This document shows positions 1-43,287 of a stretch of DNA of 43,287 bases, one piece after another; position 1 is the first letter of the stretch; every line of letters starts with the position of its first letter. The notes under the pieces are model-generated. The model saw nothing but the letters and a program-made list of their open reading frames with translations, made no database searches and was not told where the DNA came from. Source of the stretch: a virus; the IMG/VR virus record IMGVR_UViG_3300037070_000457, positions 1 to 43,287 of that record, one strand, 5' to 3'. A program made the translations under genes and the position numbers.

Positions 1-91
1 GGGCCGTGAGACGGTGTTGGTGTCGAGGAGATCCCCCGACGAACGCACGACACGTCACGACGACGTAGTCGTCACCCGTAAGGAGCACATC

Positions 92-442
92 ATGAGCAAG
101 CTGCAGTTCACCGAAGGTGAGATCATGTTCGACGGTGTCGCCGTAGGCGACCTGGTGGCCGAAGGCCACGACGACTTCTGGACCAGCATCCAGGACGGCG
201 AAGCCGTCTACCTGCCGAGCGAAGCTCGGTACGAGCCGTGGGACGGCGAAGCCGTCACGAACGACTCCGAGGCTGCGAAGCAGCTGGCGTTCAAGGCCGA
301 GTGCGACGCCAAGGCCGCACGGGAGCACGTGATCGGGAACCCGCTCGTGACGCCGAAGGCGTCGAGGCGGATCGACCAGATCATGGCCAAGCAGAGCCGC
401 AAGCTCGCCTACGGCGACCTCAGCTGGTCGGCCCGAGCGTAG
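92..442 (+). CDS. Hypothetical protein, first gene of the early block
   Basis: A 116-residue protein I do not recognise. The start at 92 is chosen because AAGGAG lies 6 bases upstream of it; an in-frame ATG at 14 has no ribosome site. It is acidic in the first half (DGEAV twice, DFW, PSEAR) and basic near the C-terminus (KASRRIDQIMAKQSRKLAYGD). The repeated DGEAV peptides are both encoded by the hairpin GACGGC-GAA-GCCGTC, so part of the protein sequence appears to be dictated by DNA or RNA structure. No Cys motif, signal peptide or membrane segment is seen. Function unknown; the position suggests an early host-takeover gene. Confidence 0.8.
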   Translation: MSKLQFTEGEIMFDGVAVGDLVAEGHDDFWTSIQDGEAVYLPSEARYEPWDGEAVTNDSEAAKQLAFKAECDAKAAREHVIGNPLVTPKASRRIDQIMAKQSRKLAYGDLSWSARA

Positions 443-533
443 CTCGGCATTGCAGCGAAGCTGCAGCTTGAGTCACGGCCCTTCAGGGCCGTGGTTCCTG
501 CTGTGTCATCGAGGCACAACGGGGCGAAGCCCC
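194..533 (+). repeat. Cluster of six GCGAAGC mini-hairpins
   Basis: Six perfect stem-loops share the core GCGAAGC with a GAA triloop: 194-208, 215-229, 242-256, 272-284, 451-465 and 521-533. Stems are 5-6 bp and differ in sequence outside the core. Four lie inside the first gene and two in the gap after it, so coding need does not explain them. d(GCGAAGC) is known to form an unusually stable DNA mini-hairpin. A further copy with a 5-bp stem sits at the end of another gene at 15622-15634. Confidence 0.8.
474..493 (+). terminator. Stem-loop between genes 1 and 2
   Basis: CACGGCCC, loop TTCA, GGGCCGTG: a perfect 8-bp stem 32 bases after the first stop codon. There is no T-tract, so it may be an intrinsic terminator of the kind used in high-GC hosts or an mRNA-stabilising hairpin. 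The surrounding gap (443-555) also holds GCGAAGC hairpins at 451-465 and 521-533 and no open reading frame. Confidence 0.45.
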
Positions 534-547
534 GATCACGAATGGAG

Positions 548-565
548 GATCAGCCATGGCTGATC
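548..565. promoter_or_regulatory. 18-bp perfect palindrome over the gene 2 start codon
   Basis: GATCAGCCATGGCTGATC reads the same on both strands and is centred on the ATG at 556-558. The Shine-Dalgarno GGAGG at 544-548 abuts its left edge. In RNA the start codon would be in a stem; in DNA it could bind a dimeric protein. Confidence 0.5.
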
Positions 566-867
566 GAGTGTTGGTCATCTGCTACCAGAAGTCCCAGCCG
601 AAGGCTGGCTGGAGCCACTCCGTGGGCGACGAGGTCGCCTCGGCTTGGTTCAGCGACGGAGTCGCTGTCTACGACTCCCAGCCCCTTGGGGCTTGGTTGC
701 TGGCCGTTGCTGGCACCTACGGTGCCATCCACACCGAGGTCACGCCGCTGGAGGCCGTCAAGGCCTCCATGCTCGACCCGAAGGGTCGCCGCAACGACTG
801 GAACACGCCGCTCGGCGACGAGCAGTGGGGCCAGCCGAAGGCTGACGGGACGGTCTGCGAATGGTGA
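556..867 (+). CDS. Hypothetical protein
   Basis: A 103-residue protein without a family I recognise. GGAGG at 544-548 supports the ATG at 556. It is soluble, with several Trp residues (GWSHS, SAWFSDG, LGAWLLAVAG) and two near-identical peptides, SQPKAGW and GQPKADG, each encoded by a CAGCC-GAA-GGCTG hairpin (595-607 and 832-844). The stop overlaps the next start (861), so the two are translationally coupled. Function unknown. Confidence 0.75.
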   Translation: MADRVLVICYQKSQPKAGWSHSVGDEVASAWFSDGVAVYDSQPLGAWLLAVAGTYGAIHTEVTPLEAVKASMLDPKGRRNDWNTPLGDEQWGQPKADGTVCEW

Positions 868-1079
868 CCCACGACGAGTTCGCCCCGAAGGGGCTGTGCG
901 CCACGAGCCTCGGAGAGGCTCGGTACGGCGTCGTGGCAGGCTTCCAGCATCCCCTTGGGGATGACCTGCCGATCAAGGTGGCCCTGTGCGGCCACTGCGG
1001 GCGAATCGTGCCCGTCGCCATGGACGCCCGTGAGGGCGCAATGGTCGCCGTCCCAACCCACAAGAGCATCCCCCGATAG
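861..1079 (+). CDS. Hypothetical small protein with a CxxC knuckle
   Basis: A 72-residue protein that starts 7 bases inside the previous gene. The motif LCGHCGRIV (Cys-x2-Cys) in the middle resembles half of a zinc ribbon, but no second Cys pair is present, so metal binding would need a dimer. The stop codon lies in the loop of the 9-bp hairpin at 1066-1087. Not recognised; function unknown. Confidence 0.65.
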   Translation: MVTHDEFAPKGLCATSLGEARYGVVAGFQHPLGDDLPIKVALCGHCGRIVPVAMDAREGAMVAVPTHKSIPR

Positions 1080-1087
1080 GGGGATGC
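1066..1087 (+). terminator. 9-bp stem-loop spanning the stop codon
   Basis: GCATCCCCC, loop GATA, GGGGGATGC is a perfect 9-bp stem whose loop contains the TAG stop of the preceding gene. A second stem-loop, CAGGCCC, TACG, GGGCCTG (1103-1120), follows and ends in TCATTTGGGG; its C(UACG)G closing is a stable RNA tetraloop. The pair probably terminates or protects the upstream transcript. Confidence 0.55.
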
Positions 1088-1102
1088 ACATTGCCCTTAT
1101 GG

Positions 1103-1120
1103 CAGGCCCTACGGGGCCTG
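1103..1120 (+). terminator. UACG tetraloop hairpin before gene 4
   Basis: A 7-bp stem CAGGCCC/GGGCCTG closed by a TACG loop, followed by TCATTT. Together with the hairpin at 1066-1087 it fills the gap between the genes at 861 and 1166. Confidence 0.5.
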
Positions 1121-1143
1121 TCATTTGGGGAGTGTCACCGTGG

Positions 1144-1160
1144 CATTCCTGAAAGGAATG
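1144..1160 (+). promoter_or_regulatory. Ribosome-binding hairpin (TGAAA loop)
   Basis: CATTCC, loop TGAAA, GGAATG. The Shine-Dalgarno GAAAGGA spans the loop and 3' arm and lies 8 bases before the ATG at 1166. The same design occurs at 3190-3204, 4654-4666 and, with loop TAGGA, at 2079-2093. Confidence 0.6.
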
Positions 1161-1165
1161 AAGCA

Positions 1166-1975
1166 ATGAACCTGAACATCATCGGCTACGCCGTGTTGGT
1201 CATCTCGGCCGACGTCCCGCAGCCCGACGTGTTCGACTCCGAGCCGAAGGCTCAGGAGTACATGACGCTGGCCAACGCCATCGGCGTCGAGGTCAGCGGG
1301 CCGTACCCCGTCGTGGACACCAAGTCCTTGGACTTGGAGGTCCCCGAGGACTGGGCCGACGACGTCACCTGTGGTGACGACTGCCCGAAGTGCGGGGACT
1401 ACGTCCCCGAGGACGAGGTCCAGCACGACATCGAGACGATGTCGGACTCGGAGTTCCTGGCCAAGTACGCCGTCAAGCTCGACGACGACGTCGTCGACAT
1501 GAACGAGGACTGGCCCGAGACGGGACCGTTGGTCCCCGACGCCCCGAGGTCCAACCTCGCCTTCGGCGAGTTCCTGCCGAACCCCGAGGACATGGAGGGC
1601 GGCTTCGACCTGGACATCGACCCTCCCGAAGGGATGGACGATGACGACATCGACGTCGTGGCCAACGCCTTCACCTGGGCCACTTCGTGGCCAGTTGGCA
1701 ACGCCGAGCCCGTTGAGTCGTCTACGACGATCAACCTGTTCCTGGTCAACAGCGACGGGTCGTACTGGCAGTGCGGCATCCTGAGCGCCAAGGACGCCCC
1801 CAAGGGCGTCCGTCACCTGGCGGACGTGCTGTCGGCTGTCGTCGAGGGTCGGGAGATGGCGACCTACGGTCGCATCCTGAACCGTGACGAGGCCAAGGCG
1901 CAGATGGTGTACGCCTGGGAGACGGCCAACAACCCCCAGTTCCGTTACACGGAACAGGGCTGGGACATCCCCTAG
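1166..1975 (+). CDS. Hypothetical acidic protein
   Basis: A 269-residue, strongly acidic protein I do not recognise. The start at 1166 has GAAAGGA 8 bases upstream; the open frame extends to 1091 without a ribosome site. Around residues 68-78 it has CGDDCPKCGD, a Cys cluster like a zinc knuckle; residues 140-190 are rich in Asp and Glu (GFDLDIDPPEG, DDDDID), as in nucleic-acid-mimic or host-inhibitor proteins, though that role is only a possibility. The C-terminal 100 residues (SYWQCGILS, RHLADVLSAVV) look like a small folded domain. At least eight perfect hairpins lie in the coding sequence, for example 1320-1337, 1522-1536 and 1792-1811. Confidence 0.8.
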   Translation: MNLNIIGYAVLVISADVPQPDVFDSEPKAQEYMTLANAIGVEVSGPYPVVDTKSLDLEVPEDWADDVTCGDDCPKCGDYVPEDEVQHDIETMSDSEFLAKYAVKLDDDVVDMNEDWPETGPLVPDAPRSNLAFGEFLPNPEDMEGGFDLDIDPPEGMDDDDIDVVANAFTWATSWPVGNAEPVESSTTINLFLVNSDGSYWQCGILSAKDAPKGVRHLADVLSAVVEGREMATYGRILNRDEAKAQMVYAWETANNPQFRYTEQGWDIP

Positions 1976-2012
1976 CCTGGGCGCAATGCATCCCCCCCCG
2001 CATCACGCAGTA

Positions 2013-2027
2013 CGGCCCAAAGGGCCG
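2013..2027 (+). terminator. Stem-loop before the 2032 TTGACA
   Basis: CGGCCC, loop AAA, GGGCCG, a 6-bp stem in the gap 1976-2099 after an acidic-protein gene. It lies 4 bases before TTGACA (2032-2037), the same hairpin-then-TTGACA order seen at 3116/3142, 4580/4608 and 6470/6495. Confidence 0.5.
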
Positions 2028-2031
2028 CAGC

Positions 2032-2093
2032 TTGACAAGCATGAGACGATGGCATCGGAAATCCCGAAGTCACGACGACATCCTAGGAGGATG
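2032..2093 (+). promoter_or_regulatory. Boundary cassette: TTGACA and SD hairpin
   Basis: TTGACA (2032-2037) lies 68 bases before the ATG at 2100. A clear -10 is not visible at 17 bp; a weak GACGAT occurs after 7 bp. At 2079-2093 CATCC-TAGGA-GGATG forms a hairpin that contains the Shine-Dalgarno AGGAGG. Promoter activity is inferred from position and from similarity to the other cassettes. Confidence 0.4.
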
Positions 2094-2099
2094 TGCAAC

Positions 2100-2924
2100 A
2101 TGATGACCGCAACGCAGTTGGTGATGGTGCTGAGCACCATTTCCCCGACCGACCTTCCGTCGGTCACCAGGGCCAAGGCCCTGTACAAGGCGTTCCGAGT
2201 GGAGCGTGGTTTCGCAGCGGCTTCGCCGCAGCTGCTGACCGAGCCCTCGGCCAACGCCAAGATGGACAAGTCCATCCAGCCCAGCTACGGACTCAGCCTG
2301 TCGCCGTGGCGACTGAGCGGGGTGCTGAACGCTTGCATGAAGGCCACTAGGGGTTGCCGTTCGCTGTGTCTCAACACAGCTGGCAAGGGTCGGTACAACT
2401 CCGTCCAGGAAGGACGGAAGGTGAAGACGCAGTTCCTGGTCGCTCACCCCGAAGCCTTCCTGGCGCTGCTGGTCCACGAGCTACGCCGTGCCGTGAAGCG
2501 GCACGACGTGCCGATCGCCATGAGGCTCAACGTCCTCAGCGACATCCAGTGGGAGACGGCTACGCCGTGGCTGTTCGAGATGTTCCGTGACGTCACGTTC
2601 TACGACTACACGAAGCACCTGGATCGGGGCAGGGCCCCGATGCCGAACTACCACCTGACCATGTCAGCATCGGAGATGATGACCAACCTGGACATCGCCA
2701 ACCTGCTGGGCATGGGCAACAACGTCACCGTTGTTGCGGACAAGCTGGACAAGGTCGTGCCGACCCATTTCATGGGTCACCCCGTCATCGACGGCGACCT
2801 GACGGACTTCCGTCCCAGCGACCCCAAGGGGGTCGTGGTCTTCCTCAAGCCCAAGGGCAAGGCGCAGAAGGCGCCTCGGGGCGGCTTCGTCCGCACCGCT
2901 GACGGCTTCGAGGTGAGGGCATGA
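2100..2924 (+). CDS. gp88-like phage protein
   Basis: A 274-residue protein resembling the actinophage 'gene product 88' family, whose function is unknown. The family signature visible here is LSLSPWRLSG, then a Cys-rich stretch CMKATRGCRSLCLNTAGKGR, then the SVQEGRKVKTQ segment and a region ending in DVTFYDYTKHLDR. Four residues (three Cys and a nearby His/Asp set) could bind metal. AGGAGG 9 bases upstream supports the ATG at 2100; ORF continues upstream without a ribosome site. It overlaps the next gene by 4 bases (ATGA). It may act in early host takeover, but there is no direct evidence for this. Confidence 0.85.
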   Translation: MMTATQLVMVLSTISPTDLPSVTRAKALYKAFRVERGFAAASPQLLTEPSANAKMDKSIQPSYGLSLSPWRLSGVLNACMKATRGCRSLCLNTAGKGRYNSVQEGRKVKTQFLVAHPEAFLALLVHELRRAVKRHDVPIAMRLNVLSDIQWETATPWLFEMFRDVTFYDYTKHLDRGRAPMPNYHLTMSASEMMTNLDIANLLGMGNNVTVVADKLDKVVPTHFMGHPVIDGDLTDFRPSDPKGVVVFLKPKGKAQKAPRGGFVRTADGFEVRA

Positions 2925-3118
2925 TCTGCGCTCACTGCGACCACGACATCGAGCGTCACTTCGATGGGCTGAACGGCCCATCGGAGTCGTGCTCGCAGTG
3001 CGTCGTGGAGATCCTGGCGGGCACCCACCCGTACAGCGACTACGTCGACCTCGACGACGACTACACGGACCAGCTGCGCAGTGCCCGACAGTGGGCCTGC
3101 GTGGACTTCGACCACTGA
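2921..3118 (+). CDS. Small zinc-ribbon protein
   Basis: A 65-residue protein with two Cys pairs, ICAHCDH near the N-terminus and SCSQCVV about 20 residues later, as in a treble-clef or zinc-ribbon fold. It is acidic after that (DYVDLDDDYTD). It starts inside the stop of the gp88-like gene (ATGA), so expression is coupled. The hairpin at 2962-2983 (8-bp stem) lies inside the gene between the Cys pairs. Likely a small nucleic-acid- or protein-binding factor; the specific role is unknown. Confidence 0.75.
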   Translation: MICAHCDHDIERHFDGLNGPSESCSQCVVEILAGTHPYSDYVDLDDDYTDQLRSARQWACVDFDH

Positions 3119-3130
3119 CCCCTTGGGTCA
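3116..3130 (+). terminator. Stem-loop after the zinc-ribbon gene
   Basis: TGACCC, loop CTT, GGGTCA, a 6-bp stem starting at the stop codon, followed by AAATCCCCCCC. It ends the first transcription unit just before TTGACA at 3142. Confidence 0.5.
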
Positions 3131-3141
3131 AATCCCCCCCC

Positions 3142-3204
3142 TTGACAGGGCTGATAACGTGCTAATCGGCACTCCAGCCACCCCGAATACATCCTGAAAG
3201 GATG
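3142..3204 (+). promoter_or_regulatory. Boundary cassette with TTGACA-N7-TAACGT and SD hairpin
   Basis: TTGACA (3142-3147), 7 bases, then TAACGT (3155-3160), preceded by TGA so that TGnTAnnnT forms an extended -10. The start codon at 3210 is 68 bases from TTGACA. The leader ends in the hairpin CATCC-TGAAA-GGATG (3190-3204) that carries the ribosome site. A spacing of 7 is too short for standard sigma-70 recognition, so either the extended -10 acts alone or TTGACA is part of another protein's site. Confidence 0.5.
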
Positions 3205-3209
3205 CCACA

Positions 3210-3479
3210 GTGAACAACGTTGACACCTGGCGAGCCGAGGACGGCTCGTACCCCACCAACGGCTACGGCGACTGGGTCGCCAAGCACGCCCAGTGGACCC
3301 CGCCGACCTTCGAGCAGGTCTACGAGGGCCGAGTGGCCCGCCTCAAGGACCTGACGGCCTTCTGGGCCGAGAGGATGCAGTCCTCCGACGTCAAGGCCGA
3401 CCCGTCCCGCTACGCCTTCGCCCACGGCATGTGGAGCGGGGCCAAGGCGGCGCTGGTCATCATGGGGGAGGTGCTCTAG
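3210..3479 (+). CDS. Hypothetical protein
   Basis: An 89-residue soluble protein, GTG start at 3210 with GAAAGGA 9 bases upstream. It begins NNVDTWRAEDGSYP and ends in a helical, Ala-rich segment (FAHGMWSGAKAALVIMGEVL). Not recognised. It heads a unit of four genes with overlapping or near-overlapping ends (3210-4565). No Cys motif or signal peptide. Confidence 0.75.
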   Translation: MNNVDTWRAEDGSYPTNGYGDWVAKHAQWTPPTFEQVYEGRVARLKDLTAFWAERMQSSDVKADPSRYAFAHGMWSGAKAALVIMGEVL

Positions 3480-3688
3480 TGAGCAAGCTCACCCTGGGCC
3501 TCCTGGCCGTCCTGCTTGTCGCCTTCGGCGCCCTGTCGTCGTGGCTCGTTGTCGAGCGTCAGCCCGTCAACCACTGTGCTCTCGTGGACTACGTCCACGG
3601 GACCTGGTACAACCACCAGGGTGAGGCCGTCGGCCTCGCCCCCGTCGAAGATGCACCCATCACCTACCTAGGAGAGTGTGGACAATGA
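3479..3688 (+). CDS. Small membrane-anchored protein
   Basis: A 69-residue protein with one N-terminal hydrophobic helix (LTLGLLAVLLVAFGALSSWL, about residues 4-23) followed by a soluble tail with two Cys (NHCALVDY and GECGQ). The GTG at 3479 overlaps the previous stop; GGGGGAGG lies 8 bases upstream. The helix could be an uncleaved signal anchor, with the Cys-containing tail outside and possibly disulfide-linked. Function unknown; a superinfection or envelope role is conceivable. Confidence 0.7.
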   Translation: MSKLTLGLLAVLLVAFGALSSWLVVERQPVNHCALVDYVHGTWYNHQGEAVGLAPVEDAPITYLGECGQ

Positions 3689-4158
3689 CCACCGTCGATG
3701 ACTACGTCATCACCGAACGTACCACCCTCAAGGGCATCACCTGGTACGCCAGGGAGATCCTCAAGCGTGAGGGGCTGGCTGACGCTGGCTGGGTCGTGGT
3801 CTGGGACCACGCCAAGCGCCGCTTCGGCCAGTGCTGCTACAGCAGCAAGCAGATCCACCTCAGCCAGGCGATCTTCTCGCAGCCCGAGAACCGCCCCAAG
3901 GCGCAGGACACCATCCTGCACGAGGTGGCCCACGCCCTGGCGGGGCCTGGGGCGGGCCACGGCCCGCTGTGGGTCAGCCAGGCTCTCGCTCTGGGAGCGG
4001 TGCCCCAGAGGACGGCGTCCGTCGTCGTGGCCCCCAAGGGGGCCTGGCTCGGCAGCTGTGGCTGCGGCCAGGACATCCACACGAAGTACCGCATGACCAA
4101 GGGCCGCACATGGTCCTGCCGCAAGTGCCAGACCACCGTCACATGGAAGAAGGGCTAG
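3685..4158 (+). CDS. SprT-like zinc metalloprotease
   Basis: A 157-residue protein of the SprT/Spartan-like family. The zinc-protease motif is ILHEVAHAL with a third ligand in GAGHGPLW (His79, Glu80, His83, His92). A C-terminal zinc ribbon follows (CGCG at 125-128 and CRKC at 145-148). SprT-like domains in eukaryotes degrade DNA-protein crosslinks; the bacterial and phage members are poorly understood. ATG at 3685 has AGGAGA 9 bases upstream and overlaps the previous stop (ATGA). It may act on proteins bound to DNA during replication. Confidence 0.85.
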   Translation: MTTVDDYVITERTTLKGITWYAREILKREGLADAGWVVVWDHAKRRFGQCCYSSKQIHLSQAIFSQPENRPKAQDTILHEVAHALAGPGAGHGPLWVSQALALGAVPQRTASVVVAPKGAWLGSCGCGQDIHTKYRMTKGRTWSCRKCQTTVTWKKG

Positions 4159-4160
4159 AC

Positions 4161-4565
4161 ATGAGCATGTTCCCTGGTGCCTACAGCACCATCATCACCA
4201 ACGAGGCGGGCGAGCCGCTGGGGTGGGACAACCACTACCACGACGACGAGCCCACCTACGACGACTACGCCGACTCGGTCCGTGAGGCCCAGGCGGAGGC
4301 GGAGTACGAGCGCTACATGCAGGACAAGGCCGACGAGGGCCTGTGCTGCGAGGAGGGCGACTGGTACGGCTCCGACCCCCAGAGCCTGTGGCTCTGCTCG
4401 TGGTGCCACGAGGTCATCCCCCCGCAGCTGCACAAGGGCCGTGGGGTCCTGCACCCCGAGGAGCACAGCGGCACCGCCGACTGGGCCCGTGTCCCCCGCA
4501 ACCCGTGGTGGAACAAGCACCACCTGCACGAGATGGAGGTCGACCTGCTCGACGGCCTCCTGTGA
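4161..4565 (+). CDS. Hypothetical Cys/His-rich protein
   Basis: A 134-residue acidic protein. The N-terminal half is rich in Asp, Glu and Tyr (EPTYDDYADSVREAQAEAE), followed by EGLCCEEGDW and LWLCSWCHEV, which together could form a zinc site. The C-terminus has several His (WWNKHHLHEMEVD). It starts two bases after the SprT-like gene. Not recognised; the Cys pairs suggest a small metal-binding adaptor. Confidence 0.75.
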   Translation: MSMFPGAYSTIITNEAGEPLGWDNHYHDDEPTYDDYADSVREAQAEAEYERYMQDKADEGLCCEEGDWYGSDPQSLWLCSWCHEVIPPQLHKGRGVLHPEEHSGTADWARVPRNPWWNKHHLHEMEVDLLDGLL

Positions 4566-4579
4566 TGCCATCAGCCACA

Positions 4580-4616
4580 GGCTGTCAGGGCCCTGCTGGG
4601 TTGGGCCTTGACAGCC
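4580..4616 (+). terminator. 14-bp stem-loop overlapping the next TTGACA
   Basis: GGCTGTCAGGGCCC, loop TGCTGGGTT, GGGCCTTGACAGCC: 14 pairs, one a G-T wobble. The 3' arm contains TTGACA (4608-4613), so the terminator of one unit and the promoter or operator of the next share bases. It lies in the 107-base gap 4566-4672. Confidence 0.65.
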
Positions 4617-4666
4617 GTGGTACGTTGTTCCCAGCAAGCCAGCCATCCACAACCACCTGAAAGGTG
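4608..4666 (+). promoter_or_regulatory. Boundary cassette with TTGACA-N7-TACGTT and SD hairpin
   Basis: TTGACA (4608-4613), 7 bases, TACGTT (4621-4626) with TGG in front (extended -10 pattern). The ATG at 4673 is exactly 65 bases from TTGACA. The leader contains CATCCACAACCA, also found at the 16275 cassette, and the hairpin CACC-TGAAA-GGTG (4654-4666) with the ribosome site. Confidence 0.55.
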
Positions 4667-4672
4667 AACATC

Positions 4673-5095
4673 ATGACCAAGCGCTACACCATCCACCACG
4701 ACCCCTACATCAACCCCAACGCCTACTGCACCATCCACGACAGCCTCGTGGACTGCGGCGACGGTCAACGCATCGCCCTGGACGACGCCACCCAGAAGGC
4801 CCAGCGGTTCTGGGGCGGCTCGGCGGCGTGCCGCAACCACCTCGGTGAGGCCCTGGCCCAGGACATGCCCACCCCCCAGCCCGTGACCCAGGTCGCCATC
4901 TACGACGTGCCGATGGTGGTCACCGTCACCGACGGCAAGCTGATCTCGGTGGCGTTCAACGCCAACGAGGCCATCCCGTCCATCGCCAGCTGCGACATGT
5001 CGTTCGCCGACGCCTCGGCGTACGAGACGGCCAAGGCGGTCTGGGACCTGGTCCAGTCCATGGCCAAGTACGAGCCCACCATGGTGACGTCATGA
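4673..5095 (+). CDS. Hypothetical protein
   Basis: A 140-residue protein. ATG at 4673 follows GAAAGG by 8 bases; a GTG at 4664 would lie inside the ribosome site. Residues 1-40 contain His and Cys (YTIHHDPYINPNAYCTIHDS, LVDCGDG); the C-terminal half is a mixed fold (VAIYDVPMVVTVTDGKLISV). Not recognised. First gene of a six-gene unit (4673-6479) in which every junction is a 4-base ATGA or GTGA overlap. Confidence 0.75.
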   Translation: MTKRYTIHHDPYINPNAYCTIHDSLVDCGDGQRIALDDATQKAQRFWGGSAACRNHLGEALAQDMPTPQPVTQVAIYDVPMVVTVTDGKLISVAFNANEAIPSIASCDMSFADASAYETAKAVWDLVQSMAKYEPTMVTS

Positions 5096-5310
5096 GGGCC
5101 CGAGTGGCACGGCACGCCGTCCTGTTCCGCAAGGGGCAGACGGCGCACGCCGTGACCGACCTGGACACCCTGGCGTCCATCTGCGGCAAGCCCGTCAACA
5201 AGACGGCCAAGGACGTCTTCTGGGCGTCCCAGCGGCGTTCCGCCGTGACCTGTCAGCGCTGCCACGACTCCATCTGGAGCGGGCGTACCAAGTGGGAGGT
5301 GTCGCCGTGA
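5092..5310 (+). CDS. Hypothetical small basic protein with CxxC
   Basis: A 72-residue basic protein beginning MRARVARHAVLFRKGQTAHA. It has a single Cys at SICGKPVNKT and a pair VTCQRCHDSIW near the C-terminus, which could give a three-Cys-plus-His zinc site. It overlaps both neighbours by 4 bases. Not recognised; the basic charge suggests nucleic-acid contact. Confidence 0.7.
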   Translation: MRARVARHAVLFRKGQTAHAVTDLDTLASICGKPVNKTAKDVFWASQRRSAVTCQRCHDSIWSGRTKWEVSP

Positions 5311-5720
5311 GCACACGAGTCGACGTGTACTGGAACCTGCACAAGCAGCTGTTCAGCATCCGCAACACGACGACAGGCCGTGTGATCGACCACGCCACCG
5401 AGGTGTGGGTCGAGAACGCCGACCTGGTCGTCCAGCCCGCAGGGCGGGACAGGGTCCGCCGTGAGGGCAAGAAGAACGTCCACGCCTTCGTGCGGGGCAA
5501 CCTGTACTCGGCAACGATGACGGTGCGGGGCCCGTCCCCCTCGTTCGAGGGGTACCTGCCGCACCACCGAGTCTCGTACAACCCGTACGAGAACGACACC
5601 TTCGTGTCGAGGGTGACGGGTCAGCCCGTCACCTCCGCCTCGATGGTCCAACTGCTCAAGATCGGCCCCAAGCCGCTCATCTGGGCAGCCGCACACAACT
5701 ACAAGGAGACGCTCACATGA
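5307..5720 (+). CDS. Conserved phage protein of unknown function (KNVHAF motif)
   Basis: A 137-residue protein like a family common in phages of many hosts, marked by VYWNLHKQLFSIRN near the N-terminus and GRDRVRREGKKNVHAFVRG around residues 46-64. No biochemical role is known to me. The GTG at 5307 is preferred over the upstream frame start because GGGAGG lies 7 bases before it and it overlaps the previous stop (GTGA). Basic and soluble, with no Cys motif. Confidence 0.8.
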   Translation: MSTRVDVYWNLHKQLFSIRNTTTGRVIDHATEVWVENADLVVQPAGRDRVRREGKKNVHAFVRGNLYSATMTVRGPSPSFEGYLPHHRVSYNPYENDTFVSRVTGQPVTSASMVQLLKIGPKPLIWAAAHNYKETLT

Positions 5721-6067
5721 GCACCAACCTGCCAGACGGGGGCCTGTTCGCTCAGGCCCTGGACATCCTCGACCAGCGTGGCTGGTCCCAGGGCATGATG
5801 GAGGACGCCGAAGGGCGGGTCTGCATCCTCGGGGCCTGCAACCTGGCTGCCTTCGGCAACGCCTTCGGGGCGCCCTGCGACGACACCCCCGAGGCCGACG
5901 CCGCCTACGAGGCGGAGCAGGTCATCTGGGGGCAGGTGGCCCGTGAGGTCGTCGGCTCCCGCCTGGGGGCCGTTGGCCCCTGGAACGACGACCCCACCAC
6001 CACGGTGGACGACGTCAAGCAGGCGCTAAGGCGCCTCAGCTACCTGTACGACGAGCCCGAGTCATGA
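5717..6067 (+). CDS. DUF6197-like protein
   Basis: A 116-residue protein resembling DUF6197, a family seen in actinobacteria and their phages. Matching features are ALDILDQRGWSQG near the start, a RVCILGACNLAAFG segment, and GPWNDDPTTTVDDVKQALRR near the end. The function of the family is unknown. It starts in the previous stop (ATGA) and overlaps the next gene in the same way. Confidence 0.75.
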   Translation: MSTNLPDGGLFAQALDILDQRGWSQGMMEDAEGRVCILGACNLAAFGNAFGAPCDDTPEADAAYEAEQVIWGQVAREVVGSRLGAVGPWNDDPTTTVDDVKQALRRLSYLYDEPES

Positions 6068-6279
6068 AGACGCTCGGCTTCCTCATCTTGTACGTCGGCG
6101 TGATGGCTGCGCTGATCGTCGCCGAGGGCGTCTGGGGCGTCAAGTACCCGTTCAGGGACCCCGCCCTCACGAACATCCAGCACTACAGCCAGGAGTACGG
6201 CCCGTTGGGCTACATCATCCCCGCTGTGATACTGTACGGTATCGTGTGGCTCATCAACGAGAGCAGGGAGAACCCATGA
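6064..6279 (+). CDS. Small protein with two membrane helices
   Basis: A 71-residue protein with hydrophobic helices at about residues 4-22 (LGFLILYVGVMAALIVAEG) and 47-65 (GPLGYIIPAVILYGIVWLI) and a short polar loop between. Both ends carry charges. Holins can look like this, but it lies in the early block away from the lysis cassette, so an early membrane role such as superinfection exclusion is as likely. ATGA overlaps on both sides. Confidence 0.7.
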   Translation: MKTLGFLILYVGVMAALIVAEGVWGVKYPFRDPALTNIQHYSQEYGPLGYIIPAVILYGIVWLINESRENP

Positions 6280-6479
6280 GCGCCAAGCGCGACCTGGACG
6301 CGGTGCGTGAGGCGCACCGTGTCACGGTCACCCACGTCAAGACCCGCAACCAGTGGGAGGGCAACTGCAGCTGCGACGGCTTCAGCTGCTTGTCCCCTGG
6401 GGGACCCACCAACATCGACGCCGAGGCGACCGTCAGGTCGAATATGCGTCTTCACCTTCGCCGCAAGGGCCTCCTTTAG
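6276..6479 (+). CDS. Hypothetical small protein
   Basis: A 67-residue protein, start at 6276 set by the ATGA overlap with the preceding gene; GGGAG lies 6 bases upstream. A short Cys cluster (GNCSCDGFSCLSPGG) sits in the middle and the C-terminus is basic (RSNMRLHLRRKGLL). Not recognised. The stop codon lies in the stem-loop at 6470-6483. Confidence 0.7.
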   Translation: MSAKRDLDAVREAHRVTVTHVKTRNQWEGNCSCDGFSCLSPGGPTNIDAEATVRSNMRLHLRRKGLL

Positions 6480-6483
6480 GAGG
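6470..6483 (+). terminator. Stem-loop at the end of the 4673-6479 unit
   Basis: CCTCC, loop TTTA, GGAGG, spanning the TAG stop, followed by AAATC. A modest 5-bp stem 11 bases before TTGACA at 6495. Confidence 0.4.
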
Positions 6484-6494
6484 AAATCAGGGGG

Positions 6495-6513
6495 TTGACA
6501 GCCCTGATACAGT
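6495..6513 (+). promoter_or_regulatory. Boundary cassette with TTGACA-N7-TACAGT
   Basis: TTGACA (6495-6500), 7 bases, TACAGT (6508-6513), with TGA before it (TGnTAnnnT). TTGACA is flanked by the inverted repeat ATCAGGG (6486-6492) and CCCTGAT (6502-6508). The GTG at 6560 is exactly 65 bases away, and AAGGAG lies 7 bases before it. Confidence 0.55.
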
Positions 6514-6559
6514 GCAATCCAACCACGGCCATTTCGGCCACAACCCAAGGAGCAACACA

Positions 6560-7129
6560 GTGCGAATCCACACCATCCCGAGCATCGACGGCATGTCCAG
6601 CCACACCGAGGGCATCCTCGCCGACATCCTGCACGCCGTCACCCCTGGGGCCAACGAGCCCATCCAGGGGCTCGTGCTCAGCCTGCTGGGCGACCTGGTC
6701 CACGACCTGCGGCTCGACTTCGACGCCCAGCGGGGCGACATCCTGGCCGACTGCTCGGCTGAGTTGGACCGTGCCTTCGAGCGGCTCGGCTGCCTGGAGG
6801 ACGAGATCGGGGACGTCGAGCAGGAGCGTGACGACCTGCTCGCTGACCGTGCCGAGGCCATCGAGCACATGTCGTCCCTGAACAGGGACCTGGACAAGCT
6901 CCAGGACCGCTACGACTCCATCGAGATGGACAACGCCGACCTCCAGCAGGAGAACGCCGACCTGGTCGAGCGGTTCGAGTCCCTGCAGGACGAGTTCGAG
7001 GACGCCCAGCGGGACCTGCTGGACGCCCAGAACGACGCCCAGGAGGTCGAGCAGCTGCGTGAGGAGAACGAGCGCCTGTCCGACATCATCGACGACCTCG
7101 GGGCTCGCCTCGACGGCTGGAGGCGGTGA
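6560..7129 (+). CDS. Coiled-coil protein
   Basis: A 189-residue protein. GTG at 6560 has AAGGAG 7 bases upstream. The first 55 residues are globular; from about residue 75 to the end it is a long heptad-like coiled coil (DEIGDVEQERDDLLADRAEA, LQQENADLVERFESLQDEFE), very acidic. No catalytic motif. It could be a structural dimer or a decoy or inhibitor of a host factor; I cannot name a family. First gene of a short unit with the two genes after it. Confidence 0.75.
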   Translation: MRIHTIPSIDGMSSHTEGILADILHAVTPGANEPIQGLVLSLLGDLVHDLRLDFDAQRGDILADCSAELDRAFERLGCLEDEIGDVEQERDDLLADRAEAIEHMSSLNRDLDKLQDRYDSIEMDNADLQQENADLVERFESLQDEFEDAQRDLLDAQNDAQEVEQLREENERLSDIIDDLGARLDGWRR

Positions 7130-7446
7130 TGGGGGCTCGTGACGGGGTTGCGACCCTGACCTGCATCCAGTGCCTGGGGGGTGACCACATGCGATGTGGC
7201 ACCCCACGCCACTGTGCCTGCTCCATCTGCACCACGCCAGGCCCCAAGAGCAGGTTCATCCGACCTGCTCGGCCCAAGACCCGCAGCCTGAACGGTCGAG
7301 CCAGCGGCGACAGCCGCATCAAGCGACCAGGCTCAGGCAAGAGCGGGCCTGCCCCCATGTCCAAGGCCGAGGAGGCCGAGATCGTGGCCATGGTCCGTCG
7401 CCTGGCGACGGCTGTCCTGAGGGAGCACGTCGATGGCACGGCGTAG
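7129..7446 (+). CDS. Cys-rich zinc-binding protein
   Basis: A 105-residue basic protein with a dense N-terminal Cys/His cluster (CIQCLGG, MRCGTPRHCACSICTTPG), consistent with one or two zinc sites. The rest is basic and probably disordered (RPARPKTRSLNGRASGDSR), with a C-terminal helix (KAEEAEIVAMVRRLATAVLR). ATG at 7129 is preferred to GTG at 7126 because GGAGG is then 5 bases away. It overlaps both neighbours. Likely nucleic-acid binding; exact role unknown. Confidence 0.7.
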   Translation: MGARDGVATLTCIQCLGGDHMRCGTPRHCACSICTTPGPKSRFIRPARPKTRSLNGRASGDSRIKRPGSGKSGPAPMSKAEEAEIVAMVRRLATAVLREHVDGTA

Positions 7447-7636
7447 CCGCAAGGAGAAGCTCGACCTGCACTTCGACCGCCAGCAGGCGGCTCGTGCTGC
7501 TGCCTTCAAGTGGAAGCAGGAGGAGATGAAGTGCGGGCGACGGGTTCGGGCTGCGACGTTCGCCTCGGAGGCGGACTACAAGCGGAAGCCCAAGCACCGC
7601 CCCCGTGTCAGTGACTACCTCGACGACATGGACTGA
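7433..7636 (+). CDS. Small basic protein
   Basis: A 67-residue, highly basic protein (MARRSRKEKLDLHFDRQQAA, FKWKQEEMKCGRRVRAATF, YKRKPKHRPR), starting 14 bases inside the preceding gene. It is probably helical and nucleic-acid binding from charge alone. No recognised family. It is the last gene of the 6560-7636 unit. Confidence 0.65.
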   Translation: MARRSRKEKLDLHFDRQQAARAAAFKWKQEEMKCGRRVRAATFASEADYKRKPKHRPRVSDYLDDMD

Positions 7637-7637
7637 C

Positions 7638-7666
7638 TTGACGTGTCGTCGTGGAGCTTGTACCAT
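7638..7666 (+). promoter_or_regulatory. Sigma-70-type promoter
   Basis: TTGACG (7638-7643), 17 bases, TACCAT (7661-7666). Spacing and boxes fit a normal housekeeping promoter. Transcription would begin near 7673, just before the hairpin at 7683. Confidence 0.6.
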
Positions 7667-7682
7667 CAACCATCAATCGTTC

Positions 7683-7706
7683 GGGGGGGACCTAGTGGTC
7701 CCCCCC
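7683..7706 (+). promoter_or_regulatory. 10-bp GC hairpin in the 7722 leader
   Basis: GGGGGGGACC, loop TAGT, GGTCCCCCCC is a perfect 10-bp stem between the 7638 promoter and the GTG at 7722. It starts about 10 bases after the expected transcript start and lacks a T-tract, so it may be a 5' stability or attenuator element rather than a terminator. AGGAG (7712-7716) follows. Confidence 0.55.
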
Positions 7707-7721
7707 TCACTAGGAGTAACA

Positions 7722-7910
7722 GTGAAGTTCTTGTTGAACCCGCCCACACACGTAGAGCAGGCGATCCACCTGATGTGCGTCTGGCACGTCCTCGGCATGA
7801 TCCTGCACAAGGCCAAGCTCTGCTTCGGCTACTGCTGGAGGTGCGTGCGGAACACCAACGCCCAGGCGTTCAACGACCAGCTGGCCGAGGTTCCGAGGCC
7901 TGGTGAGTGA
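7722..7910 (+). CDS. Hypothetical small protein
   Basis: A 62-residue protein with GTG start at 7722 and AGGAG 5 bases upstream. A hydrophobic N-terminal half (HVEQAIHLMCVWHVLGMILH) leads to a Cys cluster, LCFGYCWRC. With the His residues this may bind metal; alternatively the first half is an amphipathic membrane helix. It overlaps the next gene by 8 bases. Not recognised. Confidence 0.65.
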   Translation: MKFLLNPPTHVEQAIHLMCVWHVLGMILHKAKLCFGYCWRCVRNTNAQAFNDQLAEVPRPGE

Positions 7911-8124
7911 CGCCGCCAACAGGGTGCTACCGTGGGTGCCCTACGATCCGACGACGGACCCCGAGCACCCGCTCGTGGACCGCGTCTTCCCCAAGGACCA
8001 GTGCTGGCAGATCGGGACGGCGTTCTCGATGCTGACGGGGTGCGGTCCGCACAACTACGGCTACGTGGGGTACGCTCCCCACCACCAGCTGTACCTACCA
8101 GGAGGTGGCAATGCCGCCAGCTAG
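7903..8124 (+). CDS. Hypothetical small protein
   Basis: A 73-residue protein, GTG start at 7903 overlapping the preceding gene. It is rich in aromatic residues and Pro (RVLPWVPYDPTTDPEHPLVD, NYGYVGYAPHHQLYLPGGG). Not recognised. It overlaps the start of the downstream nuclease gene by 14 bases, so the pair is probably translationally coupled. Confidence 0.65.
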   Translation: MSDAANRVLPWVPYDPTTDPEHPLVDRVFPKDQCWQIGTAFSMLTGCGPHNYGYVGYAPHHQLYLPGGGNAAS

Positions 8125-9040
8125 TGCGTCCAACCGCGTGTCGACGTGGGACGACCGTGCCCAGCGGTGGATCCACAAGATCCGCCAGTCGTGGCTGGGG
8201 ACCATGATCGAGTGCCAGGAGAAGGCCCGCCGTGGGGCGCTGCCTGCGGACCACCCGCAGGCTGTGACCTGGGTCGACTCCGACGCCTCGGTGACGGGCT
8301 CCGCCGTCCACCAGGTCATCGAAGATGCCGTCGACCTACTGGAGGAGCACGAGGTCGTGGTGCCCGTGGTGGACCTGTACGGCATGTTCGACGAGGCCTT
8401 CGACAACCTGCTGGAGCGCCACCAGGTGTGGTCCGAGCAGGGGCTCGTGTGGGAGGACCGCGACGACGAGAACCAGGTGGTGTGGGTCAAGCGTCGTCGC
8501 CCCGAGACGGCGCGGGCCTTCGGCCACTCGTGTCTCGCCAAGTGGGGCAACCACATCCTGCCGACGTTGTCGCCCGTGGCCTGCGAGTACGGCTTCGGGA
8601 ACCTGGTGCTGATGGACGAGCCCGAGCGGCTGGTCACCGTCAGCGGGACGGTCGACTACATCGACCGCCGCATGGGGCTAGTGGACTGGAAGACGTCGTC
8701 CCGCAACTACGAGCCCTGGGAGAAGGAGCGCTGGAACGTCCAGGCCACCGTGTACTGCTGGGCGAAGCGGCAGCTGGTGCTGCCGTACGCCGACACGTTC
8801 ACGTTCGTGGTCATGGTCGACAACGCCTCGCCGACACCGCAGGTGATCACCGTGGAGCGTGGCCCCGAGTGGGACGGGTGGCTGGAGGACCAGATCAGGT
8901 CCTTCCTGCCCCTGATGGAGGCCAACGCCCCCGTGTGGCCCAAGCTCGACAACCACGCCCTGTGTGGGCCCAAGTGGTGCGAGGCCTGGGACACCTGCAA
9001 GGGCGCCAGGATCGTTTCACCGAAGTGGGCAACGCTATGA
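8111..9040 (+). CDS. Cas4/RecB-like Fe-S nuclease
   Basis: A 309-residue PD-(D/E)XK superfamily nuclease. Visible motifs are TGSAVHQVIE (His67 region, motif I), SGTVDYID (Asp182), VDWKTSS (Asp192, Lys194) and QATVYCW (motif QxxxY at 211-215). Cys35 together with Cys285, Cys290 and Cys296 gives the one-plus-three Cys pattern of the 4Fe-4S cluster in Cas4/AddB-type nucleases. Family members degrade or resect DNA ends, so it could process ends for recombination or recycle host DNA. ATG at 8111 has AGGAGG 5 bases upstream, partly in a weak hairpin. No cas genes or CRISPR array are present. Confidence 0.85.
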   Translation: MPPASASNRVSTWDDRAQRWIHKIRQSWLGTMIECQEKARRGALPADHPQAVTWVDSDASVTGSAVHQVIEDAVDLLEEHEVVVPVVDLYGMFDEAFDNLLERHQVWSEQGLVWEDRDDENQVVWVKRRRPETARAFGHSCLAKWGNHILPTLSPVACEYGFGNLVLMDEPERLVTVSGTVDYIDRRMGLVDWKTSSRNYEPWEKERWNVQATVYCWAKRQLVLPYADTFTFVVMVDNASPTPQVITVERGPEWDGWLEDQIRSFLPLMEANAPVWPKLDNHALCGPKWCEAWDTCKGARIVSPKWATL

Positions 9041-9207
9041 CCCCCAGGACCTGCCCGAGGTGCCACGAGCAGCTTGACGACCTGGAGGACGAGTACTACG
9101 GTCCCTGCCGTTGGTGCCGCATGGAGCTACGGTCCAAGGTGTCGTCGTGGAACGAAGCCCAACAGGCCGATGCAGAACGGAGACGCCGTGAGGCAGAGGA
9201 TCAGTAG
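9037..9207 (+). CDS. Small zinc-ribbon protein
   Basis: A 56-residue protein with CPRCH and CRWCR, a typical four-Cys zinc ribbon, followed by a charged helix (EAQQADAERRRREAEDQ). It overlaps the nuclease stop (ATGA), so it may be a partner of that nuclease, though this is only positional inference. Confidence 0.75.
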   Translation: MTPRTCPRCHEQLDDLEDEYYGPCRWCRMELRSKVSSWNEAQQADAERRRREAEDQ

Positions 9208-9415
9208 ATGGTGGATGCGCTACCAGTGCGCCCGTCGCGGTCACCCAGTGACCGTGTACGTGGCGCTGCCAGGTGAGGCCGATGCCTGCATGTGTGGGGA
9301 GATGTGGTACGGGTACATCGCCAGGTGGCCCTCGACGACGCCCTACAACCAGGCCGACGAGTTCGAGTGCCTCGACCCCGACTGCGACTGCCACCAGCCC
9401 TGGTACGATGGCTGA
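9188..9415 (+). CDS. Hypothetical Cys-rich protein
   Basis: A 75-residue protein. The GTG at 9188 is chosen because GGAGA is 4 bases upstream; an ATG at 9215 has no ribosome site. Basic N-terminus (RQRISRWWMRYQCARRGHP), then ACMCGEMW and ECLDPDCDCHQPW, a possible zinc site. It overlaps the previous gene by 20 bases. Not recognised. Confidence 0.65.
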   Translation: MRQRISRWWMRYQCARRGHPVTVYVALPGEADACMCGEMWYGYIARWPSTTPYNQADEFECLDPDCDCHQPWYDG

Positions 9416-9443
9416 CGTCATCATGCTCGTGTTCTGGTGCGAG

Positions 9444-9472
9444 TTGACAGGTGCGATGGCACCTGGTACACT
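9444..9472 (+). promoter_or_regulatory. Promoter with a palindromic spacer
   Basis: TTGACA (9444-9449), 17 bases, TACACT (9467-9472) with TGG before it. This is a near-consensus sigma-70 promoter. The spacer carries the inverted repeat CAGGTGC-GATG-GCACCTG (9448-9465), an operator-like site. The GTG at 9509 is 65 bases from TTGACA, the same distance as at 4608 and 6495. Confidence 0.75.
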
Positions 9473-9508
9473 CGCTTCCATCACAGCAACCACAACAAGG
9501 AGAAGCCT

Positions 9509-9958
9509 GTGACCGACGAGCCCACCATCGACATCAGCGAGAAGGTCGCCTACCTTCGGTTCGAGCGGAGCGTTTCGCCCGAGCAGTACGGCAAGCGCAC
9601 CGCCTCGCTCAGCGTGCCCATCGCCCTCGGCGATGACCAGGAGGCGAACGCCCGCCTCATCGACGACATCTCGGACCTCGTTCGGGCCGTCGTCCTCGCT
9701 GCGGTCGAGGTGCCGTTCGAGTTCAAGGACGGTGCTCTCGTGGAGAGCGCCCCCGCCGTTGCGGCCAAGGTCGAGCAGCCCGCTGCCCGACCCGCCCCCG
9801 CTGCGGCTGCTGCCCCCGCTGGGGACACGCCTGCCTGCCCGAAGTGTGGCGGCGGCATGTTCGACAACCGCGAGGGCAAGCGGAACCCGAAGGCCCCCGA
9901 CTTCAAGTGCAAGAAGTACAAGGGCGACGACAAGTGCGACGGGGCCATCTGGCCCTGA
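9509..9958 (+). CDS. Zinc-ribbon protein, possible ssDNA-binding accessory
   Basis: A 149-residue protein in three parts: a beta-rich N-terminal domain (KVAYLRFERSVSPEQYGKRT, residues 12-75), an Ala/Pro linker (PAARPAPAAAAAPAG), and a C-terminal zinc ribbon (CPKCGGGMFDNREGK ... FKCKKYKGDDKCDGAIWP). The ribbon matches C-terminal ribbons of phage proteins near replication genes and of topoisomerases. AAGGAG lies 5-9 bases before the GTG. Expressed from its own strong promoter directly before helicase and primase, it is likely to help at the fork; single-strand binding is plausible but unproven. Confidence 0.75.
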   Translation: MTDEPTIDISEKVAYLRFERSVSPEQYGKRTASLSVPIALGDDQEANARLIDDISDLVRAVVLAAVEVPFEFKDGALVESAPAVAAKVEQPAARPAPAAAAAPAGDTPACPKCGGGMFDNREGKRNPKAPDFKCKKYKGDDKCDGAIWP

Positions 9959-9978
9959 CGCCCTGCGTCCGTAGTTCG

Positions 9979-10038
9979 CACCAGCGTCCACTGGTGAGCC
10001 CCAGCATCCAGGTCCTCCCGAGGCCTGGGTGGCTGGGG
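9979..10038 (+). terminator. Strong terminator after the zinc-ribbon gene
   Basis: Two stem-loops. The first is CACCAG-CGTCCA-CTGGTG (9979-9996). The second pairs CCCCAGC (9999-10005) with GCTGGGG (10032-10038) and ATCCAGG with CCTGGGT inside, about 14 bp with one bulge, followed by CACATTTCTGCTT. It isolates the 9444 promoter unit from the helicase operon. The rest of the gap (10039-10086) has TTGACG at 10050 but no clear -10. Confidence 0.65.
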
Positions 10039-10086
10039 CACATTTCTGCTTGACGACATCCACGACGACATGAGAGGATGATGCCG

Positions 10087-11217
10087 ATGAACGACCAACC
10101 CCTGAGTGACGAAGAGATCGCAGCGCTGTGGGATGCCCCCGAGGCACCCACGTCACCTGCGTACGACCACGAGGCGTACCGCTACTTCGTGCCCCTGCCA
10201 GAGGCAGCCAACGACTTCATCTTCCAGAGCCGCACTGTCGGCGAGAGGGTGTACACGGGCATCGACGAGTTCGATCACGCCATGCGAGGCCTGGCCCGCA
10301 AGGAGATCATGATCGTCCAGGGCTTCGCCCACTCGGGCAAGACCCTGTTCGTCACCCAGCTGATGAAGGCCAACACCGACAAGCGGGTGATCCTGTTCAC
10401 CCCCGACGAGAGTCGGGTGCTGGTGCTGGTGAAGCTGGCCTCGCTGGTGACGGGTGTGTCCGCCGAGGAGTACGAGCGTCGGATCGCCAGCGGCGACACG
10501 ACGGCCGAGGACGAGCTACGTGCCGTGGCCACCACCCACTTCCCGAACCTGGCCGTCTTCGACGAGGTCAACGACCTGCGGTCGATGGACGCGGCGTACC
10601 TGGAGTGCCGTGCCTTCTGGGGCCACGAGCCCGACGTCGTCATCTTCGACTACATCGACCTGCTGGCGGGTGACTCGGGCGGCGACGGCGCCACCGCAGG
10701 CAAGGTGAACGCCCTCAAGGCGTGGGGGAAACGCCGCAACCATCGGCTCATCCTCCTGCACCAGTCCTCACGGACCGCGGGCAAGGACGGTGCCGAGGTC
10801 ACCATCTCGTCTGGCGCCTACGGCGGTGAGCAGCAGGCCACCTTCGTCGTCGGTGTCCGCCGCAAGCGTGACCAGTGGCGTGGACGTCTGCGTGACCTGG
10901 AGGAGAAGCGTGCCACCCAGGCGAACCCGAGCGAGCGGCTCGACGAGCAGATCGCCGATGCCAAGTGGCAGCTGGACCGCCACTGGAACACGATCACGTT
11001 CAACCTGGTCAAGAACAAGCGCCCGCCGTCTCGCCTGGTCGACGAGGTCGACTTCATCCTGGACCACGAGACGGGGGCACTCACCCGTGACGACCGCCCG
11101 TTCGGACGGGACGCCCCAGGCCCCGCCTCTCGGGTCCTCGACAAGCTGGCCCCGCCGAGGGGGTTGACACCTCCTGTACAGTCCTGGGACCGACCGTTCG
11201 ACGACGAGGAGTTCTAG
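10087..11217 (+). CDS. Replicative DNA helicase (RecA/DnaB-like)
   Basis: A 376-residue ATPase of the RecA/DnaB fold. Walker A is GFAHSGKT (79-86), Walker B VVIFDYIDLL (184-193), followed by an LILLHQSSR segment typical of motif H3 in DnaB-like helicases, and a late basic region (FVVGVRRKRD). It probably unwinds the fork in 5'-3' direction as a hexamer, working with the adjacent primase. ATG at 10087 is 8 bases from GAGAGGA; the ATG at 10078 overlaps that site. The 3' end contains TTGACA-N7-TACAGT (11164-11182). The DnaB N-terminal domain is missing, as in other short phage helicases. Confidence 0.85.
   Translation: MNDQPLSDEEIAALWDAPEAPTSPAYDHEAYRYFVPLPEAANDFIFQSRTVGERVYTGIDEFDHAMRGLARKEIMIVQGFAHSGKTLFVTQLMKANTDKRVILFTPDESRVLVLVKLASLVTGVSAEEYERRIASGDTTAEDELRAVATTHFPNLAVFDEVNDLRSMDAAYLECRAFWGHEPDVVIFDYIDLLAGDSGGDGATAGKVNALKAWGKRRNHRLILLHQSSRTAGKDGAEVTISSGAYGGEQQATFVVGVRRKRDQWRGRLRDLEEKRATQANPSERLDEQIADAKWQLDRHWNTITFNLVKNKRPPSRLVDEVDFILDHETGALTRDDRPFGRDAPGPASRVLDKLAPPRGLTPPVQSWDRPFDDEEF
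11164..11182 (+). promoter_or_regulatory. TTGACA-N7-TACAGT inside the helicase gene end
   Basis: TTGACA (11164-11169), 7 bases, TACAGT (11177-11182), 54 bases before the primase GTG. It has the same short spacing as the cassettes at 3142, 4608 and 6495 but lies inside coding sequence, with CTG rather than TGn before the TA box. Confidence 0.35.
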
Positions 11218-12207
11218 GTGGAGTTCGAGGTGGTCCAGGTGATGTGCGACCTGTTCCGTGGCCGCACCGACGGCTACGGGACGGACCTGGGTGGGTGCGA
11301 CAAGGTCGCCCTGCCCGAGCACTACATGACCCAAGCCGAGGAGCGTGACATCCGTCTCGCCGAGTACCGAAGGCGCATGACTGCTCACCTCGTGGGCAGT
11401 GCGCCGTTCGGGGTGTACCCGATCGTGGTGGGCGACTGGCCCCTGAAGGGCGGTGGCTTCGAGGGCAACGTGGCCAAGGTGCGGTGGGGTTGCACCGACC
11501 TGGACTACGTGGACAAGCCCATCCAGGCAGGCAACCTGGCCAAGCTGCTGCGCAAGGCTGGGGTCAACGCCTGGGTCGAGACGTCCCGCTCCAAGGGCTA
11601 CCACGTGTGGTCCTTCGCCTCCGAGTGGGTGCCCGCCGAGACGATGCGCAACGCCTTCCTGGCCTGCCACCAGCTGCTGGGGTTGCCCGCCAAGGAGGTC
11701 AACCCCAAGCAGGTCCACCTGAGCGACGGCCTCAAGTTCGGCAACTACGTGCGGACCCCGTACCCTGGGGCTCTGTCGTCGTGGTCCCCGCCGTACCGCC
11801 AGTCGGTCTTCGACCTACAGACGGGCCAGGCGATGGAGGTCCACGAGTTCGCAGCACGAGCGTACGACCAGCGGTCCCCGCTCCGTGCGTACGAGAAGGT
11901 GGCGTCACGGTACGTGGCACCGCCGCCACCCAAGCAGGTCGCCCTCGACTCTGTCGACGTGGACGCCAAGCGTCTGGCCCACAAGCTGGACAAGGGCGGG
12001 TACCTGGCGTTCCAGTACGGACCCCGTGAGGGGTTCGACCGCAGCGGCAGCCTCCAGCGCCTCGGCCACCTGTGCCGTGAGGCTGGCTTGACGGCGGGTG
12101 AAGCGCATGTCATACTCCGTGACGCCGACAGCCGCTGGGGCAAGTACTCCGAGCGGCCCGACTGCGAGGAGCAGCTGATGAAGCTCGTGACCAAGGCGTA
12201 CCAGTGA
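11218..12207 (+). CDS. Archaeo-eukaryotic-type primase
   Basis: A 329-residue protein with the AEP primase core: GCTDLDYVD (catalytic Asp94 and Asp96), ETSRSKGYHVWSF (the sxH motif, Ser/Lys/His125-129), and KFGNYVRTPYPGA as the third conserved segment. A helical C-terminal domain (DRSGSLQRLGHLCREAGLTA) follows, like PriCT-type domains. It makes primers for the adjacent helicase. GTG at 11218 directly follows the helicase stop, with GAGGAG 6 bases upstream. No DnaG-type zinc or TOPRIM domain is seen. Primase-polymerase activity cannot be excluded. Confidence 0.85.
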   Translation: MEFEVVQVMCDLFRGRTDGYGTDLGGCDKVALPEHYMTQAEERDIRLAEYRRRMTAHLVGSAPFGVYPIVVGDWPLKGGGFEGNVAKVRWGCTDLDYVDKPIQAGNLAKLLRKAGVNAWVETSRSKGYHVWSFASEWVPAETMRNAFLACHQLLGLPAKEVNPKQVHLSDGLKFGNYVRTPYPGALSSWSPPYRQSVFDLQTGQAMEVHEFAARAYDQRSPLRAYEKVASRYVAPPPPKQVALDSVDVDAKRLAHKLDKGGYLAFQYGPREGFDRSGSLQRLGHLCREAGLTAGEAHVILRDADSRWGKYSERPDCEEQLMKLVTKAYQ

Positions 12208-12374
12208 GAGGCGGGCCTGGGTGGGACGACAGCGTGTGGGCCACGCTCGTGTCCGACCTCGACCGCCAGCTGGAGGAACTGAAGTCCCAGGCCAAGGCCG
12301 AGTACGGCCGCGGCTACGAGGCTGGCTTCAACGCTGGCTTCCTCAAGGGCGTGGGTTGGCAGGAGCCGACGTGA
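12204..12374 (+). CDS. Hypothetical small protein between primase and resolvase
   Basis: A 56-residue protein starting at a GTG that overlaps the primase stop (GTGA) and ending in a GTGA overlap with the next gene. Trp-containing N-terminus (RGGPGWDDSVWATLVSDL), a helix, then a Gly/Phe repeat (GYEAGFNAGFLKGVGW). Short glycine-zipper-like spacing suggests helix packing. Not recognised; kept because both junctions and codon bias fit. Confidence 0.65.
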   Translation: MRGGPGWDDSVWATLVSDLDRQLEELKSQAKAEYGRGYEAGFNAGFLKGVGWQEPT

Positions 12375-12727
12375 GCCCGTACACATTCGAGGTCGAGGGG
12401 ATGCCCGTCCCCCTGGGACGACCACGCATGACACGCCGCGGCAAGGTGTACACACCCCAGCGGTCGTACGATGCGATGGAGATCGTCAAGGCTGCCTACA
12501 GGGGGCCCCTCTTCGAGGGCCCGCTCAAGCTGGAGTGCGACTTCTACTACGATCACTCCGTGATCACCATCTGTGAGCACCCTGGCATCCTGGTGGTGAG
12601 CACGCTGCGTGGTGACACCAGCAACTACGTGAAGCTCGTGGAGGACGCACTCAACGGGATCGCGTACGCAGACGACAAGTCCATCGTGGAGATCCACGCC
12701 GCGAAGTACCCGAAGGAGGGCAAGTGA
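12371..12727 (+). CDS. RusA-type Holliday junction resolvase
   Basis: A 118-residue protein with the RusA pattern: GMPVPLGRPRMTRRGKVYTP at the N-terminus, then GDTSNYVKLVEDALNGIAYA with Asp82, Asn85, Lys88 and Asp92, followed by DDKSIVEIHAAK (Asp101, Asp102). RusA enzymes cut four-way DNA junctions, with the Asp residues binding magnesium. It likely resolves recombination and replication intermediates before packaging. GTGA overlaps on both sides place it in the replication operon. Confidence 0.9.
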   Translation: MSPYTFEVEGMPVPLGRPRMTRRGKVYTPQRSYDAMEIVKAAYRGPLFEGPLKLECDFYYDHSVITICEHPGILVVSTLRGDTSNYVKLVEDALNGIAYADDKSIVEIHAAKYPKEGK

Positions 12728-12873
12728 CGTTCGACCGAGAGACTGCCATCGAGGCAGTCGACGCCATCTTCGATGACATCGACAACGGGCGACTGGACGT
12801 AGCTACCGTGCTGCTGTTGCGTGTCGTCGTGGACCAGCTGAGTCAGCTGGTGTGGGAGCGGGAGAATGGGTAG
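12724..12873 (+). CDS. Hypothetical small acidic protein
   Basis: A 49-residue helical protein (TFDRETAIEAVDAIFDDIDN, VATVLLLRVVVDQLSQLVWE) starting at a GTG in the stop of the RusA gene and overlapping the next gene by 8 bases. It may be a small partner or adaptor. Not recognised. Confidence 0.65.
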   Translation: MTFDRETAIEAVDAIFDDIDNGRLDVATVLLLRVVVDQLSQLVWERENG

Positions 12874-13333
12874 CGCCTTCAGGGAGCGAGGCTGGACCGC
12901 CCGACTCACCGAGCTAGGCGACGAGGCCGAAGGCAAGTTCGGCGAGTACATGGAAGAGATCGGACTGGGCTTCGCCCGCTTCGGGCTCGACCGACCACCC
13001 GTTCAGGTCCACCGCCTGAGCGACTTCGTGCGGTACACCCCCGACTTCGTCACGTCGACACAGCTGGTCGAGGTGCAGGGCCACGGCCGCGAGGGCATCA
13101 CCAAGTGCAAGCTGACCAAGCTGGCAGCCCTGCTGGACTGGACCAACCTGGGCGGCATGGAGGTGTCCATGTTCCTGTGGAACAGCCACCGCCAGGTGCG
13201 GTTCATGATCCCGTTCTACGCCTACAACGACGCCATGTGCGACCGTAAGGCCCGCACCCAGGGTGCGTTCGACGACGGACGCAACCCGTGGTTCGGCGTG
13301 CCCGACACCTATTTCGATGAGTACCAGGTCTGA
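12866..13333 (+). CDS. PD-(D/E)XK-like nuclease
   Basis: A 155-residue protein resembling small phage nucleases of the PD-(D/E)XK group. Active-site candidates are TPDFV (Asp60) and LVEVQGHG (Glu69, Gln71), followed by KCKLTKLAALL. The usual catalytic Lys of ExK is Gln here, a substitution known in some active family members. An upstream GEYMEEIG segment could give the first acidic residue. It may cut branched or host DNA. It overlaps both neighbours. Confidence 0.65.
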   Translation: MGSAFRERGWTARLTELGDEAEGKFGEYMEEIGLGFARFGLDRPPVQVHRLSDFVRYTPDFVTSTQLVEVQGHGREGITKCKLTKLAALLDWTNLGGMEVSMFLWNSHRQVRFMIPFYAYNDAMCDRKARTQGAFDDGRNPWFGVPDTYFDEYQV

Positions 13334-13764
13334 TGCACTGGCGCAAAGGACCACCCGACGAGTTCCGCTCGAAGAAGGAAGTCAGCTGGCCGCTACGCTT
13401 TGATGCGGTGGCACGCGACGACGGCTCACGCCTGGACAGCTACGACCCGCCTGGGCTGATGATGCAGGACATCCCCGAGACAGACATGGTCGCGCTCATG
13501 GAGGCCGCGCCTGGTGTCGCCGAGGCTGAGTCCCTGGTAGCCCAGCAGGAGCTACGTGAGGTCATGGCCCACGCCTGGGAGCAGATGGACCCGCGTGAGC
13601 AGTGGGTGTTGGGCGCATCGCTCAACAGGAGCATGAGCCTGCGGGCGATTGCGACGGAGTTGGGGCTGTCCAAGACCCAGGTCCATCGGATCCTGGTGGC
13701 CGCGAAGCGGAACTTGGCCCTTGCGTTGGCCGACGAACCCGTGGTACAGTCTCGGCTCCGATGA
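13333..13764 (+). CDS. Sigma-region-4-like DNA-binding protein
   Basis: A 143-residue protein whose C-terminal half (about 85-135) matches the helix-turn-helix of sigma-70 region 4: QMDPREQWVLGASLNRSMSL then RAIATELGLSKTQVHRILVA. The N-terminal half is different and acidic and has no region 2, so it cannot by itself recognise a -10 element as a full sigma does. It could recruit host RNA polymerase to phage promoters or act as an anti- or accessory sigma. TGATG overlap with the gene before. Confidence 0.75.
   Translation: MHWRKGPPDEFRSKKEVSWPLRFDAVARDDGSRLDSYDPPGLMMQDIPETDMVALMEAAPGVAEAESLVAQQELREVMAHAWEQMDPREQWVLGASLNRSMSLRAIATELGLSKTQVHRILVAAKRNLALALADEPVVQSRLR
13721..13750 (+). promoter_or_regulatory. 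Promoter at the end of the sigma-like gene, giving a leaderless mRNA
   Basis: TTGCGT (13721-13726), 18 bases, TACAGT (13745-13750), with TGG before the TA box. The next start codon, ATG 13761, is 11 bases after the -10, so the transcript would begin at or within a few bases of it. Leaderless mRNAs are common in actinobacteria. Confidence 0.5.
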
Positions 13765-13898
13765 TCACCGAACGATGTGCCTCATGCCAACCCGACCTCG
13801 ACGACTGGCGTTCCGTGTCCAGTCGCGAAGCGAGCGCCACGCTGCGTGACAGCTGGTGCGAGCACTGCTGGGGGCCCGCCCCCAAGGAGAACAGCTGA
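13761..13898 (+). CDS. Small zinc-ribbon protein
   Basis: A 45-residue protein with CASC near the N-terminus and CEHC near the C-terminus, a four-Cys zinc ribbon. ATG at 13761 overlaps the preceding stop, and it may also be made from a leaderless mRNA. No ribosome site is evident. It contains the TCGC-GAA-GCGA hairpin. Not recognised. Confidence 0.7.
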   Translation: MITERCASCQPDLDDWRSVSSREASATLRDSWCEHCWGPAPKENS

Positions 13899-14080
13899 TG
13901 GACTATGACACCCAACCACCCCCGACCGTGGGCACCACCGTGCCCGCCTCACCCGTGACCACCCAGTCCCAGCCGCTGGCCGCGACGGGGCTCGACCCGA
14001 TCATCCTCATCCTCGCCATCACCTTCCTGGCCCTCGGCATCGCCGTGGTCGCCTCGGTCAAGGGGCTCGGACGCAAGTGA
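13898..14080 (+). CDS. Membrane peptide with LAATG sorting-like signal
   Basis: A 60-residue protein. AAGGAG at 13884-13889 is 8 bases before the ATG at 13898. The N-terminal 30 residues are Pro/Thr/Ser-rich (TQPPPTVGTTVPASPVTTQS), then QPLAATG, then one membrane helix (DPIILILAITFLALGIAVVA) and a basic tail KGLGRK. This order, LAxTG then helix then basic residues, matches cell-wall sorting signals used by class E sortases in actinobacteria. There is no N-terminal signal peptide, so export is unexplained. It may be an outward-facing anchor that alters the envelope, or the LAATG could be chance in a plain single-pass protein. Confidence 0.75.
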   Translation: MDYDTQPPPTVGTTVPASPVTTQSQPLAATGLDPIILILAITFLALGIAVVASVKGLGRK

Positions 14081-14526
14081 GCGAGGTGCGGATCACCGAC
14101 CCGAACACGGGTGGGGCCAAGGGCCAGAAGCTGGAGCGCATGGACCTGCTCCCGTGGGACGCACTACTCGTGGTCGCCAACCACTACGGGGTGGGCGCCT
14201 CCAAGTACGAGGACCGCAACTGGGAGCGAGGCTACGCCTGGAGCCTGAGCTTCGGTGCCATGCAGCGGCACCTGGCGGCGTGGTGGCAGGGCGAGGACCT
14301 CGACGACGAGACGGGCACCAGCCACCTGGCTGCCGCCGCCTTCCATGTCCTGGCGCTGATCGCCTACCAGGAGCGGGAGACGGGGACGGACGACCGCCCC
14401 GCCCGTCGCCCCCTGCCCGACCCCGCCAAGGTGGCCCGCCAGCTGGAGGCGTTCGAGGACGCTGAGTGGCGCCGCCAGTTCCGTGTGTCGCCGTGGTCAC
14501 CCGACCGTCTGTACCGAGGCGTCTGA
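14077..14526 (+). CDS. dATP/dGTP diphosphohydrolase-domain protein (DUF5664-like)
   Basis: A 149-residue protein with the conserved phage pattern GGAKGQKLERMDLLPWDAL, VVANHYGVGASKYEDRNWE, LSFGAMQRHLAAWWQGEDLD and SHLAAAAFHVLALIAY. The His, Glu and Asp residues in these segments fit a metal-dependent all-alpha nucleotide hydrolase. Some phages use such enzymes to shape nucleotide pools. GTGA overlap with the gene before and TGATG with the gene after. Confidence 0.85.
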   Translation: MSEVRITDPNTGGAKGQKLERMDLLPWDALLVVANHYGVGASKYEDRNWERGYAWSLSFGAMQRHLAAWWQGEDLDDETGTSHLAAAAFHVLALIAYQERETGTDDRPARRPLPDPAKVARQLEAFEDAEWRRQFRVSPWSPDRLYRGV

Positions 14527-14756
14527 TGGCCAAGCGGAACTACAAGCCCAAGCTGCCCGTCCCACACAAGAAGGCGTGGTACTACGGGTGTGAGGGCGGG
14601 CCGCTCAACCGCAAGTACTTGCGGCTTGACGACCCGTCTGCTATGCTCAAGGACGAGATCTACGTTCCGTCCGCCATCCCCCTGGAGATCGACTTCCCCG
14701 ATGGGAAGTACGTGTACCAGGAGCCCACCAACTCGTACCTCTGGAGGTCCGCATGA
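14526..14756 (+). CDS. Hypothetical small basic protein
   Basis: A 76-residue protein, basic at its N-terminus (AKRNYKPKLPVPHKKAWYYG) and with several Tyr/Pro turns (EIDFPDGKYVYQEPTNSYLW). TGATG overlap with the preceding gene. Not recognised. A TTGACG-N10-TATGCT sequence in the middle (14626-14647) resembles a promoter but the spacing is wrong. Confidence 0.65.
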   Translation: MAKRNYKPKLPVPHKKAWYYGCEGGPLNRKYLRLDDPSAMLKDEIYVPSAIPLEIDFPDGKYVYQEPTNSYLWRSA

Positions 14757-15262
14757 CCGAGCACGATCTGAGTGTCAACCAGGCGCGGTGTCCGCACCCC
14801 GACTGCGTCGGTGTGACAGCCGCACGCTTCGCCAGGGCCGTCCGTCTGTTCCAGACGTCCGACGAGGGCGACTTCGACACCGAGTCCTGCGGCCTGGACT
14901 GCGAGGCCTGCATCGAGGACACCGTCCTGTGGCTGGAGGACAACGACGCCGACCTGTACGCCCAGCGTCAGAACATCGACGCCGACATCGAGGCTTTCCG
15001 CCAGGAGTACCCGCCGCTCGGGTTCGGCCAGCAGCCTGGTGCGGTGGGCGCTGCCCTGGCCCGCACCACCTGGCCCCGCAAGACCACCCTCAAGGGCGTC
15101 CAGGGCTTCCAGCTGAGCGGCGACCAGTTCAGCGAGTCGTACCTGCTGGAGCAGGCAGCCCAGATCGTTGGCGACCTGGACCGCTACGCGGCCATCGTCG
15201 CCATCTCGTTCAACTACGACGAAGAGGGTGTCACCCTCGCCGTCACGTACCAGGAGGACTGA
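14753..15262 (+). CDS. Hypothetical protein with a Cys cluster
   Basis: A 169-residue acidic protein. Cys residues in ARCPHPDCVG and SCGLDCEACIED could bind zinc. The middle (TTWPRKTTLKGVQGFQL) is basic, and the C-terminal part is a mixed domain ending AVTYQED. ATGA overlap with the previous gene and TGATG with the next. Not recognised. Confidence 0.75.
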   Translation: MTEHDLSVNQARCPHPDCVGVTAARFARAVRLFQTSDEGDFDTESCGLDCEACIEDTVLWLEDNDADLYAQRQNIDADIEAFRQEYPPLGFGQQPGAVGAALARTTWPRKTTLKGVQGFQLSGDQFSESYLLEQAAQIVGDLDRYAAIVAISFNYDEEGVTLAVTYQED

Positions 15263-15642
15263 TGGCCATCGACCCCGAGTTCGGCGAAGAGCAGGTGCTG
15301 CCTGGTATCGAAACCGATACCACGGCGACAGACGAGGCGCGTCCCGCCACCCCCGAAGAGGTGGACGAGATGGGCGACCAGATCGCCGAGGTGTACCAGG
15401 AGCTACTCCAGGACAACGCGGCGCTCAGCCGTGAGATCCTGAGCGAGGCGGACCCTGGGATCGCCCTGCCCATCCAGCTGCGTCTCACGACGCTGCGGCT
15501 GGACACGCTCGTCGAGGTCGTGCTGCGGCAGGCGGACAACCCCGCCCTGACCATGACGTTCGCCGTCGAGTACGAGACACGCGCCAACGCCTACTTGGCG
15601 GAGTTGGCGTCCCAGATCCGTCAAGCGAAGCTTGCGATCTAG
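15262..15642 (+). CDS. Hypothetical acidic helical protein
   Basis: A 126-residue acidic protein, largely helical (EEVDEMGDQIAEVYQELLQD, IQLRLTTLRLDTLVEVVLRQ). TGATG start overlap. Its 3' end carries a CAAGC-GAA-GCTTG hairpin (15622-15634) of the GCGAAGC type. Not recognised; no catalytic motif. Confidence 0.7.
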   Translation: MAIDPEFGEEQVLPGIETDTTATDEARPATPEEVDEMGDQIAEVYQELLQDNAALSREILSEADPGIALPIQLRLTTLRLDTLVEVVLRQADNPALTMTFAVEYETRANAYLAELASQIRQAKLAI

Positions 15643-15649
15643 GACCATT

Positions 15650-15790
15650 GTGATCCACTCAGCTGTCGACGTGGATGTCGTGCGCCTGGCTGCGCTCCTG
15701 GAGAACGCACTGGGGGTCGTCACCACGGTGGGCGACCATGCCAACGGCATCCCAGCGGGTCACATCATCATCGAGGAGGACCGCACATGA
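15650..15790 (+). CDS. Hypothetical small protein
   Basis: A 46-residue protein, GTG start at 15650 with AGGA 6 bases upstream, ending in an ATGA overlap with the next gene. Sequence is a helix (DVDVVRLAALLENALGVVTT) then GDHANGIPAGHIIIEEDR. It fills the only gap in this run and has the codon bias of its neighbours, so it is probably real. Not recognised. Confidence 0.6.
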   Translation: MIHSAVDVDVVRLAALLENALGVVTTVGDHANGIPAGHIIIEEDRT

Positions 15791-16251
15791 GTGACCCACT
15801 GACCCCCGAGGAGATCGACGCGTTCGCCAAGGCGCTGGGGATCGAGCCCGAGCAGGTGGGCGACGCAGCAGCGGAGCCCGTGCGTGCCACGGGCCACCCG
15901 CGGCTGGCGGGGACCCGCTACGAGGGTATGGCGGGTGTCACACTCGACGACGTGGTGGACCAGATCTACTGGATGAGTGACGAAACCATCCAGGAGTTCT
16001 TCGGGGACAGCATGTTCGGCATCGCCCAGGGCATCGGCTCCGACATCGCCCCCGCCATCGCCCAGATCATGCAGGCCATCCAGTCGCAGGACGGGCTGAC
16101 GCTCATGGACCTGGACAGGTGCATCCGTCGCCTGGCGGTGGTGGTCACGGCCTCGACCGTGAACGCCATCCGTGAGGACTTCCTGCCGTACATGATCGAA
16201 CCGCCGTACGACGAAGAGGATCCGCTGGATGAGGACGAGGATGACTGGTAG
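15787..16251 (+). CDS. Hypothetical acidic protein
   Basis: A 154-residue protein: an N-terminal helix (TPEEIDAFAKALGIEPEQVG), a central helical region (AQGIGSDIAPAIAQIMQAIQ) and a very acidic tail (DEEDPLDEDEDDW). Starts in the previous stop. Not recognised; the acidic tail is common in proteins that interact with DNA-binding partners. Confidence 0.7.
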   Translation: MSDPLTPEEIDAFAKALGIEPEQVGDAAAEPVRATGHPRLAGTRYEGMAGVTLDDVVDQIYWMSDETIQEFFGDSMFGIAQGIGSDIAPAIAQIMQAIQSQDGLTLMDLDRCIRRLAVVVTASTVNAIREDFLPYMIEPPYDEEDPLDEDEDDW

Positions 16252-16274
16252 CCTGCACCTTCCGAGGTTGGGGG

Positions 16275-16303
16275 TTGACATCCCAGCCGACTGGGTTTAC
16301 GCT
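16275..16303 (+). promoter_or_regulatory. Promoter with a palindromic spacer
   Basis: TTGACA (16275-16280), 17 bases, TACGCT (16298-16303). The spacer contains CCCAG-CCGA-CTGGG. The start codon (16331) is 56 bases from TTGACA and the leader has CATCCACAACCA and AAGGAG. It drives the last two plus-strand genes. Confidence 0.7.
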
Positions 16304-16330
16304 CTCGGCATCCACAACCAAGGAGCCCAC

Positions 16331-16777
16331 ATGACCAACCCCGACTACGAGGTCGCTGTCTCGGCGATCGTCGACCAGCCCATCGGCCACCTGTTCTGCA
16401 CCTGGCCCTACGACTACGTGAGGTCCGAAGGCGGACCGTCCCGTGAGGACACCAACTGCGACGGCCACGGGCCGAACGTCATCCCCGTCAAGCCCCGCTA
16501 CGGCGACTGGGCTGGCCAGGCGGCGTGCCCCGCACACATCGGTGCGGTGCTCAGCTTCGAGACGACCGAGGTCATGAACGTCGAGTGGCACCAGGCCCTG
16601 GGCCGCATGATCAAGCTCAGCGACGGGTTCCACTACGTGTACTACGTGGAGCACCACGCCCGCCAGACCTGGGCCACGCTGCACGTCGCTGACTTCGGCA
16701 ACTACACCGTCGAGGACGGCGAGACGGTGCGGGTCCGTGTCGACGAGGTGCTGGCCTCCGAGGTGCGTGACTCGTGA
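16331..16777 (+). CDS. Hypothetical protein
   Basis: A 148-residue protein with AAGGAG 6 bases before the ATG. Cys/His residues are spread (LFCTWPYDY, TNCDGHGPN, AACPAHIG), and the C-terminal half is beta-rich (LSDGFHYVYYVEHHARQTWA). Not recognised. Controlled by its own promoter at the junction with the late block, so it may act late in the early phase. Confidence 0.7.
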   Translation: MTNPDYEVAVSAIVDQPIGHLFCTWPYDYVRSEGGPSREDTNCDGHGPNVIPVKPRYGDWAGQAACPAHIGAVLSFETTEVMNVEWHQALGRMIKLSDGFHYVYYVEHHARQTWATLHVADFGNYTVEDGETVRVRVDEVLASEVRDS

Positions 16778-17175
16778 TGGTCATCGCTGACTACCCCGCA
16801 CGCTGCATCGTGTGGGTGTTGTCCACCCAGGCCGCTGGGGTCGAGCGCATGGCGCTCGGCCTCCAGCACCTGGTGCGCTGGTACGGCCTGACGCACGAGG
16901 TCACCAAGGTGTGCGTCGAGATCGACTGGGACACGGCGACACTCACGCACGAGTTCTACGAGGGCGAGTGGTCGTCGCCCGACGAGCACGACTACGCGCT
17001 GGTGGTCAACTGCCAGCTGTGGCCTGAGGGTCGCGAGGAGGATGCGGTCGACCGCACCATCGGCATGAACCTGAGTAGCGACGTACGCCTGGCAGGTGCC
17101 GTACAAGGCATCCTAGCCGCTGACCCAACCCTGGCGGAGTCATTCATCGACCGCGTGATGGTCTTCGAGGGCTAG
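16777..17175 (+). CDS. Hypothetical protein, last plus-strand gene
   Basis: A 132-residue protein. ATG at 16777 is preferred to GTG 16774 because it is 13 bases from GAGG. Mixed fold (YPARCIVWVLSTQ, VCVEIDWDTATLTHEFYEGE) with a helical C-terminal half. Its stop overlaps the stop of the convergent minus-strand gene (17172). Not recognised. Confidence 0.7.
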   Translation: MVIADYPARCIVWVLSTQAAGVERMALGLQHLVRWYGLTHEVTKVCVEIDWDTATLTHEFYEGEWSSPDEHDYALVVNCQLWPEGREEDAVDRTIGMNLSSDVRLAGAVQGILAADPTLAESFIDRVMVFEG

Positions 17176-17390
17176 CTGGACTGGGCTTCGATCTCCGCGC
17201 GTGCCGCTTGCCACGCAGAGAAGTGCCCGATCACCACGGCGTAGACAGACACCCACACCACGAACGCCAGCGAGTTCGCCAGCAGGATGCAGATGGGCAC
17301 CGCCAGGATGAACCACACTACGGTTGCCCATCCGTGGAACTTGCGCTGACTCTTCGGGTTCCCGAGGAACCTAGAAACCGCGGAAGCCAC
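17172..17390 (-). CDS. Small membrane protein, last gene of the late block
   Basis: A 72-residue protein with two hydrophobic helices (WATVVWFILAVPICILLANS and LAFVVWVSVYAVVIGHFSA) and a short acidic tail. GTG start, 20-base overlap with the upstream gene. With the amidase nearby it could belong to the lysis system (holin or holin partner). It is not recognised beyond that. Confidence 0.65.
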   Translation of the reverse strand: MASAVSRFLGNPKSQRKFHGWATVVWFILAVPICILLANSLAFVVWVSVYAVVIGHFSAWQAARAEIEAQSS

Positions 17391-17883
17391 GGCCTGTGCC
17401 CTGGCGCGGTTGCGCCTGGATGAGCTTCAGGATCTGGCCCAGCTTGGGGAGTGGGTTCTGCTCGCGACGTCGGTACTCGGCGTCGCCCTTGTACTCACCG
17501 ACGTGGGGCAGCTTGGTCGGCCCCTCCAGGGACCGCCCACCTAGCACGTCCCCGAACGCCCTAGAGAACCGCGTGGCGGGGTCCGTCTCGGCGTGGGCGA
17601 TGCTGTCGGGTGACGCGAACCCGCTGTCGGCGTGGATGGGTGTCGACGGGTCCACCGTCAGGGGGCGGTACGGGTTCGGGCGGAACCAGGGGCGCACCGC
17701 ATCGTACTGCGACCTCATACCCTCGCGTGCCCCCAGGGACATGTCCTGGATCCAGGGTGACACCTTGGGTGGGGGCATGGGTCGCCGCACGGGGGCCGAC
17801 GGCCCCCCTTGGCGACGGGTCGTCTTGGGGGGATCGAGGGATCGACCGTCCCCTCCACTGACCCGACGCCTGGGGGTGGGCAT
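17371..17883 (-). CDS. Hypothetical Pro/Arg-rich protein
   Basis: A 170-residue protein, basic and proline-rich (MPTPRRRVSGGDGRSLDPPK, QGGPSAPVRRPMPPPKVSPW), likely disordered at the N-terminus. The C-terminal half mentions GRAFGDVLGG and KLGQILKLIQAQPRQGTGRG. It lies in the lysis cassette, one base after the holin-like gene. Not recognised; could be a minor virion protein. Confidence 0.65.
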   Translation of the reverse strand: MPTPRRRVSGGDGRSLDPPKTTRRQGGPSAPVRRPMPPPKVSPWIQDMSLGAREGMRSQYDAVRPWFRPNPYRPLTVDPSTPIHADSGFASPDSIAHAETDPATRFSRAFGDVLGGRSLEGPTKLPHVGEYKGDAEYRRREQNPLPKLGQILKLIQAQPRQGTGRGFRGF

Positions 17884-17884
17884 G

Positions 17885-18061
17885 TCAGGTGGGCTCGTTG
17901 CGCACGGCGTACACGCCGAGGGCGGTGGCCACGGCGACAGCCAGGGTCAGCCACTCGGCCGAGGTGACTGCCTCGGGGGCGGACACCACGACCGCAGCGA
18001 CCCAGCCGAGCACGGCTGTGACGATGGCGGCGATGGTCTTGGAGTACGGTCCGAAGCTCAT
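17885..18061 (-). CDS. Holin-like small membrane protein
   Basis: A 58-residue protein. It starts SFGPYSKTIAAIVTAVLGW, has a second helix around EWLTLAVAVATALGVYAVR, and ends in a short polar tail (NEPT). Two helices, small size and location next to an amidase fit an actinophage holin. ATG overlaps the previous gene's stop (TGATG), and its stop is one base before the next start. Confidence 0.7.
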   Translation of the reverse strand: MSFGPYSKTIAAIVTAVLGWVAAVVVSAPEAVTSAEWLTLAVAVATALGVYAVRNEPT

Positions 18062-18564
18062 CAGACCTCGTCCTCGTCGTCCTCGACGACGAACCCGCTG
18101 GCGTCGTCCTGCTCGACAGGCTCGACACCGACGTGCTCTTCGTCGTCCTCGACGACCTGGCGCTCGTCGTCCTGCTCACCGTCGAGCGGATCCTCGACGG
18201 GCTCGTCGACCTCGGGGACGTCCACGTCCTCGGGCTCGATCGCCTCGAACCCCGTGGGCTCGACGTCGACATGGTCGCCGCGACCCTCGGTGCGCTCGTC
18301 GACCTCGCCGTGCAGGTTCTCGTAGCCGAAGACGGCCTCGGTCATCGCACGGTTGACGGGCTTGACGGTGCTGCCGTCCTCGAAGTAGCGGACGGGGTTG
18401 CCCTGGATGTCACGCTCGGACGGCTCCTCGCGCACCCGCTCGGGGCGGGCGTGGAACGTCCCAGGGACCTCGGAGTAGCGGTACTCCTCGTCGCGGTACG
18501 GGTTGGCGGGTGAAGTCTGGGATCCGCGGTCGGAGCCCGTGTTCTTGGTCTGGTCTTCAGCCAC
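18061..18564 (-). CDS. Acidic protein of the lysis cassette
   Basis: A 167-residue protein. GTG start with AAGGAG 6 bases upstream. The N-terminal half is hydrophilic with many Arg/Glu (NPYRDEEYRYSEVPGTFHAR), and the second half is a long Asp/Glu run (EDVDVPEVDEPVEDPLDGEQ). Such tails are often disordered. It overlaps the small gene upstream by 8 bases. Function unknown; possibly a virion or regulatory protein carried at the end of the late block. Confidence 0.7.
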   Translation of the reverse strand: MAEDQTKNTGSDRGSQTSPANPYRDEEYRYSEVPGTFHARPERVREEPSERDIQGNPVRYFEDGSTVKPVNRAMTEAVFGYENLHGEVDERTEGRGDHVDVEPTGFEAIEPEDVDVPEVDEPVEDPLDGEQDDERQVVEDDEEHVGVEPVEQDDASGFVVEDDEDEV

Positions 18565-18688
18565 GATGGGCTCCTTCGTGTTGGTCCACCTCGGCGGGGG
18601 TGCCGAGAGGTCTGCAGTCTCGCTCGATGTCAGCCAGTAGCTCCTGCATCCAGCGATCGTCTTCGTCGGGCACGAGGTTGTCCCTCAT
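18557..18688 (-). CDS. Hypothetical 43-residue protein
   Basis: A 43-residue acidic peptide (MRDNLVPDEDDRWMQELLAD, then IERDCRPLGTPAEVDQHEGA) that starts in the amidase stop (ATGA overlap) and ends 8 bases inside the next gene. It has no recognised family, but the coupling at both ends supports it. It is distinct from the overlapping shadow frames on the other strand. Confidence 0.6.
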   Translation of the reverse strand: MRDNLVPDEDDRWMQELLADIERDCRPLGTPAEVDQHEGAHRG

Positions 18689-19353
18689 GGCTTGTTGGGC
18701 ACGCTCGGCGTGCCCCCCAGGTCCCGCACGACGCGGTTGGCCGCGTTCGTGATGTCGGCGTTGAGTTCCTTGCGGAGCTTCTCGAAGTCATCCTTCTGGA
18801 TGGCATCGACCCCCGCGATGACTCTGAGGATGTCTCCGTCCGTCACGGGTGCTCCTTTGTTGTAGGTTCCTGCCACGGCTGGCAGGACGATCTGCTTGAA
18901 CTGTTCGATCCGCCTGGGCCCAGGACAGATCTTGGCGACCTGGTGCCACTCGCGGAACTGGATGTGGTAGCCGAACCCGTAGCCGTCCCACGTCGGCGTG
19001 GCACAGCGGGGGACGTCGTACTCGACGGCGTACCAGTCCAGCAGGCGTGTCAGCGTGGCGACCTGCGCGGGGGTCCAGGGCTCCAGCCCAGTCCCCACCG
19101 TCTCCACACTGGCATAGAAGTTGTTGGCCTTGTAGTTGGCGTCGGCCCTCTCGGCCGCGCCCATGTACTGGACCAGGGTCCCGTCTAGCCCCAGCCCGAA
19201 GGTGGACTCCAGGTTGGAGGACGAGTTGAAGTAGGCCCAGGGGTCACTTAGACCACCCGTGGAGTGGACGACCAGTCCACGGACGTGGATGGTCGGCTGC
19301 TGCTCGGGCAGGCGGTGCTGCACGGCCCAGGGGACGGAGTCAGGTCCTGGCAT
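18685..19353 (-). CDS. N-acetylmuramoyl-L-alanine amidase (endolysin)
   Basis: A 222-residue amidase_2/PGRP-type endolysin. GLVVHSTGG gives zinc ligand His30; the second site is FREWHQVAKICPGPRR, with His137 and Cys143 as the other ligands. It cleaves the bond between muramic acid and L-alanine in peptidoglycan to free progeny. The C-terminal 50 residues are a helical tail, not a recognised wall-binding domain. ATG at 19353 is in a TGATG overlap with the short upstream ORF. It is surrounded by small membrane proteins. Confidence 0.85.
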   Translation of the reverse strand: MPGPDSVPWAVQHRLPEQQPTIHVRGLVVHSTGGLSDPWAYFNSSSNLESTFGLGLDGTLVQYMGAAERADANYKANNFYASVETVGTGLEPWTPAQVATLTRLLDWYAVEYDVPRCATPTWDGYGFGYHIQFREWHQVAKICPGPRRIEQFKQIVLPAVAGTYNKGAPVTDGDILRVIAGVDAIQKDDFEKLRKELNADITNAANRVVRDLGGTPSVPNKP

Positions 19354-19415
19354 CAGACGAGGATCAGCACCAGGACGACGATGAGGATGATGATGAGGAC
19401 GGTTGCCACGCTCAT
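19353..19415 (-). CDS. 20-residue hydrophobic transmembrane peptide
   Basis: An open frame of 20 residues, MSVATVLIIILIVVLVLILV, is almost entirely aliphatic and just long enough to span a membrane. Its stop overlaps the amidase start (TGATG), as in a coupled operon, and it begins 22 bases after the preceding stop. The ribosome site is weak (GAGGGA 18 bases upstream). It may be a tiny holin-like or antiholin-like peptide, or a chance frame. Confidence 0.5.
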   Translation of the reverse strand: MSVATVLIIILIVVLVLILV

Positions 19416-19437
19416 GGGGAACAGTCCGTTCTGTCCC

Positions 19438-19824
19438 TCACTCAGGCGCCTTGACGGGGGGGAACCGCTCCAGGCAGCTGTTGTACGCTGCCAGCAGCTC
19501 GCCCACCTCGTAGGTGTCCTGGATGGCATCGTCGTACGCCTTGGCGAAGGCGTCCTGGCGGCAGGACGACAACCGTCGGTCCTGGCGGACCGCCTCAGTC
19601 ACCCGCTCGAACTTCTGGCCCAGGTCCTCGACGGCCCTGTTGCGGGCCACCAGGGCCGCGCTCAGGAAGAACACGACGAACGTCAGTACGATGCTGAGGA
19701 CCACGGCCCCAGCTGCCAGCTTCTCGGCCAGGCTGCGGCGTCTGTCGTTCTCGACGACACGCTGCTCCAGTGCCTCCAAGTCCACGACGCGGCCTTGTGC
19801 GGCCTCCAGATCTGCGACCATCAC
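19438..19824 (-). CDS. Coiled-coil membrane protein
   Basis: A 128-residue protein: an N-terminal helix (DLEAAQGRVVDLEALEQRVV), one membrane helix (AAGAVVLSIVLTFVVFFLSA at about 37-57), then a helical domain with two Cys (LSSCRQDAF, YNSCLER). GTG at 19824 is 8 bases from GGGAG; an ATG at 19821 is the alternative. It could be a lysis accessory such as a holin partner or spanin-like protein. GTGATG overlap with the gene before. Confidence 0.7.
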   Translation of the reverse strand: MMVADLEAAQGRVVDLEALEQRVVENDRRRSLAEKLAAGAVVLSIVLTFVVFFLSAALVARNRAVEDLGQKFERVTEAVRQDRRLSSCRQDAFAKAYDDAIQDTYEVGELLAAYNSCLERFPPVKAPE

Positions 19825-20150
19825 AGCAACTTCTCCCTGCGGACGTATTCCAGGATGGCCCTCGTTACACCCTGTGCCAGCTTGTCCGCAAACTCTGACT
19901 CCAGGAAAGCGATCCTGGCCTCGTGCTGCTCCGCCAGATGGCGGTACTCCTGCGCGGTCTGCAGGGCCTGCTCGACCTCCGCCTTGCGCGCCTCTGCGAT
20001 GTCCTTGTAGATCTGGGCGACCTGCTCACGCTTCTTGCCCACCAGCCCGAAGGCGGCGGAGAAGCCGCCCGCCACACCCAGAACCAGGGTGATCAGGGAC
20101 GTCAGCGTGAAGCCGATCTCTTGTGCGGCTGCCACCAGGATGGCGATCAT
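19821..20150 (-). CDS. Membrane protein with coiled-coil tail
   Basis: A 109-residue protein: a hydrophobic N-terminal region (FTLTSLITLVLGVAGGFSAA), a basic turn (GKKREQVAQ), then a long helix (YKDIAEARKAEVEQALQTAQ). This single-pass plus coiled-coil layout is seen in phage holins and in lysis-cassette proteins. It follows the long virion gene with an ATGA overlap. Function is inferred only from topology and position. Confidence 0.65.
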   Translation of the reverse strand: MIAILVAAAQEIGFTLTSLITLVLGVAGGFSAAFGLVGKKREQVAQIYKDIAEARKAEVEQALQTAQEYRHLAEQHEARIAFLESEFADKLAQGVTRAILEYVRREKLL

Positions 20151-23100
20151 CGGATGTACACCGACTCGATGTCAGTGCCCAGCTGCTTCTCCTGCTGGGC
20201 CCGTTCCTTCAGTTGCTGATCTCGTCGGTACATCTCATTGGTTCTTTCGGTGGGACCGACGTTTCTGGACCCCAGTCCCAGGAAACTCAGCCATGCAGTG
20301 AACACACGCTCTTGGTACTTGTCCTCGGACGGCGCCTGCCGCTTGATCTTGCCGAGGGTGGGCAGTGCCTGCTCAATCGCATACACATGCTCACCTCTCA
20401 TGCGCCAGCGTCCCTTCGAGTCCTTCTTGGCGTAGTTGAAGGCGGACAAAGCGGGCAACAGCCCAGGCATCTTGGTCCAAGCGGGCAGGTTCTCGCCCTT
20501 CTCGGGGTCGTTGTAGTCCTGGTTGAGCGGGATGTCGCCGAAGAACTGCTTGTCCTGGATCATCTCCAGCGGGGTCTTGAAGATGGGCGCTGCATCCTGG
20601 AGCAGGCCTGCGACAGGATCCTCGCCCATGCGCTTGGTCGTCTCGTCCACCTGGGCGAACGGCAGGTCAGGCATCAGGTAGTCGACGTTGGCCTCGGAGC
20701 CACCCAGCCCGAAGGGCAGGAAGTCGGGCAGGGTCCCCAGCTTCTGGTCCATGCGGATGGCCACAGGGGAGCGGCGCACGTACTCGGGCGCCAGCGGATC
20801 TCTGTCGATGTCCATGTTGTCGCGGAAGATGTTGAAGCGGCTGTACGTCTTGGGGTTCCGCATCATCGACTCGAACTGGAGGGGCATGTTGCGGCTCGTC
20901 CAGGTCCAGAAGGGGATGATGCGCTTGACGTACTTCTTCTCGAACTGGCTCAGGTCGCTGTAGTCGAAGTGGAACTGGAACACCTTGTCCCGTGCCAGGT
21001 CGATGCCACCCCCCTTGCGGAGAGTGTCGAACATGAGGGCCCCGCGGTGGTAGTCCTCCACGCGGTTACCGCCCCCACGGCTGAGGCGCGTCAGGGGGTT
21101 GTCGGTGGCGATGTGCTTGAGCGTGTAGGCGTCGCCCTCCTTGCCAGCGAACTCCGCCGCCTCCGAGGTGAACCTGTTGCCCTCGGCGAACCGCCCCGAG
21201 TCCTGCATCTGCTGGACGATGGGGCGCCACTCGGCGTCGACTGCCTCGATGCCGCCCTTGCGGTACTGCTTGGAGAGCTTGCCCCACAGCACGTAGGACC
21301 CCACGTCGACACCAGCGGCGAAGTTGTTGAAGAACGCGCCCATGCTGTTGCGGGCGTGGAAGCCTGGGGTCAGTACGGCGTACGTCTTGAAGCCGCGGTT
21401 GGCGGCGTCGATGAACTTGGCCAGCTTCTGGGGGTCATCGAACGCCTGCGAGGACCTGAGGAAGGCGTCGACCATCCACCCAGGTGCCTCCTCCAGGTCA
21501 CGGCCGAAGGCGACCATGCCGTCCCGCCCGTTCTTCTGGAAGATGGCCTGGGCCTTGCGGTTCTGGAGGGCGGTCACGCTGTCTTCGAGGGTCATGGCCT
21601 TGGCCAGCTTCTCGTCCAGCTGGGCAGCCGACTCCTCGGCTGCCATCTGCAGCCCCACCACGTACTGGGCTTCGGCCTCGATGTCGCCGTCCAGCACGTC
21701 GATCATCTCCATGATCTTCTTGCGGTGCGCCTGGGCCGACTCCAGTGCCGCCTTGCGGTTCGGGTTGCGGGGCGACACGGTATCTAGTGCCGCCTCGACC
21801 TCATCCAGCGCGGCCTTGGTGCGGCGGAACAACTCGCCACGGTCAGCCATGGCCAGCCGTCCCGCCTCGTTCGCCTGGTCCATGACGGCCTGGGCCGACT
21901 GGATCACCTTGCGCTGTTCGGCCTCGGCGCCGACCGCCTCGGCTGCGCCCACCACGGCCCGCTGCACGTTGGGGGCCTCGCCGACGTTGGGCAGCTGGAT
22001 GGGCTCGTCCACGATGGGCCCCGCCAGGGAGCCACGGGCCTCGGCCTGGGGCGACCCCAGCTTGCGGACCTTCTGGGCCTCCTCGGGCAGCGCCCTCAGG
22101 GCCTGGATCTCATCCCGCGTCTCGCTCAGTTGGCGCTGCAGATCCTCGGCGTACTTGGTCTTGCGGGCGACGATGCGCTCCACGGACCCTGGCATACGGG
22201 CACCCGTGCGGGCCGCGTCCTCCGCGTCCAGCATGTCGTTCGTCGCGTCCTTGAGCTTCTGGCGCAACGTCTGGGCCGAGGCTTCCAGTTCGGCGATCCG
22301 CTCGTCCTGGCCCTTGAGGGGGATGTCGTCCGCGATGTTCTGGAGCCGCTCGGGGATCGGGTCGGTGCCCGTGCCCCGACGGTTCAGTTCCTCCAGGAAG
22401 GCATCGCGGATGCGCTCGTCCTCACCCGTCATGCTCCCAGGGACCCGCTGCATCTCGTCCAGGCGGGCGATGTGGGCCTCAAGCTCCTCGTCGCTCAGGG
22501 TCTTGAAGGCGGTCCCCAGCTTGGCGTGACGGTTCGCGATCTCGTTGTCCCACTTCTCCAGCTGCTGGCGCTTGGCCCTGGAGGTGGGCAGGCCGTCGTC
22601 GATCTGGTCACGGATCTCCTGGGCGCGGGCCTCCAGGTAGTCCAGGTCCCACTTGGTGATGTCCTTGCTCAGGTTCTGGCCAGTGGGCTTGGGGATGGTG
22701 CGGCGGTCCGAGACGTCCACGGGCTTGCCCGTGCGGGCGTCGATCGGGCGCTCGGGTGCCAGGGTGGGCTCGGCGAACACCTTGGGGGCTGCGGCGTCGC
22801 GCGTCGCGCCACCCAGCAGTTCCTCCTGCGCCAGGATCTTCTTGCGGAGTTCCGCCCGCGTCATGCGGACGTTGACGTCCTCGATGCCCATGGTCCGCGC
22901 GTAGTCCAGCAGGTCCCGCTTCGTCATCTTGGGGAGGCGGGTCTTGACCGACGGAGGTGTCGACGTGGCCTTGACGGCCTTGCCCCGTAGGGCGATCTCG
23001 TCGTCCAGTTCCTTGGCGTACTTGCGGGCGACCTCGATCTGGTCGGCCTCCAGGGCGTTGGGGGCGATGTCGTCCTCGACGGCGCCACCCGCCTCACGCA

Positions 23101-25777
23101 GCTGGGTGTCCAGGACCTCCAGTTCTTCCATCAGGGCGCCCTCGGCGTCCATGTCCATGGTGCCGCTGGCCCGCAGAGCGGCCAGTTCCTCCTGGCGCCC
23201 CTCGATGGCAGCCTCGATGTCGCGGACCAGCCCCTCGTCCCGCTGGGGGGCGCGACGACCGACCTCGTCGGTCGGCCGCGAGTCCACGAAGTCTGCGACG
23301 TCATCCCCGTAGCGGCCATCGGCCCCCTCGGAGGGGGCCATGCCCCGCATCTCCTGCTTCAGAACCTGACGGCGTCTGACCAGTTCCTCGGTGGTGACGT
23401 CCTTGAACATGGGGTTGCCGTTGACGGTCCCCTCGACGGGCGTAGCCGCCGCCGCAGGGGCGGGTGCGGCCTCGTCCACCCAGGCAGAGGAACGTGTGAC
23501 GGTGGGCACACCGCCAATCGCCCCAGGAGGCGCGTTGGGGTCGATCTGGCCCTCGGGTACCGCGGCGCGCTCGTAGGCCCCGCTAGCCACCGCCTCGTCG
23601 GACTGGCGGACAACGTTGGCCAGGGCGTCGTCCACATCCCCGCTCAGGTCGTCCAACAGCGGAATCTCCGCGTCTCGGGCCATCCGAGCCTTGCCGTACT
23701 GGTTGAGACGACGTGAGATGATACGAGGATCCACGCCCCGCGTGGTCCCCGTCTGCTCGCTCAGAATGCGGCGCAACTCCTCCAGGGCGGGGATGTCGCC
23801 CGTGTCGCCGAACCGCTGCTCGAAGTCCGCCACGTCCCCAAGCTCGCCAGCCAGCCGCTCACGGCGGTTGACCAGGGGATCCACGTTGACAGCCTGGGTG
23901 CGCTCGATCTCATCCTGGAGCATCTGGATGCGGGCCTGGATCTTGCCACGGTCGATGCCCTTGCGGGTCTTCTGTAGCTTCGCTTCCAGCTTGGAGATGC
24001 GTTGCTCCAGCTTCTCCACGGACTCCGAGATGACACCCTTGGCCCTCAGGTGAGCCTTGCCCGTCTCCGAGCCGTACATCTTGGCCATGCGCTCCGCGTA
24101 CACGGGCAGGACCGCGTAAGCGTCCTCCTCGTAGATGTTGGCAGGGCCACCCATCTCGCGGATGATCGCCTCGACCTGGTCCTCTTCCAGGTCGCTGCCG
24201 TTCGCCAGCGCCTTGGCCTCGTCGGAGCCGATGACGTACTTGCCGACCTTGTCGCCCTCCTTGAAGCGGCGGCTGGCGTGGCCGCTCTCGCCCCACCCAG
24301 CCTTGCCGATCTCGTCCGTGCGCTTGGACACCAGGTCCATGGCCTCGTCCGTGAGCACGCGGGGGAAGTAGTCGTCGACCTTGGCGATGACCTCAGAGCC
24401 TGCGCGCTCGTTGACCTCCACGCGGATGGCCTCGATGGCCGTCTTGTAGTTGTCCGTCGCCCCAGGGATGATCGCGTCCAGCTGGGCTGCCGCCTCGGCA
24501 TCCCCAGCGAACGCCCGCCTCACTAGCTTCCCGTCGACACCCTCGTCGATCGGGCCTTTCAATAGTGCGTCCATGGCGGCACCGAACCGCTTGCGAGCGT
24601 CGGCCTCGGCGCCCGCCTTACGGCGGACGGCGTCGATGCCAGTGCGGGCCGTCTTGTAGTCTCCGACAGCGTCAGCAGGGGCAGACTTGCTGCCCCGCAA
24701 CACCTGGCGGAACTCCCTCAGGTTCTCCCCGCCCAGGTTGTCCAACGCCTGGCGGACGCCAGGCAGGTGCTCGACCTGGCGGAGTGCGCGCAACGGCGCG
24801 CCGATCTTGCCAGTGACCCCAGCACCCACCAGCGTCTTGCCGCCCAGGAACTCGGGGGCACGCCAGCCGCCGCGGGCGCCCAGCTGCGCCAACTCGTCTG
24901 TGCTGAGTCGGCCAGCGCCACGGTTCTTGCCAGCCAGCTTCCCGAGGATGTCGGTGCCCTCGTCCCCGAGGTCGATGGCCCGCCTTTGTAGCTCGGCCAG
25001 GTCCAACTTCGCGGGGCTCTTGCCCCCACGCGTCGCCGCGTCCAGGAACCGTCGTCCAGCACCCACCTTTCCTGCGCCTTCGGCGACCTCGTCTGCACCC
25101 TCCAGGGCCTTGGCCGCGGCCTTGCCGCCGCGCCCCAGGTCATCCACCACGCCGACACCAACGTAGGTCAGTGGATCCAGCAGCACGTCACCCGTGATGC
25201 CGACCCCGCGCTTGACCCACTTGTTGCCCAGCCAGGTGTCCTCGGCGCCCTGGTCCTCCAGGATCTGCTGGTGCAGGTCCCCGTACCCGTACTCGGCCTT
25301 GCGGAACACGTTGTCCGCCCACGAGGAGTCGTCCTCCTCGGCCAGGGGACCAAGCTCCGCGACCTCGTTGACCGTGGCCACCGAGGCTCGCTTCAGCTTG
25401 TCGATCGCCATCAGCGACAACTCGCCACCGCGACCCAGGAGGTCCAGGCCCTTCTTCCAGATGGGTGCGTCGTCGGGAAGCTCGTTCCCGCCCTCCTCGA
25501 ACTTACGCTTGGCCCACGCCTTGGTGGCGGGACTGGCGTTCGAGCTTAGAATCTTGTCCAGGGTGTCCTGGGCGCCTGCGGCACCGCGATCGCCCTTCAG
25601 GGCGAGTGCGCGGGCGGGGGTCATGCGGTCCGTGTACCGCTGCTCGGCGCCCTGGAAGGCGCGCTCCCAGCCGCCGCTGGTCATCGGCATCGTCGGCGAC
25701 CGCTTGGGGGACGCTGCCATCTCGAAGATGGCGCCCCAGTCTACGTTGGCAAACGGGTCGCGTCTCTTGGGGGCCAT
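20147..25777 (-). CDS. Large internal virion protein (1876 aa)
   Basis: The largest gene. It fits the long internal or ejection proteins of podophages, which leave the head ahead of the DNA and cross the envelope. Residues ~1-300 have helices and Gly-rich segments; long coiled-coil stretches lie around 590-670, 860-900 and 1200-1400; TKRDLLDYARTMGIEDVNVR near residues 945-965 resembles a SAP-type DNA-binding helix pair; the C-terminal part has a Trp-rich stretch (RIIPFWTWTSRNMPLQFESM) and the FNIFRDNMD pattern common to such proteins. No enzymatic motif is evident. It overlaps the next gene by ATGA. Confidence 0.8.
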   Translation of the reverse strand: MAPKRRDPFANVDWGAIFEMAASPKRSPTMPMTSGGWERAFQGAEQRYTDRMTPARALALKGDRGAAGAQDTLDKILSSNASPATKAWAKRKFEEGGNELPDDAPIWKKGLDLLGRGGELSLMAIDKLKRASVATVNEVAELGPLAEEDDSSWADNVFRKAEYGYGDLHQQILEDQGAEDTWLGNKWVKRGVGITGDVLLDPLTYVGVGVVDDLGRGGKAAAKALEGADEVAEGAGKVGAGRRFLDAATRGGKSPAKLDLAELQRRAIDLGDEGTDILGKLAGKNRGAGRLSTDELAQLGARGGWRAPEFLGGKTLVGAGVTGKIGAPLRALRQVEHLPGVRQALDNLGGENLREFRQVLRGSKSAPADAVGDYKTARTGIDAVRRKAGAEADARKRFGAAMDALLKGPIDEGVDGKLVRRAFAGDAEAAAQLDAIIPGATDNYKTAIEAIRVEVNERAGSEVIAKVDDYFPRVLTDEAMDLVSKRTDEIGKAGWGESGHASRRFKEGDKVGKYVIGSDEAKALANGSDLEEDQVEAIIREMGGPANIYEEDAYAVLPVYAERMAKMYGSETGKAHLRAKGVISESVEKLEQRISKLEAKLQKTRKGIDRGKIQARIQMLQDEIERTQAVNVDPLVNRRERLAGELGDVADFEQRFGDTGDIPALEELRRILSEQTGTTRGVDPRIISRRLNQYGKARMARDAEIPLLDDLSGDVDDALANVVRQSDEAVASGAYERAAVPEGQIDPNAPPGAIGGVPTVTRSSAWVDEAAPAPAAAATPVEGTVNGNPMFKDVTTEELVRRRQVLKQEMRGMAPSEGADGRYGDDVADFVDSRPTDEVGRRAPQRDEGLVRDIEAAIEGRQEELAALRASGTMDMDAEGALMEELEVLDTQLREAGGAVEDDIAPNALEADQIEVARKYAKELDDEIALRGKAVKATSTPPSVKTRLPKMTKRDLLDYARTMGIEDVNVRMTRAELRKKILAQEELLGGATRDAAAPKVFAEPTLAPERPIDARTGKPVDVSDRRTIPKPTGQNLSKDITKWDLDYLEARAQEIRDQIDDGLPTSRAKRQQLEKWDNEIANRHAKLGTAFKTLSDEELEAHIARLDEMQRVPGSMTGEDERIRDAFLEELNRRGTGTDPIPERLQNIADDIPLKGQDERIAELEASAQTLRQKLKDATNDMLDAEDAARTGARMPGSVERIVARKTKYAEDLQRQLSETRDEIQALRALPEEAQKVRKLGSPQAEARGSLAGPIVDEPIQLPNVGEAPNVQRAVVGAAEAVGAEAEQRKVIQSAQAVMDQANEAGRLAMADRGELFRRTKAALDEVEAALDTVSPRNPNRKAALESAQAHRKKIMEMIDVLDGDIEAEAQYVVGLQMAAEESAAQLDEKLAKAMTLEDSVTALQNRKAQAIFQKNGRDGMVAFGRDLEEAPGWMVDAFLRSSQAFDDPQKLAKFIDAANRGFKTYAVLTPGFHARNSMGAFFNNFAAGVDVGSYVLWGKLSKQYRKGGIEAVDAEWRPIVQQMQDSGRFAEGNRFTSEAAEFAGKEGDAYTLKHIATDNPLTRLSRGGGNRVEDYHRGALMFDTLRKGGGIDLARDKVFQFHFDYSDLSQFEKKYVKRIIPFWTWTSRNMPLQFESMMRNPKTYSRFNIFRDNMDIDRDPLAPEYVRRSPVAIRMDQKLGTLPDFLPFGLGGSEANVDYLMPDLPFAQVDETTKRMGEDPVAGLLQDAAPIFKTPLEMIQDKQFFGDIPLNQDYNDPEKGENLPAWTKMPGLLPALSAFNYAKKDSKGRWRMRGEHVYAIEQALPTLGKIKRQAPSEDKYQERVFTAWLSFLGLGSRNVGPTERTNEMYRRDQQLKERAQQEKQLGTDIESVYIR

Positions 25778-25805
25778 CGCACAACAGTCTGGCGTGTCCC
25801 GCCAG

Positions 25806-26420
25806 TTAGTACCAGTTGTGGGCCAGGTGGAACTGCAGGGCCTTGACGGGGTCCCCGTACCTGCCCGCGATGTAGTTCATGACCCAGCCCAGCTGGCCCT
25901 CGACAGAGTCCTCCAGGGGGCCATGGATCGAGGTCATCTTCTGACCCAGGCCGCGGGCCGACGACGTCGGGTTAGCGGCGTTCGGGTTCCAGCTGGACTC
26001 CTTCTGGATGAGGCGGTCGAAAGCGTCCCATTGAGCGCCTGTCCAACCCCGTTTCGCCAGTAGGCCTTGCGCGATGCCCTTGATCCCAGGCAGGTTGCCC
26101 ACAGCCTGCGAGCCAAGCCCACCCCGACTAGGCGTGCCAGCACGGCCAGTGTACCCACCGCCACCTCCTGAGAACATGTTGCCCAGCATCTTGCCGACGG
26201 CCATCCCCGTAGGGGTGCCCGCCTGGTTGGCCACGTTGCCCATGAACTGGGACATCTGGGGCATCCCACGCTGGGACGCCGAGTCGCCCTGGGTCTTCTC
26301 CAGGGCCATCAGGAACTTCTGGAGCGGATCCTCACGGGTCGCCTGGGCACCCAGCCCACCCAGCAGGTCGCTAGACCTGAGCCGTCCCTTGTTTCTACCT
26401 AGTGCGTCGCCGAGGCTCAT
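25806..26420 (-). CDS. Virion lytic transglycosylase-like protein
   Basis: A 204-residue protein. The C-terminal domain has the SLT-like motif FDRLIQKESSWNPNAANP, with catalytic Glu141, followed by SARGLGQKM and QLGWVMNYIAGRYGDPVKAL, typical of transglycosylases that cut glycan strands. The N-terminal half is Gly/Met-rich and probably disordered, as in internal proteins. It likely opens peptidoglycan during DNA entry, together with the adjacent M15-like protein. ATGA overlap with that gene. Confidence 0.8.
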   Translation of the reverse strand: MSLGDALGRNKGRLRSSDLLGGLGAQATREDPLQKFLMALEKTQGDSASQRGMPQMSQFMGNVANQAGTPTGMAVGKMLGNMFSGGGGGYTGRAGTPSRGGLGSQAVGNLPGIKGIAQGLLAKRGWTGAQWDAFDRLIQKESSWNPNAANPTSSARGLGQKMTSIHGPLEDSVEGQLGWVMNYIAGRYGDPVKALQFHLAHNWY

Positions 26421-26926
26421 GAGTACATACTCTCCCAGCTAACGTCCAGATGGTACCCTGAGCCTGCGTCGTGCAGGAGCGTTCTCGCTCCCTGCCCGCG
26501 CAGCCACTGCGCCACCTGGCCCAGCAGCTTGTCGTTGCCCGAGAAGTCCGCCTTCCAACCGCGGGTGTGCCCGCTGTTGGGGACGCCGTTCACGGCAGCG
26601 TTGTGCTTGGGGTCCCTGTAGCCGCTACTGAATGTAAGGCCCTGGGAACCCCACTGGTCCAGTGTCTTCTTGATCCACTGCTGGACCTCGGGCTTCAGGC
26701 CCTCCCAGCCGTTCCCCGTTGACGGCCTCCACCCGCCAACCCCCATCGACGCACCAATCTGCCCGCCAAGCCCTCTCGAACCAGGCGCTCCACCAGCCAC
26801 CGTCGTGGTGGGGGTGCCCGACGCCATCTGCTGGACTGGCTTCGGCTCCGCGAAGCGGGGTGCTGGGGGCGGGCCCTGAGGGGCCATCGCATCCAGGTAC
26901 TTCTGAATCAGCGGGTTCGGGGCCAC
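26417..26926 (-). CDS. Virion M15-type peptidase
   Basis: A 169-residue protein. Pro-rich N-terminal half, then a peptidase M15 (VanY/DD-carboxypeptidase-like) domain: FSSGYRDPKHNAA, SGHTRGWKADF (zinc ligands His120 and Asp127) and GYHLDVSW (His159, Asp161). Such enzymes cut peptide stems of peptidoglycan. GTG start. Placed between the transglycosylase and internal proteins, it is probably a virion tip or internal enzyme that helps DNA entry. Confidence 0.8.
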   Translation of the reverse strand: MAPNPLIQKYLDAMAPQGPPPAPRFAEPKPVQQMASGTPTTTVAGGAPGSRGLGGQIGASMGVGGWRPSTGNGWEGLKPEVQQWIKKTLDQWGSQGLTFSSGYRDPKHNAAVNGVPNSGHTRGWKADFSGNDKLLGQVAQWLRGQGARTLLHDAGSGYHLDVSWESMYS

Positions 26927-26928
26927 CG

Positions 26929-28308
26929 TTAGAAGCCACCGCCGCCCATCTGACGGACGAACTGCCCGATCAGGTCGTCAGCGGCCTCGGGTCGGACCAC
27001 GTCCGACGTCTGGTACCACTTGCGGACCAACTCCTGGAGCAGGCGCTCGTTGAAGTTGATCTGCTTGGAGCCCTTGCCCGTGCCGTACTTGCGGGCGGAC
27101 GCCTTGTCCATGCCCTGGGCCAGGAGCTTCAGGGCCGACTCCTCGTCCTCGGCCTGGATGGCCTGGCGGATGATCGTCTCCGAGTCGGCGTTCGTCTTGC
27201 CCGAGATGGAGTTCTGGAGCCACCGCTTGACCGCACCGCGGCCAGGCGTCTTGTAGATGTCGGGGTCGCCCTCGGTCTTGGCCACGCCCTCGGAGATGCC
27301 CGCCTCCAGGTCGGCCAGACTGGCGTTCTGGTCGTACGCGGCCTGGGCGTTGATCTGGTTCGCCTCGTTGGTCGAGGCGGCGTTCTGCTGTTCGGCCTGG
27401 GCGACGGCGCCAGCCTGCTCGGCCAGGATGCTGGTGATGGCGTTCATCAGGTTCACCTGGAGGGTGTCCCCGTAGCCGCGTTCGCGGGCTGCGCCCTCGA
27501 ACTCGATCGAGGCCTGGTCGTTCTTGGCCAGGGCCGCAGCGTCGTTCGTGGCGTTCGTGGAGGCCTGGTTCTGAGCGGCGATCTGGGCCTTGTTGGCAGC
27601 CTGCTCGTCGATCAGGTTCTGGACCACACCCTCGTCGACACCCTGGGCGCGCAACGCTGCGACGTCCGCCTTCAGTTCGGGGTCGTCGGCGTGGAGCCTG
27701 GCCTCGTTCTGCTGCTTGACCCGCTGCTGCTCGGCCGCGTAGTGCTTGGCATCCGTGTCCGCGTAGGCACGGCGGGCCCGCACGCCCTCGGCGGCGGTCC
27801 GCATCAGTTCGCCCTTGTTCATCTCCGCCTGCTTGCGGACATCCGTCTGCGCCTGGGCGAAGGGGGCCTTGACCGAGTTGATGTCGATCAGGCTGGGGTT
27901 GACCGTGGGGGCCTCCCCCAGGGCCTCCTTGCCGATGCCCAGTGCAGCGGCGATCACGTCGCCGATGGTCATCTGCTTCTCGGGCTGGGCGTTGCGCTTC
28001 TTGTCGCCCTTGATCAGGTCGCTGAGACGGCCCGAGCGGTTGAAGTCGTCAGCCGCCTTGGACCGCGAGGTGCCGCCCATGACGCCAGTGCCGCCGCCCT
28101 TGCGGGTGGCGCTGGTGCCAGGACCGTTCACGTTGTAGGAGGCGTCCCCGCCAGCCGAGATCGGGTTGCTGCGGGGGTTGCCGCCCGTCGTCGTGGTGGC
28201 GATCGGGTTGCCGTTGGCCCGCTGCTGGGCCCGCCTGCGCCTCAGGTTGGCCGCGTACTGGCGCGGGCTGGGGCCAGAGCCGCCAGCGGTGTATCGGGAG
28301 TCACTCAC
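26929..28308 (-). CDS. Internal virion protein, helical
   Basis: A 459-residue protein with an Arg-rich start (PRQYAANLRRRRAQQRANGN), a Gly/Thr region, then mostly alpha-helix with many Ala and Gln (RAYADTDAKHYAAEQQRVKQ, DQNASLADLEAGISEGVAKT). This composition is usual in podophage internal or ejection proteins. GTG start at 28308 overlaps the previous stop (GTGA). No enzyme motif found. Confidence 0.7.
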   Translation of the reverse strand: MSDSRYTAGGSGPSPRQYAANLRRRRAQQRANGNPIATTTTGGNPRSNPISAGGDASYNVNGPGTSATRKGGGTGVMGGTSRSKAADDFNRSGRLSDLIKGDKKRNAQPEKQMTIGDVIAAALGIGKEALGEAPTVNPSLIDINSVKAPFAQAQTDVRKQAEMNKGELMRTAAEGVRARRAYADTDAKHYAAEQQRVKQQNEARLHADDPELKADVAALRAQGVDEGVVQNLIDEQAANKAQIAAQNQASTNATNDAAALAKNDQASIEFEGAARERGYGDTLQVNLMNAITSILAEQAGAVAQAEQQNAASTNEANQINAQAAYDQNASLADLEAGISEGVAKTEGDPDIYKTPGRGAVKRWLQNSISGKTNADSETIIRQAIQAEDEESALKLLAQGMDKASARKYGTGKGSKQINFNERLLQELVRKWYQTSDVVRPEAADDLIGQFVRQMGGGGF

Positions 28309-28745
28309 GAGCCGTAGCCCCTGTTCTGATCGAGGGTCTGACGGAGAGTGGCCAGTAGCGCACGCTTCTGGTCACCGATGTCGAATACGGTGTTGGCGTG
28401 GGACTTGTACAGCTGTTCGCCCGTCAGGTCGAACTGCCGTTCCCTGAGGCCCTTGGCGGCGCCCAGCCTGAACAGCTGGTCAGCCTTGTCGACCTTCATC
28501 TGGCCCAGGCCCGACTGGTAGCCGCCCGAGTTCAGACGCCCACCCTTGGCCCAGGTCCCCGCAAAGCCCTTGCGCTGGTCTGCCCAGTTGCGCAATAGAT
28601 CCTTGCGGTCCCAGGTGTACTGCTGCTGGGCGACATCACGGTCGAACTTGGTCTGGGCCCGACCATAGCCCCACTGCTGGTCAGCCTTACGCTTGGCCTG
28701 GGAGAACCACTGGGATTCGGAGGGATATAGCGTTGCCACGCTCAA
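28305..28745 (-). CDS. Structural protein, TTG start
   Basis: A 146-residue protein, probably a small virion component (RDVAQQQYTWDRKDLLRNWA, FDLTGEQLYKSHANTVFDIG). The frame begins with TTG at 28745, 4 bases after AAGGGAG; a GTG at 28739 is further away from the site. Not recognised beyond context: it lies between tail-fibre and internal-protein genes. Confidence 0.65.
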   Translation of the reverse strand: MSVATLYPSESQWFSQAKRKADQQWGYGRAQTKFDRDVAQQQYTWDRKDLLRNWADQRKGFAGTWAKGGRLNSGGYQSGLGQMKVDKADQLFRLGAAKGLRERQFDLTGEQLYKSHANTVFDIGDQKRALLATLRQTLDQNRGYGS

Positions 28746-28760
28746 CAGGCTCCCTTGTCC

Positions 28761-30116
28761 CTAGATGTGGAACTTGTGGATGGAATGGCCGAACAACCTG
28801 GTGTTGTTCGCCGAGTTGGACACCGAGAACCAGGACTGCAGGGCGAAGGCGATGGATCCGCTCCACGCCTCAGCCCAGCCCGTCGAGGAGCCGATCACCC
28901 AGGTCATGTTCGTCGCCTGCAGGGCCGCATCGACGCCAGAGAACGTGTTGGACATCACGAAGACACCACCCAGACGGGCCCCCGATGAGCCCGAGCGGTG
29001 GATGACGCACCTCAGGAACCACTTGCGGCGGTTGGCGGCGGTTGTCGGCGAGATGGCCGCAGGCACGCAGCTGTAGGCCCCCGCGTTCAGCAGCCACGTC
29101 CAGGTGGGTGCGCCCGAGTTGCACTGGAAGTCCCCCCAGGCCTCGATGATCAGCCCCTCCTCGTTGGAGGCGATCGTGCCAGCAGGCAGGGTGTACGTGA
29201 ACAGGTCCTGGGGGGCGGCGGATGCCGCCGTGGTCACGGTGGCAGCCGACGAGTCCAGCTGGGGCAGCACCAGCGCCGTGCGGACAGCAGCGGGCCCCGC
29301 CCACGAGGTGTCGTAGTCGGTCCCCGAGTCCTTGATGAGGAGGTCGTTGGCCACACCGCCCGCAGGGACGTCGCCCGCGCCAGCGGGCACGGCCCACGAG
29401 CCGTCGTCCTTGAGGAACTTGGTGCCATCAGGGGTGCCCGTGATGCTGAGTTTGCTGAGGGCGATGCTGCCCGCCAGGTCGGCATTTAGGATCGCCCCAG
29501 TCAGGTTCAGCTTCCCGTACGCAATAGCGGCCGAGACGTTGACGTTGGCGTTGGTGATCGTCCCGATCAGGATGTCACCCGTAGCGCCACCAGTCACCGA
29601 CTGGTTGGCGGAGATCTTGGACCAGGCGATGGCCGCAGACGCGTTCACGTCCGCGTTCACGATCGAGCCCGTCAGCGCCAGCTTGCTGTAGGCAATAGCT
29701 GCAGCAGCGGCGATGTCAGCGTTCACCAGGCCCGACCCGAAGTCCAGCTTCGAGCGGGCGATGGCAGCCGAGGCTGACACGCTGGCGTCCACGACCTGGC
29801 CCGTGGTGTTCAGCTTGGACCACGCGATCGCAGCGGCGGCGTTGACGTCGGCGTTGACGATCGTGCCGTCCTGGATCTCGTCCGTCGTGATCACGCTCGC
29901 GTAGGCCAGGGCCCCCAGCGCGGTCCATGAGGTGTCGAAATCGGTGCCGCTGTCCTTCTTCAGGACGTCGCCTGCGACGCCCCCCACGGGGACATCACCG
30001 CCACCCCCCACACTGATGGAGTCGACGATGGTTGTCAGCTGAGCAATCAGCGACTGCAGGATCGCCCGCATCACGGGGTCCCTGACGGACCCCAGCCGAG
30101 GCGGCTGCCACGCCAT
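28761..30116 (-). CDS. Tail fibre with tandem repeats
   Basis: A 451-residue fibre protein. The N-terminal 35 residues are helical (PVMRAILQSLIAQLTTIVDS). Residues ~75-240 hold about seven tandem repeats of 20-24 residues with the core IVNADVNAAAAIAWSKL, typical of triple-helical fibre shafts. A GDVPxGG...DSGTDxDTSW module occurs twice (about 40-65 and 250-280). The C-terminal 170 residues are a beta-rich tip (SWFSVSNSANNTRLFGHSIH). ATG at 30116. It probably contacts the host surface. Confidence 0.8.
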   Translation of the reverse strand: MAWQPPRLGSVRDPVMRAILQSLIAQLTTIVDSISVGGGGDVPVGGVAGDVLKKDSGTDFDTSWTALGALAYASVITTDEIQDGTIVNADVNAAAAIAWSKLNTTGQVVDASVSASAAIARSKLDFGSGLVNADIAAAAAIAYSKLALTGSIVNADVNASAAIAWSKISANQSVTGGATGDILIGTITNANVNVSAAIAYGKLNLTGAILNADLAGSIALSKLSITGTPDGTKFLKDDGSWAVPAGAGDVPAGGVANDLLIKDSGTDYDTSWAGPAAVRTALVLPQLDSSAATVTTAASAAPQDLFTYTLPAGTIASNEEGLIIEAWGDFQCNSGAPTWTWLLNAGAYSCVPAAISPTTAANRRKWFLRCVIHRSGSSGARLGGVFVMSNTFSGVDAALQATNMTWVIGSSTGWAEAWSGSIAFALQSWFSVSNSANNTRLFGHSIHKFHI

Positions 30117-30766
30117 TACAGGATCGTGGCGGTCATCTGGATGGGCGCGATGTCAGTACCCGTCATGCGGGTGTTGCCGCCGCCCTCCAGCCGTCCACGC
30201 ACCTTGAGGTTGACCGTGGCGCCAGCAGCGAAGTACGTGTTGTCGAAGAAGATGCGCTCCATGTAGAAGCCGCTGTTCTTGTCCGTGGCGAACACGCCGT
30301 TCAGCTGGACCGTGGCCTTCTGGATGATGACGTTGGCCGAGGTGGTGATCCAGTACTCGGAGGCACCCACCCCGTAGTCGGGGGAGCCAGTGTCCTGGAT
30401 CTCGACCAGCGGGCAGTACACGGCGACACGCAACCCCAGGTTGCCGTCCAGGGTGGGCATGGTGAAGGCGGGCAGCACGACTCCAGCGTCGGTGATCGAG
30501 GAGCCGCAGTACGTCCCAGCCGTCTCCCGCTGGTACGACTGGACGACCCCGCCCTGGCGGTCCACGTAGCTCTTGCGGGTGGCCTGGTTGGCGGACACGG
30601 GGTCGGAGGCGGGCAGGCCGAGGGCAGCCGTCATGGCCCGCGTGCCGTCCTTCTGGATGACCTCGTCGTTCAGGAACTCTTCGATGGCGTCGAAGTTCGC
30701 GTTGACCTCGGCAGCCAGTGCCAGTTCGCCCGTCACCATGGTGTACGGGAGTGAGATGTCAGCCAC
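30116..30766 (-). CDS. Tail fibre or adaptor protein
   Basis: A 216-residue protein. It begins with an attachment-type domain (MVTGELALAAEVNANFDAIE), then DGTRAMTAALGLPASDPVSA, a segment also common in fibre proteins, and a beta-rich C-terminal domain (FYMERIFFDNTYFAAGATVN). GTG start adjacent to the nozzle gene's stop. Likely joins the fibre to the tail or is itself a short fibre. Confidence 0.75.
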   Translation of the reverse strand: MADISLPYTMVTGELALAAEVNANFDAIEEFLNDEVIQKDGTRAMTAALGLPASDPVSANQATRKSYVDRQGGVVQSYQRETAGTYCGSSITDAGVVLPAFTMPTLDGNLGLRVAVYCPLVEIQDTGSPDYGVGASEYWITTSANVIIQKATVQLNGVFATDKNSGFYMERIFFDNTYFAAGATVNLKVRGRLEGGGNTRMTGTDIAPIQMTATIL

Positions 30767-32316
30767 TAGCGGACCTTCCTAAAGATGTGGGGGATCGAGA
30801 CGGAGGAGACACCCCACACAACGGGCTCGTGTGGACCCTCGTACTTCAGCTGGACCGAGTACGCGTTCCCCAGAGGGGAGCCGCGACTCATCGAGAAGTC
30901 GGCCCCCTCAGCGGCCCAGATGGCCTCATCCCAGTTGTCCTCGTCCCAGGTCAGGCCCTCGGTTTCCGCCCCGATCGTCTCCTGGAACGTCTTGGAGCGT
31001 TCGGCGCTGTTGTAGTTCTTGTACACGACGACAGCCACCTGCCCGAACCCAGCCGCGAAGTACACGGTCATGGGACGCCGCCACCGCTTGCGGATGGCGG
31101 GCTGCTTGGCGTCGAACCAGGGCGTCGTGAAGTAGCTGACGATCTCCTGGTGCTCGCCACCGACGGTGATGATGTCGTATGGCTGGCCCACCAGGTCGGT
31201 CTTGACGATGATGCCAGTACCCGCCAGCACGCCCAGACCCCAGTGGTCGTCGGCGTCGGGGGTCCACTCCAGCATGGGACCCATGCTCAGGGAGTAGCGC
31301 GTGAAGGCGCCAGACTTCCCGATCGAGGGGTCGAACACGAACGTCTCGTCGGGGGTGCCGTTCATCGGGATCGAGCACCATACACGATCGTTTATGTACC
31401 CCAGCGTCACCTGCTGCAGGTCGTTGTCGTCCATGAGGCGCTCGTCCACGAGTGGCCGCAGCCGCTCCCCGATGGGGCGCGCGCTGCGACCATCGTAGTG
31501 GCACAGGCCCACGGGCCAACTCCAGAAGTACACGCCCCAGGGCGTGGACACCACTGCGTTGGGCCCCACGGCCCCAAGCTCGTGGCTGACCTCGTCGAAC
31601 TGCCAGCTGTCCCAGGCGAAGCCCATGACGATGTGGACGCTCTTGCGCTTGAACACCAGCAGGTGGTCACCTGTAGGAACCAGGGCGACGATCTCGTCGC
31701 CGTTGACGCCAGGGTCCACGTCGACCCAGTCTTCGCTCCGCCATGACTCGGGGGCGTTCGGGTGGCTCCAGCGGATCCTGTGCGGGTAGCGGGTCCCGCT
31801 CTCGTACGTGTTCGCCACGAACATGTGGCGGTGGTACACCGCGATGTGCTTGGCGATCGGCATCTTCGCGGACCCAGGTACATCGAAGTCGTCCGCGTAC
31901 GTCTGGTCCAGCCGTGTCGCCGTGGAGCCCGTCCACTTGATCGGCTTGTCGGTGCCATTCTGAATATACAGGGTGTCGTTGAACTGCCCGTAGTCGAATG
32001 GCGTCGTCACCGTCTGGGTCGTAACGATCGTCGACCATGCTCCCCCCGTGCTGTACTTGACGTTCAGCCCATACCCAGCGAAGATCTGGGAGGTGGCTCC
32101 CAGGCGGTGGAACTGGCCCAGGCTGTGGATGGCCGCGCCAGGCGTGTCGGGCCCCCAGGGCTCGACACCGCCACGGATGCGGAACCCCCCACGGGGGTCC
32201 ACGTCGACGTTCAGCAGATCGGGGGACTCGTTGTCCTGGAGCGTGAACTGGTTGGCCCTGTAGTTCAGGCCACCCGTCCAGTCCCGAACGTTCAGGACCT
32301 TGATGTCGCGTGGCAT
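30766..32316 (-). CDS. Tail nozzle protein
   Basis: A 516-residue beta-rich protein similar to podophage tail nozzle or tubular protein B. Features are the N-terminal DWTGGLNYRANQFTLQDNES, repeated Trp/Gly blades (GGFRIRGGVEPWG, WGVYFWSWPVGLCHYDGRSA) and a C-terminal barrel. It should form the hexameric nozzle through which DNA leaves the particle. ATG start in the stop of the upstream adaptor gene (TGATG). Confidence 0.8.
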   Translation of the reverse strand: MPRDIKVLNVRDWTGGLNYRANQFTLQDNESPDLLNVDVDPRGGFRIRGGVEPWGPDTPGAAIHSLGQFHRLGATSQIFAGYGLNVKYSTGGAWSTIVTTQTVTTPFDYGQFNDTLYIQNGTDKPIKWTGSTATRLDQTYADDFDVPGSAKMPIAKHIAVYHRHMFVANTYESGTRYPHRIRWSHPNAPESWRSEDWVDVDPGVNGDEIVALVPTGDHLLVFKRKSVHIVMGFAWDSWQFDEVSHELGAVGPNAVVSTPWGVYFWSWPVGLCHYDGRSARPIGERLRPLVDERLMDDNDLQQVTLGYINDRVWCSIPMNGTPDETFVFDPSIGKSGAFTRYSLSMGPMLEWTPDADDHWGLGVLAGTGIIVKTDLVGQPYDIITVGGEHQEIVSYFTTPWFDAKQPAIRKRWRRPMTVYFAAGFGQVAVVVYKNYNSAERSKTFQETIGAETEGLTWDEDNWDEAIWAAEGADFSMSRGSPLGNAYSVQLKYEGPHEPVVWGVSSVSIPHIFRKVR

Positions 32317-32966
32317 CAGAAGGGCGGACGCGGGCCCAGGAGGTACTGGGTTTCGTCGATCGGGGCCGAGCCGACGATCAACGGACGGTGGCTCGGGGCC
32401 ACCATGTAGTCACGCCACAGGCGTTCCAGTTGCTCGTCGAACTCCGCCTTGTGCATCATGGACAACTCGGGGTCGTCCTGCTGGGCGTAGGCCATGCTCA
32501 GGCCCCACTTGAGGAGTAGCGTGTCGAACTGCTCGGGGAGCGGCGAGGTGGCGCTGGGGCCACCCGCCGTCCACCCCGTCACCTTGCGGTAGCCCGTCAC
32601 TGGGATCGACTCCGCCGTGGTCGGAGTCGGCCACAGGAACAGCGACCCACCGAAGGTGGAGTATGCCAGCGGTGCGCTGACCGTCCCGTACTTGGGGCCC
32701 TCGTGGTGGGCCACCCACCTGTAGTCACTGACCGTCAGAATCTGGTCGACGGTCGGCAGCGTGTCAGCGAGAACGTACGCCTGCTGGTCGGCGACCGTGG
32801 TGAACTCGGTCGCCACCTCCAGCCACGGCCACTGGCGCTCCCGCCGCAGGATCTTGGTCGTGCCCTCCTCGATGAACTGGTCGAAGACGTTGTCCGTCAG
32901 GTCCTCCTCGTCGAGGTCCAGGAACTCGCGAACGTAGTCGCGCATCGTCTGCAGGTCGAGAGCCAC
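32316..32966 (-). CDS. Head-to-tail adaptor (tubular protein A-like)
   Basis: A 216-residue protein with an N-terminal helical part (MRDYVREFLDLDEEDLTDN, IEEGTTKILRRERQWPWLEV) and a beta domain (GGSLFLWPTPTTAESIPVTG). The layout and position just upstream of the nozzle fit gp11/gp4-like adaptors that ring the portal. GTG start. The match is by pattern and order, not a unique motif. Confidence 0.75.
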   Translation of the reverse strand: MALDLQTMRDYVREFLDLDEEDLTDNVFDQFIEEGTTKILRRERQWPWLEVATEFTTVADQQAYVLADTLPTVDQILTVSDYRWVAHHEGPKYGTVSAPLAYSTFGGSLFLWPTPTTAESIPVTGYRKVTGWTAGGPSATSPLPEQFDTLLLKWGLSMAYAQQDDPELSMMHKAEFDEQLERLWRDYMVAPSHRPLIVGSAPIDETQYLLGPRPPF

Positions 32967-32967
32967 G

Positions 32968-33315
32968 TTACCTCAGCGGGTCGGGGCTGGTCAGTCCAGC
33001 CAGGTAGACCAGGGCGTCGCCGACAGCCTTGCCCTGGGAACGGAGATGCCCCGCGCAGTAGAACGACTCCTCGGTGCGCCACCCCTTGCAGGGGGTGCCG
33101 TCCTTCTTGGAGCCCACGCAGTGCTTGAGGCCCTGCTCGTCGTCGGGGCGGTATGCGATGTGCCCCTCGTCCGCAGCCAAGCCGATCTGGCGCGCCCCCA
33201 GCACAGAGTCGTGCTGGACAGCTGTCGGCGAGAACTGCCGATCGTAGGGCACGCACCCCTCAGGGTAGTACCCGACGTCGTACGGGACGGGAGCGTTGGG
33301 GTCTGTGACGATCAC
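32968..33315 (-). CDS. Zinc-motif protein of the head module
   Basis: A 115-residue protein with a C-terminal metal-binding segment, CVGSKKDGTPCKGW then FYCAGH, like DUF5763-type Cys3-His sites in phages. The N-terminal half is acidic and Pro-rich (TDPNAPVPYDVGYYPEGCVP). GTG start overlaps the gene before by 4 bases. It may decorate the head or the connector, but this is inference from position. Confidence 0.7.
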   Translation of the reverse strand: MIVTDPNAPVPYDVGYYPEGCVPYDRQFSPTAVQHDSVLGARQIGLAADEGHIAYRPDDEQGLKHCVGSKKDGTPCKGWRTEESFYCAGHLRSQGKAVGDALVYLAGLTSPDPLR

Positions 33316-33554
33316 AGACCCTCGAAACGGTACGTCCCTGCAGCCTGGGCGCTGTCGAGGGTGATGCCCCCGCCTGCGGCCTGGTCGAACTCGCTCGTGA
33401 CGTCCTTCCAGACGCGGTGGACGGTCCGCAGGCCCAGCTTCGCTGGGGCGGCGATCGTGTCCAGGTCGGCGCCAGCGCCGAGCGTGACGGTGACAGAGCG
33501 CTTGCCATCCACGGTGACACCGTGGACTGGCGTGGTGACGGCAACAGCAGCCAT
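33312..33554 (-). CDS. Small head protein
   Basis: An 80-residue beta-rich protein (VTTPVHGVTVDGKRSVTVTL). It is encoded right after the major capsid gene, as head-decoration or head-fibre proteins often are. A SD-like AGGAAA lies 4-7 bases before ATG. No diagnostic motif. Confidence 0.65.
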   Translation of the reverse strand: MAAVAVTTPVHGVTVDGKRSVTVTLGAGADLDTIAAPAKLGLRTVHRVWKDVTSEFDQAAGGGITLDSAQAAGTYRFEGL

Positions 33555-33570
33555 GGGGTTTCCTAGGGTC

Positions 33571-33614
33571 GGGACGGGTTGGGTCTTCGTTCCTGAGACA
33601 GGCGAACCCGTCCC
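33571..33614 (-). promoter_or_regulatory. Long inverted repeat in the leader of the small head gene
   Basis: GGGACGGGTT (33571-33580) and AACCCGTCCC (33605-33614), a 10-bp inverted repeat with a 24-base loop, between the capsid terminator and the head-protein start. It may control translation or RNA processing. Confidence 0.45.
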
Positions 33615-33622
33615 CTAACGAG

Positions 33623-33650
33623 AACGGGGGGCCCCTTAGGGCCCCCCGTT
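33623..33650. terminator. 12-bp stem-loop after the major capsid gene
   Basis: AACGGGGGGCCC, loop CTTA, GGGCCCCCCGTT, perfect 12-bp stem, 17 bases past the capsid stop on the minus strand. It probably terminates most capsid transcripts or protects their 3' end, which would raise capsid relative to the downstream genes. The stem is symmetric and could act on either strand. Confidence 0.7.
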
Positions 33651-33667
33651 ATGCCGACTGACCAGGA

Positions 33668-34636
33668 TCAGACAGCGGTCTTGCCCTCAAGCTTGGCGCC
33701 GCCGAGCTTGCGGTTGGAGATCCACATGTTCGCGTAGGAGGTGATCTGCGCGATACGTGCATCCACGTTGGTGGGCTTCTGGAACGGGCCGTTCTTGAGC
33801 CAGACGTCCTTGAGCTTGGTGATGCCCAGGAACTTCGAGTTCAGGAAGTAGACCGAACCGACCTCCAGCGTCTCCAGGGCGGCGTCCGCGACGTGCGGGG
33901 CCCCCATGAAGAGGATGTTGCGGAAGCCCGCCTCGCCCGTCTTCGGATCGGAGATCCGCTGGATGGGCTGCAGGAGGCTGACGTGCTTCTCGTAGAGGGT
34001 GCCCCCCGAGAAGACGCCGTCGGGCTGGTTCGAGCCACGGGAGGCCGCGTTGAACGCGGTACCCATGCGAGCCAGGCTGAGCACCTCAACCGTGCGGTTG
34101 ACGTGCGAGCGCCAGAACTCGTTGCCAGCGGTGGTGGCGTCGATGCCACCCACGACGGTCACGTCCGAGGCTTCGTCGCCGACGAGGGCGGCGACACCGA
34201 GGAAGTCCTTGGCGGAGTTGCCAGTGCCGTCGGACGCGAACATGGTCGCGAAGTCGTCGGCAGCGGACATCTCAGCCTGCTGGATCTTGGCCTCCAGGAG
34301 GTCGATGACCTCGTTCTCGCCGCTGTTCATCGCCTCTTCGAGGCCAGCGATCGAGATGCTGACGGCGTGGCTCTTCCACGGGTACTCCGCGGCCGAGATG
34401 CCATCCTGGGGGTCGGTGTCGAGCGTCTCGTACATGCTGTACGACGCCGAGGTGCTGTTCTTGCCGTAGAGCAGCGGGATCACAATCTTGTGTCCGCCGT
34501 CCTTGGTCTTGATGCGGTCCTTCCGCGAGAGGTACGACCACAGGCCGACCTCGCGGGAGATGTTGTCCTCCAGGGTGTCGCGGTAGTTCGCGAGAGTGGT
34601 GGTCAACAGCGCATCGTAGTTGGCGTTGACTGCCAT
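33668..34636 (-). CDS. Major capsid protein
   Basis: A 322-residue protein at the place expected for capsid, after scaffold. Features typical of HK97-fold capsids are a helical start (LTTTLANYRDTLEDNISREV), a GGHKIVIPLLYG strand segment, YPWKSHAVSISIAGLEEAMN, and a long helix LLEAKIQQAEMSAADDFATM. ATG at 34636. A strong hairpin follows the stop, and there is no decoration domain. Confidence 0.85.
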   Translation of the reverse strand: MAVNANYDALLTTTLANYRDTLEDNISREVGLWSYLSRKDRIKTKDGGHKIVIPLLYGKNSTSASYSMYETLDTDPQDGISAAEYPWKSHAVSISIAGLEEAMNSGENEVIDLLEAKIQQAEMSAADDFATMFASDGTGNSAKDFLGVAALVGDEASDVTVVGGIDATTAGNEFWRSHVNRTVEVLSLARMGTAFNAASRGSNQPDGVFSGGTLYEKHVSLLQPIQRISDPKTGEAGFRNILFMGAPHVADAALETLEVGSVYFLNSKFLGITKLKDVWLKNGPFQKPTNVDARIAQITSYANMWISNRKLGGAKLEGKTAV

Positions 34637-34686
34637 CTAACTCTGCTTTCTGCTGGTAGGGGTGTTGGGGAATCAGAGGTGCTGGG

Positions 34687-35457
34687 TCAGACACCCAGCT
34701 GGTCACGCGCCGCACGGAGTGCGGAGGCGACCGTCTTGTGCCCACTCGTGGGAGCCACAGCTGCCGCGGGGTTCCGCGACGTTCCGCCCGCGACATCCGA
34801 CGCACCACGCTTGGCCTCCAGACGAGCCTGCTCGCTAGCTGCCCGCTTGGCGGCGGCTGCCTTCTCGGCTGCCGACTGCTCAAGGTGGAACCTTGCGTAG
34901 GCGTCTGTCAGGTTGTCGTAGTTGCGCTCGATGGCGAAGTCGACCAGAAGGTCGGGGTCTACCCCGAACTGCTCGACCAGGCCGTCCAGTTCCGCTTGGA
35001 CCTGGGTCGCGTACTCACGCTGCTGCTGCCCATGAACGTAAGCCTCAAGCTCTGCGATCTTCCGTTCCTCATCCGTGAGGTACAGATCGTCGTCGTTCTC
35101 GGGGATCTGGTTGCCCTCCTCGACGCCGTACGCTGCTTGCAGCATCGCGATCGTCTTGTTCGGGTCCTGGCCGAGAGCCTTGTACAGAGCTTCTGCCTGC
35201 GCTAGGGCTCGGCGGTCCTCGGCGACAGACTGGGTCTTCTGCGTGTAGTCCTGCTGACGCATGTACCCGTCGCGTAGGTCCGCCAGTGGAACAAGCTGCT
35301 CTTCGCCGTTGACCACGACTGGCACGCGCTGATCGGCGTACTGGTCGAACTCTGCCCACGGCTCGTAGGCCTCTTCCACCTCTGCGGTCTGCTCACCACC
35401 GTCGGCTTGCTCGTCTCCGAGGTCCTCGATGGGCTCTGATCCGCTGATGTCACTCAC
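34687..35457 (-). CDS. Scaffolding protein
   Basis: A 256-residue, acidic, helical protein (TAEVEEAYEPWAEFDQYADQ, KIAELEAYVHGQQQREYATQ) with a disordered Pro/Ala linker and a basic C-terminal helix (GHKTVASALRAARDQLGV), the usual layout for scaffolds that template the procapsid through their basic tail. GTG at 35457 is 7 bases from AGGAG, and overlaps the stop of the small zinc-ribbon gene (GTGA). Confidence 0.8.
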   Translation of the reverse strand: MSDISGSEPIEDLGDEQADGGEQTAEVEEAYEPWAEFDQYADQRVPVVVNGEEQLVPLADLRDGYMRQQDYTQKTQSVAEDRRALAQAEALYKALGQDPNKTIAMLQAAYGVEEGNQIPENDDDLYLTDEERKIAELEAYVHGQQQREYATQVQAELDGLVEQFGVDPDLLVDFAIERNYDNLTDAYARFHLEQSAAEKAAAAKRAASEQARLEAKRGASDVAGGTSRNPAAAVAPTSGHKTVASALRAARDQLGV

Positions 35458-35615
35458 TCGGTTGCTCCTGGTTTGGGAATCTCCCTGGAGGGAGTTGTTC
35501 TCATAGCCACTGTCTGGGGTGTCCCCTCACAGCACGTAGTGACCCACCCGCACGCATCACAGCGCTCGTGCGCGTGCTCCGCGCGTATAGGGCTACCGCA
35601 GCGGTCGCACCACAC
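35454..35615 (-). CDS. Small zinc-ribbon protein before the scaffold gene
   Basis: A 53-residue protein: GTG start directly after the tailspike stop, stop overlapping the scaffold start. It carries WCDRCGSP, then ERCDACGWVTTCCEG, a four-Cys zinc ribbon with an extra Cys pair, and a basic, Pro-containing tail (TTPSREIPKPGATE). The frame accounts for the entire gap between its neighbours. No recognised family; role unknown. Confidence 0.65.
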   Translation of the reverse strand: MWCDRCGSPIRAEHAHERCDACGWVTTCCEGTPQTVAMRTTPSREIPKPGATE

Positions 35616-37082
35616 TCAGTAGCCCCAGTAGGCGTCGTACTTCGTCTTGACGCCCGTGGGCCAGCCCTTGGCTACGCCTGGGGCGTTGTTGTAGCCCGTC
35701 TTGGGGGTGCCGTCCTTGTCGTACAGTCCCATGTGCTCCTCGTGGGGGAACGGGATCTCGTAGAACCCGCCAGTCCCCTCGTCGGGGGTCTGGTCGAAGT
35801 CCTGGACGGAGAAGTAGAAGACGGGCCCCGACCTGAGGTGGCCGCGGTTGTTGGTGCCGTCGAACGCCCACTTGGCGATCGTCGTCCCCGTGGGCCAGCT
35901 GTTGGTACCCGCGCTCACGCGCATCTGCCCGCGCAACTCGTTGTAGGACTCGGTGGGACTCAGGAACTTGCGCTCGTCGTTGGCGGAGGTGGGCGGCGTC
36001 CCGCGCCGCACCCCGTAGCCCGTGACCGCGGTCTGGTGGGTGGGGAACCCACACTCCGTGATCCAGATCTTGAGGCCCGCACCGCCGTGGTCCACGGCGA
36101 CGTTGTGGATCATGGGCAGATCGTTGGCGAAGCTGTTGGAGATGACGTCCTTGTTGTGGCCCCAGATGGCGGTGTATGTCGACGAGGCGCCTGGACGGCC
36201 GTACCAGTACGAGTGCGTGCAGATGAAGTCCAGCGCCAGGTACGGGTGCCAGCCCCCCTCGGCCTCGGTGAGGCCGTGGTGGTTGGCGGGGTCGCTCCAG
36301 TAGGCGAACATGTCCTCGATCCACAGCCAGGACTTGATCCGCGCCCCGTTCCCGTAGCTCAGGGCCAGGACGGCCATGCCGCCGTTGCCGATCTTGATGT
36401 CGGTGGAGATGGTCTTGGCGGCGATGTACGTCCGCTTGAGGAGTTCAGCGTACTTGTCGGCCACGAGCGGGCCGTACTGGGAGGGGGACCCGCTCTGCGG
36501 TCCCTCCTGCCAGAAGATGCCCCAGTTGGGCTCGTTCCAGATCTCGTAGAACTCCACGTAGTTCGAGGCGTTGATGAAGGAGGCCTTGGCGTTGCCGTCC
36601 TTGTGGTAGCGGTTGAACACCTTCTCGGCGAACGTGCTGATCCAGGTGTCCATCCACGCGTCGTAGTCCTCGGGGTCCGAGGGCACGCGCTTGTCGGTCC
36701 AGGCGGGGTTCGTGGTCCACTTGGCCACGTAGTAGATGCCGATCAGGCAGACGATGCCGTTGTCCAGTGCGGCCTCCACCTGGGCATCCTCGGAGGTCCA
36801 GTTGTAGACCCCCTCGGCCGTGTTGATGTTGTTGGCCTCCATGGGGATGCGGGCGATCTGGGTGGGACCGCCCACGCCTGCGCCCACCGTGTCGTACCAC
36901 TGGGTCTGGCCGCGGCCCGCCAGGCCCTTCCAGGACCCGTCGGGGTCGTACTCGGGCGGCGTGTGATCCTCCAGCGGAGGCGGGTCGACGGGCGGGACGT
37001 CGCCGTGGAACGTCTTGCGCCAGCCACGGATGCGGGGGCCCGAGATGCGGGCCCCCCAGGTGGTGGCTCTCATGACTGGCAT
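35616..37082 (-). CDS. Glycoside-hydrolase tailspike (GH39/clan A-like)
   Basis: A 488-residue protein. The catalytic barrel shows YEIWNEPNWG (acid/base Glu184) and KIWITECGFPTHQ (nucleophile Glu343), 159 residues apart, and DFICTHSYWYG, as in clan A hydrolases such as GH39 xylosidases. Such spikes cut a surface polysaccharide during adsorption. The Pro-rich N-terminus (HGDVPPVDPPPLEDHTPPEY) probably attaches it to the particle. Its gene sits between tail fibre and scaffold, an unusual place for a tail gene. ATG at 37082; the substrate is not known. Confidence 0.8.
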   Translation of the reverse strand: MPVMRATTWGARISGPRIRGWRKTFHGDVPPVDPPPLEDHTPPEYDPDGSWKGLAGRGQTQWYDTVGAGVGGPTQIARIPMEANNINTAEGVYNWTSEDAQVEAALDNGIVCLIGIYYVAKWTTNPAWTDKRVPSDPEDYDAWMDTWISTFAEKVFNRYHKDGNAKASFINASNYVEFYEIWNEPNWGIFWQEGPQSGSPSQYGPLVADKYAELLKRTYIAAKTISTDIKIGNGGMAVLALSYGNGARIKSWLWIEDMFAYWSDPANHHGLTEAEGGWHPYLALDFICTHSYWYGRPGASSTYTAIWGHNKDVISNSFANDLPMIHNVAVDHGGAGLKIWITECGFPTHQTAVTGYGVRRGTPPTSANDERKFLSPTESYNELRGQMRVSAGTNSWPTGTTIAKWAFDGTNNRGHLRSGPVFYFSVQDFDQTPDEGTGGFYEIPFPHEEHMGLYDKDGTPKTGYNNAPGVAKGWPTGVKTKYDAYWGY

Positions 37083-38554
37083 CAGGCGACCTTCACGGCT
37101 GCGACCCAGCTGTTGGCCTTGAGGATGCAGGCAGCTGACGCCTCGGCGACAGACTGGCTGTAGCGGATCTTGAAGTCACCCGCCGTGGTGATCCTGAGGT
37201 AGCCAGTGATCCTGACCGTGACCTTGTTGGAGGTGCCCTGGGTGGCGGCGGGGCAGGTCGAGCCGATCGTGACGGGGCGCATGATCGAGGGCCCGATGCG
37301 GTCCGTGCCCGTGTCGCCTGGGTCGATGCCGTGGACGGTGCCGTCGAACGAGGCCCCCGTGGGGCCCGTGAACCCGACGACCACGTCGCCAGTGGCGCCG
37401 TTCGGCCCCGTGAAGTACAGTTCCGCCTCCAGCTTGTACTCGCCCACGTCCAGCGAGGAGATGGTCAGCCCATCCCGCAGCACGGCGGTGGTGCTGCCCG
37501 CGTCGTCGTTCTCCAGGGCCACGAACTCGTTGATCCAGGCGGGGTTCAGGACCGTGAAGTTGCCGCTGTGGTCGACCAGCGTCAGCTTGTCGCCGACGTC
37601 GGTGTACAGCCACACGGTGCCGACGGGCGGGTACTCGCCCTCGGCGGGCGGGTTCGCAGCCAGGGTGATCGGGATCATCCCATCGGCGTCCCTGTAGATC
37701 AGGCGGTTGCCTGGGGCGGGCATCCCGTGCTGCTGGGTGGAGTCCTTGTGGACGTCGACGTTGATGTCGAGCGCATACAGCCCGTTGGCGACCTCGACGA
37801 CCCAGTCGTCCAGCTGCATCGTGGTGCCAGCCCAGTCGATGGCGGGGCCCACCCATGTGGCGCTCAGCCCGAAGGTCTGGCCGTCGATGTTCGTGACCTC
37901 GGGGATCGTGATCGCCCGTGCGTCGTGCTCCGTGCCCGACGTCGCCGCCTTGTGGGCGGTGAACGTCGAGGTGGCCAGTTCAGCACCCGTCAGGGCGTCC
38001 ACCTTCGTCTTGTGGGCGGCGGTGAACGCCTTGTTGGTGGTGCCGTCCGTGATGCTGTCGGCAGACTGGGTGCCCGTGTGGGTGGCCCTGTCGCGCAGCT
38101 GGGCGTTCGTGGCGTTCGCCGTGGCGCTCGCCTCGATCCCGTTCAGCTTGCTGAGTAGTGTCGACGTGAAGTACTTCTGGGTGGCCGTCTCGGCGACGTT
38201 GGCGAAGGTCAGCGCAGCGACCGCGGTGCTGATCTGCGCGGCGGTCGCCGCATCAGCCAGTGCCTTGGTGTAGTAGCGGGCGTCGCCACGCGCCTGGTTG
38301 TAGTACTGGGTGTGGTCGTCGGAGTCGGTGACGTGCTCCAGGTCGCGGTGGTCCAGCGTCCCGATGCCAGCTTCACCGCCCAGGTTGCCGTCCTTGAACT
38401 CCTCGACGACCTCGAAGACGTCCAGCCAACCCCAGCCCAGGTCCAGGTACTCCCTGATGGCGTTGACGGTGTCGCTGTCGTTGGGGTCAAATAGGTCGAA
38501 TTGGAGCGCGTCGATGACCTGCTCGTACTCATAGCCACTCGGTCCTACGGCCAC
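37082..38554 (-). CDS. Tail fibre protein
   Basis: A 490-residue protein. GTG at 38554 is preferred over TTG at 38578 because GGGAG lies 6 bases upstream and it avoids overlap with the portal. An N-terminal attachment part (YEYEQVIDALQFDLFDPNDS), an Ala/Thr-rich fibre shaft (AATAAQISTAVAALTFANVA), and a beta-rich C-terminal domain (SLDVGEYKLEAELYFTGPNG, TVRITGYLRITTAGDFKIRY). It probably works with the adjacent hydrolase spike. ATGA-type junction with the next gene. Confidence 0.75.
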   Translation of the reverse strand: MAVGPSGYEYEQVIDALQFDLFDPNDSDTVNAIREYLDLGWGWLDVFEVVEEFKDGNLGGEAGIGTLDHRDLEHVTDSDDHTQYYNQARGDARYYTKALADAATAAQISTAVAALTFANVAETATQKYFTSTLLSKLNGIEASATANATNAQLRDRATHTGTQSADSITDGTTNKAFTAAHKTKVDALTGAELATSTFTAHKAATSGTEHDARAITIPEVTNIDGQTFGLSATWVGPAIDWAGTTMQLDDWVVEVANGLYALDINVDVHKDSTQQHGMPAPGNRLIYRDADGMIPITLAANPPAEGEYPPVGTVWLYTDVGDKLTLVDHSGNFTVLNPAWINEFVALENDDAGSTTAVLRDGLTISSLDVGEYKLEAELYFTGPNGATGDVVVGFTGPTGASFDGTVHGIDPGDTGTDRIGPSIMRPVTIGSTCPAATQGTSNKVTVRITGYLRITTAGDFKIRYSQSVAEASAACILKANSWVAAVKVA

Positions 38555-38555
38555 A

Positions 38556-40457
38556 CTAGACTCCCAGATCCAGGCCAACCTGGCCCATCAGCTGCGCCAG
38601 TAGCGCAGGGTCGAGCCCCTGGAGTTCAGGGGGCAGGTCAGCGCCAGACGGCGCGGGTGGAACGGCCCCCCCAGGGGGCGCGGCCATGGGGTCACCAGGC
38701 GGCGCCGCTCCTGGGGGCGGTCCGATCGGTTCGCCAGTCGCGGGGTCAACCGCGCCAGGCGGAGGGGGTGCCATCAGGAACTCGTCGGGGTTCTTGACCC
38801 CGTTGGCCGTCAGGATGAAGCGGATCATCGCCCCAGGATCCACGACGGTCCCGACGAACGGCCCCAGGGCGTTCATCAGGTTCATGGCCTGGTTCTGACG
38901 GAACTGCTCGTTCTTGGGCATCGTGCTGCCCGCTTCGACCTCGTAGTCCGCCTCGAAGTCCAGCGTCTCCTGGTCGTACGGGACCCACAGGGTGGCCCCC
39001 GCACGGCCCGCGACGTGAGCCACGGCCTCGCCCGTCATGTACTGGCGGGCCAGGCAGTGCAGGTTCCCGCCGATGCGGGCGATGAAGTCCTCGATCGTGG
39101 CCAGCTTGTCCTGGGAGCGGGCGTTGACCGCGTCCTGGATCATGCTGGCTTCCGTGGCGGTGCGGCGGATCTCGCCGCCCTGGCCACCACGCTGGTAGTC
39201 GGATGTCGCCGTGACCATGTCCACGTTCTGGATGATCTCGCCCGAGTAGTTGAACAACTCGGGGGGCGGTGCGTTACTGGGTGCTGGCGCAGCCACCTCG
39301 GCGACACCCCACTGCCCATCGAGGACGGGCACCCACTCTTCCTCGCGGGATTCCAGTGCAGCGCGGCCAGCCTGGCCGAGCGCGGACTCCCTGTAGAAGA
39401 CCTTGCGGGCGAACTGGCGCCGCGTCTTCATCAGCTGGGTACGGGTGGCGTTCAGTTCCCGCTGGAGCGGCTCGATCGCCTCCAGGTCCCCCATCGGGTA
39501 GAATTGGTCAGGAACGTCATAGTTCCGCAGCATCTCGAAGGGGTGGCCGAACTTGTACGGCATCTTCTTGGGCTTGATCAGGAACAGGTCGCTGTGGTCC
39601 CCGAAGACGCACATCGTGCCCTTCTTCAGATCATAGAACTCCCAGATCGTGACTCGCATCACGTCGTCGTTGTTCTTGGCCCGCTTCTGGTCATCGACCC
39701 ACTTGGAGTTGATGCTGAGGTGCCCCTTCAGGGCCTTGCGGGCGCCTGCGTCCCATAGCTCGTTGGCCTTGGCCTCTTCGATGGGCATGACGATCTTCTG
39801 GCAGATCCAGCCCATGTTGCGGTCCGTCGTCGACTCGGGGTCCACGAAGATGTCGTTGAATGACACGCGCTCAGCGAACGGGCGATCCTCGTCGATCACC
39901 ATCTTGGTGGTCGGCAGGTTCGCCCAGATCTCCTCGTCCGAGGGCAGGTGCTGGGCCATCTCGGGGTCCGCCTGGGCGGCACCCTCCATCTCCTCGACGG
40001 CGGCAGCGAACTCCTCCTCCATCTCCTCGTCCGTGAGGTCCTCGGGCTTCTCCTTGAAGCGGTAGCCCGTCTTCACCCAGCCGTGACCCACCATCAGGTA
40101 GTCATCCACCGCGAGACGGATCTCGGGGCGGATCCCGTACTCCTTGTTCTTGAACCAGTAGTCCATGACCGCCTCGGAGACAACGGCGTTGTCGTCCTTC
40201 TCGGCGTCACGGGCCGTGACGGTGATCTTGGGGTGGTTGACGGCGATCGACGGGGCGATCACGTTGACGGTGGCGAACGAGATGTTCACAGCCACCTGGT
40301 CGTCCTTGGACAGACTCTCGAAGTGCTTGCCGCGGTACATCTCGACCATGCGCTTCCACAGGGCGTCGAAGCCCTCCTGCTCGCGCCACTTGCGGCTGAT
40401 GTCGATCCGCAGCTGGTACCGATTCAGCTGGTCCTTGAGGCTCAGTTTCTTCGCCAC
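38556..40457 (-). CDS. Portal protein
   Basis: A 633-residue podophage portal. Typical features are VEMYRGKHFESLSKDDQVAV near the N-terminus, PKITVTARDAEKDD, then RLAVDDYLMVGHGWVKTGYR, and a helical crown (REWNA-type segment LQRELNATRTQLMKTRRQFA). It forms the dodecameric channel for DNA entry and exit and contacts terminase. The C-terminal ~80 residues are Pro/Gly-rich. GTG start at 40457. It lies two genes after the large terminase. Confidence 0.85.
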   Translation of the reverse strand: MAKKLSLKDQLNRYQLRIDISRKWREQEGFDALWKRMVEMYRGKHFESLSKDDQVAVNISFATVNVIAPSIAVNHPKITVTARDAEKDDNAVVSEAVMDYWFKNKEYGIRPEIRLAVDDYLMVGHGWVKTGYRFKEKPEDLTDEEMEEEFAAAVEEMEGAAQADPEMAQHLPSDEEIWANLPTTKMVIDEDRPFAERVSFNDIFVDPESTTDRNMGWICQKIVMPIEEAKANELWDAGARKALKGHLSINSKWVDDQKRAKNNDDVMRVTIWEFYDLKKGTMCVFGDHSDLFLIKPKKMPYKFGHPFEMLRNYDVPDQFYPMGDLEAIEPLQRELNATRTQLMKTRRQFARKVFYRESALGQAGRAALESREEEWVPVLDGQWGVAEVAAPAPSNAPPPELFNYSGEIIQNVDMVTATSDYQRGGQGGEIRRTATEASMIQDAVNARSQDKLATIEDFIARIGGNLHCLARQYMTGEAVAHVAGRAGATLWVPYDQETLDFEADYEVEAGSTMPKNEQFRQNQAMNLMNALGPFVGTVVDPGAMIRFILTANGVKNPDEFLMAPPPPGAVDPATGEPIGPPPGAAPPGDPMAAPPGGAVPPAPSGADLPPELQGLDPALLAQLMGQVGLDLGV

Positions 40458-40460
40458 GCG

Positions 40461-40682
40461 TTAGACCTTCACTGGGCCGTAGTAGTTGGACTGATGGTAC
40501 GGCTCGGGCTCGATGCCCCGAGCCCGCGCCTGGGCAACGCCCTGATCGCGTAGCTCCCGACCCGTGGGGCCGTGGAAGGTTTCCTTGCCGTACGTGAACT
40601 GCAGGGGCACGCCACTGGTGCGCCAGTAGGCGCACTTGCAGCCAAAGCAGTCGTCGGGGCCGAGATCGCAGTGGGTGTCCAT
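40461..40682 (-). CDS. Small Cys-motif protein between terminase and portal
   Basis: A 73-residue protein. THCDLGPDDCFGCKCAY is a compact four-Cys cluster like those of HNH-adjacent or zinc-finger proteins, but no HNH motif follows. The start is at ATG 40682; a GTG at 40685 is also possible. Start and flanks sit in the 9-bp hairpin CCATCACCA-GAC-TGGTGATGG (40679-40699). Function unknown. Confidence 0.65.
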   Translation of the reverse strand: MDTHCDLGPDDCFGCKCAYWRTSGVPLQFTYGKETFHGPTGRELRDQGVAQARARGIEPEPYHQSNYYGPVKV

Positions 40683-40699
40683 CACCAGACTGGTGATGG
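40679..40699. promoter_or_regulatory. 9-bp hairpin over the start of the 40682 gene
   Basis: CCATCACCA, loop GAC, TGGTGATGG. On the minus strand the ATG lies in one arm of the stem, so translation would require melting or coupling. Confidence 0.4.
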
Positions 40700-40706
40700 C
40701 GTCCCC

Positions 40707-42314
40707 CTAGGTGCGAGGGCGGACGTTGTGGGTCCCGATCGGGGTCCCCACCGCGGGCTTCGGCATGACCTGCTCCAGGGCCCACGCGAACGTCCCCTCA
40801 AGAGCTTCTTGGGCCTGGGGCTGATCGGGGTCGTACGCGTGCGGTACCATAGCCCACGCAATCGCCAGACTCATCACCCTGTCGTCGTGGGGCGACCCCG
40901 CCGTCTTACCATCTGGTAGACGGACGTACCGCACCAACTCCTGGAGGGTGCCCTTGTCGTAGATCGTCAGGGAGCCATCTCGCATGGCTCCGCCTAGCTC
41001 GTCGATTATGCGCGGCTTCGTGACATGAGACGTGTAGAAACCCAGTTCCTGAGTGGACTTCTCGATGCGGTTAGTCTGGAGGGTCCGTTGGAAGATGCGT
41101 GGGTAGCTAGCGCGCTGAAGGGCTTTGATGGTGGTGAGCCCGTGGTTGTTGACCTCCACACCTGCCAGTGCAAGGTTGTAGTAGCCTGCAAGGCGGGCAA
41201 CTTCCAGACCATACAGGTCAGGGTCAATGCTACCGTGCCAAACCGCCACGACGACACCAGTGTCCACCCGAATGACGTGCGCCGCAGAGAAGTCGCCGTG
41301 TTCGAGCCCCATTGCCACGTCCGCGCCCAAGACGTACGAGCGGTACGGCTGGGGCCACTCATAGATGTTGAGCGGGGACGTCGAGTCTTGGATTGGGGTG
41401 ACTCCGCGCCAACCATCGGGATTGGCGGCTTCCAAGCGGATCTTCTTGGGGGCACTGGGGATATACCCACGGATCACATCCACATTGAAGACGGGGTTAC
41501 CTGACTTGATGAACGCCTCTTCGGGCGTTGCTGGGAACTCCTGGTGCAGCTGCCAATCCTGGAAATCCAGCTTCTGGCGCTCATACCATTCTTCGTCGCG
41601 GTCGGGCACAGCCCACCATGGAAAGAAGATGGGGACGAACTCAGACGCCTCAGCCACATAGGCGCGTTCCCACATGTCGAAGAACATGTTGCCCATGCCA
41701 TTGGCCGTAGACAAGATGATCACGCGGCCACCGATGTCGAACGTCGGCTTCACGGCAGCCCACGCATCCTCGGGGTCGGGCATGAACGCGAACTCGTCCA
41801 TGGTCATCAGCGTCACCGTGCGCGACCTAGCGGGGTTGTTCGCCGAGGGGTGGCTTTCGATGTAGGACCCGTTGTCGAACGTGATCCGCTGGACGTTGCG
41901 GTCGGTACGTTTGGCCAACCGCTCAGTGAGTTTGGGGTCCATCTGATCGTAGGCGAACGACGCCATCCGCAACGCGGCCTCGGCGTCGTCCTGCTTGCGG
42001 CTCAGGTTGATCGCACTGTGGTCGCGCACCGTCAGTGCGCGCCACAGCATGAACGCCATCGTCAGCGTCGTGAACCCGATCTGGCGTGCCTTGAGGATGA
42101 GGACCCTGTCGTCCGAGATGTAGTGCCGCGCCGTCTCCAGCTGGGCTTCCCGAAGAACCAGTTTGCGCCGCCCCTTGGGGTGGGCGATCCAGACTTCGTT
42201 CTCGCAGAACGACTGGAACGCGGCCAGCTGAGCATCGACATCCTCTTCGGCTACGCCTCGGCGGTACTTGCGGATCTTGCGCTCGTAGACGATGTCATCG
42301 AACGACAAGCTCAC
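40707..42314 (-). CDS. Terminase large subunit
   Basis: A 535-residue packaging motor. ATPase motifs: LILKARQIGFTT (Walker A-like, 73-83), VTLMTMDEFAF (Walker B, Asp173 and Glu174) and RVIILSTANG (motif III). Nuclease domain: YVLGADVAMG (Asp332), GVEVNNHG (Glu387) and PHDDRVMSLAIAW. It cuts and packages concatemeric DNA into the head through the portal. GTG start in the stop of the small subunit (GTGA). Confidence 0.9.
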   Translation of the reverse strand: MSLSFDDIVYERKIRKYRRGVAEEDVDAQLAAFQSFCENEVWIAHPKGRRKLVLREAQLETARHYISDDRVLILKARQIGFTTLTMAFMLWRALTVRDHSAINLSRKQDDAEAALRMASFAYDQMDPKLTERLAKRTDRNVQRITFDNGSYIESHPSANNPARSRTVTLMTMDEFAFMPDPEDAWAAVKPTFDIGGRVIILSTANGMGNMFFDMWERAYVAEASEFVPIFFPWWAVPDRDEEWYERQKLDFQDWQLHQEFPATPEEAFIKSGNPVFNVDVIRGYIPSAPKKIRLEAANPDGWRGVTPIQDSTSPLNIYEWPQPYRSYVLGADVAMGLEHGDFSAAHVIRVDTGVVVAVWHGSIDPDLYGLEVARLAGYYNLALAGVEVNNHGLTTIKALQRASYPRIFQRTLQTNRIEKSTQELGFYTSHVTKPRIIDELGGAMRDGSLTIYDKGTLQELVRYVRLPDGKTAGSPHDDRVMSLAIAWAMVPHAYDPDQPQAQEALEGTFAWALEQVMPKPAVGTPIGTHNVRPRT

Positions 42315-42766
42315 AGGTCACCAGCGTTCACGCGTCGCTCGATCTCCGATTCTAGTGCCCGCTGGTACTCCGCCTCCAGCTGCTCGTCCGTCAACTCGGC
42401 CGCGGTCGTCGTAGTGACGACCTCGACCGTCGGACGCCAGCGGTCCACGAACTGCATGTACAGCTGAGCGGCCTTCGTGTCAGGGCGTGTCGCCGTAGCG
42501 GCACGGTGCATCGCATCCAGCACCTCCTGGATGCGAGCGGGGTTCACGTTCAACTCGCCCAGGCGCTTGTCCCAGGCCTCGCGGAACTTGAGGTCACCCT
42601 TCCACTTGGACAACGTCTTGGGGGCCACGTTGTGGGCAGCGGCGTACTCGGCCTGGTTGGCCCACTCGGTCATCCGAGGGTCCACCAGCCACTCGATGAA
42701 CTCCAGCTGGTCGGGGCTCAGGATGCCATCGCCCCTCTGTCGTCGAGGCTTGATCGGTTCACTCAT
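42311..42766 (-). CDS. Terminase small subunit
   Basis: A 151-residue protein. The N-terminal helix-turn-helix (LSPDQLEFIEWLVDPRM, NQAEYAAAHNVAPKTLSKWK) should bind the packaging site; the C-terminal part is helical and oligomeric (LTDEQLEAEYQRALESEIER). It starts the late block. Order and size match small terminases. ATG at 42766, preceded by 521 bases of non-coding DNA. Confidence 0.85.
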   Translation of the reverse strand: MSEPIKPRRQRGDGILSPDQLEFIEWLVDPRMTEWANQAEYAAAHNVAPKTLSKWKGDLKFREAWDKRLGELNVNPARIQEVLDAMHRAATATRPDTKAAQLYMQFVDRWRPTVEVVTTTTAAELTDEQLEAEYQRALESEIERRVNAGDL

Positions 42767-42800
42767 CGTGCCACACGGTGCGGACTGTCCCTCGCGCGCG

Positions 42801-42868
42801 TACTGTTACTAGTACAGTAGGGGGAACCCCACCCTAGGTGGGGTGACCCCCACAGGTACAGGTACAGT
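42801..42868. repeat. Dyad, hairpin and GTACAG repeats before the late block
   Basis: TACTGT (42801-42806) and ACAGTA (42814-42819) form a dyad with ACTAGT between; ACCCCACC-CTA-GGTGGGGT is an 8-bp hairpin at 42826-42844; GTACAG recurs in 42813-42817 and twice in 42856-42867. These sit in the late leader, downstream of the predicted -10, and look like regulator or terminase sites. Confidence 0.5.
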
Positions 42869-42947
42869 TTCCACGACGACAGCCCGAGGCCGACAGGCCG
42901 AGGGCCTCTTGTACCGTGCTTTCCTCGCGTAAACACCCCGCAGAACC

Positions 42948-42976
42948 GTATTATTCCCCGTTTCGGCAGATGTCAC
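42948..42976 (-). promoter_or_regulatory. Predicted late promoter (minus strand)
   Basis: On the minus strand GTGACA (42976-42971), 17 bases, TAATAC (42953-42948), a good sigma-70 match. The transcript would begin near 42941 and run left through the terminase genes, with a leader of about 175 bases that carries the dyad and hairpins. It is the only good leftward promoter seen in the end region. Confidence 0.65.
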
Positions 42977-43287
42977 CGAGAAAACACGGTTCCGCCGTCG
43001 ATTGGGACGGATTCCGCGCGCCAGAGCGGGATACGGACCGTAGTTGGGGCCCCACATGCAGTGACCAGGGGTTTCGAGGACCCTCATAGTTGCACATGGA
43101 CCAAGTACCTAGCGCATACGCACGCCACCCACCCCCCCCATGGTACCCCCCCCTCCCCCCCCACCACGCGCGCGACTCAATCTACCGCGCACACGCGCGA
43201 CTTTGATGAGACGCGCAGTAGTAGATCACCCACCACGAGGGGCATCAGCTTGACATAACCCTGGTGTTACCACGAGTAACCCCCCCA

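Follow-up and report, generated by a model that had tools for sequence, protein, structure and literature searches.

The window analyzed here, a stretch of 43,287 bases that makes up a whole IMG/VR virus record, encodes a 60-residue peptide (P0001) in which the pentapeptide LAATG stands just before a single hydrophobic helix. Class E sortases, which occur in soil and freshwater actinobacteria, recognise LAxTG (PMC5148588). The locus therefore raises the question of whether P0001 is a minimal sortase substrate made by a phage, or a small membrane peptide in which the motif is incidental.

The P0001 gene and its neighbors

The 60-residue ORF predicted at 13898–14080 on the plus strand was exact in its coordinates, and its translation is MDYDTQPPPTVGTTVPASPVTTQSQPLAATGLDPIILILAITFLALGIAVVASVKGLGRK. 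A Shine-Dalgarno sequence (AAGGAG, 13884–13889, plus strand) lies 8 nt 5' of the ATG. The ATG shares TGATG with the stop of an upstream 45-aa ORF, and the P0001 stop shares GTGA with the GTG start of the downstream dATP/dGTP pyrophosphohydrolase gene. This ribosome binding site and the overlaps with both neighbors make it very probable that P0001 is a real gene and is translationally coupled. Its codon-position GC of 0.65/0.52/0.92, with 0.92 at the third position against 0.52 at the second, matches that of the pyrophosphohydrolase gene (0.73/0.49/0.91). Starting instead from the in-frame GTG at 13856 would lengthen the product to 74 aa, but that codon lacks the Shine-Dalgarno and overlap context of the ATG. 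RNA structure around the P0001 start was not better than in shuffled sequences.

P0001 lies in an early/middle operon, where a DnaB-like helicase gene, an AEP primase gene, and a PD-(D/E)XK nuclease gene precede it. The genes immediately around it, all on the plus strand, begin with a nuclease-like gene (12866–13333; no Pfam match, "nuclease" being a working label), which anchors the module conserved in relatives. It is followed by a gene for a sigma-like HTH protein (13333–13764) that matched sigma region 4 alone, with a score (E 7.6e-05) narrowly short of the family cut-off. The 45-aa Cys-rich ORF (13761–13898; no Pfam match) carries CxxC...CxxC, a possible zinc ribbon, and overlaps the sigma-like gene by ATGA as it overlaps P0001 by TGATG. 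P0001 and the dATP/dGTP pyrophosphohydrolase (14077–14526; PF18909, 2.1e-33; phrog_801) complete the series. The latter is also matched by phrog_2252 and phrog_5033, labelled "endolysin; inhibits RNA polymerase", a label that is probably wrong for this domain.

The nuclease-like/sigma-like pair (12866–13764) is a conserved two-gene module present in dozens of viral contigs with GC of 0.44–0.67, including L150, L157, L166, L213, and L227; nothing beyond the weak HTH match gave names to its genes. This conservation makes the P0001 slot comparable among relatives. The slot is empty in L003 and L194, where the sigma-like and dGTP ORFs overlap, and in L150, where the ORF immediately after the sigma-like one has the dGTP enzyme as its C-terminal part. 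In L091 an unrelated 70-aa protein with two transmembrane helices (5735–5947) lies between the sigma-like and pyrophosphohydrolase genes. A general link between the pyrophosphohydrolase and small membrane neighbors was checked and dropped, since the dGTP genes of other phages usually have no membrane neighbor. Separately, the fused ORF of L150 (1213–2094) has an unidentified N-terminal part (YYISGPMRGYP...) and resembles ORFs in L002 (2830–3576) and L091 (6742–7230).

The search for P0001 homologues revealed none in phages, plasmids, IMG/VR viral contigs, or 84,980 species genomes; the scans of viral and genome contigs required an exact 8-residue match, so that distant homologues could be missed. 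None was found in 23 related records either, in a search run without a positive control. Pfam DUF6311 (E 0.13) and phrog_15109 (E 0.0034) were rejected as weak matches to the low-complexity/transmembrane segment. These searches thus yielded no homologue in which an evolutionary sign of selection on LAATG could be read. P0001 is probably a local acquisition, because the slot varies among relatives and no match was found. A limited literature search, confined to open-access papers, turned up no such phage protein, in agreement with the original prediction. As it stands, P0001 is an orphan among small phage membrane proteins, a common kind. Further small membrane ORFs occur in the window at 6064–6279, 17172–17390, 17885–18061, 19438–19824, and 19821–20150, so such proteins are ordinary here.

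The phage and its probable host

The portal and terminase of the window are podovirus-like and related to those of MW202803 (42%). The minus strand carries the structural genes, and an amidase gene (18685–19353) has small transmembrane ORFs, candidate holins, beside it. A scan with DnaB gave no nearer relatives. One 11.3-kb contig (L009, IMGVR_UViG_3300037071_000086) has a portal 100% identical to that of the window; judged by its extent and the position of the match, it should end short of 13898.

The host is likely actinobacterial, because of the matches of the endolysin and the dGTP enzyme and the presence of an Rpf-type domain in relatives. The endolysin matched ten records in the phage collection, all of them Streptomyces or Brevibacterium phages, and the matches of the dATP/dGTP pyrophosphohydrolase were mostly from actinophages. 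Downstream of the sigma-like gene, two relatives (L213, 8065–8538; L193, 5625–6107) encode a membrane protein with a Thr-rich stalk and an Rpf-type, transglycosylase-like PF06737 domain (tested for L213). These matches lend indirect support to the actinobacterial host that the original prediction had implied.

Two other host markers were set aside. The L5 gp82 homologue had its best matches in alphaproteobacterial phages and pointed to no single host group. Among genome contigs, the sole portal match was in a marine MAG labelled Euryarchaeota (L149, PAYF01000019.1) and was not usable; this phage contig of the same portal family was probably mis-binned.

Anatomy of P0001 and the LAATG motif

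Read directly, P0001 consists of a stalk rich in Pro, Thr, Ser, and Gln (residues 1–26), LAATG (residues 27–31; codons ctggccgcgacgggg, 13976–13990, plus strand), LDP, a helix (predicted at residues 34–57), and the basic end KGLGRK (residues 55–60). The AlphaFold2 model, made from the single sequence, gave one helix at 34–57 with pLDDT up to 94 and left residues 1–33 as low-confidence coil (pLDDT about 60). The helix is strongly hydrophobic, with a mean Kyte-Doolittle value above 3. There is no N-terminal signal peptide: the start, MDYDTQPPP, is acidic and Pro-rich, and no basic n-region or h-region precedes the helix. The anatomy claimed beforehand (stalk, LAATG, one helix, and basic end, with neither signal peptide nor folded domain) was therefore right.

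The charge is −3 before the helix, from acidic residues only, and +3 after it, from basic residues only. A single strong helix with an acidic N-side and a basic C-side is the pattern of small N-out/C-in single-pass proteins, and by the positive-inside rule the N-tail, and LAATG with it, is predicted to lie outside. The Pf3 coat protein is an example of how a short acidic N-tail can cross a membrane with no cleaved signal. If P0001 inserts N-out as predicted, the absence of a signal peptide would not be fatal to a sortase role, and a sortase could reach the outward LAATG.

In Actinoplanes, proteins were listed as sortase substrates when they had a motif, a transmembrane segment, and consecutive basic residues (PMC13251363). 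The tail of P0001 has all three, with LAATG conforming to the LAxTG pentapeptide, helix 34–57, and a terminal RK. Together with the three-residue spacer and the length of the transmembrane segment, this is a close fit to a class E sorting signal. P0001 had no match among the sortase-anchor models of NCBIfam at E<=10, and PF00746 was absent from the window; as such models are short and for the most part describe LPxTG, the miss is weak evidence. No sortase gene was found in the window.

How often such an arrangement arises by chance was estimated in two ways. In shuffles of the 33 residues before the helix of P0001, L[PA]xTG fell in place in 0.37% of trials and LAxTG in 0.10%. The second was a survey of 22,177 unique, mechanically called ORFs from related phage loci, a redundant set that includes many PA6-type phages, in which 689 had a C-terminal transmembrane segment, 135 of them coding-like. 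L[PA]xTG beside the helix occurred in 0 of the 689 and 0 of the 135, where shuffling led us to expect 0.26 and 0.08. The original prediction had suggested looking for further LAxTG-helix-basic proteins, and these 689 ORFs supplied none. A looser motif, [LI][PA]x[TS][GA], had four coding-like matches against 0.7 expected; they came from the minus strand of PA6-type phages that resemble one another, and they were rejected as sorting signals. LAATG in place is thus notable for one protein chosen beforehand, yet it is expected now and then in a large scan for many motifs, and it is not decisive.

Competing readings and known systems

With modest confidence we favor the reading that P0001 is an accessory membrane peptide, N-out and specific to its lineage, from a podovirus-like phage with an actinobacterial host, and that LAATG is incidental. 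It is preferred to a true sortase substrate because a signal peptide, a cargo domain, an anchor-family match, a known host sortase, and conservation are all missing. P0001 would be expressed from the early/middle operon during infection, and its helix would insert without a cleaved signal, as that of the Pf3 coat protein does. The acidic, Pro/Thr-rich N-tail of 33 residues would then face outward and the basic KGLGRK end inward, so that infected cells would display the peptide on the outer face of their membrane. There its targets may be, for instance, envelope transport or the adsorption or injection of rival phages. LAATG would probably be a by-product of a stalk end containing Leu, Ala, Thr, and Gly, and would not be needed for display. 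Against an incidental LAATG stand its close fit to a class E signal and the absence of the full arrangement from the 689 other ORFs with a C-terminal transmembrane segment.

That P0001 is a genuine minimal substrate of a class E sortase is possible but doubtful. Host SrtE would cut between T30 and G31 and attach the Pro/Thr-rich N-tail, 30 residues long, to lipid II and thereby to the wall. This would coat the surface against rival phages or occupy the sortase. The order of the parts, an LAxTG of the class E kind (PMC5148588), the predicted outward position of LAATG, and the probable actinobacterial host are consistent with the sortase-type substrate originally proposed. That proposal gained nothing from the anchor families, as P0001 matched neither PF00746 nor any NCBIfam model, or from homologues, as none was found that keeps the motif and would show selection on it. 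The slot is not conserved, signal peptide and cargo domain are lacking, and the window has no sortase. The fuller version, in which a substrate without a signal peptide inserts N-out and leaves its 30-residue peptide covalently on the wall, altering the surface or diverting SrtE, is rather unlikely.

We consider it improbable that P0001 acts in the bilayer or on its cytoplasmic side, as a lysis regulator or as a membrane tether for the coupled genes of nucleotide metabolism and replication. Its translational coupling to the pyrophosphohydrolase and its position downstream of the DnaB and primase genes would suit such a role, but the AlphaFold2 helix leaves only about 3–6 residues in the cytoplasm. 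The amidase and candidate holins are grouped elsewhere, and the dGTP genes of other phages are usually devoid of a membrane neighbor, both of which also speak against this reading. That the ORF is not translated, as the lack of homologues in every collection searched might suggest, is very hard to reconcile with its Shine-Dalgarno sequence, the start/stop overlaps on both sides, and a codon-position GC like that of its neighbors.

If LAATG works, the phage would be turning the wall-anchoring enzyme of its host to its own use, labelling the wall from within, and inserting N-out would be a route to sortase that needs no signal peptide. If it is incidental, as we favor, P0001 simply adds to the orphan small membrane proteins of phages and illustrates the ease with which a five-residue motif arises beside a helix.

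Three known systems resemble P0001. In PA6-type phages (gp39) and in L091 (5735–5947), a small membrane protein is likewise encoded close upstream of the dATP/dGTP pyrophosphohydrolase gene, but these proteins have two helices, no LAxTG, and no evident sequence similarity to P0001. The substrates of class E sortases, such as the Streptomyces chaplins ChpA-C, share with it LAxTG, a short spacer, a hydrophobic helix, a basic C-terminus, and a probable actinobacterial host. Known substrates of this class are secreted by way of a signal peptide at the N-terminus and contain a protein domain, whereas P0001 lacks both and matched none of the anchor families. The Pf3 coat protein has the same short acidic N-tail, single helix, and basic C-terminal end, also with no signal peptide. 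This likeness is one of description: the Pf3 coat belongs to the virion of a filamentous phage, whereas P0001 sits in the early/middle operon of a tailed phage.
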